DNA of 64,000 bases from K189A clade bacterium. GTDB taxonomy: Bacteria; Pseudomonadota; Gammaproteobacteria; Pseudomonadales; Azotimanducaceae. Made by a program: the position numbers and the translations under genes. Positions 1-64,000 of the stretch are shown piece by piece. The notes beneath the pieces are model-generated. The model worked only from the letters and a program-made list of their open reading frames with translations, was not told where the DNA came from and did no database searches. How positions within the stretch are numbered: the first letter of the stretch is position 1; each line of letters starts with the position of its first letter. Location of the stretch: positions 1-64,000 of the forward strand of contig CACOYI010000005.1 of the NCBI GenBank assembly GCA_902631405.1. The letters are read 5' to 3'.

Positions 1-1950
1 CAATCTCAATTGGAATTTTTTCGACAGCTCACCAGGGAGTGGCTCGCCGAGGAGGGACGGACAATTTTTGTTGTAGGTGACCCAATGCAATCAATATACG
101 CATTTCGACAGACTGATGTCTCAATATTCGAGGATTTGAAAACTCTTGGGCTGGGCGGCATCAAACTCGAGCCCGTTGAGTTATTCAGCAATTTTCGATC
201 ACAACCTGCCGTAGTTGATTTTATCAACAATCAGTTTGCAAACTCTTCCACTAATTTCTCCATACCCAAGCTCGGCACTATTTCCTTCAGGCCATGTTTC
301 GCCACAACAGAATCGTTAACAAAAACTTTTGAATTCGTCCGGACAGAACGCTCTGAGACAAAGTCCACGGAAATATCAGGCGTTATAGAGCGCATAAAAG
401 AGATAAGATCAAAATTTAAAGACGACAGTATTGCCATTCTCTGTCAAACCCGAAATCATCTTGAGCCTCTAATTCAAGGATTGGAAAAAAGCTCTATAAA
501 CTGGCACGGAGACGAAATTTATAAATTGTCAGACCCTCCGGTGATTTCCGACCTCTTAGCAATACATTCAATACTGTTTAATCCTGAGGATCGAATAGCA
601 TGGTTTTCTCTCTTACGAGGACCGATGGTCGGTTTAAAACTAAAGGAACTAGATCAAATTACCGGAGAAGAGAATTTCGAGGCGCTTATTTCAAAAGCCA
701 CTCAAAAATTTGATATCCCCGAACGCTTGATCGCATCAATGAAATGGTCCAAAAATAATCTTCACGAACTCACAACGAGAGAGGTAATAGAGGGTACCTG
801 GATCAGACTGGGTGGATACGATGCTTATAACAAGGAGAGCCTAGCGCAAGCTATTACCTGGCTCGAGACAATTGAAATCGTGGGAGATTCGGGCAGAGAT
901 CATGAATTCGTGCGACGAAAGACAGAGGCTATGTATGCGAAATCTTATGACAAGACGAATCTAGAGATAGTCACAATACATAAATCGAAGGGTCTAGAAT
1001 ACGACCACGTTTGCGTTCCATTCTTAGAGAGGCGGCCTCCGCCTGACTTGATTCCGATAATGAGGTGTTCGAACACAAACGAGGGAGCGATCTTTGGAAT
1101 CAAGGGAGACTCGGTACACTCCTGGCTCCAATTCGCAGAAAAACAAAAATTTCACGAAGAACGAAAACGCCTCCTATACGTAGCATGCACTCGAGCAAAA
1201 AAATCTTTGTACCTAAGCTGTACGAACGTCAACAAAACGGCACACACTGGCTTGTCGGCATTTATATCAGGTTGGGAGGATCGAGCGACTGAGATTATCG
1301 AACACAAAAGCAAAGCTATCAGGGCCAAGCAATTTCTTTCCTCACTCCCACGAAACTACACCTGGAGCCCTCCTGTTAGCGAAGTGCAAACGAATCAATC
1401 TAACAACGCTAATCCTGCGGAATCAGATATTTCTAGTCGTTTTGAAATCGCCCTAGGAAATATGGTTCACAGAAGTCTCAAATGGTTGGCCGACTCGCAA
1501 GAAACAGATCTCCAAGAGATCAGGAACAGACAGCTTTTCTGGTCTAATCTACTCCTCATCGATGAAGAATCAAAATACGACGTAGTCGAGCTCAGCCAAG
1601 AACATATTTCAACAGTGCTATCCTCTTCTATAGGTCGATGGATCCTAGAATCACACATTAATGCGAAGAGCGAGTGGGAACTATCCATCAAGGAGAACGC
1701 GAATGAACACCGGCATATAATTATCGATCGGTATTTCGAACTCGAAAATGAACACTGGATTATCGACTACAAGACCAGCGTTCCCACCTCTTCAGAGACA
1801 CTCGACGATTTTTTAAAAGTTCAGCGTACACGACATGCTGTCCAACTAGAGCGGTATCGGGCAGCAATAACAAACCTTTATCCAACTTCTTCAGGCAAAG
1901 TCAGAACCGCGCTTTACTTCACGGGCATTGACATTCTGCAAGAGCTTTAA
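1..1950 (+). CDS. UvrD/AddA-like helicase-nuclease, 5' end outside window
   Basis: This is the C-terminal part of a superfamily 1 helicase fused to a RecB-type nuclease, a protein type that processes double-strand DNA ends. The frame is open to base 1 (QSQLEFFRQL), so the ORF-track TTG at 10 is not a real start and the Walker A domain lies upstream. Visible helicase motifs are VGDPMQSIYAFRQ near residue 25, VTIHKSKGLEYDHV near 320 and RLLYVACTRAKK near 390. The end has a PD-(D/E)XK-like signature, DRYFELE followed by WIIDYKTS (about residues 573-590), matching the AddA/RecB nuclease fold. Family practice suggests an AddB-like partner gene upstream. The exact subfamily (AddA versus another UvrD-nuclease) cannot be settled from this part. 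Confidence 0.88.
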   Translation, partial: QSQLEFFRQLTREWLAEEGRTIFVVGDPMQSIYAFRQTDVSIFEDLKTLGLGGIKLEPVELFSNFRSQPAVVDFINNQFANSSTNFSIPKLGTISFRPCFATTESLTKTFEFVRTERSETKSTEISGVIERIKEIRSKFKDDSIAILCQTRNHLEPLIQGLEKSSINWHGDEIYKLSDPPVISDLLAIHSILFNPEDRIAWFSLLRGPMVGLKLKELDQITGEENFEALISKATQKFDIPERLIASMKWSKNNLHELTTREVIEGTWIRLGGYDAYNKESLAQAITWLETIEIVGDSGRDHEFVRRKTEAMYAKSYDKTNLEIVTIHKSKGLEYDHVCVPFLERRPPPDLIPIMRCSNTNEGAIFGIKGDSVHSWLQFAEKQKFHEERKRLLYVACTRAKKSLYLSCTNVNKTAHTGLSAFISGWEDRATEIIEHKSKAIRAKQFLSSLPRNYTWSPPVSEVQTNQSNNANPAESDISSRFEIALGNMVHRSLKWLADSQETDLQEIRNRQLFWSNLLLIDEESKYDVVELSQEHISTVLSSSIGRWILESHINAKSEWELSIKENANEHRHIIIDRYFELENEHWIIDYKTSVPTSSETLDDFLKVQRTRHAVQLERYRAAITNLYPTSSGKVRTALYFTGIDILQEL

Positions 1951-2066
1951 ATGCGTATTTAAAAAGCAGACGATTTTCCTTAGTATTCGCGCTCAAAAAC
2001 AAACTTTCGCAGCGAGCCTCGGTTTGGCGTTAGGAACGTGGCGCCAGAGAAGAGGCAAGACCATCT

Positions 2067-3107
2067 ATGAAGTTAGACAACGTAAATATTGATAATCAAG
2101 AAATTCTGATCACACCAGAAGAACTGAAACGCCAGCTACCGGCGACCGAGGATGTCAAACAGGGAATAGCCCAGAATAGGGAAATTGTAAGGTCTATTAT
2201 CGACGGTGCCGACAAACGTTTGCTCCTGGTTGTCGGCCCGTGCTCGATTCACAACCCGCAAGAAGCTATTGATTATGCAGAGAAACTTAAGGCACTAAGC
2301 GAATCACTCGATGACAAGTTATTTATGGTAATGAGAGCCTACTTTGAAAAACCGAGAAGTACCGTTGGCTGGAAGGGCCTAATCAATGACCCTCATCTCG
2401 ATGACAGCTTCAAAATTGCAGAAGGTCTCGCTGTCGCCAGAAAGCTATTGCTTGATATATCAGCGCTTGGATTGCCGTTAGCCAATGAAGCTCTCGACCC
2501 TATTACGCCGCAGTATCTGCAAGAGTTATTCTCTTGGACAGCAATAGGGGCCAGAACATCTGAGTCACAAACGCATCGAGAAATGGCTTCTGGCCTCAGC
2601 TGCCCGGTTGGCTTCAAAAATGGGACTGATGGATCATTGGACGTTGCCTTGAACGCTCTCCAATCAGTAAAAAGCCCTCACCGTTTCCTGGGTATCAGCC
2701 CAGACGGCAAGGTCAGCATCGTAACAACAAAAGGCAACGCGCACGCACACGTTGTTTTGCGCGGTGGGGCAGGTGGACCAAACTATTACCCAGAGAATAT
2801 AGCGGCATGCGAGAAAGAGCTGGAAAGCATCGGGGCAACCCACGCGATCATGGTCGATTGCTCGCATGCGAATTCGAACAAAGACCACACCAAGCAGGGC
2901 CCTGTTTTGAAGGCTGTCGCTGAACAAATCAGCGCCGGAAATAAATCTATTAGAGGCGTAATGCTAGAGAGCAACCTAAAACCGGGGAATCAGAAAGTCG
3001 TTAGTTCACAAGAACTACAATACGGCGTCTCCATTACCGACGCTTGTATTGGTTGGGAGGAGACCGAAAAGCTTCTGAGAGATTTCCATACTGCATTGCC
3101 TTCCTAA
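2067..3107 (+). CDS. 3-deoxy-7-phosphoheptulonate (DAHP) synthase, class I
   Basis: This enzyme condenses phosphoenolpyruvate with erythrose 4-phosphate, the first step of the shikimate pathway to aromatic amino acids. The 346-residue length is normal for AroF/AroG/AroH. Metal-site motifs are visible: VVGPCSIHNP (Cys59), MVDCSHANSNKDH, GVMLESNLKPG and SITDACIGWEET. KPRSTVGWKGLINDP is the usual PEP-binding stretch. AGAGG lies about 11 bases before the ATG. Which aromatic amino acid inhibits it cannot be read with confidence, so no isozyme letter is assigned. No attenuator or TyrR-like box was recognised upstream. Confidence 0.95.
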   Translation: MKLDNVNIDNQEILITPEELKRQLPATEDVKQGIAQNREIVRSIIDGADKRLLLVVGPCSIHNPQEAIDYAEKLKALSESLDDKLFMVMRAYFEKPRSTVGWKGLINDPHLDDSFKIAEGLAVARKLLLDISALGLPLANEALDPITPQYLQELFSWTAIGARTSESQTHREMASGLSCPVGFKNGTDGSLDVALNALQSVKSPHRFLGISPDGKVSIVTTKGNAHAHVVLRGGAGGPNYYPENIAACEKELESIGATHAIMVDCSHANSNKDHTKQGPVLKAVAEQISAGNKSIRGVMLESNLKPGNQKVVSSQELQYGVSITDACIGWEETEKLLRDFHTALPS

Positions 3108-3199
3108 CGCTTCCCAAACGTTAACCCGCAGTCTGGTTAGGTCTCTCGTGCATGCTATCCTAGCCAGAAGCTTGATCTGCGATAAGGTGGCCTTTTTCT

Positions 3200-3781
3200 C
3201 TAACTATAGTAAGCATTCTCAACGAAGCTGTGATCAGTAGCGTCTAACACGCCAGCAAGCTCTGGTAGCTGCTCCAAAAGGCTAGTTTCGACCCCATTTT
3301 TAAGAGTCAGATCCACTGCAGAGCAGCCCTGGCATCCGCCTCCAAACTGCAATACGGCGTGCTTATCCTCTGTAATCTCCACCAAGGAGACCATGCCACC
3401 GTGTGCTGCCAGACCCGGATTTATCTCATTTTGTAAAATATAGTTTATTCTGTCCTCTAGGGACGCGTCTGGTCCTACCTGGGCCACCCTTGCATTGGGG
3501 GCCTTAATGGTCAGCTGACCACCCATTTCATCACTCTTGTAATCTACTTCCGCATCTTCCAAGTATTTAATACTCTTTTCCTCAAACCAAGCTCGGAAGC
3601 CATCATAGTCAACGGAAATATCGTTGCTCTCTTCCTCTCCCGGGCGGCAATATGCAATGCAAGTTTCAGCTTGTGGCGTTCCAGGCTGGGCCACGAAAAT
3701 CCTGATGGCAGTCCCTTCCGTTTCTTGGTTTTCCAATAAGCCCTTTAGATACACTTGGGCGTTTTCTGAGATATCTATCAT
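3200..3781 (-). CDS. nfuA: Fe-S cluster carrier protein NfuA
   Basis: NfuA accepts and delivers [4Fe-4S] clusters to client apoproteins in the cytoplasm. The 193-residue protein shows the two-domain plan: an N-terminal degenerate A-type scaffold (about 1-95), where the Cys ligands of IscA are only partly kept, and a C-terminal Nfu domain with [11 protein letters not shown], whose Cys150 and Cys153 should bridge the cluster at the dimer interface. A GAGG ribosome site overlaps the stop region of a 43-codon ORF immediately upstream, which suggests the two are co-transcribed. It converges with the DAHP synthase gene. Confidence 0.95.
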
Positions 3782-3788
3782 TTTAGCC

Positions 3789-3920
3789 TCATAAATCTAT
3801 CGATACTCCGGAGATGAACACTACCGCGCCCGCAACGAAGGCTGAAATAATGACTGTAATTGCAATCACATCAACCTTGCTGTCTTTTTCTTCTTCTGAG
3901 AGATCATTATCTTTTTCCAT
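3789..3920 (-). CDS. small single-pass membrane protein, unknown
   Basis: This 43-residue ORF is too short for the ORF track. It starts at ATG with AAGGA about nine bases upstream and ends seven bases before the nfuA start. The protein has an acidic N-terminus ([15 protein letters not shown]) followed by one hydrophobic segment of about 22 residues ([22 protein letters not shown]). The good ribosome site, clear membrane segment and close coupling to nfuA support a real gene. I do not recognise a family. It could be a tail-anchored membrane peptide. Confidence 0.55.
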
Positions 3921-3992
3921 AACCACGTTTCCTTAATGTGCCCGCTGAAATCTCATAATCTATGTCGTATCGAGTCTCTTATTCTCAAGCTT

Positions 3993-4982
3993 CTACTCCT
4001 CTAAGTTTACTACACCTCTTCCAACCATTTCGCCCGCCAAAATACGATCTATACCAGTGGAGAGCGTGTCTAGGTTAAAAGGAACTTCTAGTTCACTCAG
4101 ATCCACATTCCAATCTGAACCTAGCTTTTCCCAAATAAGTTCCTTCTCCGCCACCGGAAGCTGAACGGAATCAATTCCCAAGAGGTTGACATTCCTCAAG
4201 ATAAACGGAAGTACCGTCGCGGAAAACTGAGGCGATGCCACCAAACCACAAGCGGCTAATCCCTCACCGTATTTTAGACTTTTGACCGCATTAAAAAGAA
4301 TATCTCCTCCAACCGTATCAATGACACCACCCCACCTCTCGGGCAAAAGAGGCTTATCCTTACCATCCAGCATATCCTCTCTACTAACTACTTCTTCAGC
4401 CCCCAATTTTTTCAAGAAGTCATGCTGATCCACTTTTCCAGTCACAGCGACGACCTCATAGCCAATATTGCTCAACAACTTTATGGCTACTGATCCCACA
4501 CCACCGGTTGATCCGGTAACGAGGACAGGGCCCGACTCGTTGGTCATACCTGATTGCTCTAGCTTGTCTATACACGCCGCGGCAGTAAAGCCGGCAGTCC
4601 CCAGCAACATACTGCTGTGCGTCGTAAGGCCATGTGGCATTTTCACCACCCAGCCACCCGGCACACAAATCCGTTCTGCAAACCCCCCTGATGTTCCCAT
4701 ACCGAGATCAAAACCAATAACTATCACCTCGTCTCCGGGAGTGAAATCTTTATCTCTAGACTCTAAAACGACGCCGGACGCATCTATTCCAGGGGTGTGT
4801 GGAAATACTCTCGTCACTCCGGGATTACCCGTCGCTGATAGGCCGTCTTTATAATTGAGGGATGAATACTTTACGTCTATTAAAACCTCGTTGTCCGGCA
4901 AATCACTCAATTGTCTATCAACCACGTTTCTAGAGAAATTATTCTCTTCCTTCGTAACTAAAAACGCTCTAAAGGACATCAA
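3993..4982 (-). CDS. YhdH/AcuI-type acrylyl-CoA reductase-like MDR oxidoreductase
   Basis: This zinc-independent medium-chain reductase resembles the YhdH/YhfP family, whose AcuI members reduce acryloyl-CoA to propionyl-CoA with NADPH. The 329-residue protein shows the family hallmarks SSLNYKDGLSATG, FPHTPGIDASG, the nucleotide-binding VTGSTGGVGSVAIKLL, GGVIDTVGG and FILRNVNLLGIDSV. No Cys/His structural zinc loop is present, as expected for this branch. Acryloyl-CoA reduction would fit marine DMSP or propionate metabolism, but the substrate is inferred from family only. It lies ten bases after sohB on the same strand. Confidence 0.88.
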   Translation of the reverse strand: MMSFRAFLVTKEENNFSRNVVDRQLSDLPDNEVLIDVKYSSLNYKDGLSATGNPGVTRVFPHTPGIDASGVVLESRDKDFTPGDEVIVIGFDLGMGTSGGFAERICVPGGWVVKMPHGLTTHSSMLLGTAGFTAAACIDKLEQSGMTNESGPVLVTGSTGGVGSVAIKLLSNIGYEVVAVTGKVDQHDFLKKLGAEEVVSREDMLDGKDKPLLPERWGGVIDTVGGDILFNAVKSLKYGEGLAACGLVASPQFSATVLPFILRNVNLLGIDSVQLPVAEKELIWEKLGSDWNVDLSELEVPFNLDTLSTGIDRILAGEMVGRGVVNLEE

Positions 4983-4992
4983 ACCCTCCTAT

Positions 4993-6048
4993 TTACCGAT
5001 GATTGAAACGCAAAATCTCTGATGCCCTCTCTAAGAGCAAAGAGACTTTTCCTAAAATGCGATCTATTTGTTTAACATTTTCTTTCCATTTGACCTCAAA
5101 GACCTCGCCATCAGCACAGGATTCCCGAATGTACTCATCACTCGTGACAAGCCTATCTATCAAACCAAGTTCAATTGCCCTCGAACCATACCAAGCCTCT
5201 CCAGTAGCGACTTTCTCCATATCCAAGTCTGGTCTGTTCCCCAGAACAAATTCTTGAAAGAGTGCATGTACGTCCTCTAGTTCTTCCTTAAATTTAGCTT
5301 TACCCTCTTCTGTATTCTCCCCAAGCACTGTGAGCGTCCTCTTGTGCTTTCCTGCTGTTAAAACTTCAACATCAACATCATTTTTCTTTAATAGCCTATG
5401 TACATTGGGCACTTGGGCAACGACACCTATTGATCCCACAAGGGCGAATGGCGCGGCTACTATTTTATCTGCAACGGCCGCCATCAAATAACCTCCGCTG
5501 GCTGCCACTTTATCCACTGAGACCGTTAAGGAGACCTTCTTTGATTTAACTCTCGTTAGCTGTGACGCAGCGAGACCATATGCGTGTACCAAACCACCTG
5601 GACTTTCAATACAAGCTATCACTTCATCGGTTTCTCTAGCCATTTCAAGAACAGCTGTTACCTCCTCTCGTAAACAGTCGACCGAAGAGGCGCTGACATC
5701 GCCCTCAAATCGAACAACAAAATACCGTTTTCCGTCATCAGTAGTTTTTTGCGTGGAACCATCATCTAAATTTTGAGTACTATTTTTCTCGGTAGCCTTC
5801 TTGTCTTTTTTTTCTTGCTTACTTTCTAGTTTTCTCGCCTTTTTCAACTCTTTAGGTTCTAACAAGGCATTTTCCATCGCATAACGGACGCTTTTAAACC
5901 GATCATTTAAATTAGTGATCGATAAGTAACCTTTTTCTCGAGGTTGCTTTGTTTTTGCTGACGCTACCGCTGAAATTATCACCAACACCGCGACAACGAT
6001 GGTGACTGCTTGAGCGAGAAAAGCTAAATATTCGAAAAGAAATTCCAT
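4993..6048 (-). CDS. sohB: inner-membrane S49 protease SohB
   Basis: SohB is a membrane-anchored serine protease of the signal-peptide-peptidase family, acting on the periplasmic side. At 351 residues it has the usual length. The N-terminus has one membrane segment (about 5-28), then a long charged linker rich in Lys and Glu, then the protease core. The catalytic Ser is probably in DKVAASGGYLMAA. GSIGVVAQVPN follows, and a Lys in the AGKHKRTLTVLGENT segment probably completes the Ser-Lys dyad. It shares a strand with the downstream MDR reductase. Confidence 0.92.
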   Translation of the reverse strand: MEFLFEYLAFLAQAVTIVVAVLVIISAVASAKTKQPREKGYLSITNLNDRFKSVRYAMENALLEPKELKKARKLESKQEKKDKKATEKNSTQNLDDGSTQKTTDDGKRYFVVRFEGDVSASSVDCLREEVTAVLEMARETDEVIACIESPGGLVHAYGLAASQLTRVKSKKVSLTVSVDKVAASGGYLMAAVADKIVAAPFALVGSIGVVAQVPNVHRLLKKNDVDVEVLTAGKHKRTLTVLGENTEEGKAKFKEELEDVHALFQEFVLGNRPDLDMEKVATGEAWYGSRAIELGLIDRLVTSDEYIRESCADGEVFEVKWKENVKQIDRILGKVSLLLERASEILRFNHR

Positions 6049-6153
6049 TAATTTTCCCAGTAAAAGGAGACATTCTTTAAAACGCTATTGGATTTGAAGA
6101 TCCTTCGCTTATTATGCCCTCTTTGGATCTAAATTATCATCTTCCGAAGATAG

Positions 6154-6462
6154 ATGAGCGAAATAGAAAATATAAAGACAATCATTCTGAGGAAGTTCGT
6201 TTCCGATAAATCTCGTGATCTTTCTTGCGAAGTTCGGATCGATTGGCGAACAGATTGCGTCGACTTTCGCTTGAGCCCTGGAAACTTAGAATTCACGACT
6301 ACGGGTGAGACTCCAAAAATTGTCATTTATTTTGAGAGTGTTGAACGTGTTTCGAAAGTATTGTCAGGCGAAATCCACCATATAGATGAATTCATGGCAG
6401 GGAAACTTAGATCCAACGGGTATCTCATACCCGTTCTTCAGACTTTGCATTGCTTCAAATGA
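6154..6462 (+). CDS. SCP2-like sterol-carrier domain protein
   Basis: This 102-residue protein looks like a stand-alone SCP2-type lipid-binding domain: a beta-rich first half (CEVRIDWRTDCVDFRLSPG) and the pattern of a residue run leading to LSGEIHHIDEFMAGKLRSNGYLIPVLQTL, which matches the G-x-x-x-x-x-x-F-M-x-G-K-L-x-x-x-G region of SCP2 domains. It is divergent from sohB and convergent with nudC. An ATCTTC-C-GAAGAT palindrome lies at 6139-6151, right before the start, where it also supplies the only GA-rich ribosome site. Function is inferred from fold resemblance only. Confidence 0.6.
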   Translation: MSEIENIKTIILRKFVSDKSRDLSCEVRIDWRTDCVDFRLSPGNLEFTTTGETPKIVIYFESVERVSKVLSGEIHHIDEFMAGKLRSNGYLIPVLQTLHCFK

Positions 6463-6468
6463 AAATAT

Positions 6469-7299
6469 CTAGGCTAGAGATTTGACGAATTCTTCAATAA
6501 GCCATCCGGAGATTGCTGTTTTCGGCGGAGTCTGAGGTAGAGAATCTCGGGTAAACCATTGTGCATCCGCAATTTCTCCTGCCTGACATACTACTTCTCC
6601 CGATTGGTACTCAGCATGAAAACCTAACATCAGAGAATTTGGGAAAGGCCAACTTTGAGAGCCAAAGTATTTCAATTCCTTAACTCGCAATCCAACTTCC
6701 TCAAGCACTTCTCTATGGACTGTCTGCTCTATTGATTCACCGGACTCTACAAATCCAGCAAGCGTACTGTACATCCCAGCCGGCCAGTTGACGTTTCTTG
6801 CCAACAACATCTCGTCTCCGCGCGTGACCAAGACAATAATGCTCGGTGATAATCTTGGGTAGCATATTAAGCCACAGCGGGAACAGATCTTTGCTCGATC
6901 AGAGGTGTGATAATCCGTTTTCTCTCCACATCTACCGCAAAATTCATGGGTTTCCGCCCAATCCAGGATCTGTTTAGCCCGACCACTCAAATAAAATATG
7001 GGTTGTTGTACCCGACCCAAGATGCCTCGTAAATCTAAAGCCACATAACCTTCTGGAGCGGCGCCCTTCCCCCTAACTGCGAAACAGTGCTTGTCCTGAT
7101 AAATGCCCAGATAATGTTTCTCACCCATATCGAGATCAAGCCAGCGGAAGTCATCACCGCTTATGGGCTCTATAGAGCCACTTACCGATTTGCAAACTAA
7201 CTCAGAACCCAGGAACGTAAAATACCAGCAGGGCCCGTCTTTAGCTTCTTCGGGTTCAACGTGATCGGGAAAAAAAAGATCCGGCTCACTGGGCCACAT
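6469..7299 (-). CDS. nudC: NAD(+) diphosphatase NudC
   Basis: NudC hydrolyses NADH or NAD+ to nicotinamide mononucleotide and AMP, and in E. coli also removes NAD caps from RNA. The 276-residue protein has the family order: a variable N-terminal domain, a four-Cys zinc ribbon (FCGRCGEKT and [12 protein letters not shown], about 117-145), and the Nudix box [23 protein letters not shown]. It is followed by the NADH-pyrophosphatase signature [11 protein letters not shown]. All catalytic Glu residues are present. It is convergent with the SCP2-like ORF, with only six bases between them. Confidence 0.95.
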
Positions 7300-7405
7300 A
7301 AACTACTCCAAGAGAGATTATCGAAAGCTCAAGCATAAGAGGTCTTCTGTTACGCAGCAAATTGGAAAAAAGTCAGAAGGCTGCAAGTGGCTTCAACACT
7401 GGCTA

Positions 7406-8986
7406 ATGGATAAGGGGATTTACCAAATAATTTATGTTAAAAATGGTACGTCGTCGAACCAGCTTCTACCCAATCGAGATACAACCTTGAATACATTGAC
7501 ATTCACATCATTTAAAGAAAATTTTCTAGGCCACTCACCAGACTGGTACAAGACTGCAATAGTCTTATTCCTGGTGATCAATCCAATTGTTTATTTCGCA
7601 AATCCTTATTTGGCAGGCTGGCTCCTCGTTCTGGAGTTCATCTTCACCCTTGCGATGACGACCAAATGCTACCCACTACAGCCTGGAGGGTTACTTGCTA
7701 TTGAGGCGTTAGCGCTGGGAATGACTACTCCCAAAACCGTGATTCATGAGGTAGAGGCGGCGCTGCCCGTCATATTGTTGCTCGTGTTCATGGTCGCAGG
7801 GATTTACTTCATGCGAGAGTTTCTCACCTTCATATTCACGAAAGTTCTTCGCGCAGTTCGATCTAAGGTGCTGCTAAGCTTTTTGTTTTGTTTCATTGCT
7901 GCTGTGTTGTCCGCATTCCTTGATGCACTGACGGTTATGGCCGTTGTAATTGGAGTGGCCGTCGCGTTTTTCTCTATTTTCCATAAAGTCGCCTCCGGAC
8001 ATGGAGCCAAAGATCCTGTTTCGGTAACAGATGATTCAACTATTAAAGCCGACAGGCAAGAAGAACTAGAGAACTTTAGGAAATTCCTACGAAGTTTGGT
8101 TATGCACGCTGCAGTTGGCACCGCTCTTGGAGGCGTTTGCACAACAGTGGGTGAACCTCAAAACCTCCTGATTTCAACCTATACGGGCTGGGAGTTCATG
8201 GAATTTTTCTGGAAGATGTCCATTGTAACCATGCCCGTTCTCGTCGTGGGCTTGATCACCTGCGTTTTCTTGGAGTTAACCAAGGTTTTTAACTACGGAG
8301 GCGAATTACCCGAAAGCGTCAGACAGATAATTATAGACTTTGATGAGCAAGAGTCAGCGCAGCGGACCTCAAAAGATAAGGCACGACTGGTTGTTCAGGC
8401 CGTTTCAGCCATTTTTTTGGTCTTCGCGCTTGCTTTTCATATCGCAGAAGTCGGACTGATTGGTTTAACGATTATTGTTTTACAGACCGCATTCAATGGA
8501 GTAACCGAAGAACATCATCTTGGGCCCGCATTCGAAGAGGCTTTACCTTTTACTGCGCTACTTGTCGTCTTCTTCGCCATTGTAGGCGTGATACATGACC
8601 TTCATCTTTTCAAGCCAGTAATTGATTATGTTTTGACGCTCCCAGAAGCCTCACAACCCGGCACCTTCTATATTGCAAATGGTTTACTATCCATGATTAG
8701 CGACAATGTCTTCGTCGCAACGGTTTACATTGGTGAAGTAAAGTCCGCTTTCGACACGGGAATCATCTCGAGACTGCAGTTCGATAAGCTTGCGATTGCG
8801 ATTAACACCGGAACAAATATACCCAGCGTTGCGACACCAAACGGGCAAGCCGCTTTTCTGTTCTTACTGGCCTCCTCTCTTTCTGGATTACTTAGACTGG
8901 GTTATGGTCAAATGGTGGTAATGGCTCTGCCGTATACCATCACTATGGGAATAACTGGTTGGGCCTGTGTGAATTACCTCCTATGA
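7406..8986 (+). CDS. nhaB: Na+/H+ antiporter NhaB
   Basis: NhaB exports Na+ in exchange for H+ across the inner membrane. The protein matches the family from [20 protein letters not shown] through [60 protein letters not shown] and [25 protein letters not shown], with many membrane segments. The N-terminus runs about 30 residues before the conserved start and the annotated ATG lacks a clear ribosome site. A TTG at 7487, preceded by GAG, would give a start nearer the family norm. The C-terminus is slightly short compared with E. coli NhaB. It is convergent with dnaQ. Confidence 0.94.
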
Positions 8987-8994
8987 AGTAAAAA

Positions 8995-9741
8995 TCAGGG
9001 ACTACTGTCCGGCCACAGAGGCTTCTCGCCGGAGTTAGCTTCAATTATCTCTAGCAACTTTTGGTGCGCTCGCCACTCTTCTTCAGTAATTTTAATTTTT
9101 CGCAAAGCGCCAGCATTCATAGCAACTGCGGGGCCCTTAACATCCGAATTCCGGGATTCAGGCTCTGTCTCGGTGATTTCAAATAGTTGCGTTTGACCTC
9201 CAGTCATCAAGAGAAATACTTCGGCTAGGATTTCTGCATCGAGGAGAGCGCCATGCAGTGTCCTACCAGAGTTGTCTACTTCGTATCGTCGACAGAGTGC
9301 GTCAAGGCTGTTTTTTTGACCTGGGTGCAAATCCCGAGCCATAGCGAGCGAATCAAGGACGCCACAAATATCTTCGAGTCTCAGCTCACTGCCCGATTTT
9401 TTCCAATCGCCTAGGGCACTCTCTTCACATTGACTGAGCTCATTATTTAGAAAAGACATGTCAAAAGGCGCGTTGTGTATCACAAGTTCTGCCCCTCCAA
9501 CGAAGTCGAGGAATTTTTCAGATATCTCTTGGAATACAGGCTTGTCTGCCAGAAATTCTTCAGTTAGCCCATGAACCTCTAAAGCACCTGAATCAATGGC
9601 ACGCTGCGGGTTTATATATTCATGGAAATGATTACCAGTAGTTTTCCGATCAATAATCTCCACCGCCCCAATCTCCAGAATGCGGTGCCCTCTCTCAACT
9701 TCAAGACCAGTCGTTTCGGTGTCAAGAATCACTTGACGCAT
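8995..9741 (-). CDS. dnaQ: DNA polymerase III epsilon subunit (3'-5' proofreading exonuclease)
   Basis: This is the proofreading subunit of the replicative polymerase core. The 248-residue protein shows the DEDDh exonuclease motifs: ILDTETTGLE near the N-terminus, HNAPFDMSFLNNEL, and HGALLDAEILAEVFL with the catalytic His and Asp. A C-terminal tail of about 60 residues should hold the alpha-subunit binding region. Its ATG lies one base after the rnhA stop (TAA-T-ATG), so the two are almost certainly translated from one message. In E. coli rnhA and dnaQ are instead divergent. Confidence 0.95.
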   Translation of the reverse strand: MRQVILDTETTGLEVERGHRILEIGAVEIIDRKTTGNHFHEYINPQRAIDSGALEVHGLTEEFLADKPVFQEISEKFLDFVGGAELVIHNAPFDMSFLNNELSQCEESALGDWKKSGSELRLEDICGVLDSLAMARDLHPGQKNSLDALCRRYEVDNSGRTLHGALLDAEILAEVFLLMTGGQTQLFEITETEPESRNSDVKGPAVAMNAGALRKIKITEEEWRAHQKLLEIIEANSGEKPLWPDSSP

Positions 9742-9742
9742 A

Positions 9743-10195
9743 TTATTTTGCCCCTAAAAGTTCATCGATCGCGAGATTCGCGGCCATATCTACACGCTCA
9801 TTCTCCATGTGACCACTGTGACCCTTCACCCAACACCATTCAACTCGATGTTTTTGCACCGACGAATCGAGCCTTTGCCACAGATCAACATTCTTCACCG
9901 GTTTTTTTTGGCTCGTCCTCCAATTATTTCCCTTCCATGTGGTAAGCCAAGAGGTAATCCCCTGCATTACATACTTTGAATCCGTTGTTAATTTCACAGC
10001 GCACTCTCGGGACAAGGCCTCTAGGCCACGAATAGCTGCCATCAACTCCATTCTATTATTCGTGGTTTCTTCTTCGGCGCCCGATATTATTTTTTCAGCG
10101 TCATTAAATCTAAGCAAGGCGGCCCATCCACCCGGACCGGGATTCCCTCGACAAGCGCCGTCAGTGTAGATCTCAACGAGGCTTGATTCTCTCAA
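9743..10195 (-). CDS. rnhA: ribonuclease HI
   Basis: RNase HI degrades the RNA strand of RNA-DNA hybrids and helps remove primers and R-loops. The 150-residue protein carries the full active site: Asp in [16 protein letters not shown], Glu in [15 protein letters not shown], Asp in [13 protein letters not shown], the flexible-loop His in [14 protein letters not shown], and the last Asp in that same segment. It directly precedes dnaQ on the same strand with a one-base gap. No methyltransferase gene, the neighbour seen in many related genomes, lies upstream; ppiD does instead. Confidence 0.97.
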
Positions 10196-10304
10196 ATCTA
10201 TTTTCCCACAAATTTTTCACTCTCTACTATCCCGCCGTGATAAAAGATTCTCACAACTCAAACGTCTGCTTTTGTTAGAACATGCAGCAACCACCAATAA
10301 AGAG

Positions 10305-12233
10305 CTAGAAATTTCTTGTAACGCCCAGAGCAGACTCAGAGCTCGAAAGGAAGGAGCTATATTCTGCCAATCTGTTTCTATCTCCGACTGCTTGACGCAA
10401 CAGATCAAGCTCTTCAGAGCTCGAGGAGCTTTTATCTCCGAACACTACCTTTGTCAGTGCAACGAGTGCTACGCTTCCATCCGAAAGATTTACTGAGTCA
10501 AAAACCTTTTTATCCTCGGAGGGGCGAGGCAACAAAAATGCCGCATCTACCACTTCTCGTTCCTGTTCATCTTCCCCGAAACCCCTGCCCACGTTTGAAA
10601 GGGTTTTCCAGGTCTGACCAATCGAGGCCGCAACGTCGCCAACACTAACGTCATCTTGAAGCAACCCGAGCGCCTCAGCGCTTAATCTTTCTATTTCAAA
10701 CCGAGTGTTCTCTTCCACCAGTTCCTCTCGAATTAGCGTCTTAACAACGTCGAATTCTTGTATCACAGGAGGCGTTCGCTCTGTAACTCTATAAACTAAG
10801 AAATCACCGGAAGGTAGATTTATTACCGGGGAGTTTTCTCCATCATACGATTGACCGCTAAACAACATTTCGCTGAGAAGCCCTGAATCAGTAGAAGGAT
10901 CACTACCAAACTTTTCTGCAAAGTTAAGTGCTGACACGTCACGGAGACTCTCTATCCCCAATCCAAATTCGAGAGAAGTATTCACAAGAGAGATGGATTC
11001 TTCAAATACAAATCTTTCTAGTTCTTCAGCCATAATTTCAAGCTTTTCTCTCGCTAACTCCCCAATTAAATCTTCCCGCAGTGCATCTTTTCTATCTTCA
11101 AAGGAGGCAATATCTACTGATGCTATTTCATCAAGCCTGACAATGTGGAACCCAAATTTCGTTTCAAAAACTTCCGATATATCTCCCACGGACTCCAAAG
11201 CCCACAGCACAGATTCGAACTCCGGCTCAAAAACGCCACGGCCAGCAGAACCAAGAGAACCTCCCTCACTGGCAGAAACCTCATCATCTGAGAAGCTTCT
11301 AGCTAAATCCTCAAAGCTTTCTCCACTTAGCACACGCTCTCTCAACTCAGAGGCTCTTCCTCTCAGACTCTCTTCATTTTCCGACTGATCCCTGGTTAGC
11401 AATATGTGAGAACTCGACCTCTCTGCGCTGCTCAATTTCAGCTCTAATTCGGCATTGTACGCGTCTAGGAGTTGCGCTTCTGTTAACTCCGCGCTCAAGT
11501 CGAATTTACGCTTTGCTGACTCTTCATTCAGAAGTACATATTCCAGATCGAGTATTTCTTCCGATAGAAACCTATCTTTTTCCTCCTCATAACGGGTGAC
11601 TATATCTTCCTCATCAATGAGCACTGTCTCGGAGTACTCTTGATAACTCAGCTTTATATAAGCCAAATCCCTCTTTTGTTGGATGAATCGGTAGGCATCA
11701 TCTACTTCTTTTTCACCCACATAAAGACTGCTTTCTATCGCTCGGCGTAAGAGGCCAGATCCTAAATCGACCCCAACAGCCTCTTTAAAACTCTCATTCG
11801 TGTAGCCTAACGCTGTGATCTGAGCTAGATACAAATCGTTATCGAACCCTTCAGCACCTCGATAAGCTGAACTGTTGATAAGTTCTTTGTCGATCGCTCG
11901 ATTAGAGAATCCTAAGCCGAGCTCAACCAGAGTCTGTCTAGACACCTCTTCATTGATTAATCTCGATAAAGCAAACTGTTGAATTTGATTTCTATCTAGA
12001 TCATTGGGGTTAAAGTCCTCCCCGAGTTGACTTAAGATCCTCCGCCGTTCTCTTTCCGTTTGGCGACTCAGATCAAATTCTGAAATTCCCTGGTTACCTA
12101 CCTCAGCTACATCACTGCTTGTGGAGGCAAAGAAATTAGCCGCGCCTAAACCCACTACCAGGGCGAAAATGAGTAACACAGTGATCACTCTGAAGCCTGT
12201 TCCCTGAGTCTGATCTCTCAGCTTTTGCAGCAT
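10305..12233 (-). CDS. ppiD: periplasmic folding chaperone PpiD
   Basis: PpiD is an inner-membrane-anchored periplasmic chaperone with a parvulin domain that helps newly exported proteins near the Sec translocon. The 642-residue protein starts with a short cytoplasmic tail and one membrane anchor (VITVLLIFALVVGLGAANFF, about 17-36). A SurA-like N-terminal chaperone region follows, then a parvulin domain from SSSHILLTRD to FGFHIVRLDEI (about 275-375), then a Ser/Glu-rich C-terminal part. It follows hupB, as is usual in the tig-clp-lon-hupB cluster, and a terminator separates the two. Confidence 0.94.
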   Translation of the reverse strand: MLQKLRDQTQGTGFRVITVLLIFALVVGLGAANFFASTSSDVAEVGNQGISEFDLSRQTERERRRILSQLGEDFNPNDLDRNQIQQFALSRLINEEVSRQTLVELGLGFSNRAIDKELINSSAYRGAEGFDNDLYLAQITALGYTNESFKEAVGVDLGSGLLRRAIESSLYVGEKEVDDAYRFIQQKRDLAYIKLSYQEYSETVLIDEEDIVTRYEEEKDRFLSEEILDLEYVLLNEESAKRKFDLSAELTEAQLLDAYNAELELKLSSAERSSSHILLTRDQSENEESLRGRASELRERVLSGESFEDLARSFSDDEVSASEGGSLGSAGRGVFEPEFESVLWALESVGDISEVFETKFGFHIVRLDEIASVDIASFEDRKDALREDLIGELAREKLEIMAEELERFVFEESISLVNTSLEFGLGIESLRDVSALNFAEKFGSDPSTDSGLLSEMLFSGQSYDGENSPVINLPSGDFLVYRVTERTPPVIQEFDVVKTLIREELVEENTRFEIERLSAEALGLLQDDVSVGDVAASIGQTWKTLSNVGRGFGEDEQEREVVDAAFLLPRPSEDKKVFDSVNLSDGSVALVALTKVVFGDKSSSSSEELDLLRQAVGDRNRLAEYSSFLSSSESALGVTRNF

Positions 12234-12280
12234 TTTTCTTCCTTAAAAAATTCTTCTCTCAATTTAGTAGTTCAAATATG

Positions 12281-12303
12281 AAAAAGGGCGCTTTAGGCGC
12301 CCT
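12281..12303 (-). terminator. rho-independent terminator after hupB
   Basis: Read on the minus strand, AGGGCGC-CTAAA-GCGCCCT forms a seven-base-pair GC-rich stem with a five-base loop, followed directly by TTTTT. It sits about 25 bases after the hupB stop and before ppiD, so it should end most hupB transcripts and uncouple ppiD. Confidence 0.85.
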
Positions 12304-12327
12304 CTTACGGATCAAACTGGGTGATTC

Positions 12328-12600
12328 CTAGTTCAATGCGTCTTTCAAGGCTTTACCAGGTTTGAACGCTGGCACTTTCGCCGCCGCTATTTTGATAGCC
12401 GCACCAGTCGCAGGATTTCGACCGTCTCTAGCAGCACGCTCTCTCACCAAAAATGTACCAAACCCAACCAAAGAAACCGATTCCGCATTCTGTAAAGATC
12501 CCGAGATCGCGTTTAGCGTAGCATCTAAAGCTCTACCCGCATCAGCCTTGGAAATATCTGCGGAGGCCGCTATCTTGTCAATCAGTTCACCTTTATTCAC
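12328..12600 (-). CDS. hupB: nucleoid protein HU, beta-type
   Basis: HU is a small histone-like protein that bends and compacts DNA. The start is the GTG at 12600, not the upstream ORF-track start: AAGGGG lies six bases before it and the resulting 90-residue protein begins [25 protein letters not shown], aligning exactly with HU. The DNA-binding arm is seen in [25 protein letters not shown] and the C-terminus in [15 protein letters not shown]. It lies between lon and ppiD as in other Gammaproteobacteria, with its own promoter and terminator. The leader holds a long inverted repeat described separately. Confidence 0.96.
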
Positions 12601-12629
12601 ATTAACCCCTTTTTTTTGTTTCAAAACGC

Positions 12630-12662
12630 TTTCGATATTTACCACTCCCTCAAATATCGAAA
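12630..12662. repeat. perfect 11-bp inverted repeat in hupB leader
   Basis: TTTCGATATTT and AAATATCGAAA are exact reverse complements separated by 11 bases. The repeat lies between the predicted hupB promoter (12681-12709) and the hupB ribosome site, so it would form a hairpin in the hupB mRNA leader or serve as a protein-binding operator. It has no U-run and so is not a typical terminator. Confidence 0.7.
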
Positions 12663-12680
12663 CCCCATCGTGACCCTAGT

Positions 12681-12709
12681 TTTATACCAATACAGTGGGT
12701 CCTAAGCAA
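12681..12709 (-). promoter_or_regulatory. predicted sigma-70 promoter of hupB
   Basis: On the minus strand TTGCTT and TATAAA are separated by exactly 17 bases, close to the consensus -35 and -10. It lies just before the end of lon and would give a leader of roughly 75 bases for hupB. Confidence 0.6.
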
Positions 12710-12737
12710 GCTAACTTATTCCGTGAGATCGCTTGAT

Positions 12738-15191
12738 TTAATGCGTGCTCGCTGACTCTGTTTTGGGCGTCTCTTTCCTTCTGCTACTTCCTCTTTTTTC
12801 AGTGGCATCCTTCTTTTTGTCAGGTATTATGGATTTAGGAGAAGTGACCAAGGCTAATTCAAATATCTCCTCTATCCATTTGACGGATATGATCTCTAGA
12901 TTCGCCACAACATTTGAGGGGATTTCTTTTAAATCCTTCTCATTTTCTTTCGAAATTAGAACACGCTTAATTCCGCCACGATGCGCGGCCAACAGTTTTT
13001 CCTTCAAACCACCTATCGGCAAGACTTGTCCTCTTAAGTTGATTTCACCCGTCATAGCCACATCTGAGCGAACCGGAATATCAGTCACAGCAGACACAAG
13101 CGCCGTGCACATCCCAATTCCTGCGCTCGGTCCATCCTTGGGTGTAGCGCCTTCAGGAACATGCACGTGTAAGTCGTGCTCGTCAAAGTAATTTAAATCA
13201 ATCCCTAAGGACTCACTCCTACTCCTCACAACGGTGAGGGCCGCTTGAATTGACTCCTGCATGACATCACCAAGAGAGCCTGTTCGAATCTGTTTTCCCT
13301 TGCCTGGAACGGCTACAGCTTCGATATTCAGAAGCTCGCCACCCACCTGTGTCCAGGCCAGCCCCGTGACTACGCCGACACGGTCTTCTGCGTCCGCCAG
13401 ACCATATTTAAACCTCTGGACACCATTGTACTTTTCGATACTCTTTGAACTTATTCGGGTGGCTCCAACTAGTTTCCTTCTGCGACCTTCTTTGGGCAGT
13501 ACTTTCTCTCGCAGAGCAATTTCCGTAACTAATTTCCTCGTGACCTTGGCGATTTCCCTCTCCAGGTTCCTCACACCCGCTTCCCTTGTGTAATGCCTGA
13601 TAAGGTCTAGAATCGCCCCATCTGACATTTTTACCCGTTTAGCCTCTAATCCGTTATTTTCGAGCTGCTTTGGCAGTAAGTACCGGCGGGCGATGTTCAA
13701 CTTCTCTGCTTCCGTGTAACCGGGCAGACGAATCACTTCCATTCGGTCGAGCAACGCTGGCGGGATATTCATAGAATTTGAGGTGCAGACAAAGAAAACG
13801 TCTGATAAATCGAAATCTACTTCCAAATAATGATCGTTGAAGCTGGAATTTTGTTCGGGATCGAGTACTTCTAGTAAGGCGCTCGCAGGATCACCGCGCA
13901 TATCCATACCCATTTTATCAATTTCATCTAGAAGGAAGAGCGGGTTCGACACTTCGGCTTTGGAGATTTTTTGAATAACCTTCCCTGGCATCGATCCTAT
14001 ATAAGTTTTCCTATGGCCCCTTATTTCTGCTTCATCTCTAACACCTCCTAATGCCATTCTCAGGAATTTCCGGTTAGTTGCCCGCGCAATACTCTTCCCC
14101 AGACTGGTCTTCCCCACCCCGGGCGGTCCAACCAGGCACAGAATTGGCCCCTTCGTTTTTTTAACTCGGTTTTGGACAGCAAGATATTCAACGATCCTTT
14201 CCTTTACGTCCTCGAGTCCGTAATGATCTTCATCCAAAACTTGCTGCGCCGAAAGAATATCCTTTCTAACCCGACTCTTCTTGCCCCAAGGCAATCCCAC
14301 CAACCAATCGAGGTAGCCCCTGACGACCGTCGCCTCCGCCGACATCGGGGCCATATTCTTTAATTTTTTGAGCTCAGCCGTGGCCTTGGATTCAGCTTCC
14401 TTGGGCATCTTCGAAGATTGTATTTTTTCGCTCAGCTCATCGATTTCGCTGACAGAATCATCTCCCATTTCCTTTTGGATAGCTTTGATTTGTTCGTTTA
14501 GATAATAGTCCTTCTGACTACGTTCCATCTGTTCCTTGACGCGGCTTCTGATTCGACTATCAACCTTCTGCAGATCCAACTCGGCCTCCAGCAAGGAGAG
14601 CACAGCGTCCACGCGCTCTCTTTTGGGAATCGTTTCCAACAGCCTCTGTTTGTCAGCGAGGTCTACGAATATTTGAGTCGCAATGCTATCAACCATCCTG
14701 GAAAGACTATCTATCGCAGAGAGGGAGGAGACTATCTCTTGCGGTATTTTCTTTCCTCCTTTTGCATATTTCTCAAATTGTTCGAGCAAAAGCTTTATTA
14801 GCCCTTCCTCATCCGATAACTGCGCCTCGTCATCTTCAACGACGCTCAGATTAGCCCGGATGAAGTCCTCCGAGAGCATGTACTTTTCTACTCTCGCACG
14901 AGATTGTCCCTCGACTAAAATTTTGACGGTACCGTCGGGAAGCTTAAGCAATTGAAGGATGCGCGCGACTGATCCAAACTGATAAAGATCGTTTTCCTGA
15001 GTTATCTGCTCCTCGGCATATTTTTTCGCCACCAGGAAGATAACTTTATCTAGAGACATCGCCTCATCAAGCGCCCTGATCGAGCTTTCCGTTCCCACAA
15101 ATAAAGGATGAACTCCGTGAGGGAAAACCACCATATCTCTTAGTGGCAGAACCGGGATCTCACTTTCTGTCCTGAATGTTGTTTCGCCCAT
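12738..15191 (-). CDS. lon: ATP-dependent protease Lon
   Basis: Lon is a cytoplasmic AAA+ serine protease that degrades misfolded and regulatory proteins. The ATG at 15191 is chosen because GGAGG lies eight bases before it; the ORF-track TTG six bases upstream is less likely. The 817-residue protein has the LAN domain (IPVLPLRDMVVFP), a coiled linker, the AAA+ module (GPPGVGKTSLGKSIA, then PLFLLDEIDKM), and the protease domain with catalytic Ser in PKDGPSAGIGMCTAL and Lys in IGGLKEKLLAAHRGG. The last 30 or so residues form a charged extension (KKKDATEKRGSSRRK). It sits between clpX and hupB. Confidence 0.97.
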   Translation of the reverse strand: MGETTFRTESEIPVLPLRDMVVFPHGVHPLFVGTESSIRALDEAMSLDKVIFLVAKKYAEEQITQENDLYQFGSVARILQLLKLPDGTVKILVEGQSRARVEKYMLSEDFIRANLSVVEDDEAQLSDEEGLIKLLLEQFEKYAKGGKKIPQEIVSSLSAIDSLSRMVDSIATQIFVDLADKQRLLETIPKRERVDAVLSLLEAELDLQKVDSRIRSRVKEQMERSQKDYYLNEQIKAIQKEMGDDSVSEIDELSEKIQSSKMPKEAESKATAELKKLKNMAPMSAEATVVRGYLDWLVGLPWGKKSRVRKDILSAQQVLDEDHYGLEDVKERIVEYLAVQNRVKKTKGPILCLVGPPGVGKTSLGKSIARATNRKFLRMALGGVRDEAEIRGHRKTYIGSMPGKVIQKISKAEVSNPLFLLDEIDKMGMDMRGDPASALLEVLDPEQNSSFNDHYLEVDFDLSDVFFVCTSNSMNIPPALLDRMEVIRLPGYTEAEKLNIARRYLLPKQLENNGLEAKRVKMSDGAILDLIRHYTREAGVRNLEREIAKVTRKLVTEIALREKVLPKEGRRRKLVGATRISSKSIEKYNGVQRFKYGLADAEDRVGVVTGLAWTQVGGELLNIEAVAVPGKGKQIRTGSLGDVMQESIQAALTVVRSRSESLGIDLNYFDEHDLHVHVPEGATPKDGPSAGIGMCTALVSAVTDIPVRSDVAMTGEINLRGQVLPIGGLKEKLLAAHRGGIKRVLISKENEKDLKEIPSNVVANLEIISVKWIEEIFELALVTSPKSIIPDKKKDATEKRGSSRRKETPKTESASTH

Positions 15192-15281
15192 TACCAAAGC
15201 CTCCGTTCGACGATCCTAAACACCATCTTCAGCCTTTTTGTTGACGCGAAATCTCCCCCGAATCAAGAGCTTTTTAGCTAA

Positions 15282-16568
15282 TCACTCATCTTGCGCAATT
15301 TTAGCCTTATCCACATTCTCGTAAATGAGCATAGGGTCACTATCCCCATTTATCACATTTTCATCTATCACCACCTTGCTGACTTCATCACTCGATGGTA
15401 AGTCATACATAGTGTTAAGCAGCACTGCCTCAAGGATTGACCGAAGTCCTCTCGCGCCGGTCTTGCGCTCAGTCGCTTTAGCAGCTATCGCCTGAAGCGC
15501 GTCCTCTCTGAAGTCTACTTCGACGCCCTCCATCTCGAACAACTTTCCATATTGCTTGGTCAAAGAGTTTTTCGGCTCGGTCAGGATTCTAACCAACGCG
15601 TCGTTATCTAACTCATTCAGCGTGGCGACAATAGGGAGTCGGCCCACGAACTCAGGGATTAGCCCGTATTTAACGAGATCCTCCGGTTCTATTCCCCTCA
15701 ACGTCTCCCCGATGCTACCTTGATCCTTTTCCCCTTTTACCTCGGCACCAAAGCCAATGCCAGATTTGCTTGACCTGTCTAAAATCACCTTGTCTAAGCC
15801 AGCAAAAGCTCCTCCACAAATAAACAATATATTTGACGTGTCCACTTGGAGAAACTCTTGTTGAGGATGCTTTCGTCCTCCTTGCGGCGGGACCGATGCG
15901 ACGGTTCCCTCAATAAGCTTTAACAACGCCTGCTGGACTCCCTCTCCAGAGACATCCCTGGTTATTGACGGGTTATCCGATTTCCGTGAAATTTTGTCTA
16001 TCTCGTCAATGTAGACGATTCCAACCTGAGCCTTCTCGACATCATAATCGCATTTTTGAAGGAGTTTCTGGATTATGTTTTCCACGTCTTCTCCGACGTA
16101 TCCAGCCTCGGTTAACGTAGTCGCATCCGCTATCGTGAACGGGACATCTAGAACTCTGGCCAGTGTCTCCGCTAGCAAAGTCTTTCCGCAGCCAGTTGGA
16201 CCTATCAACAATATGTTGGATTTTGATAGTTCTACCCTATCGTCACTATCTTTTTCCGTGTAGTTCAGGCGCTTATAGTGATTGTATACCGCTACAGATA
16301 GCACCTTTTTCGCGTGCTCCTGTCCTATAACGTAATTATCGAGTATTCGGTTGATCTCTTCCGGTATTGGTAACTTTGTCGTTTCCTCCGATTTTTCGCT
16401 TTCGGCAACTTCCTCTCGGATAATGTCGTTGCACAACTCAACGCATTCATCACAGATAAATACCGAAGGGCCCGCTATCAGCTTCCTAACTTCGTGTTGG
16501 CTCTTACCGCAGAACGAGCAGTAAAGCATCTTGCCCGAATCGTCTTCTTTCCCGTCGCCATCTGCCAT
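15282..16568 (-). CDS. clpX: ClpX, ATP-binding specificity subunit of ClpXP
   Basis: ClpX unfolds tagged substrates and feeds them to ClpP. The 428-residue protein begins with the four-Cys zinc domain ([17 protein letters not shown] and CDECVELC). It then has the AAA+ module with Walker [16 protein letters not shown], Walker [11 protein letters not shown] and the pore-loop region [18 protein letters not shown]. The sensor and C-terminal part includes [11 protein letters not shown]. An FGAEV-type loop ([10 protein letters not shown]), equivalent to the ClpP-contacting IGF loop, is present. It lies 95 bases after clpP in the same direction. Confidence 0.97.
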
Positions 16569-16663
16569 TTGCTAACCCTTAGTTGTATTCAGCCGTTTGT
16601 ATTGCAACCAACCTAAGACCTAAGATTGCGCAACCTACCCTATATTTGCAACCCTATGTACCG

Positions 16664-17290
16664 TTATTCTTTTTCCTTACCGGATTCAAGCCTACTTTTT
16701 TGAATCTTATCTATAAGACCGTATTCCAAGGCGGATTCAGGGCTCATCCAAAAATCTCTATCCGTATCTTTTGCGACGACCTCAGGGCTCTTTCCGGTGT
16801 GTTCAGCGATGAGGTTATTAAGTTGTTCGCGCATCAAAAGGATCTCTTGCGCTTGTATCTCTATGTCCGCAGCAACCCCTCTAGAGCCGCCTGATGGTTG
16901 ATGCAGCATCATTCTTGAATTAGGTAAAGCGAATCGTTTCCCTTTAGTCCCGGCTGCTAACAAGAAAGCGCCCATGCTCGCTGCCTGGCCTACGCAAAGG
17001 GTGCTTATATCCGGCTTAATAAACTGCATGGTGTCGTAGATAGACATACCAGCCGTCACCGATCCTCCAGGCGAATTAATATAGAAATTGATATCCTTGT
17101 CGGGGTTTTCAGACTCCAAAAACAACATTTGCGCGACAACCAAGTTCGCCATGTGATCCTCTACCGGGCCAACGAGAAAGATGATTCGTTCTTTCAGCAA
17201 TCTAGAGTAAATATCATAAGCCCTCTCACCTCTGGAGGTCTGCTCAACCACCATAGGAACCATTCCTAAGTTATTGATTTCTTGGGTCAT
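16664..17290 (-). CDS. clpP: ClpP, proteolytic subunit of Clp protease
   Basis: ClpP forms the barrel-shaped serine protease that works with ClpX or ClpA. The 208-residue length is typical. The catalytic Ser lies in [16 protein letters not shown], the His in [12 protein letters not shown] and the Asp in the [14 protein letters not shown] segment. The oxyanion motif [13 protein letters not shown] is also present. It starts 11 bases after the trigger-factor stop, so tig and clpP are likely one transcript. Confidence 0.97.
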
Positions 17291-17301
17291 ATTGGTTGCC
17301 T

Positions 17302-18660
17302 CTAGTCTTTATTTTCCGTTTCTTCGTTAACTTCACTTCCCGCTTTAAAGGGAGCCAATGCTGCCCCGCTCAGGACCTCACCATACGCGGCTTCAATCTG
17401 CTCGACTCTCGCCTCTTCTAATATAAGGTCGATTACTCGATCTTCAAGTAATCCCATCTCCACACCACGCATTTGGTCAGGGTTATTCTTGTACCAGGAG
17501 ATTACTTGTTCAGGTTCACCATAGACTGAGGCCATCTCCGTAAGTTTCGACTCAATATCTGTTTCCTCCACCTTTATTTCTCTCGCGCTAATAATCTCAT
17601 TAACTACCAGGCCGACCTTCACTCTTTTCTCGGCCTGGTCGCGAAATAAATCATCAGGCAGGTCTATTTTCTGCGGGTTGCCGGGTGGTTGTTGAAACTG
17701 ACCTAGCATTTGATCTTTAAGCGCCTGAATCTCTCTCTGAACGACATCGCTTGGTAGGGCAAATTCATGCATTTCTGCCAACGAATCCATCACCTGTTGT
17801 TTTGTTTGATTCGTAATCGAGCTATCCAGCTCCTTTTGCATATTATTTCGAAGTTCTTCCATGAATTTATCTTGGCCGCCCTCTTCTACGCCTAATTTCT
17901 TGAAGAAGTCTTCATCTAGCTCCGGCTTTTTCGCTTCGAGCACTTCCAACACTTTTACGTCGAATTTAACAGTCTTCCCTTGAAGCTCTTCTGCTCGATA
18001 ATCCTCTGGGAAAGTCGCGTCGAAACTTTTCTCCTCAGAGGCAGAGACACCCACTAGAGCATCTTCGAAATCTTTAATCATCTGACCTTTTCCAAGACTA
18101 AAAAGGACACCTTCCCCCGAGGCAGATTCCACTTTTTCACCATCTAGCGATCCCGAAAAATCGACTTTAACTTGGTCTGCCTCAGCAGACGCTCTCTCCA
18201 CCGCTTCGTAAGTCGTGTGTTGATCTCGAAGCTTCTCAACCATTTCCTCTAAATCAGCCTCTTCAATGCCTGCTTGCGGTTTCTTGATTTCCATACTTGA
18301 AAAATCGCCTAACTCCACTTTCGGATACACCTCGAAGATGGCGGTAAACTCTAGGTCCGTACCAGGATTCATCTTGACGACATCTAGCTTGGGAGTTCCA
18401 GCCGGATTAAGCGCCTCTTGTTGGATCGCTTCAAAAAATCCGGTCTGCATCATCTCTCCAGCAACTTCAGCCCTGATGGCAGGACCGTAACGCCGTCTCA
18501 CCTCTTTTATGGGCACCTTGCCCGCCCGGAAACCTGGAATTTTCGCTTTATGCTTGGCCTGTGCGAGCCTTACCGATATCTCTGATTCGAACTTTTCGCC
18601 TTCAATGGTAATCGTGAGCTTGCGCTCCAATCCCGGCAAAATTTCAACAGATACGTTCAT
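17302..18660 (-). CDS. tig: trigger factor
   Basis: Trigger factor is the ribosome-bound chaperone that meets nascent chains at the exit tunnel. The 452-residue protein shows the N-terminal ribosome-docking motif GFRAGKVP, the FKBP-type peptidyl-prolyl isomerase domain (about 150-245, with [32 protein letters not shown]), and the long helical C-terminal chaperone arms. It is first in the tig-clpP-clpX-lon-hupB-ppiD order. A run of ten Ts on the plus strand lies just upstream of the start. Confidence 0.96.
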
Positions 18661-18811
18661 TATTTTTTTTTTCCTTGATTACGAAACCGAACTCATTTTC
18701 GGCCACAATGTACTTTGATCTTGCGAACTGGCTAGATGGTATTGTGAGTTTACGCTTGAGGCTAACGAGCCAACATAATATCAGAATTGATTTAGCGTTA
18801 AACCTGCCCAG

Positions 18812-20194
18812 TCAGGTAAGCAACCCTTCTCGTTCGAAATCTGATTCTTCCTTTCTGATATAGATTCTAAGCCAATAAAACGCCACCACGGAAGATAAGA
18901 TCATGGCTATCGCGCCACCGATAAAAATACCCGGAAAACCAAATAAATAATTGCCCAAAACAGCTAACGGCAAAGATACAAATATGGTTTGGACAACAGA
19001 AATAATCAGCGGCGGTTTTGGTTGACCCAATGCGTTAAAGCTATTCGTACTGTTGGACAACACACCCATAAAGCCAATACTGATCGGCGCAATCAATAAG
19101 TAGATAAAAGCTGCCTCTACCACGTTAGAGTCATTGTTGACTGCGGCCACCGCAAACGGCCCAAGACCCGCTAGGACAATGAAAGAAAGAAGCCCCCAAC
19201 CGAGTGCGAAAAAATGAGCGGTTCTCAAAGATTTTCGCACTCGACCAAATTCGTTTGCTCCCCAATTTTGTCCCACGAATGGGGCGATACTCATGGATAA
19301 CGCCCAGATAACCATCGCTAGCATCGTTTCTATCCGTGAGGCCAAGCTAAAACCAGCTACGAAAGCAGTCCCATGACCCGCGATCAACCGCGTAATTATG
19401 CTGAACGACAATGGACCGATAAGGTTAGAGGCAATCGCGGGCAAGCCGACATGAAATATGTCCCTGCAAGATGAGAGGAACCCTGTCAGCTGCCCCACTA
19501 TTAGTCGATCCACATAGATATAGTAGATGTATAACAAGAAACCGAAGAAGCGAGCCACCACAAATCCAAGAGCCGCGCCTAGTAAGCCCAATTCCGGGGC
19601 ACCCCCCAAGCCAAAAATAAAGATAGGCCCGCAGAGTATCTGCAGAGCCGCCCCTACGACCATCAAATAACCTGGTTTCTTGACGTCGCCTGCTGATCTC
19701 ATCAATTGTGACCCCACCATCGCTATCGAAAAAAAAGGTAATCCAAGAAACCAGACCTGCATATATTCGACCGCTAGCGGTAAAGCTTTCCCTCCTGCGC
19801 CCAACAATCGAAACAGACTCTCCAAGTTAGGGAATAAGACAATGGCAATAAATGAAACGAAGATTATCGTCAGTAAGAGGCTATGGGTCAGAATGATTTT
19901 TGCTTTGGCGTGGTCATTAGCTCCAATGCTTCTCGCGACGACGGAAGAAGCCCCAACCGCCAACCCCATTGACATGCTCTGCATCAGCATGACCAAAGGG
20001 AACGTGAAGCCCAAAGCCGCAAGCTCAAGAGTACCTACAAATCCAATATAGACGGATTCAGCTAAGTTTGCCGCCATGACCGCCACCAGCCCAAGGACCA
20101 TAAATCCGGTCAGTCTGAGTAGGTGCTGTGTTTCAGAGCCTTTGGTTAAGTCTCTGGAGCCTGAAAAGCTTGACTCACTTGATCCTTCGCTAAT
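18812..20194 (-). CDS. MATE family efflux transporter, probable ATT start
   Basis: This is a multidrug and toxin extrusion transporter, a cation-coupled exporter with 12 predicted membrane segments. The ORF track begins inside the first segment (20101). The open frame upstream encodes DLTKGSETQHLLRLTGFMVLG, which matches the normal MATE N-terminus. No ATG, GTG or TTG occurs between that N-terminus and the preceding stop. The best start is ATT at 20194 (MSEGSSES...), with AAGGA five bases upstream, giving 460 residues. The ATT may be a real weak start or an ATG altered by a base change or sequence error. Confidence 0.85.
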   Translation of the reverse strand: MSEGSSESSFSGSRDLTKGSETQHLLRLTGFMVLGLVAVMAANLAESVYIGFVGTLELAALGFTFPLVMLMQSMSMGLAVGASSVVARSIGANDHAKAKIILTHSLLLTIIFVSFIAIVLFPNLESLFRLLGAGGKALPLAVEYMQVWFLGLPFFSIAMVGSQLMRSAGDVKKPGYLMVVGAALQILCGPIFIFGLGGAPELGLLGAALGFVVARFFGFLLYIYYIYVDRLIVGQLTGFLSSCRDIFHVGLPAIASNLIGPLSFSIITRLIAGHGTAFVAGFSLASRIETMLAMVIWALSMSIAPFVGQNWGANEFGRVRKSLRTAHFFALGWGLLSFIVLAGLGPFAVAAVNNDSNVVEAAFIYLLIAPISIGFMGVLSNSTNSFNALGQPKPPLIISVVQTIFVSLPLAVLGNYLFGFPGIFIGGAIAMILSSVVAFYWLRIYIRKEESDFEREGLLT

Positions 20195-20330
20195 GGGAAT
20201 CCTTAGTTAATATTGATGAGTTCCTTTTGAACGCTCTCTCAACGCCCAAACTTAAACTTCGAACCGACGGACGACAGGTATGGGAGCGAATCTCTCGTTA
20301 CCGCCCACACGGAGAGTATACACGGCTAGA

Positions 20331-20339
20331 CCCCCCCCC
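20331..20339. repeat. run of nine C residues
   Basis: Nine consecutive C bases lie in the 175-base gap between the MATE and MFS genes, about 30 bases past the MFS stop. No gene is supported in that gap. Such runs are prone to slippage in cells and in sequencing. Confidence 0.8.
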
Positions 20340-20369
20340 AAAAGAAATGCTTATTCGCAACGGCAGACG

Positions 20370-21872
20370 TCAAATCTCGGTTGCGTTGGCCGAATCTTTC
20401 TGGGCCAGCTCCTCTCGAATTTCGGCATACCGTTTTTTATTAAGCCTGTAACCGATATAAAAAGCGCCCGCGATCAAACCACCCACCATGGCAAAAGGAC
20501 CGTCCACCATTCCCAACCTAAAGACTACATCTTCTGGCACATCTCCAGGCGGGTTGGATCTATCAAGTAGGATATAAAACTCCAGTGCAAAACCGGCCAC
20601 CACGTGACCAATAGCGTTCATAGCCTTCGCAAAAAAAGTACGCGCCGAATAGAAGATGCCTTCTTGTCTTTTTCCTGTTGCCAACGCGTGTTCATCGGCA
20701 ATATCCGCGAGCGCCGACATGACGCTGATATTGAGAACAGAACCACAGAACGAACTAAAACAGCCGATTCCAATAATGAAAAATACGAGGCCCCAGGACC
20801 CAGCAGCAGGAGAGAATCCGAGGAGCGCTAGATTTGGCGCTAAAGACCAGAAAAAGGTCAATCCCCAGGCGGTCACTACGATTGTCCATCTTTTATCAAA
20901 TTTTCCGTGTAGGTGAGCCGCAGTAAAAAAGGCTATTTGATAACCAATCAGGGTATTTATCGCTAACCAGCCTTGTTGGTACGGCGTTAACTCCCAAAAA
21001 TAAATGGCCATATAGATGCCCAACGTCTCGTGAGTTCCGATAGTCAGAGAAAGGAAAAAAAGCCCGATAAGTAGAAAAAGATAATTTCGATTACCCATCA
21101 CTGCCGAGACATCTTTTAGTAAATCGGAAAATCCGAACGGCTCAACGACACCCTCGTGCCTCTTCAACCGCGGTATCTGATCTCTGGTGCAATAAGCTGA
21201 GACCAGAATTGAGATAGCGATGACTGCCATACAAGTGAGGACGATGGGCGTATAGGCTGGCTGGTAGAGCCTGCCCTCTTGATCCGAATACATAAAGCCG
21301 AACACCAGGAAATAGGCGAACGAGTTCATACCGAAGCCACCATACAAACCAAAGAGGTTGTTGAAGCTCATGATTCGAGTGCGCTCGATGTAATTATCGG
21401 AAAGCTCAGCACCCATGGCTAAGTGAGGGATCGCAAAAAATGTCTGAAACGCTCTCATCAATATCGTAAACACAACAAACCAGCTAAAAAGCAGAGTCTG
21501 AGAGCCAAGCAAATCCTCTGGCGGATTGAATAGGAGAAAAATGCAAAATGCCAAAGGGATAGGAGCTAGGAACATAAAAGGATGCCTTCTTCCCCAGCGT
21601 GATCTGAATCGATCAGAAATTGCACCCACGGCTGGATCTGTTATCGCATCCGCAAATATTGCTATCGCAGTCGCTATACCAGCAAGCGCAGCTGAGAGGC
21701 CTATGATCCGCTCGTAATAGAAAAAAGCGAGCGATAAAAAAATCCAATTCGATGCTGTCTCACCTATTGTCCCGACACCAAAGAAAAACTTAGTTCTCAA
21801 CGGAACTCTCTGATCCTGCGGATCAGCTACCAAACTAGATGAGTCAGCGTTTGAAGACGAATCAGTCATCAC
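20370..21872 (-). CDS. GPH-type MFS transporter (glycoside/cation symporter family)
   Basis: This 500-residue inner-membrane transporter belongs to the MelB-like glycoside-pentoside-hexuronide group. It shows about 12 membrane segments and the loop motif DAITDPAVGAISDRFRSRWGRRHPFMFLAPIP, with SALADIADEHALATGKRQEGIFYSARTFF in the later half, both family signatures. A second GPH transporter is encoded at 56858-58381. The substrate is unknown. A Fur-box-like sequence and a heptamer tandem repeat lie in its upstream region. Confidence 0.85.
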   Translation of the reverse strand: MMTDSSSNADSSSLVADPQDQRVPLRTKFFFGVGTIGETASNWIFLSLAFFYYERIIGLSAALAGIATAIAIFADAITDPAVGAISDRFRSRWGRRHPFMFLAPIPLAFCIFLLFNPPEDLLGSQTLLFSWFVVFTILMRAFQTFFAIPHLAMGAELSDNYIERTRIMSFNNLFGLYGGFGMNSFAYFLVFGFMYSDQEGRLYQPAYTPIVLTCMAVIAISILVSAYCTRDQIPRLKRHEGVVEPFGFSDLLKDVSAVMGNRNYLFLLIGLFFLSLTIGTHETLGIYMAIYFWELTPYQQGWLAINTLIGYQIAFFTAAHLHGKFDKRWTIVVTAWGLTFFWSLAPNLALLGFSPAAGSWGLVFFIIGIGCFSSFCGSVLNISVMSALADIADEHALATGKRQEGIFYSARTFFAKAMNAIGHVVAGFALEFYILLDRSNPPGDVPEDVVFRLGMVDGPFAMVGGLIAGAFYIGYRLNKKRYAEIREELAQKDSANATEI

Positions 21873-21900
21873 CCCTCCCAGAATGCAAATGGCACATCAC

Positions 21901-21942
21901 CCATCACCAGTCACCAGTCACCAGTCACCAGTCACCAGTCAA
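21901..21942. repeat. tandem heptamer repeat, unit CAGTCAC, six copies
   Basis: Six consecutive seven-base units read CATCAC-type first copy, then four exact CAGTCAC copies, then CAGTCAA. The array starts about 30 bases upstream of the MFS start codon, between it and the Fur-like box. Being non-coding, a copy-number change would alter promoter-to-gene spacing by seven bases. Confidence 0.9.
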
Positions 21943-22018
21943 TCTAGGGTCTTAGCAAGCTACGATGGAGTCAAGACAAAGAATACGTATTGAGAGGAAG
22001 AATTTAAACGCAATTATA

Positions 22019-22037
22019 AATGAGAATCATTTGCATT
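22019..22037. promoter_or_regulatory. Fur-box-like sequence
   Basis: AATGAGAATCATTTGCATT is AT-rich and partly palindromic. By hand alignment it matches 13 of 19 positions of the E. coli Fur consensus GATAATGATAATCATTATC. It lies in the 289-base gap between the MFS start and the crotonase stop, about 150 bases upstream of the MFS gene. The gap otherwise holds only the heptamer array and AT-rich promoter-like sequence. Confidence 0.4.
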
Positions 22038-22161
22038 TATAATTAGTCCATGTATTATGTAACTGTCTCTGCTCATACAGGACCTGCTCAGCTTCGAAGA
22101 GATTAGACCCCTCCGATAAGCGAGTTACCACCAATACCGCCTGTTGTGAGCAGAGACCACT

Positions 22162-22974
22162 TCATTCCTTTCTATCCCCGGAGAACGTTGGAACTCTCTT
22201 CTCAAGAAATGCCTGCGCCCCAGCCTTCATATTCTTTGGAATTAGCACCGATTGATGCTCCATTTCCAAATCAAGTTGGGAACTAAAACTGTTATGTATC
22301 GATTCGTTTATCGTCTCACGGATCCTAGCCACGGCATCGGGCGAGGCGCGCTTGAATTTCTCCGCTATCTCACTAACAGTGGTGTCTAATTCCTCATCGG
22401 GAACACTCTGCCAGATTAAGCCCCAATTCTCCGCCTGCTGTGCAGAAATCCTGTCTCCCAGCAGTGTAATGCCCAATGCCCTGGCCCTTCCCACACGCAA
22501 GGGTATGTTCCATGTCGTTCCCATATCCGGAACAATCCCGAGATTTGGGCCAAAAGTCGCCACAAAAAAAGCTGAGTGACATGCTACCGTGATGTCACAC
22601 GCCATTGCCAGCCCGAAGCCACCGCCCGCAGCAGCGCCATTCACTCTTGCGATAGTAGGCACCGGGCAATTCATTAGTGATCTCATGGCTGTATTGAAGG
22701 TATCGCCAGGATCGGGGCCAGCTGCAGACTCGGCACTAGGGTTTTTGTCAGTCGACGAGCTAGCAACGCCAACCAAATCAGCTCCGGCACAAAACCCTCG
22801 TCCATGCCCCGTTAACACCAATACTCGAACGGACGAGTCCTCCTCGATTTGTTCTACAGCACTCGTAATGCCAGACATCAGTCCATCAGTCATCGCATTC
22901 AGCTGATCCGGACGATTGAGCGTCACGGTCGCTACGCCCTCATCCACCCGATAATCTACAACCTTTTGCTCCAT
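22162..22974 (-). CDS. enoyl-CoA hydratase/isomerase (crotonase) family protein
   Basis: Crotonase-fold enzymes act on acyl-CoA thioesters, typically hydrating or isomerising double bonds. The start at 22974 is chosen because GGAGG precedes it and the protein then begins MEQKVVDYRVDEGVATVTLNRPDQLNA, normal for the family; the ORF-track start overlaps the upstream gene. The 270-residue protein has the oxyanion-hole segments GHGRGFCAGADL and VNGAAAGGGFGLAMACDITVA. The position after the second motif reads PNLGIVPDMGTTWNIPLRVG. The usual second catalytic Glu position is not clearly acidic, so the exact reaction is open. It follows the amine oxidase gene. Confidence 0.88.
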   Translation of the reverse strand: MEQKVVDYRVDEGVATVTLNRPDQLNAMTDGLMSGITSAVEQIEEDSSVRVLVLTGHGRGFCAGADLVGVASSSTDKNPSAESAAGPDPGDTFNTAMRSLMNCPVPTIARVNGAAAGGGFGLAMACDITVACHSAFFVATFGPNLGIVPDMGTTWNIPLRVGRARALGITLLGDRISAQQAENWGLIWQSVPDEELDTTVSEIAEKFKRASPDAVARIRETINESIHNSFSSQLDLEMEHQSVLIPKNMKAGAQAFLEKRVPTFSGDRKE

Positions 22975-23008
22975 ATCACTCTCCTCCCCTAAAAACTCTT
23001 GTGTTCTT

Positions 23009-24949
23009 TCAAGTCTCGTCAGCTGAGCAAGACTGACTAGGCGGCACATCGAGAGTTGGATTGCGGTCAAAGAACCCTACTGGCTGCAACATGAACCCGC
23101 AGTATTCAACCGGCATTACTGGCCAGTCCTCTGGCCTTGGGGAGTGGGTCACCCCAAACGTATGCCAAAGAACCACATCCTCATTCTCGATGTTTCTATC
23201 TTGCGATGACCATTTCGGCAGCCCTTCCCCACCCTCGTGCTGGAGATTTGGGAATTTTCCGCAAGCGTTGTAAGCGCCCTCATCAAATCTTGTTACCCAC
23301 AAATTATGTTTTGCAAATGCAGCTCGTTTTCCAAACGTCGAGGATTCATCTGCCAAAAGGGTCGGTGTCGCTGAGGGCAGCAATTTCCAGGCAACGGGAA
23401 CGCCCAAACGATTTTTCTTATTTGGGTTTACGACCTTCCAGAAGCGCGATCGTTGAGGGTAACAGTCTCTTCGGGCGTCAAGCTCACTATTCAGAGCCGT
23501 TGCTTTGGAACGAAATGCCGTACCATTCGGATTCGAGTCATCAATAGGTAAGGGCTCTGCTTCGACCTCGAATACGGTATTTTTAGGCCCATCCACATTA
23601 AAATCTAAGCGGAAGCAAAACAGATGCTGATGGATTGGCGAGGCCAAGTTCGGGGCGATCAAAGGCGCAAACTCGGGACGCTCCGCTCCCGACTCCACCG
23701 CACTAACACCAACTATACCGGTGAGCTTGACCTCCATTTGCACTGTGCCGTCTAGGTATAGGTACCAGAAGAATCCATACTCATAGTTACCTACAGTATG
23801 AATCGTGCTGACAACCAGTCTCCTAGACCGTCTCACTTCAGTCTTCTGCGTCACCCAGTCGCGATGCTTCCAGAGCACTCCGTAATCCTCTTCATGCATA
23901 CAGATAGCATTCTCAGTTGTCTTCACATCGCCGTTCCAATTCACGCCGTGATGACTGAAGTAATATATCTCGCCTAAGCAGTCGCAACCCAACTTGAGCT
24001 CATGAGGAGAAGTTCCCATGCTTAACTCACCCGCATCGAAAACATGCTTCCAGTTATGCATCGGGTCGGTATCTCCATAGGGCACGACCATTTCAGATAG
24101 GCCGGCTCTATGAAGTATTAGTCTGTTTTCCTCGCCATCCCTGAAACACAAGTTATGCAAGACAAGCGAATTAGTAGGGTGCATTGAGACCTGGAAATTA
24201 AATCCTTCCCACTCCACATAATTCCCGTCTACGCTAAACGATGCCCCATCAGGCTGCGCGATCTCTATCGTTTTTAGTGTCTCACGCAGTTTCGGCTGAC
24301 TTGCAGCATCATATCTACCCCCCTCTGGAGGAAAAGGAACTACACCATGATCTTCTAGATGCGCCAATTTTCCTGCCGTGAGATCTATGTGGGCAATGAG
24401 ACCTTGGATCGGTCGGGCGTAGGGGTTATCAGTTTTATCTTCTTTAACGAAAGCAATAACGCGCTGCGCTCTGTGGCCATTAGGTATGCTTTCATGAAGT
24501 GCCCCACCGGCTGGCCAGGGTTCCAAATGAACTAATTCCAAATTAGTAACACCCCGCTTCTTAACAGCTTCCAACCATCCGGCATCAGACATTGTTATTT
24601 GAAAAGCGGAAACCACATCCCGGAAATTAATCGAAGCCTGACCTACCTCTATTCTCGTGACTTGAACTGATTCGTCATCTAGATCGACTATGGCCTCAAA
24701 GCCCCCGTCAACTTTCGCTTCTGTCTGATCATGACCTACAAACACCAACCTTCTTGGGAAAGTTTCGTCTTCAGAGGAGAACTGAACAGCCTCCTTAGTT
24801 GGCTCTTCTAAACAAACCGAGATAAAAGTTGCATCCTCCGCTATGTGCGGTTTCAAAAGTGCTACACCTTTTTCAATCTCATCTGACGTAAGAGCATCAA
24901 AAGCACGGACCGTCCTACTCGTACCTTGCGAGCTAAATGATACATTCAT
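23009..24949 (-). CDS. copper-containing primary amine oxidase
   Basis: This enzyme oxidises primary amines to aldehydes, releasing ammonia and hydrogen peroxide, using copper and a self-made topaquinone cofactor. The topaquinone Tyr is Tyr389 in TVGNYEYGFFWY. Two copper His lie in PIHQHLFCFRLDFNVDGPKN, and a third is probably in DVVLWHTFGVTHSPRPEDWPVMP. The catalytic Asp region is about 310-360. At 646 residues it matches the catalytic core plus small N-terminal domains. No signal peptide is visible, so it is probably cytoplasmic, unlike E. coli TynA. The crotonase gene follows in the same direction, suggesting a shared transcript. Confidence 0.93.
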   Translation of the reverse strand: MNVSFSSQGTSRTVRAFDALTSDEIEKGVALLKPHIAEDATFISVCLEEPTKEAVQFSSEDETFPRRLVFVGHDQTEAKVDGGFEAIVDLDDESVQVTRIEVGQASINFRDVVSAFQITMSDAGWLEAVKKRGVTNLELVHLEPWPAGGALHESIPNGHRAQRVIAFVKEDKTDNPYARPIQGLIAHIDLTAGKLAHLEDHGVVPFPPEGGRYDAASQPKLRETLKTIEIAQPDGASFSVDGNYVEWEGFNFQVSMHPTNSLVLHNLCFRDGEENRLILHRAGLSEMVVPYGDTDPMHNWKHVFDAGELSMGTSPHELKLGCDCLGEIYYFSHHGVNWNGDVKTTENAICMHEEDYGVLWKHRDWVTQKTEVRRSRRLVVSTIHTVGNYEYGFFWYLYLDGTVQMEVKLTGIVGVSAVESGAERPEFAPLIAPNLASPIHQHLFCFRLDFNVDGPKNTVFEVEAEPLPIDDSNPNGTAFRSKATALNSELDARRDCYPQRSRFWKVVNPNKKNRLGVPVAWKLLPSATPTLLADESSTFGKRAAFAKHNLWVTRFDEGAYNACGKFPNLQHEGGEGLPKWSSQDRNIENEDVVLWHTFGVTHSPRPEDWPVMPVEYCGFMLQPVGFFDRNPTLDVPPSQSCSADET

Positions 24950-25155
24950 AGCACTACTCCTTATAAAACTCGTTTCATCTTAACCGACATACACCCAGAT
25001 CGAGAACACAAATACTCAGGGTTAATGACCACCACACAAATTACCTAAACCGCGTCCAACTTAAGGCCTCGCAAAACAGAGACAACCTTTCCACTTCATT
25101 AAACGGCTCAAAAAACATAGTCTGCTACGACGCGGTTAGTATTACGGAGGTCCTT

Positions 25156-26160
25156 ATGCCTGAGCTTCGAATTGGTGTCTGCTACGATTTCAGAAACCCA
25201 CCTGACTCCGGGGTTAAAAATGAAACCCTTTACGCACAGATTCTAGAGCAAGTTAAGTGGCTCGATGAATTGGGCGCAGATCTGGTTTGGTTTACAGAAC
25301 ACCATTTCGTTGAAGATGGATATCTACCAAGCTGGATCCCTGTAGCTTCTGCAATGGCTAGCATTACCACGCGAGTTAGATTTGGAACCGATATCTGTCT
25401 GATGCCATTCAATCACCCTATCAGGCTCGCCGAGGACCTAGCCGTTTTGGACAACATCTCAGGAGGGAGAGTCGATCTCGGCATTGGCATGGGGTACGCC
25501 CCTCATGAATTCAGGGGTTTCGGTTTTCCTATCGCAAGGAGAGTTTCTTTAATGAATGAGGGCATCGAGGTATTACAACGCTGCTTCACTGGCGAACGTT
25601 TCAGCTACCACGGGAATAGGTATCAGTTCAGTGACGTGCGAATAGAACCGGGATACGTGCAAGAGAACGGCCCACCCCTGTGGATTGCGGCTATGTCTGA
25701 AGCAGGTGCTAAACGAGCAGCCCATTACGACACCAATTTTCTACCACAAGGCCTAAAAGCCAAGTCTTTTGACCCTTGGGTGAAAGAACTCAAAGACACT
25801 GGACGAGACCCCGACAACTATCGAGTTGGAATCATTCGGAGCATTCTCGTAACGGATGACCTCACGGCTGATTGGTTGCCAATCCGAGAATCAGAACGGT
25901 ACCGAATGAAGCTCTATCAGCGTTTTTTTGAAGAGAGCGGCGAGGGTTTTGGCGAAGAAGGCGAGGCGGTGCCGCAAACGTGGATTAAGGGCACGGCGAA
26001 GGAATGTACAGATCAGATTATCGAATTTGTAAAGAAATTTGGTATTACCGACATCGTCTCAATGGCTGTCCCTCCGGGCTTAAGCGTCGAGCAAATGGCA
26101 CCTAGCCTGGAGAGGTTATTTCGTGACGTTGTACCTCAGGTAAAAGAATCTTTATCCTGA
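25156..26160 (+). CDS. LLM-class flavin-dependent oxidoreductase
   Basis: This luciferase-like monooxygenase of 334 residues uses reduced FMN and oxygen on an unknown organic substrate. Family features are ELGADLVWFTEHHFVEDGYLPSW near the N-terminus, TTRVRFGTDICLMPFNHPIRLAEDLAVLDNISGGRVDLGIGMGYAPHEFRGFG, and PPLWIAAMSEAGAKRAAHYD. ACGGAGG lies close to the ATG. An acyl-CoA dehydrogenase gene follows after 27 bases, so the two probably form an operon, divergent from the amine oxidase operon. Confidence 0.92.
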   Translation: MPELRIGVCYDFRNPPDSGVKNETLYAQILEQVKWLDELGADLVWFTEHHFVEDGYLPSWIPVASAMASITTRVRFGTDICLMPFNHPIRLAEDLAVLDNISGGRVDLGIGMGYAPHEFRGFGFPIARRVSLMNEGIEVLQRCFTGERFSYHGNRYQFSDVRIEPGYVQENGPPLWIAAMSEAGAKRAAHYDTNFLPQGLKAKSFDPWVKELKDTGRDPDNYRVGIIRSILVTDDLTADWLPIRESERYRMKLYQRFFEESGEGFGEEGEAVPQTWIKGTAKECTDQIIEFVKKFGITDIVSMAVPPGLSVEQMAPSLERLFRDVVPQVKESLS

Positions 26161-26187
26161 TAATCAACCGAGAAAAAAGAAGAACAG

Positions 26188-27393
26188 ATGAATATTGATT
26201 TCGGAGCAAAGTACGAACCATTTAGAGAGGAAATTCGTCAGTTCCTGGATGACAACTTAACCGACGAACTCAGAGACGCTCAACGGTTTTGTCCCGGGAT
26301 TTTTCTTGATTACGAATACAACATTGAATGGCACAAAATTCTTTTTAAGCAAGGTTGGGTCGCTCCCGCATGGCCAAAGGAGTATGGCGGAACCGGTTGG
26401 GATTTAATGGAAAAATATATCTGGTCTACCGAGACGTCCCTCGCGAACGCACCGCATACTGCGCCAATGGGACTGGGTATGTGTGGACCTATGTTGATTG
26501 GTTGCGGCTCAGATAAGCAAAAAACTGAACTCCTACCAAGAATCCTCTCCGGCGAAGACTATTGGTGTCAGGGTTACTCTGAACCAGGGTCAGGCTCAGA
26601 CCTTGCCAGCCTAAAACTTAAAGCAACATCAGAGGGTGATTTTCTACGATTAAATGGAAGTAAGATCTGGACCTCCCACGCTCACTATGCCAACAAAATG
26701 TTTTTGCTCGTTAGAACGGAAGACAGCCAGAAGCCACAACACGGTATTACTTTTCTTCTCTTGGATATGGATAGCCCGGGAATAAGGGTTGAACCTATTC
26801 TGTTTGCGTGTGGAACTCATGAGGTCAATCAAGTGTTTTTTGATGACGTTAGCGTTCCAAAATCCAATATGGTGGGAATGGAAAACGAGGGCTGGAAGGT
26901 CGCTAAATACCTCTTGGAGTTTGAAAGGGGTGGCAGCACAGGAAGCAATGCGGCACAGCAGGTTGGACTGCGACGGGTGAAAAATCTCGCGAGTTTGACT
27001 CCCAAGGGAGAGGGTTCGCTCTTAGAAGATACAAGCTTTCAAAGAAAGCTCAACGAGACTGAGATTCAACTGGAGTCAATTCAATATACGGAGTTCCGAC
27101 TGATGGCGGCCCTAGCAAAGGGGGAAAGCCCTGGGCCTGAATCCTCAGTATTGAAAACACTATCGGCAGACATCCAACAGCAACTCACCGAACTTTCGGT
27201 CGAGGCTGTGGCAGAATTTGCCGCAGCTCATCAACCAGGAGCAAGAACAGTTGGAACAGATACCGCTAGCATCGGCAATGACGATGGCAAAATGGCTTTT
27301 ACCCAATATTTTAATCTACGAGCATCATCTATTGCAGGTGGTACAAACGAAGTGCAGAAGAACATTATCGCCAAAATGGTGTTAGGACTTTAG
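26188..27393 (+). CDS. acyl-CoA dehydrogenase family protein
   Basis: This flavoenzyme, predicted to introduce a double bond into an acyl-CoA, is 401 residues long. It has the expected layout: helical N-terminal domain with WVAPAWPKEYGGTGW, the FAD-binding middle domain (CQGYSEPGSGSDLASLKLKA and GSKIWTSHAHYANKMFLLVRT), and the helical C-terminal domain ending in SSIAGGTNEVQKNIIAKMVLGL. The GGTNEVQ motif is typical of the branch acting on bulky or steroid-like CoA esters. The catalytic base was not located with certainty. It is coupled to the preceding LLM gene. Confidence 0.93.
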   Translation: MNIDFGAKYEPFREEIRQFLDDNLTDELRDAQRFCPGIFLDYEYNIEWHKILFKQGWVAPAWPKEYGGTGWDLMEKYIWSTETSLANAPHTAPMGLGMCGPMLIGCGSDKQKTELLPRILSGEDYWCQGYSEPGSGSDLASLKLKATSEGDFLRLNGSKIWTSHAHYANKMFLLVRTEDSQKPQHGITFLLLDMDSPGIRVEPILFACGTHEVNQVFFDDVSVPKSNMVGMENEGWKVAKYLLEFERGGSTGSNAAQQVGLRRVKNLASLTPKGEGSLLEDTSFQRKLNETEIQLESIQYTEFRLMAALAKGESPGPESSVLKTLSADIQQQLTELSVEAVAEFAAAHQPGARTVGTDTASIGNDDGKMAFTQYFNLRASSIAGGTNEVQKNIIAKMVLGL

Positions 27394-27417
27394 GTCTGAG
27401 CAAACTCTAAGGTGGGC

Positions 27418-27618
27418 CTACAGGCTATGATGCTGGAGCTTTACTCCATAGACACTTTCTAGCACATACTTCAGGCTTTCAAGAAAGACATCGCCCCTTA
27501 CAAGGGTAGGCTCTTTCCCCCATTTTCTCTCATACTCCACAAGATATATTTCCTTGTAGTACTCAAACTCCTTAGCCCGGTGTAGTAAGTTTGGTTCCCG
27601 CTCCAGTTCTCCGTCCAT
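27418..27618 (-). CDS. hypothetical 66-residue protein
   Basis: A small ORF in the 316-base gap between the acyl-CoA dehydrogenase and aminotransferase genes. The predicted protein is soluble and charged (MDGELEREPNLLHRAKEFEYYKEIYLVEYERKWGKE...), with a probable helical first half. It does not overlap another gene and has protein-like composition, but no strong ribosome site is seen and I recognise no family. The rest of the gap shows nothing I can support. Confidence 0.4.
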   Translation of the reverse strand: MDGELEREPNLLHRAKEFEYYKEIYLVEYERKWGKEPTLVRGDVFLESLKYVLESVYGVKLQHHSL

Positions 27619-27709
27619 TTTTATATTCTAATCAACCTTTTCACTTCATAGTCTTTACATCAGCGACCAAGCTAGAGGTCAAAACAACACTAAAAATAAC
27701 AATTTAGCG

Positions 27710-29089
27710 TTATGTTTCACTGGCCAAAACTTTCAATACGTCGTGAAAACACTGGAAAAAGTCCTCCATTCCCAACAGGAAATTATCGTAATCCACCTGC
27801 TGCAGTGGTGTTGGCAAGGTTAAATAATTTAGTTTAGGACTTCCAGCGAGCAAATCGTGATGGATCATCATATGAAACCAAAAAAGCTCAGTCGCCTTAA
27901 AAACCGCCTTGTTCGGTACAAAGTTCAATTGGTGAAATGCTGAGTCCTCATCTACTTGCCCAGTTACATCTTGATTTTGCCAAATAAGTGTCATCAAGCT
28001 ACCCGTGCCACACGCTTGACACGGCACGGCATGTTTCTTCGATAAATTATTGATATCATTCCTGAATCTATCACCTCGCAAATTGTGCTCCACGCACTTA
28101 TCTGGAGACCATAGCTCTTCAAGAACTGACCTGGTCGCGGCCAAGCAGAGAGCATTCTGGTTGAACGTTCCCCCACTATTTATCGTTTCGGGATGTGAAG
28201 GATCATGTCGACTCATCCAGTATTCCTTTCCACCGAACGCCCCAAAAGGAAAGCCGCCACCGAAGTACTTTCCGACGGTTGTAATATCAGCTTCGATTCC
28301 GACTAACTCTTGAGCGCCTCCAGGGGACAGTCGAGAGGTCATCACCTCGTCAATAATTAAGGCACACCCAATTTCCGAACATTTATCACGAATTTTTTGA
28401 AGATAAGCTCTTGGGGCAACCCGCTTCAAATAAACCATAGGATTGACCATAACCGGCTCAATAATTATCGCGGCGAGATCATGCGCGTTCTCGTCCATTG
28501 CACGCATAATCTGGTCAATATCTCCGTATGGCACAATAATTTTTTGATAAGGTGTATCAAGTGCTGCTTCCTTGTGAGAGCCATGTATCCATGCCCCATG
28601 GTAGGCACCGTCGTACATTAAAATCTTATTTTTCCCGGTTACAGCCCGAGCGGTATGAATCGCGTAGGAATTAGCCTCAGTTCCCGTATTGGAAAATCGA
28701 ATCATGTCGATTGATGGAAAGCGCTCCGTAAAATACCCCGCGACTTTCGATTCCTCTAAATTGGCCGCCCCGCCAAGCGCGTGCCCTCTCTCCATTGCCT
28801 GCGAAACAGCTCGCTGAACTGGTTCTGGCGAAAAACCAAATAATCCTGCGGTATAGTTACCAAGGAAGTCCGTGACAACCTGCCCGTCAGCCGTGGTTGC
28901 TTCTGCTCCATGGGCCTCTACAAAGGTGAGCGGAAAAGGCGTCCAGTGGATCGAAGCACGATTGGTTCCCCCTGCGATCCCAGATTTTTTATTATTCTCA
29001 AAAGCCTCAGCACTCTTTTTATTTTTATCAACGTAGATTTGTTTCAATCTAAGCGTCTCTGTTTCTAAAAGATCAAAAGCAGTGCTCAT
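27710..29089 (-). CDS. class III PLP-dependent aminotransferase
   Basis: This fold-type I enzyme resembles glutamate-1-semialdehyde aminomutase and related class III aminotransferases. The start at 29089 (MSTAFDLLETETLRLKQ) is preferred because AGGA lies ten bases upstream; the ORF-track GTG at 29128 is the alternative. Motifs are LGNYTAGLFGFSP, RFSNTGTEANSYAIHTARAVTGKNKILMYDGAYHGAW, IIEPVMVNP and ALIIDEVMTSRLSPGG. The cofactor Lys is in TTVGKYFGGGFPFGAFGG. The 459-residue length is normal. The substrate is unknown; the nearby amine oxidase suggests amine metabolism, but this is only context. Confidence 0.9.
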   Translation of the reverse strand: MSTAFDLLETETLRLKQIYVDKNKKSAEAFENNKKSGIAGGTNRASIHWTPFPLTFVEAHGAEATTADGQVVTDFLGNYTAGLFGFSPEPVQRAVSQAMERGHALGGAANLEESKVAGYFTERFPSIDMIRFSNTGTEANSYAIHTARAVTGKNKILMYDGAYHGAWIHGSHKEAALDTPYQKIIVPYGDIDQIMRAMDENAHDLAAIIIEPVMVNPMVYLKRVAPRAYLQKIRDKCSEIGCALIIDEVMTSRLSPGGAQELVGIEADITTVGKYFGGGFPFGAFGGKEYWMSRHDPSHPETINSGGTFNQNALCLAATRSVLEELWSPDKCVEHNLRGDRFRNDINNLSKKHAVPCQACGTGSLMTLIWQNQDVTGQVDEDSAFHQLNFVPNKAVFKATELFWFHMMIHHDLLAGSPKLNYLTLPTPLQQVDYDNFLLGMEDFFQCFHDVLKVLASET

Positions 29090-29332
29090 ATGGCTTTCAT
29101 CCTGGTCCGTCACTATCGAACTTATCACACAAATGTCGATATTGACGCCCCTCAGGAGACCGAAAGACCCGTTTCGCTTCGAGCGATTTTAGTTGGAGCC
29201 ACCTGATAAGAAGTGACAGCAATAGCGCGAGAAAGTGTCGTTATGGCGCGAGGTTTTGGCTAAATTCCGCAACAAAGCATTCGAAAAAGATTCGCTCAAA
29301 TATAAAAATTAAGCTCCAAGATTTCCAGTCCC

Positions 29333-29701
29333 CTAATCTACTCTGTTAGCAAAGATGGTTTGCAACTTCGGCCGGATCGCGAGGAATCTAAGATAAAGAA
29401 ACTCGAGGATCCGAAGAACGAATGGGATCCTCGCTATTTCCCCAAGAGGACGAAGAAGTGGTAATGATCTCCATAAAAGAGCGAAAGCGGCGGCCCCACT
29501 CAGCAATGGCCCGCCAAGAAGTTGAGCATGAAACCTCTCTAATAGATGCTCCCGCTGAATTGGGCAATCGGGAGTGGAAAGCACGTCAACAAAATCAACT
29601 TTGTTGAACCAATCCAGTTTTCTCATGATCTTTATCTCTCTGGCGCATAGAGGGCAATCGCTATCAAACCAAACTTTCACCACCTGATGTTCTCTTGTCA
29701 T
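29333..29701 (-). CDS. DCC family thiol-disulfide oxidoreductase-like protein (DUF393)
   Basis: A small protein of the DCC family, named for the DxxCxxC motif seen here as WFDSDCPLCAREIKIMRKLDW near the N-terminus. The rest matches the family pattern, with GAAAFALLWRSLPLLRPLGEIARIP and a hydrophobic C-terminal helix. A redox role is predicted from the motif, but the function of the family is poorly known. The start is uncertain: the ATG at 29701 gives a usual short N-terminus, while the ORF-track ATG at 29764 adds 21 residues. Neither has a strong ribosome site. Confidence 0.82.
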   Translation of the reverse strand: MTREHQVVKVWFDSDCPLCAREIKIMRKLDWFNKVDFVDVLSTPDCPIQREHLLERFHAQLLGGPLLSGAAAFALLWRSLPLLRPLGEIARIPFVLRILEFLYLRFLAIRPKLQTIFANRVD

Positions 29702-29873
29702 CGACCTAACCGTGATTTGAACTCCTACATGCTTGCCGAGATGGCATGAAAAAGTTGTGTTCATCGAGCCACGAAGACGCTAATCGCAGGGCAATTCAAC
29801 TCATCCGACAAGCCCTATCACTAATTTTTCATTTGCTCCAATCTACTTTTCTCTGACCAAACGGCGGAAAATT

Positions 29874-30824
29874 ATGCAATCGATTGCAATTATTGGATCC
29901 GGAATCTGTGGCCTAACCATTGCGAACGGGCTGAAAGACACGAAAGCGGAGGTCACGGTATTTGACAAGGGGCGCAGGCCGGGCGGCCGCGCGGCTTCGA
30001 GGACTATCGAGGGCTGCGTTTTTGATCATGGGGCTCCCGCCATCCCAAACAAAGTTGCCAAACATTTCGTAACCGATACAAGGTTATCGAGCGAACAATG
30101 GTTACTGGATAAGAGCTCTACACATTGTCCGATCGGAGGAGTCGCGAATTTTGGTCGAGATATCGCTGATGGCCTTAAAGTTCAGCAGAGTGCGACCATT
30201 CTGGGCTGCCAGAGGAATGGCGAGGATTTCTTTTTATCCCTCTCGGAAGGGCGATCTGTTTCAAGCATCGATACATTAATTCTGACAGCTCCCCCACTGC
30301 AGAGTGCTGCGCTCGTTCAGGAAATCGAACCAACCTTGGGTGAGGAACTCCGTGAAACATGCAGAATGTCACCGGCGTGGGTCGTCTTGTTCAAGATTGC
30401 AGACCAATTCAGCACAGAGAATTATGCATTTGCTCCCTCTGAGATTATTACTAACGTACGCCATGAGCACACAAAGCCCGGGAGAAAAAGTTCATCGCTG
30501 GGATCGTGGTTTGTTGCAGAATGTTCTTCGGAATGGTCTGTAGAAAACTTAGAGAGATCACCAGAATGGGTGTCTATGGCAGTCCTAGAGGGATTGCGAG
30601 CAGACCTGGGAGAGAATTTTCCAGTAGCGTCATCCTTCGCACATAGATGGCGGTATGCCTCAACACAAGATCCTATTGGATCCAACTACCTTCACAACGA
30701 CAACCGCAGCCTGTGGATTACAGGAGACTGGTGTCTTGGCAACGGTATTCAATCCGCTCATACCAGCGGTCTTTCTGTAGTGAACGAGCTGCTGACAGAC
30801 ATGGGCCATGGTAGTTTTTCTTAA
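29874..30824 (+). CDS. FAD-dependent amine oxidase-type protein, renalase-like
   Basis: The 316-residue protein has the GR2-type FAD-binding start IAIIGSGICGLTIANGL, then VFDKGRRPGGRAASR, as in bacterial renalase-like and small amine-oxidase proteins. The C-terminal part ends with LWITGDWCLGNGIQSAHTSGLSVVNEL, the usual second FAD contact. Bacterial renalases oxidise isomeric dihydronicotinamides in a repair reaction; whether this one does is inference. It is divergent from the DCC protein, a neighbour pairing that may be chance. Confidence 0.85.
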   Translation: MQSIAIIGSGICGLTIANGLKDTKAEVTVFDKGRRPGGRAASRTIEGCVFDHGAPAIPNKVAKHFVTDTRLSSEQWLLDKSSTHCPIGGVANFGRDIADGLKVQQSATILGCQRNGEDFFLSLSEGRSVSSIDTLILTAPPLQSAALVQEIEPTLGEELRETCRMSPAWVVLFKIADQFSTENYAFAPSEIITNVRHEHTKPGRKSSSLGSWFVAECSSEWSVENLERSPEWVSMAVLEGLRADLGENFPVASSFAHRWRYASTQDPIGSNYLHNDNRSLWITGDWCLGNGIQSAHTSGLSVVNELLTDMGHGSFS

Positions 30825-30946
30825 AACCGACGAGCCATGCCTGCTCGCTACCCCAACCTGTGGTTGCGACCGATTTACGGATGTCTCGCTTTCGACGAAT
30901 GTCTTAACTGGATCAACCAGAAGAGCTTTTTAATTGGACCGAGAGT

Positions 30947-31213
30947 CTATTCGTCGTCAGACGTACTCTCAGTATTTCTATTATAGCGCTTGTTAAATCT
31001 TGCCACCCTGCCGTCTCTAGTGGCAGATTTTTGCTTACCTGTGTAGAAGGGGTGCGATGCACTTGATATGTCAACCGTCATATAAGGGTACGTTCCTCCT
31101 TCATATTCCTTTGTCTCATTGGTCTGTACCGTAGAATTGATCAGGAAGTAAGTGTCGGACGAGGTGTCATGGAAAAGAACCTCTCTATATTCTGGGTGTA
31201 ATTCTGTTTTCAT
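30947..31213 (-). CDS. rpmE2: ribosomal protein L31, type B
   Basis: This 88-residue protein matches the type B (zinc-free) L31 form: [31 protein letters not shown], then [28 protein letters not shown]. The CxxC zinc-ligand pairs of type A are absent. In many bacteria type B L31 is made under zinc starvation under Zur control. I did not recognise a Zur box in the upstream 249 bases, which otherwise lead to tRNA-His and hold no supported gene. Confidence 0.95.
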
Positions 31214-31462
31214 TTAGGTTTTCCGATTCGGTAAAGTGGAATCACTCGATTAAGTTCCGCGACGATTTTGCCTTATCTAGCTGCGGAAAGCACCCTACTT
31301 TCGCTCCGTCGCTAGAATCTTTGGGAGCTGAGGTCCCGCAACTGTAACCCTTACTTGGGACTCCCATTGGCTTCTTTGTATTGCGAAGCAACGGTGTGGA
31401 TTTATTAGAACAGGCCTTCTCGGGTATCGACTATAGCGGAGGATCGAAGAGAAGGGTTTAAT

Positions 31463-31538
31463 TGGGGTGGACGATGGGGATTGAACCCACGACCGCCTGA
31501 ACCACAACCAGGAGCTCTACCAACTGAGCTACGCCCAC
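31463..31538 (-). tRNA. tRNA-His (GTG)
   Basis: Minus-strand cloverleaf with acceptor GTGGGCG pairing to CGTCCAC, D arm GCTCAGTTGGTAGAGC, anticodon arm CCTGG-TTGTGGT-TCAGG with anticodon GTG, and T arm GTGGG-TTCAATC-CCCAT. The discriminator is C, as expected for tRNA-His, and CCA is encoded. The base before position 1 is G, so the G-1 needed by histidyl-tRNA synthetase is genome-encoded. Confidence 0.97.
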
Positions 31539-31653
31539 CACAATAGATGAATTATAGTACTGGCGCATCTGCTTACCAGCACTTTCTTAAATCACAAGAC
31601 CAATCGAAATCCAAAAGTTATATTTACACCAGTTCGAACAATGGGAGGGGGAA

Positions 31654-33201
31654 ATGGTCTGGGAACCCGAGATCGAAGAGATCAAACGTCGAGTCGAGAT
31701 GGCGGAAAAAATGGGCGGTGAGAAAGGCGTCGAGGTACAACGAAGCCGGGGCAAACTCACAATCCGAGAACGACTCGATAAATTTTCAGATTCAGGATCT
31801 TTTCAAGAAATCGGTCGATTAGCAGGTAGCGCTTCTTATGAAGGAAATCAGCTGATTGACGTGAGGCCCTCAAATATCATCATCGGAACAAGCCACGTGG
31901 ACGGAAGAAAAGTCGTCGTAAATGGCGGTGATTTCACTGTGCGTGGGGGTGCTGCTGACGCAAGCATAGGCAACAAAATGGCTTATGCCCAAAATATGGC
32001 TGGTGATTGGCGTCTTCCCTATATCCGACTACTAGATGCCACTGGCGGCAGTGTCAAAACCTTTGAACAGATGGGGAGAACCTATATACCGACTAACCCT
32101 ACTCCTGGAATAGAGAAACTTCTCTGTGAAGTCCCAGTGGTGAGTGCTGCACTCGGCTCAGTTGCGGGATTGCACGCAATTGATGCATGCCTATCTCATT
32201 TTAACGTGATGGTGAAAGGTATCAGCCAGGTTTTCCCAGGAGGACCACCCGTAGTCAAGGCCGCGCTAGGGATCGACATTACAAAAGAGGAACTCGGCGA
32301 TGAAAGATCTCAAGTCTTTGAGGCAGGTGTCATCGATAATTTAGCCGAGACCGAGGAAGAAGCATTTGAGATGATCAGAAAATTCTTGAGCTATCTACCC
32401 TCCAACGTTTGGCAAATGCCACCAAGAATTGATACCGGTGATGATCCCGAAAGAAGAGATGAGTCTCTTTTGTCTGCCATACCTAGAAACAAGAGACAGG
32501 TCTATAACGCCTTTAAAATAATTGAAGCGATTGTCGACAAGGACTCTTTTTTTGAGATCACACCGCACTATGGAAGGTCAAGAATAGTCGGTTTGGCAAG
32601 AATTGATGGTTATCCCACAGGAATTATGATCAATAATCCAAAGCGTTTAGGTGGCTCCATGGACGTGGCTGCGGGCACTAAAGTCATGCGTTTTCTTTCT
32701 ATGTGTGACACTTTCCATCTGCCAATGGTTTATCTCGCTGACGAGCCAGGTTTTATGTCAGGCCCCGACGAACAATCGAAGGGAATTCTGCGTGCAGGCG
32801 CCAAAATATCCTGCACAACGTTGAGAACACAGATGCCATGGTGCTCAATTATCATCCGGCAGCTCTACGGGGTAGCCGGAAATCTGCATGAGAGGCCGGG
32901 GGGTATGTTCAAACGAGTAGCATGGCCCTCAGGTCACTGGGGTTCTATGCACATATCGGGTGGTGTTTCTGCTGCCTATCGAAGGGAGATAGACGAGGCC
33001 GACGACCCGCATGCCAAACGCGCTGAAATCGAGGCCAGGCTTGACGCGCTCGCCTCCCCGTTCAAAACGGCTGAGGCTTTCAACATCGAAGACATCATGG
33101 ACCCCAGGGAAACGCGCCCAATGCTCGCTGATTTTTTGAGAACCGCTCAACCAATGATCGAATCTCAACTCGGTCCTACTTCCGTACCATTCATGCCCTG
33201 A
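31654..33201 (+). CDS. acyl-CoA carboxylase carboxyltransferase (beta) subunit
   Basis: This 515-residue protein has the two crotonase-like carboxyltransferase domains of propionyl-/methylcrotonyl-/acetyl-CoA carboxylase beta subunits. Recognisable parts are QRSRGKLTIRERLDKFSDSGSFQEIGRLAG, VNGGDFTVRGGAADASIGNKM, RLLDATGGSVKT and the C-terminal-domain VGLARIDGYPTGIMINNPKRLGGSMDVAAGTK. GGGAGGGGG precedes the ATG. No biotin carboxylase or biotin carrier gene lies in the window, so either the partner is elsewhere or the enzyme acts as a decarboxylase-type subunit. It overlaps the start region of the downstream hydrolase, indicating an operon. Confidence 0.9.
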   Translation: MVWEPEIEEIKRRVEMAEKMGGEKGVEVQRSRGKLTIRERLDKFSDSGSFQEIGRLAGSASYEGNQLIDVRPSNIIIGTSHVDGRKVVVNGGDFTVRGGAADASIGNKMAYAQNMAGDWRLPYIRLLDATGGSVKTFEQMGRTYIPTNPTPGIEKLLCEVPVVSAALGSVAGLHAIDACLSHFNVMVKGISQVFPGGPPVVKAALGIDITKEELGDERSQVFEAGVIDNLAETEEEAFEMIRKFLSYLPSNVWQMPPRIDTGDDPERRDESLLSAIPRNKRQVYNAFKIIEAIVDKDSFFEITPHYGRSRIVGLARIDGYPTGIMINNPKRLGGSMDVAAGTKVMRFLSMCDTFHLPMVYLADEPGFMSGPDEQSKGILRAGAKISCTTLRTQMPWCSIIIRQLYGVAGNLHERPGGMFKRVAWPSGHWGSMHISGGVSAAYRREIDEADDPHAKRAEIEARLDALASPFKTAEAFNIEDIMDPRETRPMLADFLRTAQPMIESQLGPTSVPFMP

Positions 33202-33208
33202 GGTGACC

Positions 33209-35476
33209 ATGAAAATTAAGAACGCTGAATCACAAATAGAAATAGTCTGGGACACGTCGGGAATCCCACATGTCTTTGCGAAGAATATTGCAGACGCTTA
33301 CCGAGGCATGGGCTACGTCTCTGGTAAAGAGCGATTATGGCAGACCCATCAGAGCACAGCCTATGCAAACTGCGAGGCTGCTGCCTTGCTCGGAGAAAAA
33401 TTTCTAGCACAAGACGCGATCCAAAGAGCTTGTAACGTTCATGGCAAGCGAACAGGCTTGCCGGCCAGTCCTGGAGACTGGATTGTCGATGCGTATCTGG
33501 ATGGCATAAATTCGACAGTTGAACAACTGGATGAGGTGCCACCTGAATTCGAAAACGCTGGCGCTACACCTCGGATTTTTACCAGGGAAGACGTAGCAGC
33601 CAGATATCGATTCACATCCTGGTTTCAACACAAAAGTTGGACTGAAAAACTCACCATTGGCCGACTCATGGCGACGCATGGTATCGACTATTTTCGCAAT
33701 AACCTCCTGCATTTCTCCACTGACGATGAACGGGTAGTTGGTGAACTCGCTCCCGCCTTAAAAGATATCTCAACAATCCCATTTGCTTTAGCCTACCCAG
33801 AAGCAGCGCATCTAGTTACATCAGGCAGTAACAATTGGGCAGTGCAAGGACGCTTGTCAAAATCCGGAAAACCAATCATCGCAACTGATCCTCACCAACC
33901 ACACACGATTCCTAACACGTTCTTGTACATTCATTTGCATGCGCCAGGATGGGATGTGTTCGGCGCAGCTTTCCCCGGAGTTCCCTACTTCATGATGGGT
34001 ACGACTCGAGATGTGTCATGGGGCCTGACGACGGGCTTTATTGACTCATATGATGTTTATATTGAAAAACTCGAATCCGGCAATAAATACCTATATGACG
34101 GTCACAGGAACCTTTTGACAGAAAGAACCGAGACAATCCCCATCAAGAATCTGTCCGACAGAAACATATCTATCCGCTACACCGGGCACGGCCCCTTACT
34201 CGAGGACCTGTGCCGCGAGCTGGGTATGGATGCAAAAAAACCCCAAGGCTATGGCACCTCGTTGCATTGGGCTCTCGCTGACGTGCCGACTTCTGCTGGC
34301 GCCTTGGCGGAGCTGCCACTCGCAAAATCTTCAGAGGAATTCGGCGAGAAACTTTTTGAGAATGATGTTTGCCCACTCGTGAACAACATCATCTGTGTTG
34401 ACCAAGGGGATAATTTACATCGATTCATTGCTACAACCATGGAAGCAAGAACGAGTGTGACTGGATCAGTGCCCTTACCTGGATGGGACTCACGCTACAC
34501 TTTTAAGCGTTCAACTAAAGACGAGCTCACGGTTGAGGTGAATCCATCTTCAGGTTACTCCTTAACTGCGAATAATGACACCATGGGAGAAAAAGGACCT
34601 TACTACATACATAACTTTCCCACACACAGTGCAAGGGCAGACCGAATCAGTCAGATATTAAACTCGAAGGAAAAATTCGAGGTCACCGACTTCAAAGAGG
34701 CCCAACTAGACTTAAAGGACTTGCGCGCCGAAGCCGTCTTAAGTGACCTATTACCGCTAATAGAAGAAAGCAACGAACCGAAAGTGAAAAAAGCGGTCAG
34801 CATATTGTCAGATTGGGATTACGTTGCCTCCTCGGATTCCACCGCGGCGTGCATTTTTTATCCCTTCATGGACCAGATGTGGTCCCGGAAATTCATGCGC
34901 AAGGTGCTTTCGGATGACTTTCTCAGAGTAATCCCCGGAGCCGCCCCAGGACTGAACAGGTTCGATGTAAAACACTTCCTTCATCCGGACAGTCCGTGGA
35001 ACACTCACAAGAAAGAGATGGTATTGGTCATTACCGAATGTTTGCGGCAAGTGATGGACAGCCTAGAGTCTGAGTTCGGCAAAAATATGAGTGAGTGGGA
35101 ATGGGGAAAAATCCACCAAGTACAATTTTCACACCGCCTTGCCAAAAAGGGCACCTGGGCACATATGAAGGTAGAAGCTCAACGATCTGGTGGGAGCCCA
35201 ACAACCCTCGCCATGGCTATGCACCTCGGGCCTGGCCCGGGCAGGGCCGAAGGAGAACAACTGCCCTATCGCGTCTTCCATGGCCCAGCTTTCAGATGGA
35301 TTGTTGATATGGCTGACCCATACCATGTTCACTTCGTTATTGCTGGAGGAAATGGAGGCAGCCCAACAAGCAAATTCGCGACAAATCAATTTCAAAGCTG
35401 GATGGATGGAGAGTATTTGAAGGTTAGCTTTATTCGGGAAGAGCTCGAAGTTGATGAAACCTGGCAATTTGATTGA
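33209..35476 (+). CDS. penicillin-acylase-family N-terminal nucleophile hydrolase
   Basis: These amidases are made as precursors that cut themselves to expose a catalytic Ser at the beta-chain N-terminus. That Ser is Ser207 in LVTSGSNNWAVQG, followed by the conserved ATDPHQPHTIPNTFLYIHLHAPGWDVFGAAFPGVPYFMMGTTRDVSWGLTTG. The N-terminal MGYVSGKERLWQ is also conserved. The ATG at 33209 is chosen over the GTG at 33203, with GAGG five bases upstream. The 755-residue protein has no signal peptide, unusual for a family that is mostly periplasmic, so it may act in the cytoplasm. It is coupled to the carboxyltransferase gene. Confidence 0.9.
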   Translation: MKIKNAESQIEIVWDTSGIPHVFAKNIADAYRGMGYVSGKERLWQTHQSTAYANCEAAALLGEKFLAQDAIQRACNVHGKRTGLPASPGDWIVDAYLDGINSTVEQLDEVPPEFENAGATPRIFTREDVAARYRFTSWFQHKSWTEKLTIGRLMATHGIDYFRNNLLHFSTDDERVVGELAPALKDISTIPFALAYPEAAHLVTSGSNNWAVQGRLSKSGKPIIATDPHQPHTIPNTFLYIHLHAPGWDVFGAAFPGVPYFMMGTTRDVSWGLTTGFIDSYDVYIEKLESGNKYLYDGHRNLLTERTETIPIKNLSDRNISIRYTGHGPLLEDLCRELGMDAKKPQGYGTSLHWALADVPTSAGALAELPLAKSSEEFGEKLFENDVCPLVNNIICVDQGDNLHRFIATTMEARTSVTGSVPLPGWDSRYTFKRSTKDELTVEVNPSSGYSLTANNDTMGEKGPYYIHNFPTHSARADRISQILNSKEKFEVTDFKEAQLDLKDLRAEAVLSDLLPLIEESNEPKVKKAVSILSDWDYVASSDSTAACIFYPFMDQMWSRKFMRKVLSDDFLRVIPGAAPGLNRFDVKHFLHPDSPWNTHKKEMVLVITECLRQVMDSLESEFGKNMSEWEWGKIHQVQFSHRLAKKGTWAHMKVEAQRSGGSPTTLAMAMHLGPGPGRAEGEQLPYRVFHGPAFRWIVDMADPYHVHFVIAGGNGGSPTSKFATNQFQSWMDGEYLKVSFIREELEVDETWQFD

Positions 35477-35497
35477 AACGAAATCACCGAGATTTCT

Positions 35498-36382
35498 TCA
35501 ATTTGACTCTTTGCCTCGTAATTCCAGGAGTTCAGCTTGTTCTCGCTGCGCGGCAGCCCATATGCTTTGCGTTTCGCTAGCTGGCCCAAAAGCGCTGGGC
35601 GGCATCAACAGTTTTCTCTGGTTTTCAGTAATCCCTGGGTAATTATCGGAATTGTAATAAGCAGGGCTCCAAGCTACGGCATGGGGGGAGTACTTGAAAA
35701 AGATGGTACGCCTTTCCCCCTCACCTTCCCAGGGGATGGTCCCATGAGCACAGGCCTCGGTGAATATAATCGCGTCCCCGGCATTGACAGCGACCTGATC
35801 CACGCACTCCGGAATCTCATCCTGAGTTTTGCTGATCTTCCAGTCTCCGGGCAACTCGATATTGACTTTGTGGCTACCCGGAACACAGGCGAATCCGCCT
35901 GCCCCCGGCCTCACGTCATCGAGTTCAAATGCGACGGCAACTAACCCGTTAAAAAAACGGCCATTGCTGAAACGGTAAAAACACTGGCCGCCGTCGGTCG
36001 GCCCAACCAGATCCGTTGGACCGCCGGCTCCCTGCCCGCCCCCGTGGAGATAAAGCAAGTGGTTATGATTTTCGCTATCGATCTTCACATAATCATGGTC
36101 GAGTCGATAATGTTTTCCCAACAGCATCTCCAGATAGGGCTGCAGAGATGGAAGATCGATAAGATTCAAATATTCGCCTCCCCACTCCAAGGTTGATGGC
36201 GAGGACCAGGCAAGTTTCGTATCCGAATTATTTGAGGTTCTATCTGAGCCTAGTATCCCTACTCCACTTTTTCTTTTTGACTCAAGGGTTGACGATAGTC
36301 GAGATAGTTGCTTTTTCGTTAGCGCATCTCGAACCACGAGATATCCGCGTAAATCAAAAAGATACTTCTCGTGCTCATCCAT
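35498..36382 (-). CDS. phytanoyl-CoA dioxygenase (PhyH) family protein
   Basis: A predicted Fe(II)/2-oxoglutarate-dependent oxygenase of 294 residues. The N-terminus FDLRGYLVVRDALTKKQLSRL is the standard PhyH opening. The iron site is likely the first His in NHNHLLYLHGGG or nearby and the distal His in EACAHGTIPWEGEGERRTIFFKYSPH, whose Arg should bind 2-oxoglutarate. GAGGFACVPGSHK is the usual segment before the distal His. It converges on the penicillin-acylase-type gene. The substrate is unknown. A second, divergent PhyH gene is at 61359-62204. Confidence 0.85.
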   Translation of the reverse strand: MDEHEKYLFDLRGYLVVRDALTKKQLSRLSSTLESKRKSGVGILGSDRTSNNSDTKLAWSSPSTLEWGGEYLNLIDLPSLQPYLEMLLGKHYRLDHDYVKIDSENHNHLLYLHGGGQGAGGPTDLVGPTDGGQCFYRFSNGRFFNGLVAVAFELDDVRPGAGGFACVPGSHKVNIELPGDWKISKTQDEIPECVDQVAVNAGDAIIFTEACAHGTIPWEGEGERRTIFFKYSPHAVAWSPAYYNSDNYPGITENQRKLLMPPSAFGPASETQSIWAAAQREQAELLELRGKESN

Positions 36383-36434
36383 AATTGATCTGTTCCAGTA
36401 AGGTAGACTTCTCCACAGTTTATTAGCTATTTAG

Positions 36435-37973
36435 TCACTGCTCAAAGAGATCCGTCTGTTTATCCGTTTTTCGTGGCTTGTTCCTTCCCTTTCTGCTGCC
36501 ATGCTTTTTTAAAATAATCTTCTTTTCTTCTCTCGCCGAATTACTTTTCTTTATCTGGCCGATTCGGGTTCTGGCTTCTTTCGCAGCCCTTTGATGATCT
36601 ACTATGGGTGCTGGATAGTGATTGTCTAACACCACGCCGTAGCGCTTCTGATCAGTTACGGACAATTTCCATGGTGCATGAATATGCTCTGCCCCCAGGG
36701 ACTCCAATTCAGGGACCCACCTCCTGATGAAGACGCCATCTGGGTCCTGGTCATTCGATTGTTTTTCAGGACTGTAGATTCGGACCGTATTGATCCCAGT
36801 GGTCCCCGATTGCATCTGAAACTGCGAGTAATGGATACCTGGCTCATAGTCTAGAAATTGTGTTGCAAGAAACTTGGCCGTTCTATCCCAATGAAGCCAT
36901 AAATCATAACTTGCGAATGAGACCAACATGGCTCTCATTCTGAAGTTAATCCACCCTGTTTCCCTCAAGTAACGCATACATGCATCTACAAATGGATATC
37001 CGGTCTCACCTCGGCACCAAGCTTGGTAGTACTCTTCGTTGAATGAGTTTTCTCTGATGCCATCGAAAGATTTCGACATATTCTCGAATTCGATCGCTGG
37101 TTCAGATTCTAGTTTTTGAATGAAATGACAATGCCAATGGAGACGGCTTTTATATGCACCCAGTGCTTTAAGAGCTGTTCCACGAATATTTTTATCCAGA
37201 GATCTCAAGTAATCTTGCCTGTCAGTGACACGTGAGACGATTTGACGCATTGATATAGCACCAACTGCCAGATGCGTACTCAACCTTGAGCAGGCTTCCT
37301 CCGCTGATGCAGGCGAGGACATATCCGTGTGATAGCTCAAACCCCTTCTGTTTAGAAAGTCGTCCAAAACTTGTTCAGGATTCATCGCCCACCAGGCGTT
37401 TTTGTTTTCACTCACAAGCGTGCCGTTAACAATGCTAGGCCACCGGCTCTCCCAGCCTGGCGTGCTTTCAGCATGAACGAACTGTACCGACTCTGGTGAA
37501 TCGAGAGGTCCTTGCTGCATCCGTTTATTCCACCGAGCCGCCCAACCATCTCGATTCTTCAGGTCTCTAAAAACGCCATTCGAAGGGTATTCAGCAAAGC
37601 CAATGTTGTTCGAAAGACTCCATTCTTTAATCCGTTCACTTATGCCCATCCCGCAGGAGGTTTCTGTCACTTCATGCGTATGAATAACCTGAAAGCTTAA
37701 TTCAGAGAAAAGGGTTTTCATCACCTCAAGGGTCTTACCTACTCTGACGATCAATTGCCCCTCTCTATCCTGAAGCTCCCTGCGCAAGGTATTGATGGAG
37801 TGTCGAAAGACCTGGAACTGACGAGCTGAACGATCGGGCGCGGCCCAATAGTCTGGGTCAATAATATAAACCAACATCACAGGACCGCCCGAAGCAGCCT
37901 TAATCAATGGCATGTGATCCTCTAATCGCAAATCACGGCGAAACCAAACGAGTTGTCTCTTTTTTTTCTCCAC
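36435..37973 (-). CDS. cryptochrome/DNA photolyase family protein
   Basis: Photolyases use blue light and FADH- to split pyrimidine dimers. The 512-residue protein has the antenna domain (LVWFRRDLRLEDHMPLIKAA, about 1-135) and the helical FAD domain with WCRGETGYPFVDACMRYLRETGWINFRMRAMLVSFASYDL and FLDYEPGIHYSQFQMQSGTTGINTVRIYSPEKQSNDQDPDG. The start is GTG at 37973 with a weak ribosome site. The C-terminus is a basic tail (KKHGSRKGRNKPRKTDKQ) that may aid DNA contact. Repair versus photoreceptor function cannot be separated by eye. It is divergent from the amidase gene. Confidence 0.9.
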   Translation of the reverse strand: MEKKKRQLVWFRRDLRLEDHMPLIKAASGGPVMLVYIIDPDYWAAPDRSARQFQVFRHSINTLRRELQDREGQLIVRVGKTLEVMKTLFSELSFQVIHTHEVTETSCGMGISERIKEWSLSNNIGFAEYPSNGVFRDLKNRDGWAARWNKRMQQGPLDSPESVQFVHAESTPGWESRWPSIVNGTLVSENKNAWWAMNPEQVLDDFLNRRGLSYHTDMSSPASAEEACSRLSTHLAVGAISMRQIVSRVTDRQDYLRSLDKNIRGTALKALGAYKSRLHWHCHFIQKLESEPAIEFENMSKSFDGIRENSFNEEYYQAWCRGETGYPFVDACMRYLRETGWINFRMRAMLVSFASYDLWLHWDRTAKFLATQFLDYEPGIHYSQFQMQSGTTGINTVRIYSPEKQSNDQDPDGVFIRRWVPELESLGAEHIHAPWKLSVTDQKRYGVVLDNHYPAPIVDHQRAAKEARTRIGQIKKSNSAREEKKIILKKHGSRKGRNKPRKTDKQTDLFEQ

Positions 37974-38134
37974 ACTCTAAGGTTAGCGATCGGGTCGTTT
38001 GTTTTGCGTGATCCTCCTTAATCGTAATCCCCACGCAAGATCGATATAAAGACTAGGCGCAGGATCTTGCCTTTTCGGTTAGTCTCGAGACCAAAGCGCA
38101 AATAAAAATGAGAGGCTCAGGGAGGGCAGAAACG

Positions 38135-39520
38135 ATGAATGAACTCAATAAGAAGAGCGCCGGCGAACTCGCGGCACTCATAAAAGAAAAACAGGTCTCG
38201 AGCACCGAAGTCGTTGAAGCTCACTTGAGGCGGATCGAGGAAGTCAATCCTGCCGTAAACGCTGTCACAATCGCATTAGGAGACACTGCCCTGGCAGCAG
38301 CAAAGAAAGCTGATGATGCCTCCGATTCTGAACGCGAGAGAACATTTCATGGAGTACCTTTCACAATCAAGGAAAATATAGATCTGATAGGAACTCCGAC
38401 TACAAATGGAATTCCTCTGATGGCTGAAGCGATGCCGCCGAGAAATGCACCCATCGTTGACAGAATGTTAGCGGCCGGAGCAATACCAATCGGCAGAACC
38501 AATTTGCCAGAATTGGGTATGCGCTTGGATACCGATAATCCTTTAAGAGGAAGAACGTTTAACCCATGGGACAAAACACTAACTCCAGGAGGTTCGAGCG
38601 GAGGTGAAGGAGCGGCTATCGCAACGGGTATGAGCCCGTTCGGATTGGGCAATGATATCGGTGGCTCCCTGCGCAATCCAGCATATTGCTGCGGCATTGC
38701 CTCGTTAAAACCAAGTATCGGGAGACTGCCTTTCGTAAATTCAATTGAGCCGGTGGATATGGGTATATCGGGTGCTTTCCTCACGGATGGACCCATGGCG
38801 AGATCCGTTGGCGATTTGAGAAACGGACTGAAAGTCATGGCTGGTCGACATATTGATGACCCGCAGTCTGTCGATGCTCCGTTAACAGGAGTTATCCCAG
38901 ACAAACCAAAAGCAGCTTTGATAAGAGCGATTCCCGGTTTCAAACTAACAGATGCGACTCTTCGCGAGATCGACCGAGCTGGCTCTATACTTGCCGACCG
39001 AGGATGGATTGTCGAGGAAACGCTGGCACCAGAAGTTCCGAGAGTCTACGAAATCTGGGGAACGGTATTAAACAATGGAATGATGGGTGCAATCCCCCCC
39101 GAGGTTTTCAAAAAAGAGACAGCGGATTATCTGGAACGTGAATCTAAACAGTTTCTGGAGAACGGAATAAGCCTGGACGAAGCACTAATTGAGAGACGTC
39201 GACTCAGACGCCTATGGTCAGCATTCCTGACCGAGTACGCGGTTTGTATCGGCCCGACCTGGACTAATCCCCCATGGCCAATTGACACGGATCTTGACCC
39301 AGACAAGGGCCCTGACGAATTATCTGAAAGTTTTATTTTCATCGCTCCCGGCAACTGTCTGGGTATTCCCTCTGTTGCGTTACCGATGGGTGTATCAGAA
39401 AACTTACCAACCGGCATACAAATCTATTCTGAAGTTTATCGCGAAGACCTCTGTCTTGGCGCAGCCGAAATAATTCAGAGTGAAGCAGCTTGCCCGACCC
39501 CGATAGACCCCATGTTCTGA
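38135..39520 (+). CDS. amidase signature family protein
   Basis: This amide-bond hydrolase of 461 residues has the Ser-cisSer-Lys catalytic set: Lys in VPFTIKENIDLIGTPT, and the two Ser in TPGGSSGGEGAAIATGMSPFGLGNDIGGSLRNPAYCCG. The ATG at 38135 is chosen because GGGAGGG lies eight bases upstream; the ORF-track ATG at 38108 is less likely. No GatB or GatA partner is near, so it is a stand-alone amidase rather than a GatA subunit. A paralogous amidase is at 55253-56701. Confidence 0.93.
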   Translation: MNELNKKSAGELAALIKEKQVSSTEVVEAHLRRIEEVNPAVNAVTIALGDTALAAAKKADDASDSERERTFHGVPFTIKENIDLIGTPTTNGIPLMAEAMPPRNAPIVDRMLAAGAIPIGRTNLPELGMRLDTDNPLRGRTFNPWDKTLTPGGSSGGEGAAIATGMSPFGLGNDIGGSLRNPAYCCGIASLKPSIGRLPFVNSIEPVDMGISGAFLTDGPMARSVGDLRNGLKVMAGRHIDDPQSVDAPLTGVIPDKPKAALIRAIPGFKLTDATLREIDRAGSILADRGWIVEETLAPEVPRVYEIWGTVLNNGMMGAIPPEVFKKETADYLERESKQFLENGISLDEALIERRRLRRLWSAFLTEYAVCIGPTWTNPPWPIDTDLDPDKGPDELSESFIFIAPGNCLGIPSVALPMGVSENLPTGIQIYSEVYREDLCLGAAEIIQSEAACPTPIDPMF

Positions 39521-39602
39521 GCTCAAATGCTGGATATCGTTCTCAGAATAAACGCTGGGCTGGTTCACGGCGGACACTGATTCACGTAGAATCACAAATA
39601 TC

Positions 39603-39679
<77 letters not shown>

Positions 39680-39708
39680 TTTTTACAAGTAGGGTATCTA
39701 TAACGTTG

Positions 39709-42147
39709 ATGAGAAGACTTTTAACGGCAGGAATAACTCTTTTCCTTCTCAGTTCTTGTGGAGACGGAGGTGGCGGTGGTTCTTCTTCAGCGGATAGTTC
39801 AACTAGTTCTGGCCCATCTGGTGGAAGCGGCTCATCTGGTGGCACGACACCGAGCAACGCCCCACCCGCCTTTTCAAGTAGCTCCTCCTTCTCCGTAGTC
39901 GAGAATAACACTGCGGCAGGAACCATTGAGGTGGATGATGCAGATTCTAACGACACACTAGCGCTGAGCATCTAAGGCGGGACGGATGCTGATCTCTTTG
40001 AGCTGGGTGTTTGTAATGCAAGTAGGTGTACGAGTAATTCACTCAGGTTTAAGACAGCCCCCAATTTTGAGGCGCCAGGTGATGCATCTGGCGATAATGT
40101 CTACGAGGTGACCGTCGGTGCATTCGACGGAACTCTCACGGTCACGCAGGACTTATCTATTTCGGTATCGAATGCGGTGGAAGGCAGGGTCGTAGATGCA
40201 CCGCTCTCCAATGCCACAGTCTGTTTGGACGTAAACGAGGACTCTGAGTGCGGGGCAGATGAAGGCAATGTCAGTTCAGATAGTCAGGGCTACTATGCGC
40301 TAGCAGAAACAGAAGCCCAGTCAGGTTTTGAACAAAGAGTTCTATCGATTGGCGGTACAGATATTTTGACTAATAAGGAGCTTCCCAGCCTTGCTCTTAT
40401 AGCTGAAGTGCCTGCTGATCCTTCGCAAGCAGTAGCGGTAACACCTTTAAGCACAGTGGTGTCGGTCGCTACAGATCCAGCCTCTGTATTAATAGCGCTT
40501 GGCTTTCCAGAAACAGTCACGCCCGACCAGATTACGAGTATCGATCCATGGACTGTAGCAACGGATAGTTCTGATTCTTCAAGCGAATTCGAAAGTTCAG
40601 CTGCATTGGCAGAAAGTATTGGGATTACGACATCTGAATTACAGGATGTTGCTGAGAATGTAGTCACCACATCCGTTCAAATAGCTAATCTGATACAGAC
40701 AGCAGACGCCGTGGTAGCCGACACAACGACATCCGGCGTACAGAGTGATGCTGAGCGTGCAGCCATGATTACCAGCACGGTGACCAAAGAGCTTGTCGAA
40801 ACAATTGACGCCGCAGTTGCTTCAGCAGGAAGTGCAGCCGAGGCCAGCGTGGATCTGGGTGATGCCGCGGTTACGAACGAGGTATTGCAGGAAACGGCAG
40901 AAGAATCAGCAGCATTAATTGTCGAGGAAATCGAAGAAAAGCAAACAGACGGTACTCTGGATCTTTCCGATACCAATGACGCGACGGTAGCGGAGATCCT
41001 CCAGATTAAAGAAACGCAGGAAGTGATCACTCAAACAGGGCTTGACAGAGACCAATCAGAAAACATAAAAGCAGTTGCCACAACTGCGGCCGAAACCAAT
41101 GCACTTATTGAAACAAAAGTCGCTGACGTGGGCGTCGCTGTTTTGACCACCGCATCCTCTGCGGAGGATATTGCCGGAATCGTAACCAATACCACTGTAT
41201 TAGCTGAGCAGTTGGTTACCGGTGAAATCACGACAGAAACTTATACCACTTCGTCAGATGTAGATGCACAAGCCAGTGCAAGTGTTGGGCTTAATGACAA
41301 GGTGGACCAATTAACAGTTGATACTGACGGAGATGGTGTTCTCGATATTAATGATGCGTTCCCCAATGATGCGAATGAAACATCAGATACCGATGGAGAT
41401 GGCATCGGTGACAAAGCGGATGCGTTTCCCAATGATGCAACCGAAACAGTAGATTCCGACGGCGATGGTGTTGGTGACAATGCGGATGCCTTTCCTTCGC
41501 TCGCTACCGAGACAACTGATACAGACTTAGACGGTGTAGGCGATAATGCAGATGCCTTCCCCAACGATGCGACGGAGACGCTGGACTCTGATGGAGATGG
41601 TGTCGGAGACAATGTTGACGCATTTCCCAATGATGCAACCGAAACATTAGATACCGACGGTGATGGTGTTGGCGATAACGCGGACACTGATACTTTTTCC
41701 AAGAAACAGATTGTGACCCCAGATTCTTTATCCATAACTATGCCGAGCGACGCTGATGACGAAGTCACGTTATCTCTAAACTACCAAACTAACCCCGTTT
41801 CGGTCAGAACGACGGGCATCGGAGTGAAAATCTTCTTTGATAGCAGCAAGGTAACGTTCACTTCACTCGTCATCGAATCTGATGAAGATCTCCTTCAGGC
41901 AACGATAAACTCCGCTGACATCCAGAATGACTCAAATAATCTGGATACGGATGAGCTAACAGATAAGTTCGCGAATGTCGCCTACGTATCATTCACCGGT
42001 GAATTTGCGGTCCCTAGTACACCGCTATACACAATAAGCTTTAAAGCCACTGATGCTTTTAACTCTGGCGCCACTCAGATCAATTTCACACTTAAGACAG
42101 CACAGGAGTTTAAGGGCGAAGAAAGCAGCGTAACCTTGAGTTATTAA
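39709..42147 (+). pseudogene. TSP3-repeat, cohesin-like lipoprotein interrupted by in-frame TAA
   Basis: The reading frame is a single gene of 812 codons except for TAA at 39973-39975. Before it lie a lipoprotein signal with lipobox LSSC, a Gly/Ser linker and a cadherin-like stretch (SFSVVENNTAAGTIEVDDADSND). After it the domain goes on in the same frame (GGTDADLFELGVCNA), then a carboxypeptidase-regulatory-like segment (VEGRVVDAPLSNATVCLD), a long Ala/Thr/Glu-rich region, six thrombospondin type 3 calcium repeats (DTDGDGVGDNADAFPNDATET) and a C-terminal cohesin-like beta domain (VKIFFDSSKVTFTSL ... LYTISFKATD). The family pattern suggests TCA (Ser) was ancestral. Nonsense mutation, readthrough or sequence error are all possible. 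Confidence 0.8.
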
Positions 42148-42284
42148 GATAGTGTCTCAATCGACTTGGACGGGCGTGCTCTCCTACGACCCCATGATCC
42201 TTTGAGAAGCGCTGATTTTCTGAACGAGCTCTTTACCTACCGCCCACTCACTACCTTTTGTTCTCGAAATCGTTTGCTTCGGAT

Positions 42285-42899
42285 TCAATCACTTGGTGGT
42301 TCTGGCTGGTCTAGCGGCAACCTCGTCTTAATGTAATCCTCTATCTCAGTTGGTGTCGTCCTCGTCGCATCCCCACCGACCGCGCCATCAATCAAGGAAT
42401 CCCCGCTAAACCCAAACAAATATCTGATGATCAACAATCCATCAGTGAGCGGTTCTACATACCCATCGCCATCCACGTCTATGCTCAGATCAATTCCGCA
42501 AGATGCTGGGGCTTCCGCACACGCAGAAATTTGAGACTCCATAGCAGATGCCACTGCTGAGTCTTTATCACCAATGGTTATAAGTCCGAAGCTGGAAGGG
42601 TCGTTCAGCACAGCATTGTTATCGCTCGCCCCGTCTGAATTGGTATCTACCGTCTTGCTCGCATCGCTAGGAAAAGCATCGGCATTATCTCCAACACCAT
42701 CACTATCCGTGTCTTTAGTCTCCGAAGCATCATTAGGAAAGGCGTCCAATGTATCTAGGACGAGGTCACCGTCTGAATCTCCGAAGATAGAGGATCCGAA
42801 GGTTCCGCTCCCTAATGGAAAGGCCACTGATGAAAGCGGCAGGAACGCCACAATAGGGAGCGCTAACTTGATTAAAAAGCGGACTAGCTTCGAGGACAC
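42285..42899 (-). CDS. secreted TSP3-repeat protein with dockerin-like module
   Basis: The 204-residue protein starts with a basic stretch and a hydrophobic signal peptide (LIKLALPIVAFLPLSSVAF). Two to three TSP3 calcium repeats follow (DSDGDLVLDTLDAFPNDASE, DTDSDGVGDNADAFPSDAS). The C-terminal part contains DVDGDGYVEPLTDGLLIIRYLFGFSGDSLIDGAV, a calcium loop plus helix like the first half of a dockerin. A second, weaker copy ends in TPTEIEDYIKTRL. It begins 12 bases after the beta-helix gene and is convergent with the cohesin-like lipoprotein gene. Binding between the two products is an attractive inference only. Confidence 0.75.
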   Translation of the reverse strand: MSSKLVRFLIKLALPIVAFLPLSSVAFPLGSGTFGSSIFGDSDGDLVLDTLDAFPNDASETKDTDSDGVGDNADAFPSDASKTVDTNSDGASDNNAVLNDPSSFGLITIGDKDSAVASAMESQISACAEAPASCGIDLSIDVDGDGYVEPLTDGLLIIRYLFGFSGDSLIDGAVGGDATRTTPTEIEDYIKTRLPLDQPEPPSD

Positions 42900-42911
42900 C
42901 CTATTCTCTCC

Positions 42912-44231
42912 CTACCAAGGCAGCTCCCCATCGACCCGCCCCGCGGGCGGAGTCGTGAAACGTTTCGGCAATTCAGCCGACTTAGTATCACGATCCTGTC
43001 TCGCCATCATGTCCTTCTGCATGCTTGAACTCGAGGATGAAGGAAAAGCTGAATCGATCAGAGACTTCCAGGCAAATCTATCTAGACACCCGTTCCCGTC
43101 GTTGTTTTGCATGGAAATTGCAGCAATATTCACGTAACTGGGTCCTGTGCAAGTGATTCTGCTCGCCTCTATTCCAGAATTTTCGTTCCAGATCGTCAGG
43201 GTCCCCCCTTCGTTCACTGCTATCGAACTCGTATCGCTCAATATTGTGTTGCCCCCTATCGTTAATGTGGAGCTTTCTAGGCTTATGTCGCCATCGATAG
43301 AAACAGTTTCGTTTATGTTATTGACCCAAGCCTGCCCACCTTTTTGAAGTCGTATTGCTGTGGGTGCGGCAAGTTTTCCATCGCCTCGCAATGATAATCG
43401 AAATGTCCCACCATAAAAGGTTGAAATGCCAAAATTATTTCCTTCTATCTTTGCAGTTCCGGTGATATTAGCCATTGCCACACCATTAAACTGTATACCT
43501 GTATCCACTCCCTCTATCAGTGAAGTTTCATCGTTACCTCCTATGTACGCGGCAGCACCGTTTTGAATAAAGACACCATAGGGGTTGCCACTTTCTCCGT
43601 CGCCCTTTATCGAAACGTTAGTTAGGTCGCCATTTGAAGAGCGAGAAAACAAAACGCCCCAAGAGTCATCTGCTCCCATCTCTATATCGATATCGTTGAT
43701 GTAGAGACCGTTACCGAAACTCGACACGAGCCCAGCTATGAAATATTCTCTATCGGCAACTAATTTTCTGGGAATCAATTTAGCTCTATTTGAGGGGTTA
43801 ACTGTCCTATCCGAAATAAGAGCAACAACCTGATTTTTGGGCTGAACCATATTGACAACAACTTCGTCGTTTTCCCCAACTTCTTCTATGAAGCGGTACG
43901 CACCAAAACAACTACCCGTCAGTAAAAAAATCATGTAGTCCTCATGGACGTGAGCGTGATATGCCTCGATCAACGCAGACTGATTTGCAGAGCAGTCGAT
44001 CGTCTTCACGACGGCCCCGCTCTCATCAGAATTCGCCCATCGGGCGTTAGCTACAATGTTTGCGATATCAGCCTTCGTTTCTACTATCTTATCGATCAGA
44101 TAGTTGTTGTTTGTGTTGAAATCCGTGGCATCCGCTATCTCACCATTCACAAAGGTTTTTGGAATTGAAACCTCCTCCGCACTCAAAGTGATCGGTAAGA
44201 ACAACAGAAAAACAGCGATTATCCGGTACAT
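42912..44231 (-). CDS. secreted protein, predicted right-handed beta-helix
   Basis: The 439-residue protein has a signal peptide (MYRIIAVFLLFLPITLSAEE). It then has FVNGEIADATDFNTNNNYLIDKI, which resembles an N-terminal motif often found in bacterial secreted and tail-fibre-like proteins. From about residue 190 the chain is built of short beta-strand turns (NGLYINDIDIEMGADDSWGVLFSRSSNGDLTNVSIKGDG, GIQFNGVAMANITGTAKIEGNNFGIS) typical of a parallel beta-helix. The last 60 residues are Ser-rich and charged. No catalytic residues of a polysaccharide lyase were identified. It is followed closely by the dockerin-like gene, so they are probably co-transcribed. Confidence 0.65.
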   Translation of the reverse strand: MYRIIAVFLLFLPITLSAEEVSIPKTFVNGEIADATDFNTNNNYLIDKIVETKADIANIVANARWANSDESGAVVKTIDCSANQSALIEAYHAHVHEDYMIFLLTGSCFGAYRFIEEVGENDEVVVNMVQPKNQVVALISDRTVNPSNRAKLIPRKLVADREYFIAGLVSSFGNGLYINDIDIEMGADDSWGVLFSRSSNGDLTNVSIKGDGESGNPYGVFIQNGAAAYIGGNDETSLIEGVDTGIQFNGVAMANITGTAKIEGNNFGISTFYGGTFRLSLRGDGKLAAPTAIRLQKGGQAWVNNINETVSIDGDISLESSTLTIGGNTILSDTSSIAVNEGGTLTIWNENSGIEASRITCTGPSYVNIAAISMQNNDGNGCLDRFAWKSLIDSAFPSSSSSSMQKDMMARQDRDTKSAELPKRFTTPPAGRVDGELPW

Positions 44232-44401
44232 ATTCTATTCTCCAATCTAGTGACTGGGGCCAAAACAAGACTCAACTAGCGGCTCATAGTTTACCTTAAA
44301 AGCGATTAGCGTTTATAGACCTCCCACCTGCGAAAATATTTGACTTCCAAGGTTGGTGAGTCGAGCCAGGCATGAAACTACATTGACCGTTTACCCTTCG
44401 T

Positions 44402-45487
44402 CTACCCCTTGATGAAATCTGCAAGTAGACGAGATAGCTCTGCGGGGCGCTTCCATTGATAGAAATGTCCTCCACCGATATGTGGAGCACTTTCCGCGTT
44501 AGGCGCCATTTTAAGAACATCATCCTCAATCCCATTCGTAACCGGGTCATCCCCCGCAAAAACCGATAAAAAAGGTTTTTGTGATGTCGCAAAGAATTCT
44601 CGAGCTGCTTTTTGATCCTCTAGAGAGGAATCCGGTAACGTCGGGACATGACTCGGCATAGCCCTTGGTCCCATCTTAAAAGACGGGTCTGGAAATGGAG
44701 CTTCGTATGCTCTAAGCAGATTAGTAGCAAAGGGCGAAATTTTTTCTAACCCCAGACGCTGAAAAAGATAGTGAGCTGCGATCGCTAGTTGAGATCTATT
44801 CTCCATTTGAAAAGAGCAAAGCAGTCCAATGGGCAGATTTTCCGTATCCCAACAAAACTTTTGCCAATACATAAATTTGAGAGCAGGGCTGAAATTCTCT
44901 TTTTCCTCACCGCTCAAACTTGCCCCATCCATTTCACCGACCTCTTTGGCCATTGAGAATAGGGTCAATTTTGGTCCGTTTTTTCGAAATTCCTGGACCT
45001 GCTTAATAACCTTCTCAGAGACATCCGGGTTGTAGGGCAAACCTGTATTGCCCATCGAAATTTTATCAAAGCGATCGGGCTCTCTCGCCACCATCCTAAG
45101 TCCAATCAAACCACCCCAGTCTTGACCGAAGAATGTTAAACCGCTGAAGTCATTTTCGCTGAGCCACGCCGTCATCCAGTCCACCTGATTTTGATAGCTG
45201 TAGTCTTCCCTGGCAGCTGGCTTGTCTGACTTCCCATAGCCGGGAAGGTCCGGGGCAATTACCCGAATACCCTGATTAACAAGATGAGGCACCATTCGAG
45301 CATAAAGATAGCTCCAAACTGGTTGTCCATGCATTGCTAATAGAATCGGCCCGTCTCGAGGTCCCTCATCGATATGGTGGATTCTCAAATCTGATCCGTC
45401 TTTGGTTTTAATCGTGGTGTAGCACGGCTCAAAGGGATAGTCTTTTAGGTTCTCGAATTGCTCGTCTGGGGTGCGAAGGATTTCCAT
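44402..45487 (-). CDS. haloalkane-dehalogenase-like alpha/beta hydrolase
   Basis: The protein matches haloalkane dehalogenase subfamily I: MHGQPVWSYLYARMVPHLV supplies the oxyanion and halide-binding part, the nucleophile Asp is in TFFGQDWGGLIGLRMVAREPDRF with the conserved Trp next to it, and the catalytic His is in APHIGGGHFYQWKRPAE. At 361 residues it is about 50 longer than usual; the extra sequence lies in the cap (about 175-240, EVGEMDGASLSGEEKENFSPALKFMYWQKF). Epoxide hydrolase or other ester substrates remain possible. A GST gene lies nearby but in a separate unit. Confidence 0.82.
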   Translation of the reverse strand: MEILRTPDEQFENLKDYPFEPCYTTIKTKDGSDLRIHHIDEGPRDGPILLAMHGQPVWSYLYARMVPHLVNQGIRVIAPDLPGYGKSDKPAAREDYSYQNQVDWMTAWLSENDFSGLTFFGQDWGGLIGLRMVAREPDRFDKISMGNTGLPYNPDVSEKVIKQVQEFRKNGPKLTLFSMAKEVGEMDGASLSGEEKENFSPALKFMYWQKFCWDTENLPIGLLCSFQMENRSQLAIAAHYLFQRLGLEKISPFATNLLRAYEAPFPDPSFKMGPRAMPSHVPTLPDSSLEDQKAAREFFATSQKPFLSVFAGDDPVTNGIEDDVLKMAPNAESAPHIGGGHFYQWKRPAELSRLLADFIKG

Positions 45488-45608
45488 GTCGATTTTTACT
45501 CATAGCGATGATTGCACCCAATCATCCTATCAACATGCCCACGCAAGACACAGCTCATTTTTCCGCTCCTAATCTTGGCACACAAGATACCCATTGGAGC
45601 CTAAGGCT

Positions 45609-46135
45609 ATGTCTGCGCGCACTCGAAAAGGGGATTTCTCATCAAAAGGTTTCTGAAGTACTTATCGATTTCACTCCTTGTAGCCCTCTTGGGCTTCGGA
45701 CTCTATTACCCATTTCGGGGCGATCCGGTATTTATGATCGCTGGTCAAGCATTGACTTGAGACGAAGTCGAGTATCCTGACAACTGGGGCTTCACTAATG
45801 CGCACACCACGATCATGGTTGAAACAAATCCAGTCGATCCGCACTCAGTCACAACTCTCTGCTTTACAAGTTCAGATGGGGTAGATTTATTTGTTCCAGC
45901 CATGGATGGACACACAAAGAGTTGGCCAGCTCTCGCGTTAGCTGACAATCAAGCTAGGATTAAGATAGCTGACGAAGTCTATCCCATTTTGCTCGAACTG
46001 GTGACAAAGGACGCGATGATCTCTCAGCTTGCCCCGATGGCTAGGAGAAAATTCCCTGACCTTGATCTACCCGACCCAAAGAGCGCTCCGAAAGACATCT
46101 GGTTATTTAAGGTTCAACCAAGGATCTCCCCCTGA
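45609..46135 (+). pseudogene. decayed membrane-anchored oxidoreductase-like gene with TGA and frameshift
   Basis: In one frame a membrane anchor (FLKYLSISLLVALLGFGLYYPF) leads to GDPVFMIAGQALT, then TGA at 45758-45760, then DEVEYPDNWGFTNAHTTIMVETNPVDPHSVTTLCFTSS to the stop at 46135. Related proteins, as I recall them, read LTG(E/D)EV here, so GGA to TGA is likely. The anchor frame has no ATG, GTG or TTG start. The ATG at 45609 would join it if one base were restored in the AAAAGGGG run, giving a good basic N-terminus (MSARTRK...). The family is common in OMG-type genomes and its function is not known to me. Two lesions argue for a real pseudogene or low-quality sequence. Confidence 0.65.
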
Positions 46136-46456
46136 GGGACAATCAGTTACGATCGTTGACCTTGAGTGAGCTTCTTTGTTTGATAGCGTCTGCGTAATCT
46201 CTCTATGAACAAATATAGGTTTAATTGAATCAGTATTTTGCTGGTATGCAAAAAATCTCTTACTTTTCTGTGTTTGATACGTTTGTTGCTCATCCGCGCC
46301 AATAATCAGTTTAATCGTCTCAGTGGACCTAAACTTGTTATTCGTTATCGCTAATTCCTTCCCCAAGGAGCAGCTTGTGTCGTGGCAGCGCCACTACTCA
46401 ACAATCGAACGAAAGCCTCTTCATGTCAAACCAATTCTGACTAATTCTTGAGAAAA
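46136..46456. other. 321-base gap without a supported gene
   Basis: The gap lies between the decayed oxidoreductase-like gene and the small membrane protein. A minus-strand ORF (46103-46366) covers much of it, but it overlaps the end of the pseudogene, has a TTG start and no recognisable fold. A short GTGGCAGCGCCAC hairpin near 46380-46400 has no U-run. I see no RNA gene. Confidence 0.5.
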
Positions 46457-46762
46457 TTAACTTTTAGCTGCCATTTCGTTCGCGAACTTCAAGATCCAAA
46501 CACCCACTAAAGAGCTCAATATAAATCTGGTAATAAAAAGGAGAGCTGCGGGAAACCCAAGGAGAAGTAAAATCCACCATCTCAGGAATTCCGACCACGA
46601 TGAGACCCACATGAATACCTGATACAAAAGATTAAAGTAGCCGTCTAAGTAACTGAGCGCGGTGATTTCAGGTGCAACAAATAAGGCGTGAATCCCCATG
46701 ATCAGGATCCAAACATCTCCCCAGATAAATAGATAGCCGAGGTGCGTTAAAACCTGTTTCAC
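46457..46762 (-). CDS. small multi-pass membrane protein, unknown
   Basis: This 101-residue protein has a GTG start with AGGA upstream, nine bases after the GST stop, so it is probably translated from the GST message. Three hydrophobic stretches are visible: YLFIWGDVWILIMGIHALFVA, a Trp- and Phe-rich middle YFNLLYQVFMWVSSW and WILLLLGFPAALLFITRFILSSLVGVW. The cytoplasmic tail is short. I do not recognise a family. A role linked to the GST is possible from position only. Confidence 0.6.
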   Translation of the reverse strand: MKQVLTHLGYLFIWGDVWILIMGIHALFVAPEITALSYLDGYFNLLYQVFMWVSSWSEFLRWWILLLLGFPAALLFITRFILSSLVGVWILKFANEMAAKS

Positions 46763-46771
46763 GGGTCTTTC

Positions 46772-47515
46772 CTAGCTAGTTTGTGAGGCGTTAATCGCTT
46801 TCAGGGCCATCACATTTGCATTTTTTATCGCCTCCATAGTTGGGGCCTTTTTACTGATATCACCCAATTCCCGTAATGGCGTGTGAACCACGTCATGCCC
46901 CTCAACTGCCTCCATCCTCTTTAGCCAGGCGCAAACACGGGGAAAAGGTGTTAAATCAAATACGTTTGTGAACGCTGGTTTTACCTGTCCGATTTCTGCA
47001 TAAGCAGCGATATCAGCCAACGTAACGTGATCTCCGCAAAGGAATTCATGTTGCTTCAAATGGTAATTCTCAAGAGTCGCGAGCGCCCCCGAAAGACTCC
47101 TCTTGGCATTTTCTTGTATAACCTCTGGTATATCGAGGTCTTTCCGAACCTTCGGCGCCACCAGACCCAGCGATGCCTCCCGCACGTTGCGATGATGGTA
47201 ATGAAGGTATGCGTCTATCTTAGCTCTTTCACGCTCATCCTCGGGATAGAGATCGAACCATTTATGCGTTCTCGATAAATAAGTCATGATGGCGTGCGCC
47301 TCCCCCAAGGTGAACCCGGTATCAGGCTCCTCGATACACGGTATGGTTCCAGAGGGATTTTTTGCAAGATAATTAGGGTTGCGGCTACCATTATCTCCTT
47401 TCGAGCCTGGATTTATCAGGGACAACTGGAATGGGAGCTTCTTCAAAATTAGCAGCCAAAGTACCGCTCTGACCGGTTGAGAGAAAGGTACCCCGTAGAC
47501 AATTAATGGTTGCAT
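46772..47515 (-). CDS. glutathione S-transferase, theta-like
   Basis: The 247-residue protein has the GST N-terminal thioredoxin-like domain (LIVYGVPFSQPVRAVLWLLILKKLPFQ) with the glutathione-binding NPSGTIPCIEEPDTGFTLGEAHAIMTYLSR. The helical C-terminal domain carries LCGDHVTLADIAAYAEIGQVKP. A Ser near residue 12 is the likely catalytic residue, as in theta-class enzymes, some of which remove halides. GGAGG precedes the ATG. It is divergent from the BVMO operon. Confidence 0.9.
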   Translation of the reverse strand: MQPLIVYGVPFSQPVRAVLWLLILKKLPFQLSLINPGSKGDNGSRNPNYLAKNPSGTIPCIEEPDTGFTLGEAHAIMTYLSRTHKWFDLYPEDERERAKIDAYLHYHHRNVREASLGLVAPKVRKDLDIPEVIQENAKRSLSGALATLENYHLKQHEFLCGDHVTLADIAAYAEIGQVKPAFTNVFDLTPFPRVCAWLKRMEAVEGHDVVHTPLRELGDISKKAPTMEAIKNANVMALKAINASQTS

Positions 47516-47614
47516 AACACCCTCCAGGATTGAGAACTAAATTCAAGTGTACCGGAAACGTCAATCGTTCGCGCAGAGAGAAAAATGGTAAGCTCCGCTT
47601 GGAGGAGAATTTAG

Positions 47615-49417
47615 ATGGCTATACCTACAAAAGAAGAACTGGGCTTTGACCCCGACGCATTGAGAGATAAATACCGGGTCGAACGTGATAAACGACTTCG
47701 CGAGGACGCGAATGATCAATATAACGAGATCAAAGGCGAGTTTAGTAATTTTATTGAAGATCCCTATATAACCGAGGATATTGACAGGGAGCCACTCACG
47801 GACGAGGTTGAAGTCGCAATAATTGGTGGCGGATTCGGTGGCTTGATTGCTGGAGCACGCTTGAGTGAGCTTGGCTTTGAAGACATCCGCATCATCGAAA
47901 AAGGCGGCGATTTCAGCGGCACATGGTATTGGAATCGATATCCTGGAGCCGCCTGTGACACCGAGGCATACATCTATCTCCCTCTTTTAGAAGAACTTGA
48001 CTACGTTCCATCCCAAAAATACGCGCACGCTCCGGAGATACTGAGTCACAGCAAAAATATCGCGGAGAAATACGGTCTCTACGAGAACGCTTGCCTACAA
48101 ACTGAAGTAACCGGAATGCAGTGGGATGAAAAAGAGTCCAAATGGGTGCTACAGACAAATCGACAAGACCGATTCAAAGCAAAATTTGTCATAATGTCTA
48201 ACGGGCCGCTTCACCGTCCCAAATTACCGGGCATCGAGGGCATCAATTCTTTCAATGGTCACGCTTTTCACACCAGTCGGTGGGATTATGAGTATACGGG
48301 CGGGGATTCCAATGGGGCTCTGGAAGGACTGCGCGACAAGAGAGTGGCGATAATTGGGACCGGCGCCACCGCTGTCCAGTGCACACCTCACGTTGGGGAA
48401 GCGGCCAAGCAGTTATATGTTTTCCAAAGGACACCCTCCTCTATCGATGTCAGAGCAAATCGAAAAACAGATCCAGAATGGGCTGCGAGCCTCAAACCGG
48501 GCTGGCAAAAAGAGAGGATGGATAATTTCAACATCCTTTGTTCAGGAGGAGTCGTTGAAGAAGATCTCGTTAAGGATGGATGGACCGAGATAATTCGTAA
48601 TCTCATTTCGATGGCCAACTACCGGGGAGAGGATACGAATTGGGACGAAGTGCCTCAATTAATGGAAATAGCTGACTTCCAAAAGATGGAACAAATAAGG
48701 GCCAGGGCTGCGGAGTTGGTGAAAGATCCGAAAACCGCAGAATCACTCAAGCCTTATTATCGACAATTCTGCAAAAGGCCCTGTTTTCACGATAGCTATT
48801 TACAAACCTTTAACCGCGAAACGGTCCAATTGGTCGATACAAATGGAGAAGGAGTCGAGAGAATTACCGAAAGAGGCGTGGTTGCTGGCGGAAAAGAATA
48901 TGAGGTCGACTGCATCATATTTGCCACGGGCTTTGAGGTAGGCACTTCTTATGTACGAAGATCAGGCTATGACGTTACCGGCTCGGACGGCATAAATTTA
49001 AGCGACAAGTGGGCTGAGGGCATGAGAACCCTGCATGGCGTGATGACTAGTGGCTTTCCTAACCTCTTCATCATTAGTAACTCTCAGGCGGGCTTTACAA
49101 CTAACTTCCCTCACGCGATGGATGAGACTTCCCAACACATCGGATACATTCTTACCGAATGCAGGAAAGATAACCTCGCCTCAATCGACGTCGAAAAAGA
49201 AGCGGAGGATAAATGGGTAGAAGAAATAATAGGCGTTTCCAGATTTGCCTCAGACTTTCAGGAGTCATGCACCCCAGGTTATTACAACAATGAAGGCAAG
49301 CCCAACCCAAAAAGCGTGCAAAACGGACCCTATGGCAAAGGCTCAAGGCCGTATTTCAGAATCACCGCAGCCTGGCGCGAGGAAGGAAATATGGCCGGCA
49401 TCAAAAGAAATAAGTGA
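47615..49417 (+). CDS. Baeyer-Villiger-type flavin monooxygenase
   Basis: This FAD/NADPH enzyme inserts oxygen next to a ketone, giving an ester or lactone. The 600-residue protein has the FAD site VAIIGGGFGGLIAGARLSELG, then DFSGTWYWNRYPGAACDTEAYIYLPLLEEL. The BVMO fingerprint is FNGHAFHTSRW (residues 213-223), and the NADPH site is KRVAIIGTGATAVQCTPHV. A long N-terminal extension of about 65 residues precedes the FAD domain. GGAGGAG lies before the ATG. The SDR gene overlaps its stop codon by four bases, so they are translationally coupled and probably act on the same substrate (alcohol to ketone to ester). Confidence 0.93.
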   Translation: MAIPTKEELGFDPDALRDKYRVERDKRLREDANDQYNEIKGEFSNFIEDPYITEDIDREPLTDEVEVAIIGGGFGGLIAGARLSELGFEDIRIIEKGGDFSGTWYWNRYPGAACDTEAYIYLPLLEELDYVPSQKYAHAPEILSHSKNIAEKYGLYENACLQTEVTGMQWDEKESKWVLQTNRQDRFKAKFVIMSNGPLHRPKLPGIEGINSFNGHAFHTSRWDYEYTGGDSNGALEGLRDKRVAIIGTGATAVQCTPHVGEAAKQLYVFQRTPSSIDVRANRKTDPEWAASLKPGWQKERMDNFNILCSGGVVEEDLVKDGWTEIIRNLISMANYRGEDTNWDEVPQLMEIADFQKMEQIRARAAELVKDPKTAESLKPYYRQFCKRPCFHDSYLQTFNRETVQLVDTNGEGVERITERGVVAGGKEYEVDCIIFATGFEVGTSYVRRSGYDVTGSDGINLSDKWAEGMRTLHGVMTSGFPNLFIISNSQAGFTTNFPHAMDETSQHIGYILTECRKDNLASIDVEKEAEDKWVEEIIGVSRFASDFQESCTPGYYNNEGKPNPKSVQNGPYGKGSRPYFRITAAWREEGNMAGIKRNK

Positions 49418-50304
49418 TCGACTTTAAGGACAGAGTTGTCCTTGTTACGGGAGCTGGAGGCGGCATCGGGCGAGAGCATGCCCTTGAGTTTGGCAGACGA
49501 GGAGCTCAGGTAGTTGTAAATGACCTCGGTTCCAATGTTAGGGGTGAGGGCTCGAGCGATCTTGCAGCTAAAGTTGCTGCTGAAATAAATACAGCTGGTG
49601 GCCGAGCCATCTCGAACAATCTTTCGGTATCAGATCCGGAGCAAGCCAAGGCCATGGTCAAACAGGCTATTGATGAGTTTGGTCGGATAGACGTCGTCGT
49701 AAATAACGCTGGCATTTTGAGGAACAGGACCTTTAAGAATACGACGACCGATGACTTTAAATTAGTTGTCGAAGTTCACCTTCTAGGTTCAGCCTATGTG
49801 ACTCATGCAGCCTGGCCATTTATGTATGAGCAAAACTATGGACGGGTGATACTAACCTCGTCTGTGTCAGGTATCTTCGGCCAATTTGGGCAGAGTGCCT
49901 ATGGTGCTGCCAAAATGGGCATGTTGGGGCTCATGAACGTTTTATCACTAGAGGGAAGATCTCATGGGATCAGGATCAATTGCTTGTCGCCAGGCGCCGA
50001 TACACGTATGACCGCATTGGACAAAGAACTCGGCATAGATCCGGACAAGCCAAGACCCCAATCTCATCCGAAGCTGGTAACCCCTGTAGCACTATTTCTT
50101 GCAAGCGAGCAGGCGCCTACTGGGATGGTCATACACGGCCTCAGCGGCCGATATCTTAGATCAGAGACTTTTGCGAATAAGGGAATAGCCCTAAGCCCAG
50201 ACGCTGTCGTCGAAGACCTTGTTGAGAACATAGACGAGGTTCTCGATATGTCGAGCGCGAAGGCACTGTCAGAGCCAGGGAATATTTCTTTATTAGGCAA
50301 CTGA
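49414..50304 (+). CDS. SDR oxidoreductase, HSD17B4-like
   Basis: A short-chain dehydrogenase of 296 residues starting at GTG inside the BVMO stop (GTGA overlap). Its cofactor motif VLVTGAGGGIGREHALEFGRRGAQVVVNDLGSNVRGEGSS and the NNAGILRNRTFKNTTTDDFKLVVEVHLLG stretch match the dehydrogenase domain of peroxisomal multifunctional enzyme type 2 (17-beta-HSD4). The catalytic Ser, Tyr and Lys are in ILTSSVSGIFGQFGQSAYGAAKMG. A 3-hydroxyacyl-CoA or hydroxysteroid-type alcohol is the probable substrate; coupling to a BVMO points to ketone formation from an alcohol. Confidence 0.92.
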   Translation: MIDFKDRVVLVTGAGGGIGREHALEFGRRGAQVVVNDLGSNVRGEGSSDLAAKVAAEINTAGGRAISNNLSVSDPEQAKAMVKQAIDEFGRIDVVVNNAGILRNRTFKNTTTDDFKLVVEVHLLGSAYVTHAAWPFMYEQNYGRVILTSSVSGIFGQFGQSAYGAAKMGMLGLMNVLSLEGRSHGIRINCLSPGADTRMTALDKELGIDPDKPRPQSHPKLVTPVALFLASEQAPTGMVIHGLSGRYLRSETFANKGIALSPDAVVEDLVENIDEVLDMSSAKALSEPGNISLLGN

Positions 50305-50308
50305 ACTC

Positions 50309-50764
50309 CTAAGCTCGCTTAGGTTTCTCAAAATATTCCTTGTTCTGAAAAGCGAAAGTTAAGTCTCTGCGAGAGAATCTCCATCCGTCGTCTGTAAGCG
50401 TGAAAGAATCCGAATAATGCCCAACTGCGGCTGGTCCAAAAGGACCGATAGGTTGGTCCTCTAGACTCTCTGGCCCGATATGTCGATACAAAGATAGATA
50501 AGTAATGCCCGTTGCGTGTTTTTCATCTACCACATCTATCAAGATATTCGTCAATACATGACGAGATCGCAGCTTATCTGATCGATTCGCCATTGATTTT
50601 AAGATTTCTCTTCTCCCTTTCAACAACCCCCCGACAGCGAGTTCGCCCGAGTCACCGAAGAGTTCGGCGAATTCTTCGTAACGTTTCAAATCGAGATAAT
50701 TCGCGTAAGCGATTGATAGTTTTTGACACTCTCTCTCAATGCTCTCTTTCCAACTCGTGTCCAT
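50309..50764 (-). CDS. SnoaL/NTF2-like fold protein
   Basis: The 151-residue protein has the NTF2-like alpha+beta pattern: CQKLSIAYANYLDLKRYEEFAELFGDSGELAVGG, then KGRREILKSMANRS, and beta strands SRHVLTNILIDVVDEKHATGITYLSLYR and GHYSDSFTLTDDGWRFSRRDLTFAF. Proteins of this kind are often isomerases, cyclases or hydroxylating-dioxygenase small subunits, but this one has no recognised catalytic pair. It converges on the BVMO-SDR operon with only four bases between. Confidence 0.8.
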   Translation of the reverse strand: MDTSWKESIERECQKLSIAYANYLDLKRYEEFAELFGDSGELAVGGLLKGRREILKSMANRSDKLRSRHVLTNILIDVVDEKHATGITYLSLYRHIGPESLEDQPIGPFGPAAVGHYSDSFTLTDDGWRFSRRDLTFAFQNKEYFEKPKRA

Positions 50765-50898
50765 CTGACATCCCTATCTTCTGATTGGTCAGGACTTTAC
50801 TACACCTCTGGTCATAATCACCCACATCGAACCTTGAGCTTGAAGCAAGCAGGATAGTCCGAGAGAATGCGTCATCGAAAAAAATTCGAGGATTAGGA

Positions 50899-51420
50899 AT
50901 GAGCACGAGCCTTTATGATCTGACGATTGGGTCTTACACTCAAATTCTAGCTAGCGCGGTTGGCTACCTAGAAAAAGGGAAATCTCACTTTCAAGAAACA
51001 GGCATCGATCTCCAGGATGTCGTTGAAACCAAGCTTTATGAGAATATGGCTGATTTTCATTTCCAGGTCGTATCGTTAAATCATCACTCCACCAAAACGG
51101 TAGCAGCACTTAGCACTGGCGAATTCAATCCGCCAATCGGCTATGAGCCAAGGGACTATGACGGGCTACTTCAGATGACAAAAGACAGTCTTGCTGAATT
51201 GAACTCAAAGTCAGCAGAGGAGATCAACGCACTAGCTGACGGAAACATTACTTTCAAAATGGGCAGCACGGAAATGCCATTTACCTCGAGAAACTTTGTG
51301 CTCTCTTTTTCGTTGCCCAACTTCTATTTTCATGCGACTACCGCGTACGACATTTTGCGGATGAAAGGTGTCAAGATTGGAAAAATGGATTTCCTCGGCA
51401 GCATGAAAATTGGCTCTTAA
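50899..51420 (+). CDS. DUF1993 family protein
   Basis: A 173-residue soluble protein matching DUF1993, a family with a predicted DinB-like four-helix bundle. Recognised parts are MSTSLYDLTIGSYTQILASAVGYLEKG, LYENMADFHFQVVSLNHHSTKTVAAL and the C-terminal SFSLPNFYFHATTAYDILRMKGVKIGKMDFLG. The H-H and H residues could bind metal as in DinB proteins, but no function is established. It ends 16 bases before the ABC solute-binding gene, perhaps one transcript. Confidence 0.85.
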   Translation: MSTSLYDLTIGSYTQILASAVGYLEKGKSHFQETGIDLQDVVETKLYENMADFHFQVVSLNHHSTKTVAALSTGEFNPPIGYEPRDYDGLLQMTKDSLAELNSKSAEEINALADGNITFKMGSTEMPFTSRNFVLSFSLPNFYFHATTAYDILRMKGVKIGKMDFLGSMKIGS

Positions 51421-51436
51421 CTCGATAAAAATTAAT

Positions 51437-52393
51437 ATGTACTGGACTGACGCATTAGCATTGCTAAAGAAGGCTTTTTCTCTTCTAATCGCCCTCTTCT
51501 TATTCTCATGCAGTAATTCTAGCGATTCGGAGCAAGGAGTTCGGATAGCTCTGGTCATGAAATCGCTCGCCAACGAATTCTTCGCCACCATGGCGAAGGG
51601 TGCAGAAGAGCACCAACAAAAAACACCTGGCCGTTACGAACTAATCGTCAATGGCATCAAGGATGAAAGGGATCTCAGTAGACAAGTTGCGATAGTTGAT
51701 GAGATGGTCGCATTACGAGTAGACGCCATCGTGATCGCACCAGCAGATTCAAAAGCTTTAATACCTGCACTTAAAAAAGCAAAGGCGGCTGGAATCGTCG
51801 TAGTGAATATCGACAACAAACTCGATCAAGAATTGCTGGCTGAAGAGCAGGTTAAAATTCCCTTTGTCGGACCTAACAACCTGACTGGGGCACAAAGAGT
51901 CGGGGCAGTGCTTGCTGACAACCTGAGTCCCGGCGATCAAGTTCTGATGCTGGAGGGCACTCGGACCTCCTTTAATGCACAACAGCGGGCGAAAGGCTTT
52001 GAACTGGCTATGAAAGAGTCCGCTATTGAGATCGTTGACTCCCAGTCTGCTAATTGGGAGATGCGAGAAGCTAATATCATTACGGCCTCAATGCTGACAC
52101 GATACCCTGATATAAAAGGGATACTTGCAGGGAACGATTCGATGGCTATGGGTGCTCTCGCAGCTGTGAAGACGATCGGGAAGCTTGGTGCTATTCAGAT
52201 AGTCGGTTTTGACAATATCTCTGCTGTGAATCAAGCAATAGCAGCCGGAGAGATACTGGCAACGGCTGATCAACACGCGGATAAACTAGCGGCATACGGA
52301 ATCGATTACGCTCTAGCGCTTTTAGCCGATGAAAAAGCGATTCTCGCGGATCGAGAAACCCCAGTGGATCTGATAACAGCGAAAGACATTTGA
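51437..52393 (+). CDS. ribose-type ABC transporter substrate-binding lipoprotein
   Basis: A periplasmic-binding-protein of the RbsB/Peripla_BP_4 type, anchored as a lipoprotein. The ATG at 51437 gives a signal ending in LFLFSC, a lipobox; the ORF-track TTG at 51410 overlaps the previous gene. The 318-residue chain has VRIALVMKSLANEFFATMAKGAEE, DAIVIAPADSKALIPALKKAKAAGIVVVNIDNK and KGILAGNDSMAMGALAAVK, the family core. It is first of three transporter genes, but the sugar or other substrate cannot be read. Confidence 0.9.
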   Translation: MYWTDALALLKKAFSLLIALFLFSCSNSSDSEQGVRIALVMKSLANEFFATMAKGAEEHQQKTPGRYELIVNGIKDERDLSRQVAIVDEMVALRVDAIVIAPADSKALIPALKKAKAAGIVVVNIDNKLDQELLAEEQVKIPFVGPNNLTGAQRVGAVLADNLSPGDQVLMLEGTRTSFNAQQRAKGFELAMKESAIEIVDSQSANWEMREANIITASMLTRYPDIKGILAGNDSMAMGALAAVKTIGKLGAIQIVGFDNISAVNQAIAAGEILATADQHADKLAAYGIDYALALLADEKAILADRETPVDLITAKDI

Positions 52394-52399
52394 ACGGAA

Positions 52400-53884
52400 A
52401 TGGTTCCTGAGGTTCTTCTAACGCTATCCGGCATAAAGAAGTCTTTCTCCAAACCAGTACTCAACTCGATAGACATGCAGCTCAACAAGAGCGAGTGTCT
52501 TGGCTTGCTTGGAGCTAATGGCGCAGGCAAATCGACTCTCTCCAGGATTCTCGGCGGCTCAATTACAGATTACGAGGGCGAAATCACTATTGCCGATCGC
52601 TCCCTCAGAGCATGGAGAGACGATTCACTTGTATCGACTGTTCACCAGGAGCTATCGCAGATCACCAATCTCTCGATAGCAGAGAACATCTTCTTCGGAC
52701 GTTTGCCAAACCAGTATGGTGTTATCAATCAAAGATCCTTGCTTGAATCTGCAAAAGCCGCACTTGAGCTAGTGGGATTAGAAAGCCTCGACGCGCTCAA
52801 GAGAATCGAGGAGGTCGACCTGGCAACTCGCCAGCTGATAGAGATAGCGCGCGCGATCGCACATCGCTCCGAGCTGATCATCTTAGACGAACCGACATCC
52901 TCGTTAAATAAGGCTGAGGTGCAAAAACTCTTCAAACAAATTCACTCAGCCAAGAAGAGGGAAACCAGTGTTCTCTTCATTAGTCATAAGCTTGATGAGG
53001 TATTTGCAATCTGTGATCGAATCGCCGTCCTTCGAGACGGAGAAATAGTTCTTATTCAAAGCAGGCACGAATTTGATGAAGAGGCTGTCCTGAATGCGAT
53101 GTCCGGAGAAAAAAATGCTGAAAAGCAGTCGAAAGATAGACAAGTTGAGCGAGGAACCACTTCATTCAATTTGAAGAATCTCAGGACACAAAAGTTAAAA
53201 AACTTCCATCTCACGCTTCAACGGGGAGAAATCGCAGGACTGCACGGCTTGGATGGAGCAGGACACAAAGAAATCCTAAAAGCACTGTTTGGTTTATCTG
53301 ATAGCCAAGGAGAGTTAACCCTAGACGACAAAAACCTCAAAAGCTTACCCAAGACACCCCATGCTGCCTTCCAACAACGCATTGGCTACGTCCCGGAAGA
53401 CCGCCAGAAATTCGGCCTGCTACCTGGCGAGTCGATCTCTTTGAATATTTGCCTAAACAAGCTGAAAAACTGGTTGGGTTGGGTTAATAAAAAAGAGACG
53501 GCAATCCAGACCATGAAGGCCGCACGCATGACAAAACTTGTCTATGGAGGGCCAGAACAACCAGTCTCTGAGTTGAGCGGTGGGAATCAACAAAAGGCGA
53601 TTTTTGCAAGATGGCTAGAGCACGACCTGGAGTTGTTACTTTTGGATGAACCGACAAGAGGGGTAGATGTCAGAGCAAGAGAAGAATTACACGAAGTCAT
53701 ACGTGATCTGGCCTGCTCGGGCACCAACGTTATTATCGCCTCCAATGATCTAAAAGACCTGATGAGATCGTGCGATAGAATTATCACTATTGTTCAAGGA
53801 AAAACTTCCAAAGAGTTCTGGAGGGAGTCTTGGGACGAAGCCGAAATAACAGCCGCAACACTATCGATTGCCCAGCATGACTAA
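52400..53884 (+). CDS. ribose-type ABC transporter ATPase with two nucleotide-binding domains
   Basis: An RbsA-like ATPase of 494 residues. The first domain has Walker A LLGANGAGKSTLSRILGG and Walker B LIILDEPTSSL, with a signature region DLATRQLIEIARAI. The second domain has a degenerate Walker A (GLHGLDGAGHKEIL), the signature LSGGNQQKAIFARWL and LLLDEPTRGVDVRA. This asymmetry is normal for the carbohydrate-uptake-transporter-2 group. The gene starts seven bases after the binding-protein stop and overlaps the permease gene. Confidence 0.94.
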   Translation: MVPEVLLTLSGIKKSFSKPVLNSIDMQLNKSECLGLLGANGAGKSTLSRILGGSITDYEGEITIADRSLRAWRDDSLVSTVHQELSQITNLSIAENIFFGRLPNQYGVINQRSLLESAKAALELVGLESLDALKRIEEVDLATRQLIEIARAIAHRSELIILDEPTSSLNKAEVQKLFKQIHSAKKRETSVLFISHKLDEVFAICDRIAVLRDGEIVLIQSRHEFDEEAVLNAMSGEKNAEKQSKDRQVERGTTSFNLKNLRTQKLKNFHLTLQRGEIAGLHGLDGAGHKEILKALFGLSDSQGELTLDDKNLKSLPKTPHAAFQQRIGYVPEDRQKFGLLPGESISLNICLNKLKNWLGWVNKKETAIQTMKAARMTKLVYGGPEQPVSELSGGNQQKAIFARWLEHDLELLLLDEPTRGVDVRAREELHEVIRDLACSGTNVIIASNDLKDLMRSCDRIITIVQGKTSKEFWRESWDEAEITAATLSIAQHD

Positions 53885-54803
53885 ACACCTATCGCTATTG
53901 CTGGCGCTATTTTTGTTAATTCTTTTCTTTAGCCTTCTTAATCCGTTATTTTTCAGCACGCCGACATTACAGGCGATTGGGAATCAAATTCCAGATTTAA
54001 CCTTCTTAGCGGTTGCTCTCACCCTGGTCATGATTACTGGAGGAATTGATCTGTCCGTAGGCTCCCTATTGGCACTATGCTCTTCAATCATTGGTGTTCA
54101 CATGATTAGCAATGGCGCTTCACTATCAGAAGCCTTTCTCATCTCTTTACTGGGTGGCGCACTTTGTGGACTTATTACAGGCACGATCACAACACTCGGA
54201 AAAATACCCTCTTTCATCGTCACACTCGGCATGCTTGAGTGTGCAAGGGGTGTCGCATATCTCGTTACCGACTCCCAGACTGTTTATATTGGATCTGAGG
54301 TCGGTGCTTTGGCAGAGTCTACCGGCTTTTTAGGCGTATCCCCCATCTTCATGCTTGCTATTGTCATTGTCATCTTGGCCCAATTGCTGCTAACCAGGAC
54401 GGTATACGGTAGATACTTAGTGGCCATTGGGACCAACTTGGACGCTGTAAGGCTATCGGGAATCAATCCGACCCCATACCAAATCTCAGTATTCATGATT
54501 TCCGGAACTCTCTGTGCTTTCGCGGCGCTGTCGCTAACCGCGAGGCTGGCCTCTTCAGATCCCAATGCAGCTATCGGTTTGGAGCTGTCCGCGATTGCGG
54601 CCGCGGTAATCGGTGGCACCAGCCTTATGGGTGGTAGAGGTTCAGTTATCGGATCCTTTATTGGCGTCTTGATAATCGCCGTCTTGCAAACTGGACTGGC
54701 ATCAATGGGTGTTGATGAGCCTACTAAACGAATCATTACTGGTGCCGTTATAGTTTTCGCAGCACTAATGGACTTTTGGAGAACTAAACAGCGACGAGCC
54801 TAG
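53877..54803 (+). CDS. ribose-type ABC transporter permease
   Basis: An RbsC-like inner-membrane permease of 308 residues with about eight to ten hydrophobic segments. The family signature MITGGIDLSVGSLLALCSSIIGVHM and the loop AAVIGGTSLMGGRGSVIGSFIGVLIIAVLQTGL are clear. The ATG at 53877 overlaps the ATPase stop by eight bases; the ORF-track TTG is nine bases earlier. Together with the two preceding genes it forms a complete importer. No regulator or sugar kinase accompanies it. Confidence 0.93.
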   Translation: MTKHLSLLLALFLLILFFSLLNPLFFSTPTLQAIGNQIPDLTFLAVALTLVMITGGIDLSVGSLLALCSSIIGVHMISNGASLSEAFLISLLGGALCGLITGTITTLGKIPSFIVTLGMLECARGVAYLVTDSQTVYIGSEVGALAESTGFLGVSPIFMLAIVIVILAQLLLTRTVYGRYLVAIGTNLDAVRLSGINPTPYQISVFMISGTLCAFAALSLTARLASSDPNAAIGLELSAIAAAVIGGTSLMGGRGSVIGSFIGVLIIAVLQTGLASMGVDEPTKRIITGAVIVFAALMDFWRTKQRRA

Positions 54804-55210
54804 CTATCTCGGCCTGCCTCTTTATCAGAACCATAATCGTTTTCGACCCTATCCCCTCTCTGACAGGCCCAGTAGATTAATGGAATCAAACCAATCAAAG
54901 TAATACTCAAGAGCAACCACCAACCCGATCTGTTTATGTCATGAAGCCTACGTACACTCAGCGATATACCGGGCAGAAGCGTAACCAAACTAAACATATT
55001 GTTGAAATTAATATACTTATCTTCTAAATCGAAGGTGAAATCTATTACAGTAAAGAGGATAACAAGCAGAAAAGACCAGAGTGCAAAATACCAATATGCG
55101 CCCGCGCTCGATCTCCCACTAAATTCAAAGTAGTTGATAAAAAAAAGAACAATAGCTTGGCCAAAATTTACCTGTCTATAAGCAGGCACATTCACTTTTG
55201 AATCATCCAT
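54800..55210 (-). CDS. DUF805 family membrane protein
   Basis: The 136-residue protein has the DUF805 pattern: FINYFEFSGRSSAGAYWYFALWSFLLVILFTVIDF, then LVTLLPGISLSVRRLHDINRSGWWLLLSITLIGLIPLIYWACQRGD, with three or four membrane segments. The R-R-L-H-D-x-N-x-S-G-W-W motif is the hallmark. Function is unknown. It converges with and slightly overlaps the permease gene end. Confidence 0.93.
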   Translation of the reverse strand: MDDSKVNVPAYRQVNFGQAIVLFFINYFEFSGRSSAGAYWYFALWSFLLVILFTVIDFTFDLEDKYINFNNMFSLVTLLPGISLSVRRLHDINRSGWWLLLSITLIGLIPLIYWACQRGDRVENDYGSDKEAGRDS

Positions 55211-55252
55211 TGCTTAATCTCAGGAAAGCGCAAGTATATTTGCGGCCAGAAC

Positions 55253-56701
55253 TCACAGATCAGGCGCTTCAAAGCCACCTATTTCCCGCGAAATCAGGCG
55301 GCTAACTTCTATCGTCTTATAATCTTGATATGGCCCACTAGCGACCTGGACTCCTATTGGTAGACCTTCTTTACCGCGGCCGCTGGGGAAAACTGTGCTC
55401 GGCAAATACGAAGCAACGATCAAACCGGCCCAAAATACAGACTGCATGTATGGGAATATTTCCCCATCTACGACTGAACTTCTTTCTGAAAATGGTCTCT
55501 GATCATGCTCGAAAGCCGGAGTATTAAACTGAGGACAAATCAATACATCCCACTCTTTGAAGAAGGCATCCCATGCACTCCTTAACTTTTCTCTCCTGAA
55601 ATTGTGCCTGATCCAGTCACGATGCATCATGATTCCAGCACGAGTAACTATTGCCTCAATGCTTTGATCGCCAGCCTCAAGGCTCGAAACTTTTCTTCTG
55701 GTTTCCTCAACAAAACTCTCTGGCTGAGCACTGGACATAACCGCAGTCAGGAGGTTCTGATATGTAATGTGGGATTTCTTAATATCGAAGTCAGGCCGCG
55801 CATCATAAGCCACCGTGGAACCTGCTTTTTCGAAACATTTAGCGACGTCCAGAACTCTTTGCTCAGTTTCTTTCGAAACGGGCGACATATCATCCGTTGC
55901 CCAAACTGCAACTTTTAAATCCTTCAAATCCTCAAAATCGTACCGTGGCAGACTGAGTTCCCAGCCAATAGAGTCCCTTCCAGCTGGGCCTGCCATGACG
56001 TCAAGAGCTGTCGCCAAATCCGATGCATCTCTGGCAAGGGGACCGCACACTGATAAATCGGCGTCTGGCACGCCAGGCATAACCTCGTGGCCTTGCATGG
56101 GAATGATTCCCCAGGTCGGTTTGTGCCCAAACACGCCGCAAAAGTGGGCCGGCGTGCGAATCGAACCGCCGATATCTGATCCTGCTTCGAGAGCGGAAAA
56201 TCCTGCGGCAAGCGCTGCCCCACTTCCACCTGAAGAACCTCCTGGAACTCGTTCGAGATTCCACGGATTGTTCGTTGTACCGTAGATTACGTTATAGCTC
56301 TGTACATCTGCTAAATCCTTGGGAACATTGGTTTTTCCCAAGAAATGAGCTCCCGCTTTCTTGAATCGTGAAACCGCTAGTCCGTCGGTGTCGGAGTAAT
56401 TATCTTTATTCGCCTCAATACCCCATGTGGAGGGTGTTCCTGCCATCACATAGGACTCTTTAATGGTCATTGGTATACCGTGCAGGGGTCCCAGCTCCTC
56501 TCCATTCGCGACGGCGTTATCGGCTTTCTCGGCACTTTCCAGTGCGTTCTCAAAAGTCCTAACCACCACCGCGTTAATTTTTTTATCATGCTCTTCGATG
56601 CGATCAATAAACGCCTGGGTCAGTTCTAGAGAACTGATGTCTTTCCTCTTGATCATCATCGCTAAGTCTCTAGCAGACTGATAACAAAGTTCCTTGGACA
56701 T
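55253..56701 (-). CDS. amidase signature family protein
   Basis: A 482-residue amidase with Lys in IPMTIKESYVMAGTPSTWG and the Ser pair in VPGGSSGGSGAALAAGFSALEAGSDIGGSIRTPAHFCG. AGGGTAGGGGC precedes the ATG. The C-terminus GKEGLPIGVQVASGPYQDYKTIEVSRLI is typical of this family. It is divergent from the MFS-dehydrogenase operon across a 156-base region packed with palindromes, which suggests joint control. It is a distant paralogue of the amidase at 38135. Confidence 0.92.
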   Translation of the reverse strand: MSKELCYQSARDLAMMIKRKDISSLELTQAFIDRIEEHDKKINAVVVRTFENALESAEKADNAVANGEELGPLHGIPMTIKESYVMAGTPSTWGIEANKDNYSDTDGLAVSRFKKAGAHFLGKTNVPKDLADVQSYNVIYGTTNNPWNLERVPGGSSGGSGAALAAGFSALEAGSDIGGSIRTPAHFCGVFGHKPTWGIIPMQGHEVMPGVPDADLSVCGPLARDASDLATALDVMAGPAGRDSIGWELSLPRYDFEDLKDLKVAVWATDDMSPVSKETEQRVLDVAKCFEKAGSTVAYDARPDFDIKKSHITYQNLLTAVMSSAQPESFVEETRRKVSSLEAGDQSIEAIVTRAGIMMHRDWIRHNFRREKLRSAWDAFFKEWDVLICPQFNTPAFEHDQRPFSERSSVVDGEIFPYMQSVFWAGLIVASYLPSTVFPSGRGKEGLPIGVQVASGPYQDYKTIEVSRLISREIGGFEAPDL

Positions 56702-56733
56702 GCCCCTACCCTCCCTGAAATCGAGCTTCTACG

Positions 56734-56759
56734 TTGCAAAACTTATTCAATTTTTGCAA
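56734..56759. promoter_or_regulatory. inverted repeat TTGCAAAA-N10-TTTTGCAA, possible operator
   Basis: Two perfect eight-base arms separated by ten bases lie in the divergent region, 33 bases upstream of the amidase start. The spacing suits a dimeric helix-turn-helix regulator. Confidence 0.5.
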
Positions 56760-56780
56760 GCAGGTTAGATCTTAAGAAGA

Positions 56781-56812
56781 TTTTTGTTACAAAAATAAAT
56801 GCTGGATTTAAT
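56781..56812 (+). promoter_or_regulatory. predicted promoter of MFS-dehydrogenase operon with palindrome over -35
   Basis: TTGTTA (56784-56789) and TTTAAT (56807-56812) are separated by exactly 17 bases. The odd palindrome TTTTTGT-T-ACAAAAA (56781-56795) covers the -35 element, so a bound protein could block or recruit RNA polymerase. Confidence 0.5.
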
Positions 56813-56828
56813 CTACCGCTGACGGTAG
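56813..56828. repeat. palindrome CTACCG-CTGA-CGGTAG near transcription start
   Basis: A perfect six-base inverted repeat with a four-base spacer directly follows the predicted -10 and is followed by CTTTT. It could be another operator half-site pair or the base of a leader hairpin; it is short for a terminator. Confidence 0.45.
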
Positions 56829-56857
56829 CTTTTAAGGCAGGCAAGGAGGGGGAAATC

Positions 56858-58381
56858 TTGTCCGAACAAAAAAAACTTAGCAAATTTCAGTTAGCGTCAT
56901 ATGGCGCTCCCGCCTTGCCACTGTCGATGGTGGGACTGCCGTTAGCCGTCTATTTGACGCCAGTCTATGCAGATTCTCAGGGATTCGGACTGAGCCTCGG
57001 GTTCGTCGGCTTAATGTTAGCTATATCGAGAGTATTCGATGGGATCACAGACCCTGTAATCGGATTTCTCTCTGATCGATTCAAGACTCGCTGGGGAAGA
57101 AGAAAACCTTTTGTCCTGATCGGGTTGCCAATCTACATACTTGGCGTCTGGTTGCTATGGATCCCACCAATAGAATTTGGTGAGGTGACCTGGTTTGGCA
57201 TCTCTTTCAATATCGGCTACCCCTACTTACTTCTCGTCCTGATGATTATGTACATCGGAGCAACCATAAAAGATGTACCCTACTCGGCTTGGGGCGCCGA
57301 GCTTGCAACCGACTATAACGAGCGAACGCTTGTGATGAGCTGGAAAGAGGCATTCACGGTCGCCGGCTCTTTGATAGGCGCCCTTACTCCAGCGATGCTT
57401 GTATTCTGGGGATACACTAAACCTACGGACAACGTCTATTTCCTGACGATAGCCATCGCCATCATAATGCCGATATTAGTTCTCAATATGCTTGTGTCGG
57501 TTCCTGAGTATCCAGTTAAAGAGAAAAGCGAAAAGCCACTCCCGCTCATCGTTATTTTTCGTTACGTGTGGGCCAACGTGCCTTATCGAAAACTGGTCAT
57601 TATTTTTCTATTTGCAACGATCGGGTCAGCGATGACCAATTCCCTTAGCTTCTTTTTCGTAAAGCATGTCCTGTTAGCCGGTGATCTCTATGGCTTTTAC
57701 CTGGCACCTTACTTCTTGTCTCAAATAGCGGCGATACCACTTTGGTTTAAGTTATCCAGACGTATAGGCAAGCACCGTGCGACGATGGCCGCGATTTTCT
57801 GGTATTCAATCTGGTCCTGCTTCATTCCCCTTATCACGATCGCGCCACAAGCCTGGTTCACTAGCATGGAGCTCACTCACCTCGCGGCGATGCTGCCCAG
57901 TGACTGGGGAACGGCCCTTAACTCAACTTTTGAAGGGATTCCGACAGGCAAGTTTGGGTTTTTCATTATCATCATGTGCTTGAAAGGGAGCGCAATAGGA
58001 GCTCTCAGCGCTCTGCCAATGGCTATGGCTGCGGACGTAATCGATCTTGATAGTGCTCAATCCGGTAAAAAACAAGGCGGCGCGTACTTCAGTATATGGG
58101 GTATGACCAGGAAGCTTGCATATGCCCTGGGACTGGTAGTTGGAACAACGGCGGCCACTATCGTGGGGTTCAATTCGCTCGCTGACCCGATCAATGATCC
58201 AAACTCCTACTCATCTTTGCTATGGCTGGCTTGTTTATATTCCATTATCCCGGCTGTATTCAAATTCATAGCAATACCAATGCTTTGGAACTATCCCTTG
58301 ACCGAAGAAAAGCTGGCAGAAATCCAGGCTGATATTGCTGAACAGGAAAAAGATCCCGACCCGCAACCCAGCCCCACCTAA
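56858..58381 (+). CDS. GPH-type MFS transporter
   Basis: A 507-residue transporter with about 12 membrane segments. ISRVFDGITDPVIGFLSDRFKTRWGRRKPFVLIGLPIYILG and DVPYSAWGAELATDYNERTLVMSWKEAF are GPH (MelB-like) signatures, and MAADVIDLDSAQSGKKQGGAYFSIWGMTRKLAYALG is the matching later motif. The start is TTG, supported by AGGAGGGGG upstream. It is followed after 27 bases by an Ldh2-type dehydrogenase gene, so the substrate may be a 2-hydroxy acid or its precursor; this is inference. Confidence 0.9.
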   Translation: MSEQKKLSKFQLASYGAPALPLSMVGLPLAVYLTPVYADSQGFGLSLGFVGLMLAISRVFDGITDPVIGFLSDRFKTRWGRRKPFVLIGLPIYILGVWLLWIPPIEFGEVTWFGISFNIGYPYLLLVLMIMYIGATIKDVPYSAWGAELATDYNERTLVMSWKEAFTVAGSLIGALTPAMLVFWGYTKPTDNVYFLTIAIAIIMPILVLNMLVSVPEYPVKEKSEKPLPLIVIFRYVWANVPYRKLVIIFLFATIGSAMTNSLSFFFVKHVLLAGDLYGFYLAPYFLSQIAAIPLWFKLSRRIGKHRATMAAIFWYSIWSCFIPLITIAPQAWFTSMELTHLAAMLPSDWGTALNSTFEGIPTGKFGFFIIIMCLKGSAIGALSALPMAMAADVIDLDSAQSGKKQGGAYFSIWGMTRKLAYALGLVVGTTAATIVGFNSLADPINDPNSYSSLLWLACLYSIIPAVFKFIAIPMLWNYPLTEEKLAEIQADIAEQEKDPDPQPSPT

Positions 58382-58408
58382 ATATTTTTTAGAAAGGACA
58401 AAAAGAGC

Positions 58409-59476
58409 ATGTTGTTCAAACAAGAGACGCTGACGAATGTAGCAACTGAAATAATGACTTCAGCTGGCGCACCAAGAGAAAATGCGAGGATCGTGGCTGA
58501 GCATTTAGTCATTGCCAACCTTAAAGGTCATGATTCGCATGGCGTTGGTATGGTACCCAATTATGTTAAGGCAATGCTCGATGGCCTCATGAAGCCAGCT
58601 CAATCAGCCCAGCTTATTAAAGATTCAGGAGCTGTTCTCTCCTACGACGGCGATACTGGCTTTGGCCGTATCGTCGGAATGCAGGCCATGGAGGAAGGCG
58701 TCATTCGAGCTAAAAAACATGGCATCAGTTGCGTCGCCCTTGGAAACGCTCATCATCTGGGACGGATCGGAGTTTATGCTGAATACTGCGCGGACCAAGG
58801 TTTGGTCTCAAGTCACTATGTTAACGTGGTGGGTCACCATCCTATGGTTATCCCTTTTGGTGGAAGAGACCCCAGATTCGTCACTAATCCTTTCTGTTGT
58901 GCCGTCCCACGAGCTAATGGTGAACACGTTGTGCTCGATATGGCCACCACTACAGTAGCGGCTGGCAAAGTGAGAGTGGCCTACATGAAAGGCGTACCAG
59001 TGCCACCTAACTCGCTCGTAGATAAAGATGGCCTAGAGACACAAGACGCTTCGGTTGTTTTCTCAAAAGGTGGCGGCGGTGCCATGCAACCCTTTGGTCT
59101 CCATAAGGGTTACGGGTTAATGGTAATTTGCGAACTTCTCGGTGGCGCCCTGGGTGGCAACTTTTCTATGCAGCCAGGAAACCCAAGAAAAGGGGCGACC
59201 ATAAACAATATGCTTTCAATCCTCATCGATCCTAGTGCGGTTGGCAACTTACAAGAGTTTGACGAGGAAGTTTCGGCAATGATCGATTACATTTATGACA
59301 GCCAACCTGCAACTGGCGTAGAGCAAGTTTTGATACCGGGAGATCCAGAGAGATCGACTGTGGAACAGAGGTCCGCCGAAGGCATCGATATCGATGACAA
59401 TAGTTGGGAAGATATCATGAAGTCAGCTCGTGACGCTGGTCTATCTCAAAGTGACCTAGATCCTCTACTAAGCTAG
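58409..59476 (+). CDS. Ldh2/malate-lactate/ureidoglycolate dehydrogenase family protein
   Basis: An NAD(P)-dependent 2-hydroxyacid dehydrogenase of the MDH2/LDH2 fold, 355 residues. Markers are GHDSHGVGMVPNYVKAM, the catalytic His region ALGNAHHLGRIGVYAEYCA, GRDPRFVTNPFCCAVP, DMATTTVAAGKVRVAYMKG and PFGLHKGYGLMVICELLGGALGG. Family members act on malate, lactate, ureidoglycolate or sugar acids. Co-transcription with the upstream GPH transporter suggests they take up and oxidise one substrate. Confidence 0.9.
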   Translation: MLFKQETLTNVATEIMTSAGAPRENARIVAEHLVIANLKGHDSHGVGMVPNYVKAMLDGLMKPAQSAQLIKDSGAVLSYDGDTGFGRIVGMQAMEEGVIRAKKHGISCVALGNAHHLGRIGVYAEYCADQGLVSSHYVNVVGHHPMVIPFGGRDPRFVTNPFCCAVPRANGEHVVLDMATTTVAAGKVRVAYMKGVPVPPNSLVDKDGLETQDASVVFSKGGGGAMQPFGLHKGYGLMVICELLGGALGGNFSMQPGNPRKGATINNMLSILIDPSAVGNLQEFDEEVSAMIDYIYDSQPATGVEQVLIPGDPERSTVEQRSAEGIDIDDNSWEDIMKSARDAGLSQSDLDPLLS

Positions 59477-59507
59477 ACGACTGAGGGGCACATCTGGAAT
59501 CCGACTG

Positions 59508-60592
59508 TTACTCCTGATCGACACGCTCTACCTTTTCTCTTATGAGGGGAATTAGTTCCTCTCCGAAATGAATAGCGTCATCGAATGGTTCAAATCCTCT
59601 TATAAGGACCCCGCTCACTCCAAGTTTATAATACTTCAGATCGCCTCGGCCACCTGGTCCGGCGTTCCTACGAGCGCCGTTGTGTTGCCGCTACCTTGAG
59701 CTGCTGCGGCAATGGGCACCCATAAGCATTCGTCCTGGATCTCTCCGCCCTCGATCAATCTGGTCAACCTCCTCGCAGTTTCCGCCTCGGGTTCTTTTCC
59801 AGAAGCGCTTATGCCACGGGACTTCGGCGAAGACGCCTCAACTCCCGCCAGGATGGAGCGAGCTTTATCCCAGGCCGCCCCTTCGGTATCCCCGAGTATC
59901 GGTCTGAATGAAAGATTAAATGACAACTTCCGATCATTCGTTGCAGCCCGATGCTGCAAGAGAGCCATCAGTTCTGTTACCTGTGATCTCGGTTCACCGA
60001 AAAGTGCATAAGTGTCTGCGTGTTTAGCTCCAACTGGAATAGCAGCCTCAGAGACGCCTCCAAACCAAAGGGGCACGTGAGGTCTCTGAATCGACTGGAC
60101 CTCTGAACTTGCCTTGCTGCAGCGATAGTAATGTCCCTCATAATTAAACGGTTCTTCCTGACTCCATACTCCCTTCATCACTTGCAAATACTCGTCAGTT
60201 CTCGCGTACCGCTCGTCATGTGATAGAAAATCACCGTCACGACGTTGATCAGCGTCAACGCCGCCGGTGATTATGTGAAGCCACAAGCGTCCATCTATTA
60301 AATTATCTAAGGTGGCGACTTTCCTTGCTGCCTGAGTGGGGGCTATAAAACCGGGGCGATGAGCCAACAAAATCTTTAGATGTTCAGTATGGTGGCCGAC
60401 ATGCTGCGCGATTAAAAAGCCGTCAGCCGAGCTCGAGGAATGTCCTATTAGAACTGCGTCAAAACCCGACCTCTCGTGCGCTTGGGAAAAGCGAACGATG
60501 TAATCGCGATCAATGCCCCCGCCTATTATGTGGACAGTCGCGGCGTCATCTGGCGGCGCTACCCCAATCATGCCTAAAATGTTTATCGGCAT
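59508..60592 (-). pseudogene. LLM-class flavin monooxygenase with C-terminal frameshift
   Basis: The protein resembles SsuD-type LLM monooxygenases: INILGMIGVAPPDD, HERSGFDAVLIGHSSSSADGF, APTQAARKVATLDNLIDGRLWLHIITGG and RPHVPLWFGGVSEAAIPVGAKHADTYALFGEP. The frame ends at VGTPDQVAEAI-stop (59636). The next frame continues LKYYKLGVSGVLIRGFEPFDDAIHFGEELIPLIREKVERVDQE to a stop at 59508, which is the normal family C-terminus. One missing C (ATCCTG read as ATCTG) near 59639 explains this. The start at 60592 (MPINILG) is preferred; the ORF-track ATG at 60646 is possible. The lesion could be real or a sequence error. Confidence 0.85.
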
Positions 60593-60664
60593 CTCCCTTC
60601 CCCCACCTCGAACCATCGGCTCCCACAACTTGTCCCAAAAGACCATTACGGGTCAACCATATTT

Positions 60665-61015
60665 TTGACTGTTGATTCACATGTGGCGCATCAAGATCTT
60701 GACATGCAGATTAAACAGCTCGCTCCTCAACTAGCGTTGGATCCCACCGCGATCGTCGAATTGCACGCGATAGATCCTATTGTCTACGTACTCTACCTCT
60801 CCAATAGTCTCGGACGACAGCCCGTTAGAGATAAGAAAGGTAAAACTATCATCTATAGAAGCCAAAACGCGGCTAGAAAAGAGTTGATCGAAAATGGCGT
60901 AACGACTTTTGATTTTGTGCATATGACTGCGTACGACGAAATAGTCGGTATGCCTGAATGGGGGGCAAGACAAGAGCAACGCAGGACCGTGAATCTTGAA
61001 TCGGATGAGTACTAA
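60665..61015 (+). CDS. small protein resembling DUF6482
   Basis: The protein of up to 116 residues has the pattern YVLYLSNSLGRQPVRDKKGKTIIYRSQNAARKELIENGV, then FDFVHMTAYDEIVGMPEWG. This resembles DUF6482 proteins from pseudomonads, which are small and of unknown function. The start is uncertain: TTG at 60665 per the ORF track, or ATG at 60704. It is divergent from the LLM gene and overlaps the next small gene by 11 bases, so the two are translationally coupled. Confidence 0.6.
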   Translation: MTVDSHVAHQDLDMQIKQLAPQLALDPTAIVELHAIDPIVYVLYLSNSLGRQPVRDKKGKTIIYRSQNAARKELIENGVTTFDFVHMTAYDEIVGMPEWGARQEQRRTVNLESDEY

Positions 61016-61280
61016 AAGCACTGGCTCGAGACTCAATCTTCTTCGCTTAAAAGTTGGTTGGTCAGCTGCCGAATGCGCATATCGGTTCACAATTCAAGCG
61101 AACCAAAATATCACTACTGAAGATTGGGTCGAGTGGGAGCGCTCTGCGGATGACGACTCGAGAGGAAAAGAACTAAAATCAGCGTTAGACGACATTGCCG
61201 CTATATTTGGCATCGAAAAAAGTTACTTCGAGGAAGCCACTCTTCCGATCCCAGAAAACATTCGTCCGTTTAAGAAGTAA
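61005..61280 (+). CDS. small helix-turn-helix-like protein
   Basis: A 91-residue protein, started at the ATG 61005 (the ORF-track TTG lies nine bases earlier). SRLNLLRLKVGWSAAECAYRF, then TTEDWVEWERSADDDSRGKELKSALDDIAAIFGIEKSYF resembles a Cro/CI-type helix-turn-helix followed by a short tail. If so, it is the only DNA-binding regulator-like protein in the window apart from HU. Its overlap with the DUF6482-like gene suggests that the two products work together. Confidence 0.5.
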   Translation: MSTKSTGSRLNLLRLKVGWSAAECAYRFTIQANQNITTEDWVEWERSADDDSRGKELKSALDDIAAIFGIEKSYFEEATLPIPENIRPFKK

Positions 61281-61358
61281 AGTCGCTCGAAGGAGATTGA
61301 TACTTAGACCGGATTTTTAATATTCTTTCAATGGGAGTGGTGCGTCGAGGGGAGTCAT

Positions 61359-62204
61359 ATCAATTTACTTAGCGATGAGGAAATAAAAAGCCACGCTAGT
61401 GAGATTTTAGAGAAAGGGTATTCCATCTATGAGAACGCCTTCGACGGATCTTTGGTGCAGGCTTTAAAAGAGGAACTTCAGCGACTTGACAGCGTGAGGC
61501 CTGGTGGTGACCTGCCGCCGCAACCTTTTTCGGGTTTCGTCACTAAAAGGTGGTTCGATTTGCTGAATGATGGCCCAATCTGGGAGCAAGTAGCGACGCA
61601 GAAGAGCATTCTAAAGGTCCTAGATGAAGTTTTGGGAGAAGGTTTCCTTCTATCCACCTTGGGTACTGCCGTAATCGGTGCCGGTGAGAAAGCTCAACCG
61701 TTTCACGTTGACGACAGCGTATACTCCTTTCCACGACCCCATCCAAACCTGGTATGTAACACCATGTGGGCAATAGATGACTTCACGAAAGCGAATGGTG
61801 CGACCATGGTAGTTCCTGGCAGTCATCTCTTTAGTGACGACCCAGAACCTGGCAAATACTATGATCACGCCCTTTTAACTATGCCGGCAGGAAGCATCGC
61901 TTTTGTTCTGGGTAGCTGCTACCACGGCGCTGGGGCTAATAATACAAAAATGGAACGTCGCGCGTTAACCGTCAACTACTGCAATGGCTCGATGCGGCAG
62001 CAGGAAAATCTGATGCTGTCTATTCATCCCTCCAAAATGCTTTCTTTCAAATCGGAGCTCCAAGACATTCTTGGTTTCAAGGTTTGCAAAGGAGCGGGGC
62101 ATCTCTTTGCACGAGACCCTAGAATGGAGATGGAGCGTCATTATTCACCGGCTCACGATGACCGAGAATGGCTGGAAAAGAGAAATCAGCCAACGGGCAA
62201 ATAG
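61359..62204 (+). CDS. phytanoyl-CoA dioxygenase family protein with unclear start
   Basis: A predicted Fe(II)/2-oxoglutarate oxygenase. The ORF-track start (61452) cuts off clear homologous sequence: LLSDEEIKSHASEILEKGYSIYENAFDGSLVQALKEEL. No ATG, GTG or TTG lies in frame before it; ATC at 61359 with GAGGGGAG four bases upstream is the only signal. Alternatively the ATG at 61331 joins if one G is removed from the GGGG run near 61349-61352. The iron site is likely HVDDSVYSF and the distal His in GSCYHGAGANN, with VVPGSHLFSDD before it. The alpha/beta hydrolase gene follows by 23 bases. Confidence 0.82.
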   Translation: MNLLSDEEIKSHASEILEKGYSIYENAFDGSLVQALKEELQRLDSVRPGGDLPPQPFSGFVTKRWFDLLNDGPIWEQVATQKSILKVLDEVLGEGFLLSTLGTAVIGAGEKAQPFHVDDSVYSFPRPHPNLVCNTMWAIDDFTKANGATMVVPGSHLFSDDPEPGKYYDHALLTMPAGSIAFVLGSCYHGAGANNTKMERRALTVNYCNGSMRQQENLMLSIHPSKMLSFKSELQDILGFKVCKGAGHLFARDPRMEMERHYSPAHDDREWLEKRNQPTGK

Positions 62205-62227
62205 CAACAAAAAACCGAGGAGTTCTC

Positions 62228-63502
62228 ATGACATTTCAACTAATTAGTGCCGAAGAATGGACAGAGCGCTGCAACGCTGACGGAGAATTCAGTATCGCGG
62301 CTCGCCATTGGAATGGAGGCATAAAAATCGTTTCCGACGCAACTACCGTGTGTATCGGCATCGAGAATGGAATTGCAGGAATGTACCGACCAGAGAACGC
62401 TCACGGACTCCTCACATTTGAGGCGCCAGCAGCAACCTGGGAGAAACAACTCGCAGAATTACCTCCGAGGTTTTTCAATGACGTTATGGCAAATATGTCG
62501 ACCCAGTCGGGTATGCGTCGTGAGGGGGATCGGCTAACCGGTGCTCAATACTATCCCGCTGCTGCAAGAGCTCTAGAACTACTTAGGCCAATAAACTTGG
62601 GGACGAGAAAACAGACCGACATTACAAAGCGCGAGGGTGCAATCGACGCCCCAGTAGGGAGATATGTTCATTTAGAATTAGATGGATTTGACCACCGAGT
62701 TTATTTCGAAGAGGCGGGCCAAGGCGGTATACCGCTGCTTCTACAGCATACGGCTGGATGCCACGGTAGTCAGTGGAGGCACCTCTTTGAAGACAACCGT
62801 ATAACCGATCACTTTCATTTAATCGCTTATGACCTGCCTTATCATGGTAAATCATTGCCCCCGGTAGAAAAGAGGTGGTGGCAGGAAAACTATCAGTTAC
62901 GAGGCGAGTTTCTTAGGTCGATACCTATCAAGCTGAGCGAGTGTTTAGATCTAGATCGACCCGTTTTTATGGGTTGCTCAGTGGGAGGATTACTCGCTCT
63001 TGATCTGGCCTGCCGACATCCAGATAAGTTTGACTCGGTTATTTCAGTGGAAGGTGCCCTCAAGATCGAGGGCAATTTGGAAGGAATGCAGGAGATGTGG
63101 CATCCGCAAGTTTCCAGTGATTATAAAGCAAGGGCAATGGAGGGACTTATTGCCCCCGGATCGCCAATTGAGTTCAAAAAGGAAACGGGGTTTGTTTACT
63201 CGAGCGCCTGGCCGGCAGCATTTCTAGGCGATTTGACTTACTACATTGAAGATTTTGATATCCGTAATTTAGCGAGTGAAATAGATACCGACCTCACTTC
63301 GGTGCATATTTTATCCGGAGAATATGATTGGAGTGGTAAATCAGAACTAGGCCGTGAGGCTCACGAGATGATCAAGGGATCAACATGGTCTGAAATGCAA
63401 GGGGTTGGCCACTTCCCCATGTCAGAGAATCCAAAAGTATTCATAAAACACCTCCTGCCAGTACTTGAAATGGTCCGCCAGCGTCGCGCAGAAGCTCCCT
63501 GA
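62228..63502 (+). CDS. alpha/beta hydrolase with N-terminal SCP2-like domain
   Basis: The ATG at 62228 is preferred because GAGGAG lies five bases upstream. The 424-residue protein has an N-terminal domain of about 125 residues (FSIAARHWNGGIKIVSDATTVCIGIENG ... WEKQLAELPPRFFNDVMANM) that looks like an SCP2-type lipid-binding fold. An alpha/beta hydrolase domain follows with the oxyanion region LLLQHTAGCHGSQW, nucleophile Ser in VFMGCSVGGLLALDLACRHPDKF and His in GVGHFPMSENP. The gene directly follows the PhyH gene, suggesting that a bulky hydrophobic ester or acid is handled by both. Confidence 0.8.
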   Translation: MTFQLISAEEWTERCNADGEFSIAARHWNGGIKIVSDATTVCIGIENGIAGMYRPENAHGLLTFEAPAATWEKQLAELPPRFFNDVMANMSTQSGMRREGDRLTGAQYYPAAARALELLRPINLGTRKQTDITKREGAIDAPVGRYVHLELDGFDHRVYFEEAGQGGIPLLLQHTAGCHGSQWRHLFEDNRITDHFHLIAYDLPYHGKSLPPVEKRWWQENYQLRGEFLRSIPIKLSECLDLDRPVFMGCSVGGLLALDLACRHPDKFDSVISVEGALKIEGNLEGMQEMWHPQVSSDYKARAMEGLIAPGSPIEFKKETGFVYSSAWPAAFLGDLTYYIEDFDIRNLASEIDTDLTSVHILSGEYDWSGKSELGREAHEMIKGSTWSEMQGVGHFPMSENPKVFIKHLLPVLEMVRQRRAEAP

Positions 63503-63511
63503 GCCGACAAC

Positions 63512-64000
63512 CTAGTCGTTGAAACCAAAAACACCGAGGTTAAAAAGATAATCCATTGATTTGCGGGTGGACAAAAACTGACTTTTTTCCAGATTGTTAG
63601 CAGAAATAACTTCATCGACATAAAACCGTCTAGAGGTGGGTAGCATGCCGTTTAATAGATTCATCAATAGCTTAGACGGGACACCATTCTTGGATGGATA
63701 ACGAGCACGTCTAGTTTCCGCTACAGTAATTTCAAAGAGAGAATCAGTACCATCATCTGGAACAATGATCTCTTCAGTTGCTGCATTAAAAACACAGTAG
63801 AAATTGTTCCTGGATTCCTCTGGAGAGGCATATTTTCTTAACTCTAATGATGGCGACTTCAGCGTAAACAAGAGCAACATAGACCGATTTAGGGTAGACA
63901 ACGATGAGTATTTGGCAGGCAACTCTGAACTCACCGCTCGAAGCTTTGCTTTGAGGGTTGTCGGCGAAAGAGATGGCCTAGTGAATTGAATTATCTCCGT
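63512..64000 (-). CDS. hypothetical protein, 5' end outside window
   Basis: The ORF track starts this at GTG 63934, but the frame stays open to base 64000 (EIIQFTRPSLSPTTLKAKLRAV), so the visible 162 codons are probably the C-terminal part of a larger gene. LSTLNRSMLLLFTLKSPSLELRKYASPEESRNNFYCVFNAATEEIIVPDDGTDSLFEITVAETRRARYPSKNG has no motif I recognise. It converges with the alpha/beta hydrolase gene. Confidence 0.6.
   Translation of the reverse strand, partial: TEIIQFTRPSLSPTTLKAKLRAVSSELPAKYSSLSTLNRSMLLLFTLKSPSLELRKYASPEESRNNFYCVFNAATEEIIVPDDGTDSLFEITVAETRRARYPSKNGVPSKLLMNLLNGMLPTSRRFYVDEVISANNLEKSQFLSTRKSMDYLFNLGVFGFND

Follow-up and report, generated by a model that had tools for sequence, protein, structure and literature searches.

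In the window, the 64,000-nucleotide stretch of DNA that was analysed and that comes from an uncultured bacterium, the gene hupB encoding HU-beta (90 amino acids) occupies positions 12328-12600 of the minus strand and follows lon, which ends at 12738 immediately upstream of the hupB promoter, in agreement with the customary gammaproteobacterial gene order clpX-lon-hupB. HU counts as one of the most abundant proteins that pack DNA, and its dosage matters. The best NCBIfam model for the gene product is HU-beta PRK10664 (E 6e-39, 132 bits), with a score below the curated cut-off of 157. The GTG start codon at 12600 has been set by alignment with relatives and by a TAA that closes the frame upstream of it in the sister species (genome G022), and it is preceded at a distance of 5 nt by the Shine-Dalgarno sequence AGGGG (12606-12610, minus strand), which is identical in the sister. 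The hupB promoter (12681-12709, minus strand) consists of TTGCTT at 12709-12704 and, after 17 nt, the extended -10 element TGG-TATAAA with its hexamer at 12686-12681; this element reads TTGGTATAAA and its -10 is nearly invariant across the relatives of the genus, while the promoter is missing from a formal promoter scan because its -35 is poor. As judged from the -10, transcription would start near 12674, within a segment (12663-12677, minus strand) that contains GATGGGG, and the leader would therefore be about 74 nt long, with the stem described below beginning about 12 nt in. No terminator-like site was found between lon and hupB (12300-12900 searched), so that read-through transcripts from lon may also carry the leader structure.

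Between promoter and ribosome site lies an inverted repeat, TTTCGATATTT-N11-AAATATCGAAA, at 12630-12662 of the minus strand. Its 5' arm TTTCGATATTT (12652-12662, minus strand) and its 3' arm AAATATCGAAA (12630-12640, minus strand), both seen in the sequence, in the repeat search and in the RNA fold, are 100% complementary over 11 nt each and enclose an 11-nt gap (12641-12651, minus strand) with the inner loop AGGGAGTGG in the RNA fold. The sequence-only reading, whose range of 12630-12709 spans the promoter plus the repeat, had described an exact 11-bp inverted repeat located between promoter and ribosome site, and both statements hold, as the order on the minus strand is promoter with TATAAA at 12686-12681, repeat, AGGGG at 12610-12606 and hupB. 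With arms of at least 11 nt and gaps of 3-25 nt, three perfect repeats occur in the 64 kb window, and about 0.33 per 64 kb are expected from first-order Markov simulations of matched make-up. These counts bear in both directions on the view that the repeat has arisen by chance and is without function, inherited by two sister species in a short leader that changes slowly overall: that the window holds two further perfect repeats of about this size is in its favour, yet with so few expected, one has fallen into a leader of only about 74 nt.

In the 1.6 Mb draft genome, the hupB-leader repeat occurs as a single copy even if up to three mismatches are allowed, which rules out a mobile or otherwise repeated element. 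Elsewhere in the window, another perfect repeat of 11 bp with 11 nt between its arms, AATTATAAATG-AGAATCATTTG-CATTTATAATT, is located in an intergenic region at 22012-22044 and resembles a Fur box (GAGAATCATTTGCATT); the same intergenic region holds a short CACCAGT tandem repeat at 21906-21942. Positions 19201-19243 hold an inverted repeat, CGAGTGCGAAAA, that is perfect over 12 bp and has a gap of 19 nt.

On the RNA level, the repeat is predicted to fold into an AU-rich hairpin of 12 bp, in which G12651 and T12641 provide a twelfth pair (G-U in the RNA) that closes a purine-rich 9-nt loop, AGGGAGUGG. Together with short flanks, the hairpin has a predicted folding energy of -12.2 kcal/mol with a z score of -5.2, none of the shuffled sequences being equally stable, and it stays the dominant element when the wider leader is folded. 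For the region from -66 to -26, the z score equals -5.2 in the window's genome (G000) and -3.9 in the sister. Between -40 and the start codon, the RNA was found to be no more structured than its shuffles, leaving the ribosome site open. Direct translational masking is thus unlikely, since the ribosome site is situated outside the hairpin, and masking of this site has been dismissed as a mechanism, with the region unstructured and the stem ending 29 nt before the hupB start codon. The sequence-only reading had also denied the repeat to be a terminator, which is borne out: an intrinsic terminator or attenuator can be rejected as the stem is AU-rich, lacks a U run and is followed by GCGUUUUG, and no terminator-like site was detected. 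A longer HU that begins at GTG 12645 and reads across the repeat would have an open frame in the window, but has been rejected because of the in-frame TAA in the sister species. Searching the Rfam families returned no covariance-model match above the gathering score near hupB.

A search among 40 genomes of the genus recovered an alignable hupB leader only in the sister species (94% identity over 135 bases), the sole close relative, which carries the hairpin as well. Between the two genomes, the promoter is unchanged (0/30) and the leader differs at 6 of 80 positions (7.5%), the changes affecting 1 of the 22 arm bases and 5 of the 58 non-arm leader bases; the corresponding figures are 41/223 for the end of lon and 7/27 for the spacer between lon and promoter. 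Divergence at fourfold sites amounts to 0.35 in hupB, 0.38 in clpX and 0.44 in lon, and with this range of 0.35-0.44 approximately 8-10 changes would be predicted in the 22 arm bases if these were neutral, so that the binomial probability of observing at most one is about 0.001 or lower, which argues against a functionless repeat. On the other hand, conservation is not clearly higher in the arms than in the other leader bases, including the flanks, and the constraint therefore pertains to the leader and not to the stem specifically, as would be consistent with a chance origin.

The nature of the changes adds to this comparison. The 24 paired bases show two substitutions in the sister species, each of which keeps the RNA pair: an A to G exchange in the 3' arm converts A-U to G-U and breaks the DNA dyad, and a G to A exchange in the closing pair converts G-U to A-U. 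The chance that both substitutions keep their pairs is estimated at roughly 1 in 5, and the 9-nt loop is identical. Pairing preserved by both changes speaks against a repeat without function and, from the comparison of two sequences, speaks weakly for an RNA element rather than an operator. The sequence-only reading had proposed to examine related leaders for conservation of the repeat and for compensatory stem changes. Both stem changes keep a pair, and conservation was found in part: the one relative with a conserved leader carries the repeat, and members whose leaders cannot be aligned past the promoter lack it. That the repeat is missing from every other leader examined in the genus is in favour of a chance origin, which is considered unlikely on the whole but is the strongest of the competing explanations.

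The proposal that the repeat would either fold in the mRNA or bind a dimeric protein can be divided, with mRNA folding (z about -5, kept in the sister) finding support and operator control finding none. In the latter case, a dimeric regulator would contact both arms, whose centres are 22 bp and thus two helical turns apart, and control the hupB promoter; the perfect dyad, both arms of which face the same side of the helix, is in favour of this. The site is, however, wholly downstream of the predicted transcription start, inside the predicted transcribed leader, no regulator gene is linked to it, and the change in the sister disrupts the dyad yet keeps the RNA pairing. Six exact copies of the arm are present in the genome, two in the hupB repeat and four inside open reading frames. 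No other promoter carries the half-site among these genome-wide exact copies, which dismisses an operator regulon while being still compatible with a regulator dedicated to hupB. Control by a DNA-binding dimer is thus regarded as improbable.

The conserved loop brings in a different type of partner. An RNA-binding protein or a small RNA might read the purine-rich loop AGGGAGUGG and thereby regulate translation or decay of hupB mRNA; in fact, the loop sequence is the same in both species and harbours a CsrA-type ANGGA core, and the HU-alpha mRNA of Salmonella is under post-transcriptional control by the ProQ-dependent small RNA RaiZ (PMC5391140). Against this stands that no match to CsrA (PF02599) was obtained in the window's genome (73% complete) or in the sister (93% complete), although CsrA was found in 11 other genomes of the genus, and a CsrA target has been rejected on this ground. 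RaiZ, for its part, represses hupA mRNA at its ribosome site and not through a leader hairpin, with the Salmonella hupB reporter unaffected (PMC5391140). A control of the hupB leader by such a partner would resemble the RaiZ/ProQ-hupA system as post-transcriptional control of an HU subunit via the 5' region, but differ from it in that the small RNA pairs with the hupA ribosome site, whereas the window's hairpin is positioned upstream of the hupB site and its partner is putative. Recognition of the loop is therefore judged quite improbable. The distribution of CsrA itself is uneven, the 11 of 40 genus genomes with the protein, in up to four copies, being mostly larger ones and the 29 of 40 without a match mostly smaller ones.

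A different structure is observed in the remaining genus. The 31 hupB leaders examined comprise those of the window's genome, the sister and 29 others, and the 12-bp hairpin repeat is absent from all 29, none of which can be aligned past the promoter. In at least 21 of the 25 others with a recognised -10, the predicted 5' end of the hupB mRNA, just past the -10, forms a hairpin with a loop of 4 nt (for example, L013, L016, L123 and L125), composed of about 6 bp with a GC-rich core and a loop that is often GNRA, directly at the predicted start of transcription. The stems show covarying pairs: in 21 arm pairs, the pairs 3-6 counted from the loop are formed more often than with re-dealt 3' arms, with a p value of 0.0002 for pairs 4-6 together, to be read with the relatedness of the sequences uncorrected and the loop position picked by eye. 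Shuffling of each sequence gave a combined p of 0.002 for the 5'-terminal stretch, and two control regions showed no signal. The corresponding place reads CACGATGGGG in the window and CTCGATGGGG in the sister; in the alignment, the GATGGGG segment (12663-12677) appears to match the 3' half of the hairpin that the other members have at the 5' end, and the CACGATGGGG stretch looks like a decayed copy of that hairpin, directly followed by the 12-bp hairpin. It is thus plausible that one leader hairpin has taken the place of another in the window's lineage. Both kinds of hairpin occur early in the hupB leader and follow the same extended -10 promoter, but the one in the window is AU-rich, with 12 bp and a 9-nt loop, and sits about 12 nt deeper in the leader. 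The further-reaching interpretation that hupB mRNAs of the genus carry a dedicated, selected 5' hairpin, which has decayed here and been replaced by the AU-rich one, is regarded as doubtful; if true, HU dosage would be set by a leader element not described before, the structure of which undergoes functional turnover. Beyond the genus, named hupB leaders (Alcanivorax, Neptuniibacter, Pseudomonas and others) have nothing in common except the TGGTATAAA promoter, their hairpins being scattered and unrelated.

The explanation preferred here, to which we assign about an even chance, is an RNA stem-loop in the hupB 5' untranslated region that is specific to the window species and its sister and acts as a structural element of the leader. 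Stem-loops at the 5' end that stabilise the mRNA have been described for E. coli ompA, Acinetobacter recA and Helicobacter vacA (PMC7509114). Like the ompA type, the hairpin in the window is stable, situated in the 5' untranslated region and upstream of the ribosome site without covering it. Unlike the ompA type, its stem is located about 12 nt from the predicted transcription start and not at the mRNA end, a distance that exceeds that of the best-known protective 5' stem-loops, and it is AU-rich and without homology, with a putative effect on half-life. By analogy with ompA, the hairpin might shield the 5' part of the hupB mRNA against RNase E-type attack or hold the A-rich ribosome-loading stretch open, and it would stand in for the short tetraloop hairpin that has presumably decayed in this lineage. 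An effect on hupB mRNA stability or on an open ribosome-loading stretch is the most likely of the conceivable functions.

The leader hairpin is a real and fairly ordinary mRNA leader structure of a known kind with a putative role, and no report of a hupB leader hairpin was found in the literature searched. It would provide a simple post-transcriptional setting of HU dosage separate from the upstream lon and can for now be seen as a small, plausible regulatory detail, still putative, for the testing of which the genus supplies natural hairpin variants. Among the leaders of the genus, a subclade with L027, L030 and L031 displays a 5'-end hairpin followed by 7-8 T, a terminator-like arrangement directly at the hupB promoter.

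Follow-up and report, generated by a model that had tools for sequence, protein, structure and literature searches.

A candidate non-cellulosomal cohesin-dockerin surface-docking system in marine gammaproteobacteria

For years, cohesin- and dockerin-like modules have been recorded outside cellulosomes, but no clear mechanism has emerged. The planctosome, which has been proposed for the Nemodlikiaceae, freshwater Planctomycetes (PMC6461901), appears close in concept to the system described here. Both combine cohesins with dockerins in bacteria without evidence of cellulose degradation, both place TSP3 and cohesin on an anchoring protein and a HYR domain with cohesin, and the M12B reprolysin-like peptidases of the planctosome dockerin system (PMC6461901) have their counterpart in M12-type peptidases that carry dockerins at two loci of relatives, L064 and L105. 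However, the planctosome anchor is a lamin-tail-domain protein with P-domains, neither of which was found in the proteins scanned here, whereas the candidate anchor in the present case is MrtJ/JDVT-CTERM or a lipobox. The phyla also differ, and the assembly is hypothetical in both.

The type I cellulosome of Clostridium shares with the present proteins a cohesin socket and a dockerin plug, as judged by profile similarity, as well as surface anchoring, here predicted, and a small number of scaffolds for many dockerin proteins. On the other hand, a cellulosome has a multi-cohesin scaffoldin and cellulases with CBM, while the proteins examined here have one cohesin-like domain each and the dockerin proteins scanned, a part of all, have no match to a glycosidase or CBM. 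The modules also score below the Pfam cut-offs, and the window dockerin has one canonical calcium loop. Cohesin-dockerin proteins of Archaeoglobus and ANME likewise form a non-cellulosomal pair with variable cargo, but they belong to the Archaea and some ANME proteins have up to five cohesins (PMC9012536). In the marine gammaproteobacterium Saccharophagus degradans, two dockerin-like ORFs and six with distantly cohesin-like modules have been left unexplained; the likeness is one of description, and the available part of that report describes no anchoring system or gene neighbourhood (PMC2386152). Finally, the MrtJ/JDVT-CTERM sorting system is a two-gene neighbourhood with a single target (Haft 2024, cited in PMC11980579). 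The cohesin proteins of relatives carry JDVT-CTERM with mrtJ adjoining, although cohesin and dockerin go unmentioned in the available text of PMC11980579.

The locus and its interrupted lipoprotein frame

The locus lies in a 64,000-nucleotide stretch (hereafter the window) of a MAG that is 73% complete. The lipoprotein frame begins directly downstream of a tRNA-Arg (TCT) gene (39603-39679, + strand; ARAGORN). As to insertion at this tRNA, no convincing att-like repeat was found, a 15-nt, 87% near match at 44503 being weak, and a promoter scan gave no more sites than shuffled sequences. The start at 39709 carries the lipobox: MRRLLTAGITLFLLSSC. The N-terminal fragment (39709-39975, +) comprises a signal peptide, the lipobox LSSC with its Cys codon at 39757-39759, a Ser/Gly linker, and the beginning of a cadherin-like stretch; Pfam gives no match in this fragment, and these domain names are a reading of the sequence. 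An in-frame TAA (39973-39975, +) ends the fragment and cuts the lipobox off from the remaining part of the frame (39976-42147, +), whose 723 codons encode a helical/low-complexity region, six TSP3-type calcium-loop repeats with a 66-nt period (about 41314-41697, +; TSP_3 match in this part of the frame, E = 2e-5), and a C-terminal all-beta domain that is cohesin-like by profile comparison (41698-42144, +). The initial annotation had described a lipoprotein with six TSP3 repeats and a cohesin-like C-terminus. Its lipobox, repeats, and cohesin-like all-beta domain stand, and its intact open reading frame does not, the TAA having been overlooked. A bacterial lipoprotein has its lipobox in frame with the mature protein, and in this assembly a stop lies between them. 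The window protein also lacks the C-terminal sorting signal of JDVT-CTERM proteins.

Convergent to this frame is the gene of a secreted 204-aa TSP3-dockerin-like protein (42285-42899, - strand), in which the signal peptide (about 42822-42899), the TSP3-like loops (about 42600-42779), and the dockerin-like module (42315-42491, -) previously ascribed to it were all found; the protein carries DVDGDGYVEPLTDGLLIIRYLFGF. The gene of a secreted 439-aa protein (42912-44231, -) is co-directional with the dockerin gene across a 12 bp gap in an operon-like arrangement, and the two are probably co-transcribed. Secretion and orientation of this neighbour agree with the initial annotation, while the beta-helix ascribed to it is a matter of how the sequence looks, and the protein has no Pfam family and no relevant PDB relative. 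In G143, a genome of another genus, the gene of a 54% identical relative lies immediately upstream of a dockerin gene, and the genome also has a 320-aa relative of the TSP3-dockerin protein with the same N-terminal layout; the pairing proposed for these two genes is conserved in one other genome. The three-gene layout that includes the lipoprotein was observed only in the window. What recurs is the proximity of a dockerin gene to a cohesin gene, in many cases accompanied by JDVT-CTERM and mrtJ.

The TAA is the single stop in the lipoprotein frame, against 47 and 78 stops in the other two frames, and the frame stays open through the 723 codons that follow it. The frame thus represents either one gene with a single stop or a sequence error in the MAG, and the window copy is correspondingly either a recent pseudogene or wrongly read. 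Since the stop is internal, this copy may not display anything. It is quite possible that decay has left only a remnant at the window locus, with a pseudogene in place of the lipoprotein, and that the dockerin and beta-helix-like genes act, if at all, with a cohesin protein encoded on contig C48 of the same genome. Besides the position of the TAA between the lipobox and the domains, this is suggested by contig C48 itself, where a paralogous cohesin-like domain, 52% identical to that of the window, sits in an uninterrupted JDVT-CTERM protein together with a truncated mrtJ and a dockerin remnant. However, consensus errors are common in MAGs, and this one is 73% complete; moreover, since all 723 codons after the TAA are open, any decay would be very recent. 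It would be confined to the window copy and does not conflict with a docking system in the genome and its relatives.

Co-occurrence with dockerins and with MrtJ/JDVT-CTERM in relatives

Docking as initially proposed implied that the two genes should not rarely occur together, and this expectation was borne out. Dockerins are present in 13 of the 14 cohesin-positive genomes of the family (Fisher p = 7e-12; p = 0.001 at the genus level) and in all three of those from the one other family found at the order level (p = 2e-6). At 14 of 20 loci with a separate cohesin gene, a dockerin lies within 5 kb (0.97 expected), and some further proteins are direct fusions of cohesin to dockerin. Each cohesin-positive genome of the family has 1-4 cohesins, whereas its dockerin modules mostly number 6-25; the genome of the window gives 12 dockerin matches. 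In the genus to which the window belongs, dockerin and MrtJ (scoring over the cut-off or cut short at a contig end) are found in the same three of 11 genomes; these also have the cohesin, in the third case found only with a refined profile. Exceptions exist on both sides: genome G027 has a cohesin without a dockerin, genus g35 has MrtJ without dockerins, and profile A1 finds no cohesin in ten dockerin-positive genomes, of which one, G142, has a divergent cohesin. The dockerin carriers include TSP3 proteins, M12-type peptidases, a serine hydrolase, and FG-GAP and collagen-like proteins.

The adjacency could be due in part to shared islands of secreted proteins. It is unlikely, in our view, that the two domains serve such surface-protein islands independently, for adhesion or as calcium-stabilised modules, without binding each other. 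The cohesin- and dockerin-like modules do occur alongside TSP3, HYR, and Calx-like domains, company that is common in surface adhesins, both fall short of the Pfam cut-offs, and the ten genomes without an A1-detected cohesin would fit such independence. Nevertheless, the pairing recurs in varied gene orders (convergent, divergent, same strand, and fused) in two families and at far more loci than expected, and each of the two modules scores specifically with its counterpart from an established binding pair.

The cohesin proteins of relatives often have the cohesin-like module at the N-terminus and a JDVT-CTERM sorting signal at the other end, with mrtJ adjoining. The MrtJ/JDVT-CTERM system is defined by a JDVT-CTERM target (NF033191, 27-bit cut-off) with mrtJ (NF033192) beside it, and the cohesin proteins of relatives have both: three of five targets score over the cut-off, the other two reach 25.9 and 26.5, and MrtJ is over the cut-off in 7/7 neighbours tested. 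We tentatively suggest that the MrtJ/JDVT-CTERM system may exist in these gammaproteobacteria to mount on the cell surface one cohesin-like socket that would capture dockerin-tagged secreted proteins, a socket carried in the window's genome also on a lipoprotein.

Fold assignment of the two modules

Both modules were compared profile to profile, with shuffles, reversal, and other beta domains as controls. The window C-terminal domain aligns in hhalign with type I cohesins over 104 columns (score 26.2, P = 1e-3), a score reached by 0/150 shuffles, and other beta domains of the same proteins reach at most 16.8 over at most 21 columns. With type II cohesins, 6/150 shuffles score as high, which is not above shuffles. 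A type I-like cohesin fold is a tentative assignment for this domain. The curated cut-off of Pfam Cohesin (PF00963, 24.1 bits) is not reached; one of 17 members matches at E = 0.098, the window domain has no match, and 0/249 genomes of a phylum sample match at E <= 1e-5. PDB searches by phmmer and hmmsearch with both modules gave nothing relevant. The AF2 model of the domain, made from an 11-sequence alignment, is of low confidence (pLDDT 55, pTM 0.45) and too unreliable to bear out the cohesin-like fold of the initial annotation. Foldseek places Ig folds at the top for this model, with no cohesin among the matches listed; these Ig matches were set aside because of the pLDDT of 55.

For the dockerin-like module, the fold check was supportive: hhalign places it with the first dockerin repeat only (0/150 shuffles as high), and the AF2 model has a pLDDT of 84 and a pTM of 0.71. 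Dockerins rank 1 and 2 of 350,542 chains in Foldseek with low TM, and since E > 1 these ranks are not taken as proof. A type I dockerin has two calcium-loop-plus-helix repeats. The window module has the first, a 13-residue calcium loop and helix with one inserted residue, while its second half is degenerate and has no canonical calcium loop; such modules are usually a tandem pair in relatives and single in the window. The Pfam Dockerin_1 cut-off (PF00404, 22.9 bits) is not reached, with nine of 24 members matching weakly (best E = 0.0052) and the window module at 13.7 bits. It is very improbable that the C-terminal domain is another, Ig- or CBM-like beta-sandwich and the dockerin-like module a diverged EF-hand repeat, the resemblance being convergent, since the type I alignment spans the whole domain and the confident model finds dockerins first, if not significantly, even though the Ig matches and the type II result would agree with it.

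A candidate docking system and its meaning

We consider that these genes are likely to form a non-cellulosomal surface-docking cohesin-dockerin system of marine gammaproteobacteria, and the docking interpretation of the initial annotation is, as a whole, partly supported. Cohesin-dockerin binding, its calcium dependence, and the surface location are inferred. In such a system, a few surface-anchored proteins per genome would each carry one cohesin-like socket, and a larger secreted set would carry one or two dockerin-like modules each, so that a calcium-dependent contact would hold the secreted proteins at the cell surface. A common anchor would be C-terminal, with the MrtJ protease encoded next door processing the JDVT-CTERM of the socket protein. 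The window would hold a variant of this, in which the cohesin-like socket is at the C-terminus of a lipoprotein encoded beside a secreted TSP3-dockerin protein; here, the dockerin set could be served by the uninterrupted cohesin-JDVT-CTERM protein from another part of the genome.

The present case offers a candidate anchor (MrtJ/JDVT-CTERM), a list of candidate cargo, and conserved neighbourhoods, some of them in near-complete genomes, which together make the docking idea directly testable. If it is true, the retention of a whole secretome at the cell surface would be governed by a single dedicated sorting enzyme that has one target, and the single-target MrtJ/JDVT-CTERM system would gain a reason to exist. 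It would also show how some marine bacteria may stop their secreted peptidases from diffusing away.

Gene organization of the candidate docking cluster

The lipoprotein frame, which starts at 39709, encodes a lipoprotein signal, MRRLLTAGITLFLLSSC, followed by six repeats of TSP3 type and, at the C-terminus, a beta domain, in agreement with the initial annotation. However, it is broken by an in-frame TAA at 39973‒39975. Since the frame beyond the TAA comprises 723 open codons, while the other two frames there contain 47 and 78 stops, we consider the lipoprotein one gene with one stop. The interrupted gene is either a recent pseudogene or a metagenome assembly error, and the socket gene (the gene for the cohesin-like domain) of the window may be dead. 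In the genome of a relative, G027, an in-frame TAG likewise cuts the cohesin-like domain (locus L103, 8371‒8373); both stops may represent assembly errors or decay. A tRNA-Arg gene is located immediately upstream of the cluster (39603‒39679). tRNA genes are common insertion sites; a search for an att-like repeat at this gene gave none that was convincing.

The proposed dockerin-like neighbour was found on the opposite strand as a secreted 204-aa protein (42285‒42899) that carries TSP3-like loops as well as a dockerin-like module. Its gene lies 12 bp downstream of, and on the same strand as, that of a secreted 439-aa protein (42912‒44231), which looks beta-helix-like by sequence but matches no Pfam family. 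In the family sample, the sole other genome with a relative of this protein (54% identity) is G143, from a different genus, and the following gene there encodes a secreted TSP3-dockerin protein with an N-terminal layout like that in the window. The pair has thus been conserved in at least one instance, yet it is rare (2 of 151 family genomes; 1 of 15 in the genus of G143). In G143, where the contig ends after the pair, a cohesin gene may or may not follow. Beside the cluster, 44402‒45487 encodes an ordinary enzyme, an alpha/beta hydrolase by Pfam, and 47615‒49417 an ORF that resembles a flavin monooxygenase on inspection of its sequence.

Identity of the two modules

For reference, true cohesins and true dockerins were aligned, using query sequences verified by near-identical or strong PDB matches together with the matched chain sequences. 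The cohesin-like domain did not pass the Pfam Cohesin cut-off, and one of 17 relatives matched (E = 0.098). In profile comparison with type I cohesins, the family aligned over 104 columns with a score of 26.2, compared with a mean of 10.8 and a maximum of 18.2 for 150 column-shuffled controls and at most 16.8, over ≤21 columns, for other domains taken from these proteins (HYR, Calx-like and anchor-U). Against type II cohesins, it did not exceed the shuffles (6 of 150 as high). The AlphaFold model (pLDDT 55) was too poor for use, and it is the profile alignment that suggests a cohesin-like beta domain.

The dockerin-like module is moderately supported. It matches true dockerins in their first repeat, with a score that none of 150 shuffles reached. 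Its model is of good quality (pLDDT 84, pTM 0.71), and the best two of 350,542 PDB chains are dockerins, but with E > 1. The Pfam Dockerin_1 cut-off was not passed; nine of 24 modules match weakly (best E = 0.0052). The module's single calcium loop contains one inserted residue, and its second half is unusual.

Co-occurrence and adjacency in relatives

Among 151 family genomes, the cohesin-like domain occurs in 14, the dockerin-like module in 23, and both in 13 (Fisher p = 7e-12); genome relatedness makes such values optimistic, and the genus-level p = 0.001 is safer. In the rest of the order sample (294 genomes), the counts are three and five, and all three cohesin genomes carry dockerins. 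A genome has 1‒4 cohesins and mostly 6‒25 dockerin modules, a few having 1‒3 modules.

At 14 of 20 separate-gene cohesin loci, hand-assigned from maps with those cut by contig ends scored negative, a dockerin lies within 5 kb, whereas module numbers and genome sizes predict 0.97 such loci (P = 5e-15). The list includes G142, found through the protease MrtJ, and G135, whose neighbour is itself a cohesin-dockerin fusion. Ten representative loci gave eight (expected 0.42; P = 1.5e-10). The two genes converge in the window, diverge in G305 and G365, and share a strand in G032, G056, G075, G088 and G346; fusions in one protein also occur in G051, G096, G105, G135 and G143.

Proposed anchoring and cargo of a candidate docking system

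In relatives, the cohesin-like domain is often N-terminal in large HYR/Calx-like/choice-of-anchor U proteins ending in the sorting signal JDVT-CTERM (NF033191), which scored above cut-off in three of five tested, the remaining two reaching 25.9 and 26.5 bits against 27. The small intramembrane protease MrtJ (NF033192) adjoins seven such loci, all seven above cut-off. The gene order in G142 is dockerin, cohesin-JDVT-CTERM and mrtJ. In the window's own genome, contig C48 (locus L053, 1‒4030) carries a truncated mrtJ, a cohesin-JDVT-CTERM gene and a short dockerin ORF. The 1116-aa cohesin protein, with a cohesin that shares 52% identity with that of the window, could substitute for the lipoprotein socket; the dockerin remnant is a secreted 55-aa ORF with a signal peptide fused to the last half of the module. 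MrtJ is wider than the cohesin setting, since six genomes of genus g35 (L140‒L145) have it above cut-off without dockerins, and no JDVT-like or cohesin neighbour was recognised there.

Dockerin carriers include a beta-lactamase-family serine hydrolase (L056/L073), M12-type peptidases (L064, L105), FG-GAP and TSP3 proteins (L052, L054) and collagen-like proteins (L095, L096); no glycosidase was found among the dockerin proteins scanned. In the collagen-like genes, from two genomes of another family (L095, 9582‒10733; L096, 6741‒8726), the module precedes collagen-type repeats, and both genes are oriented divergently to a cohesin gene.

Among published ideas, the planctosome comes closest; it was proposed for freshwater Planctomycetes and involves cohesin, dockerin, TSP3, HYR and M12B peptidases (PMC6461901). 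Non-cellulosomal cohesin/dockerin proteins have been discussed in archaea (PMC9012536), and Saccharophagus degradans, a marine gammaproteobacterium, was reported to have dockerin- and cohesin-like ORFs, which were left unexplained (PMC2386152). Nothing joining JDVT-CTERM or myxosortase with cohesin was found in the literature searched, which extended neither to the 2024 MrtJ paper nor to a 2009 survey of such modules outside cellulosomes, and the priority of this link is uncertain.

Domain order, co-occurrence, adjacency and MrtJ/JDVT linkage were all established computationally. Together they are best read as a system for docking at the cell surface, in which cohesin sockets, processed by MrtJ or anchored by lipid, would be located on the surface and would capture secreted proteins bearing dockerin, through a binding that may depend on calcium.
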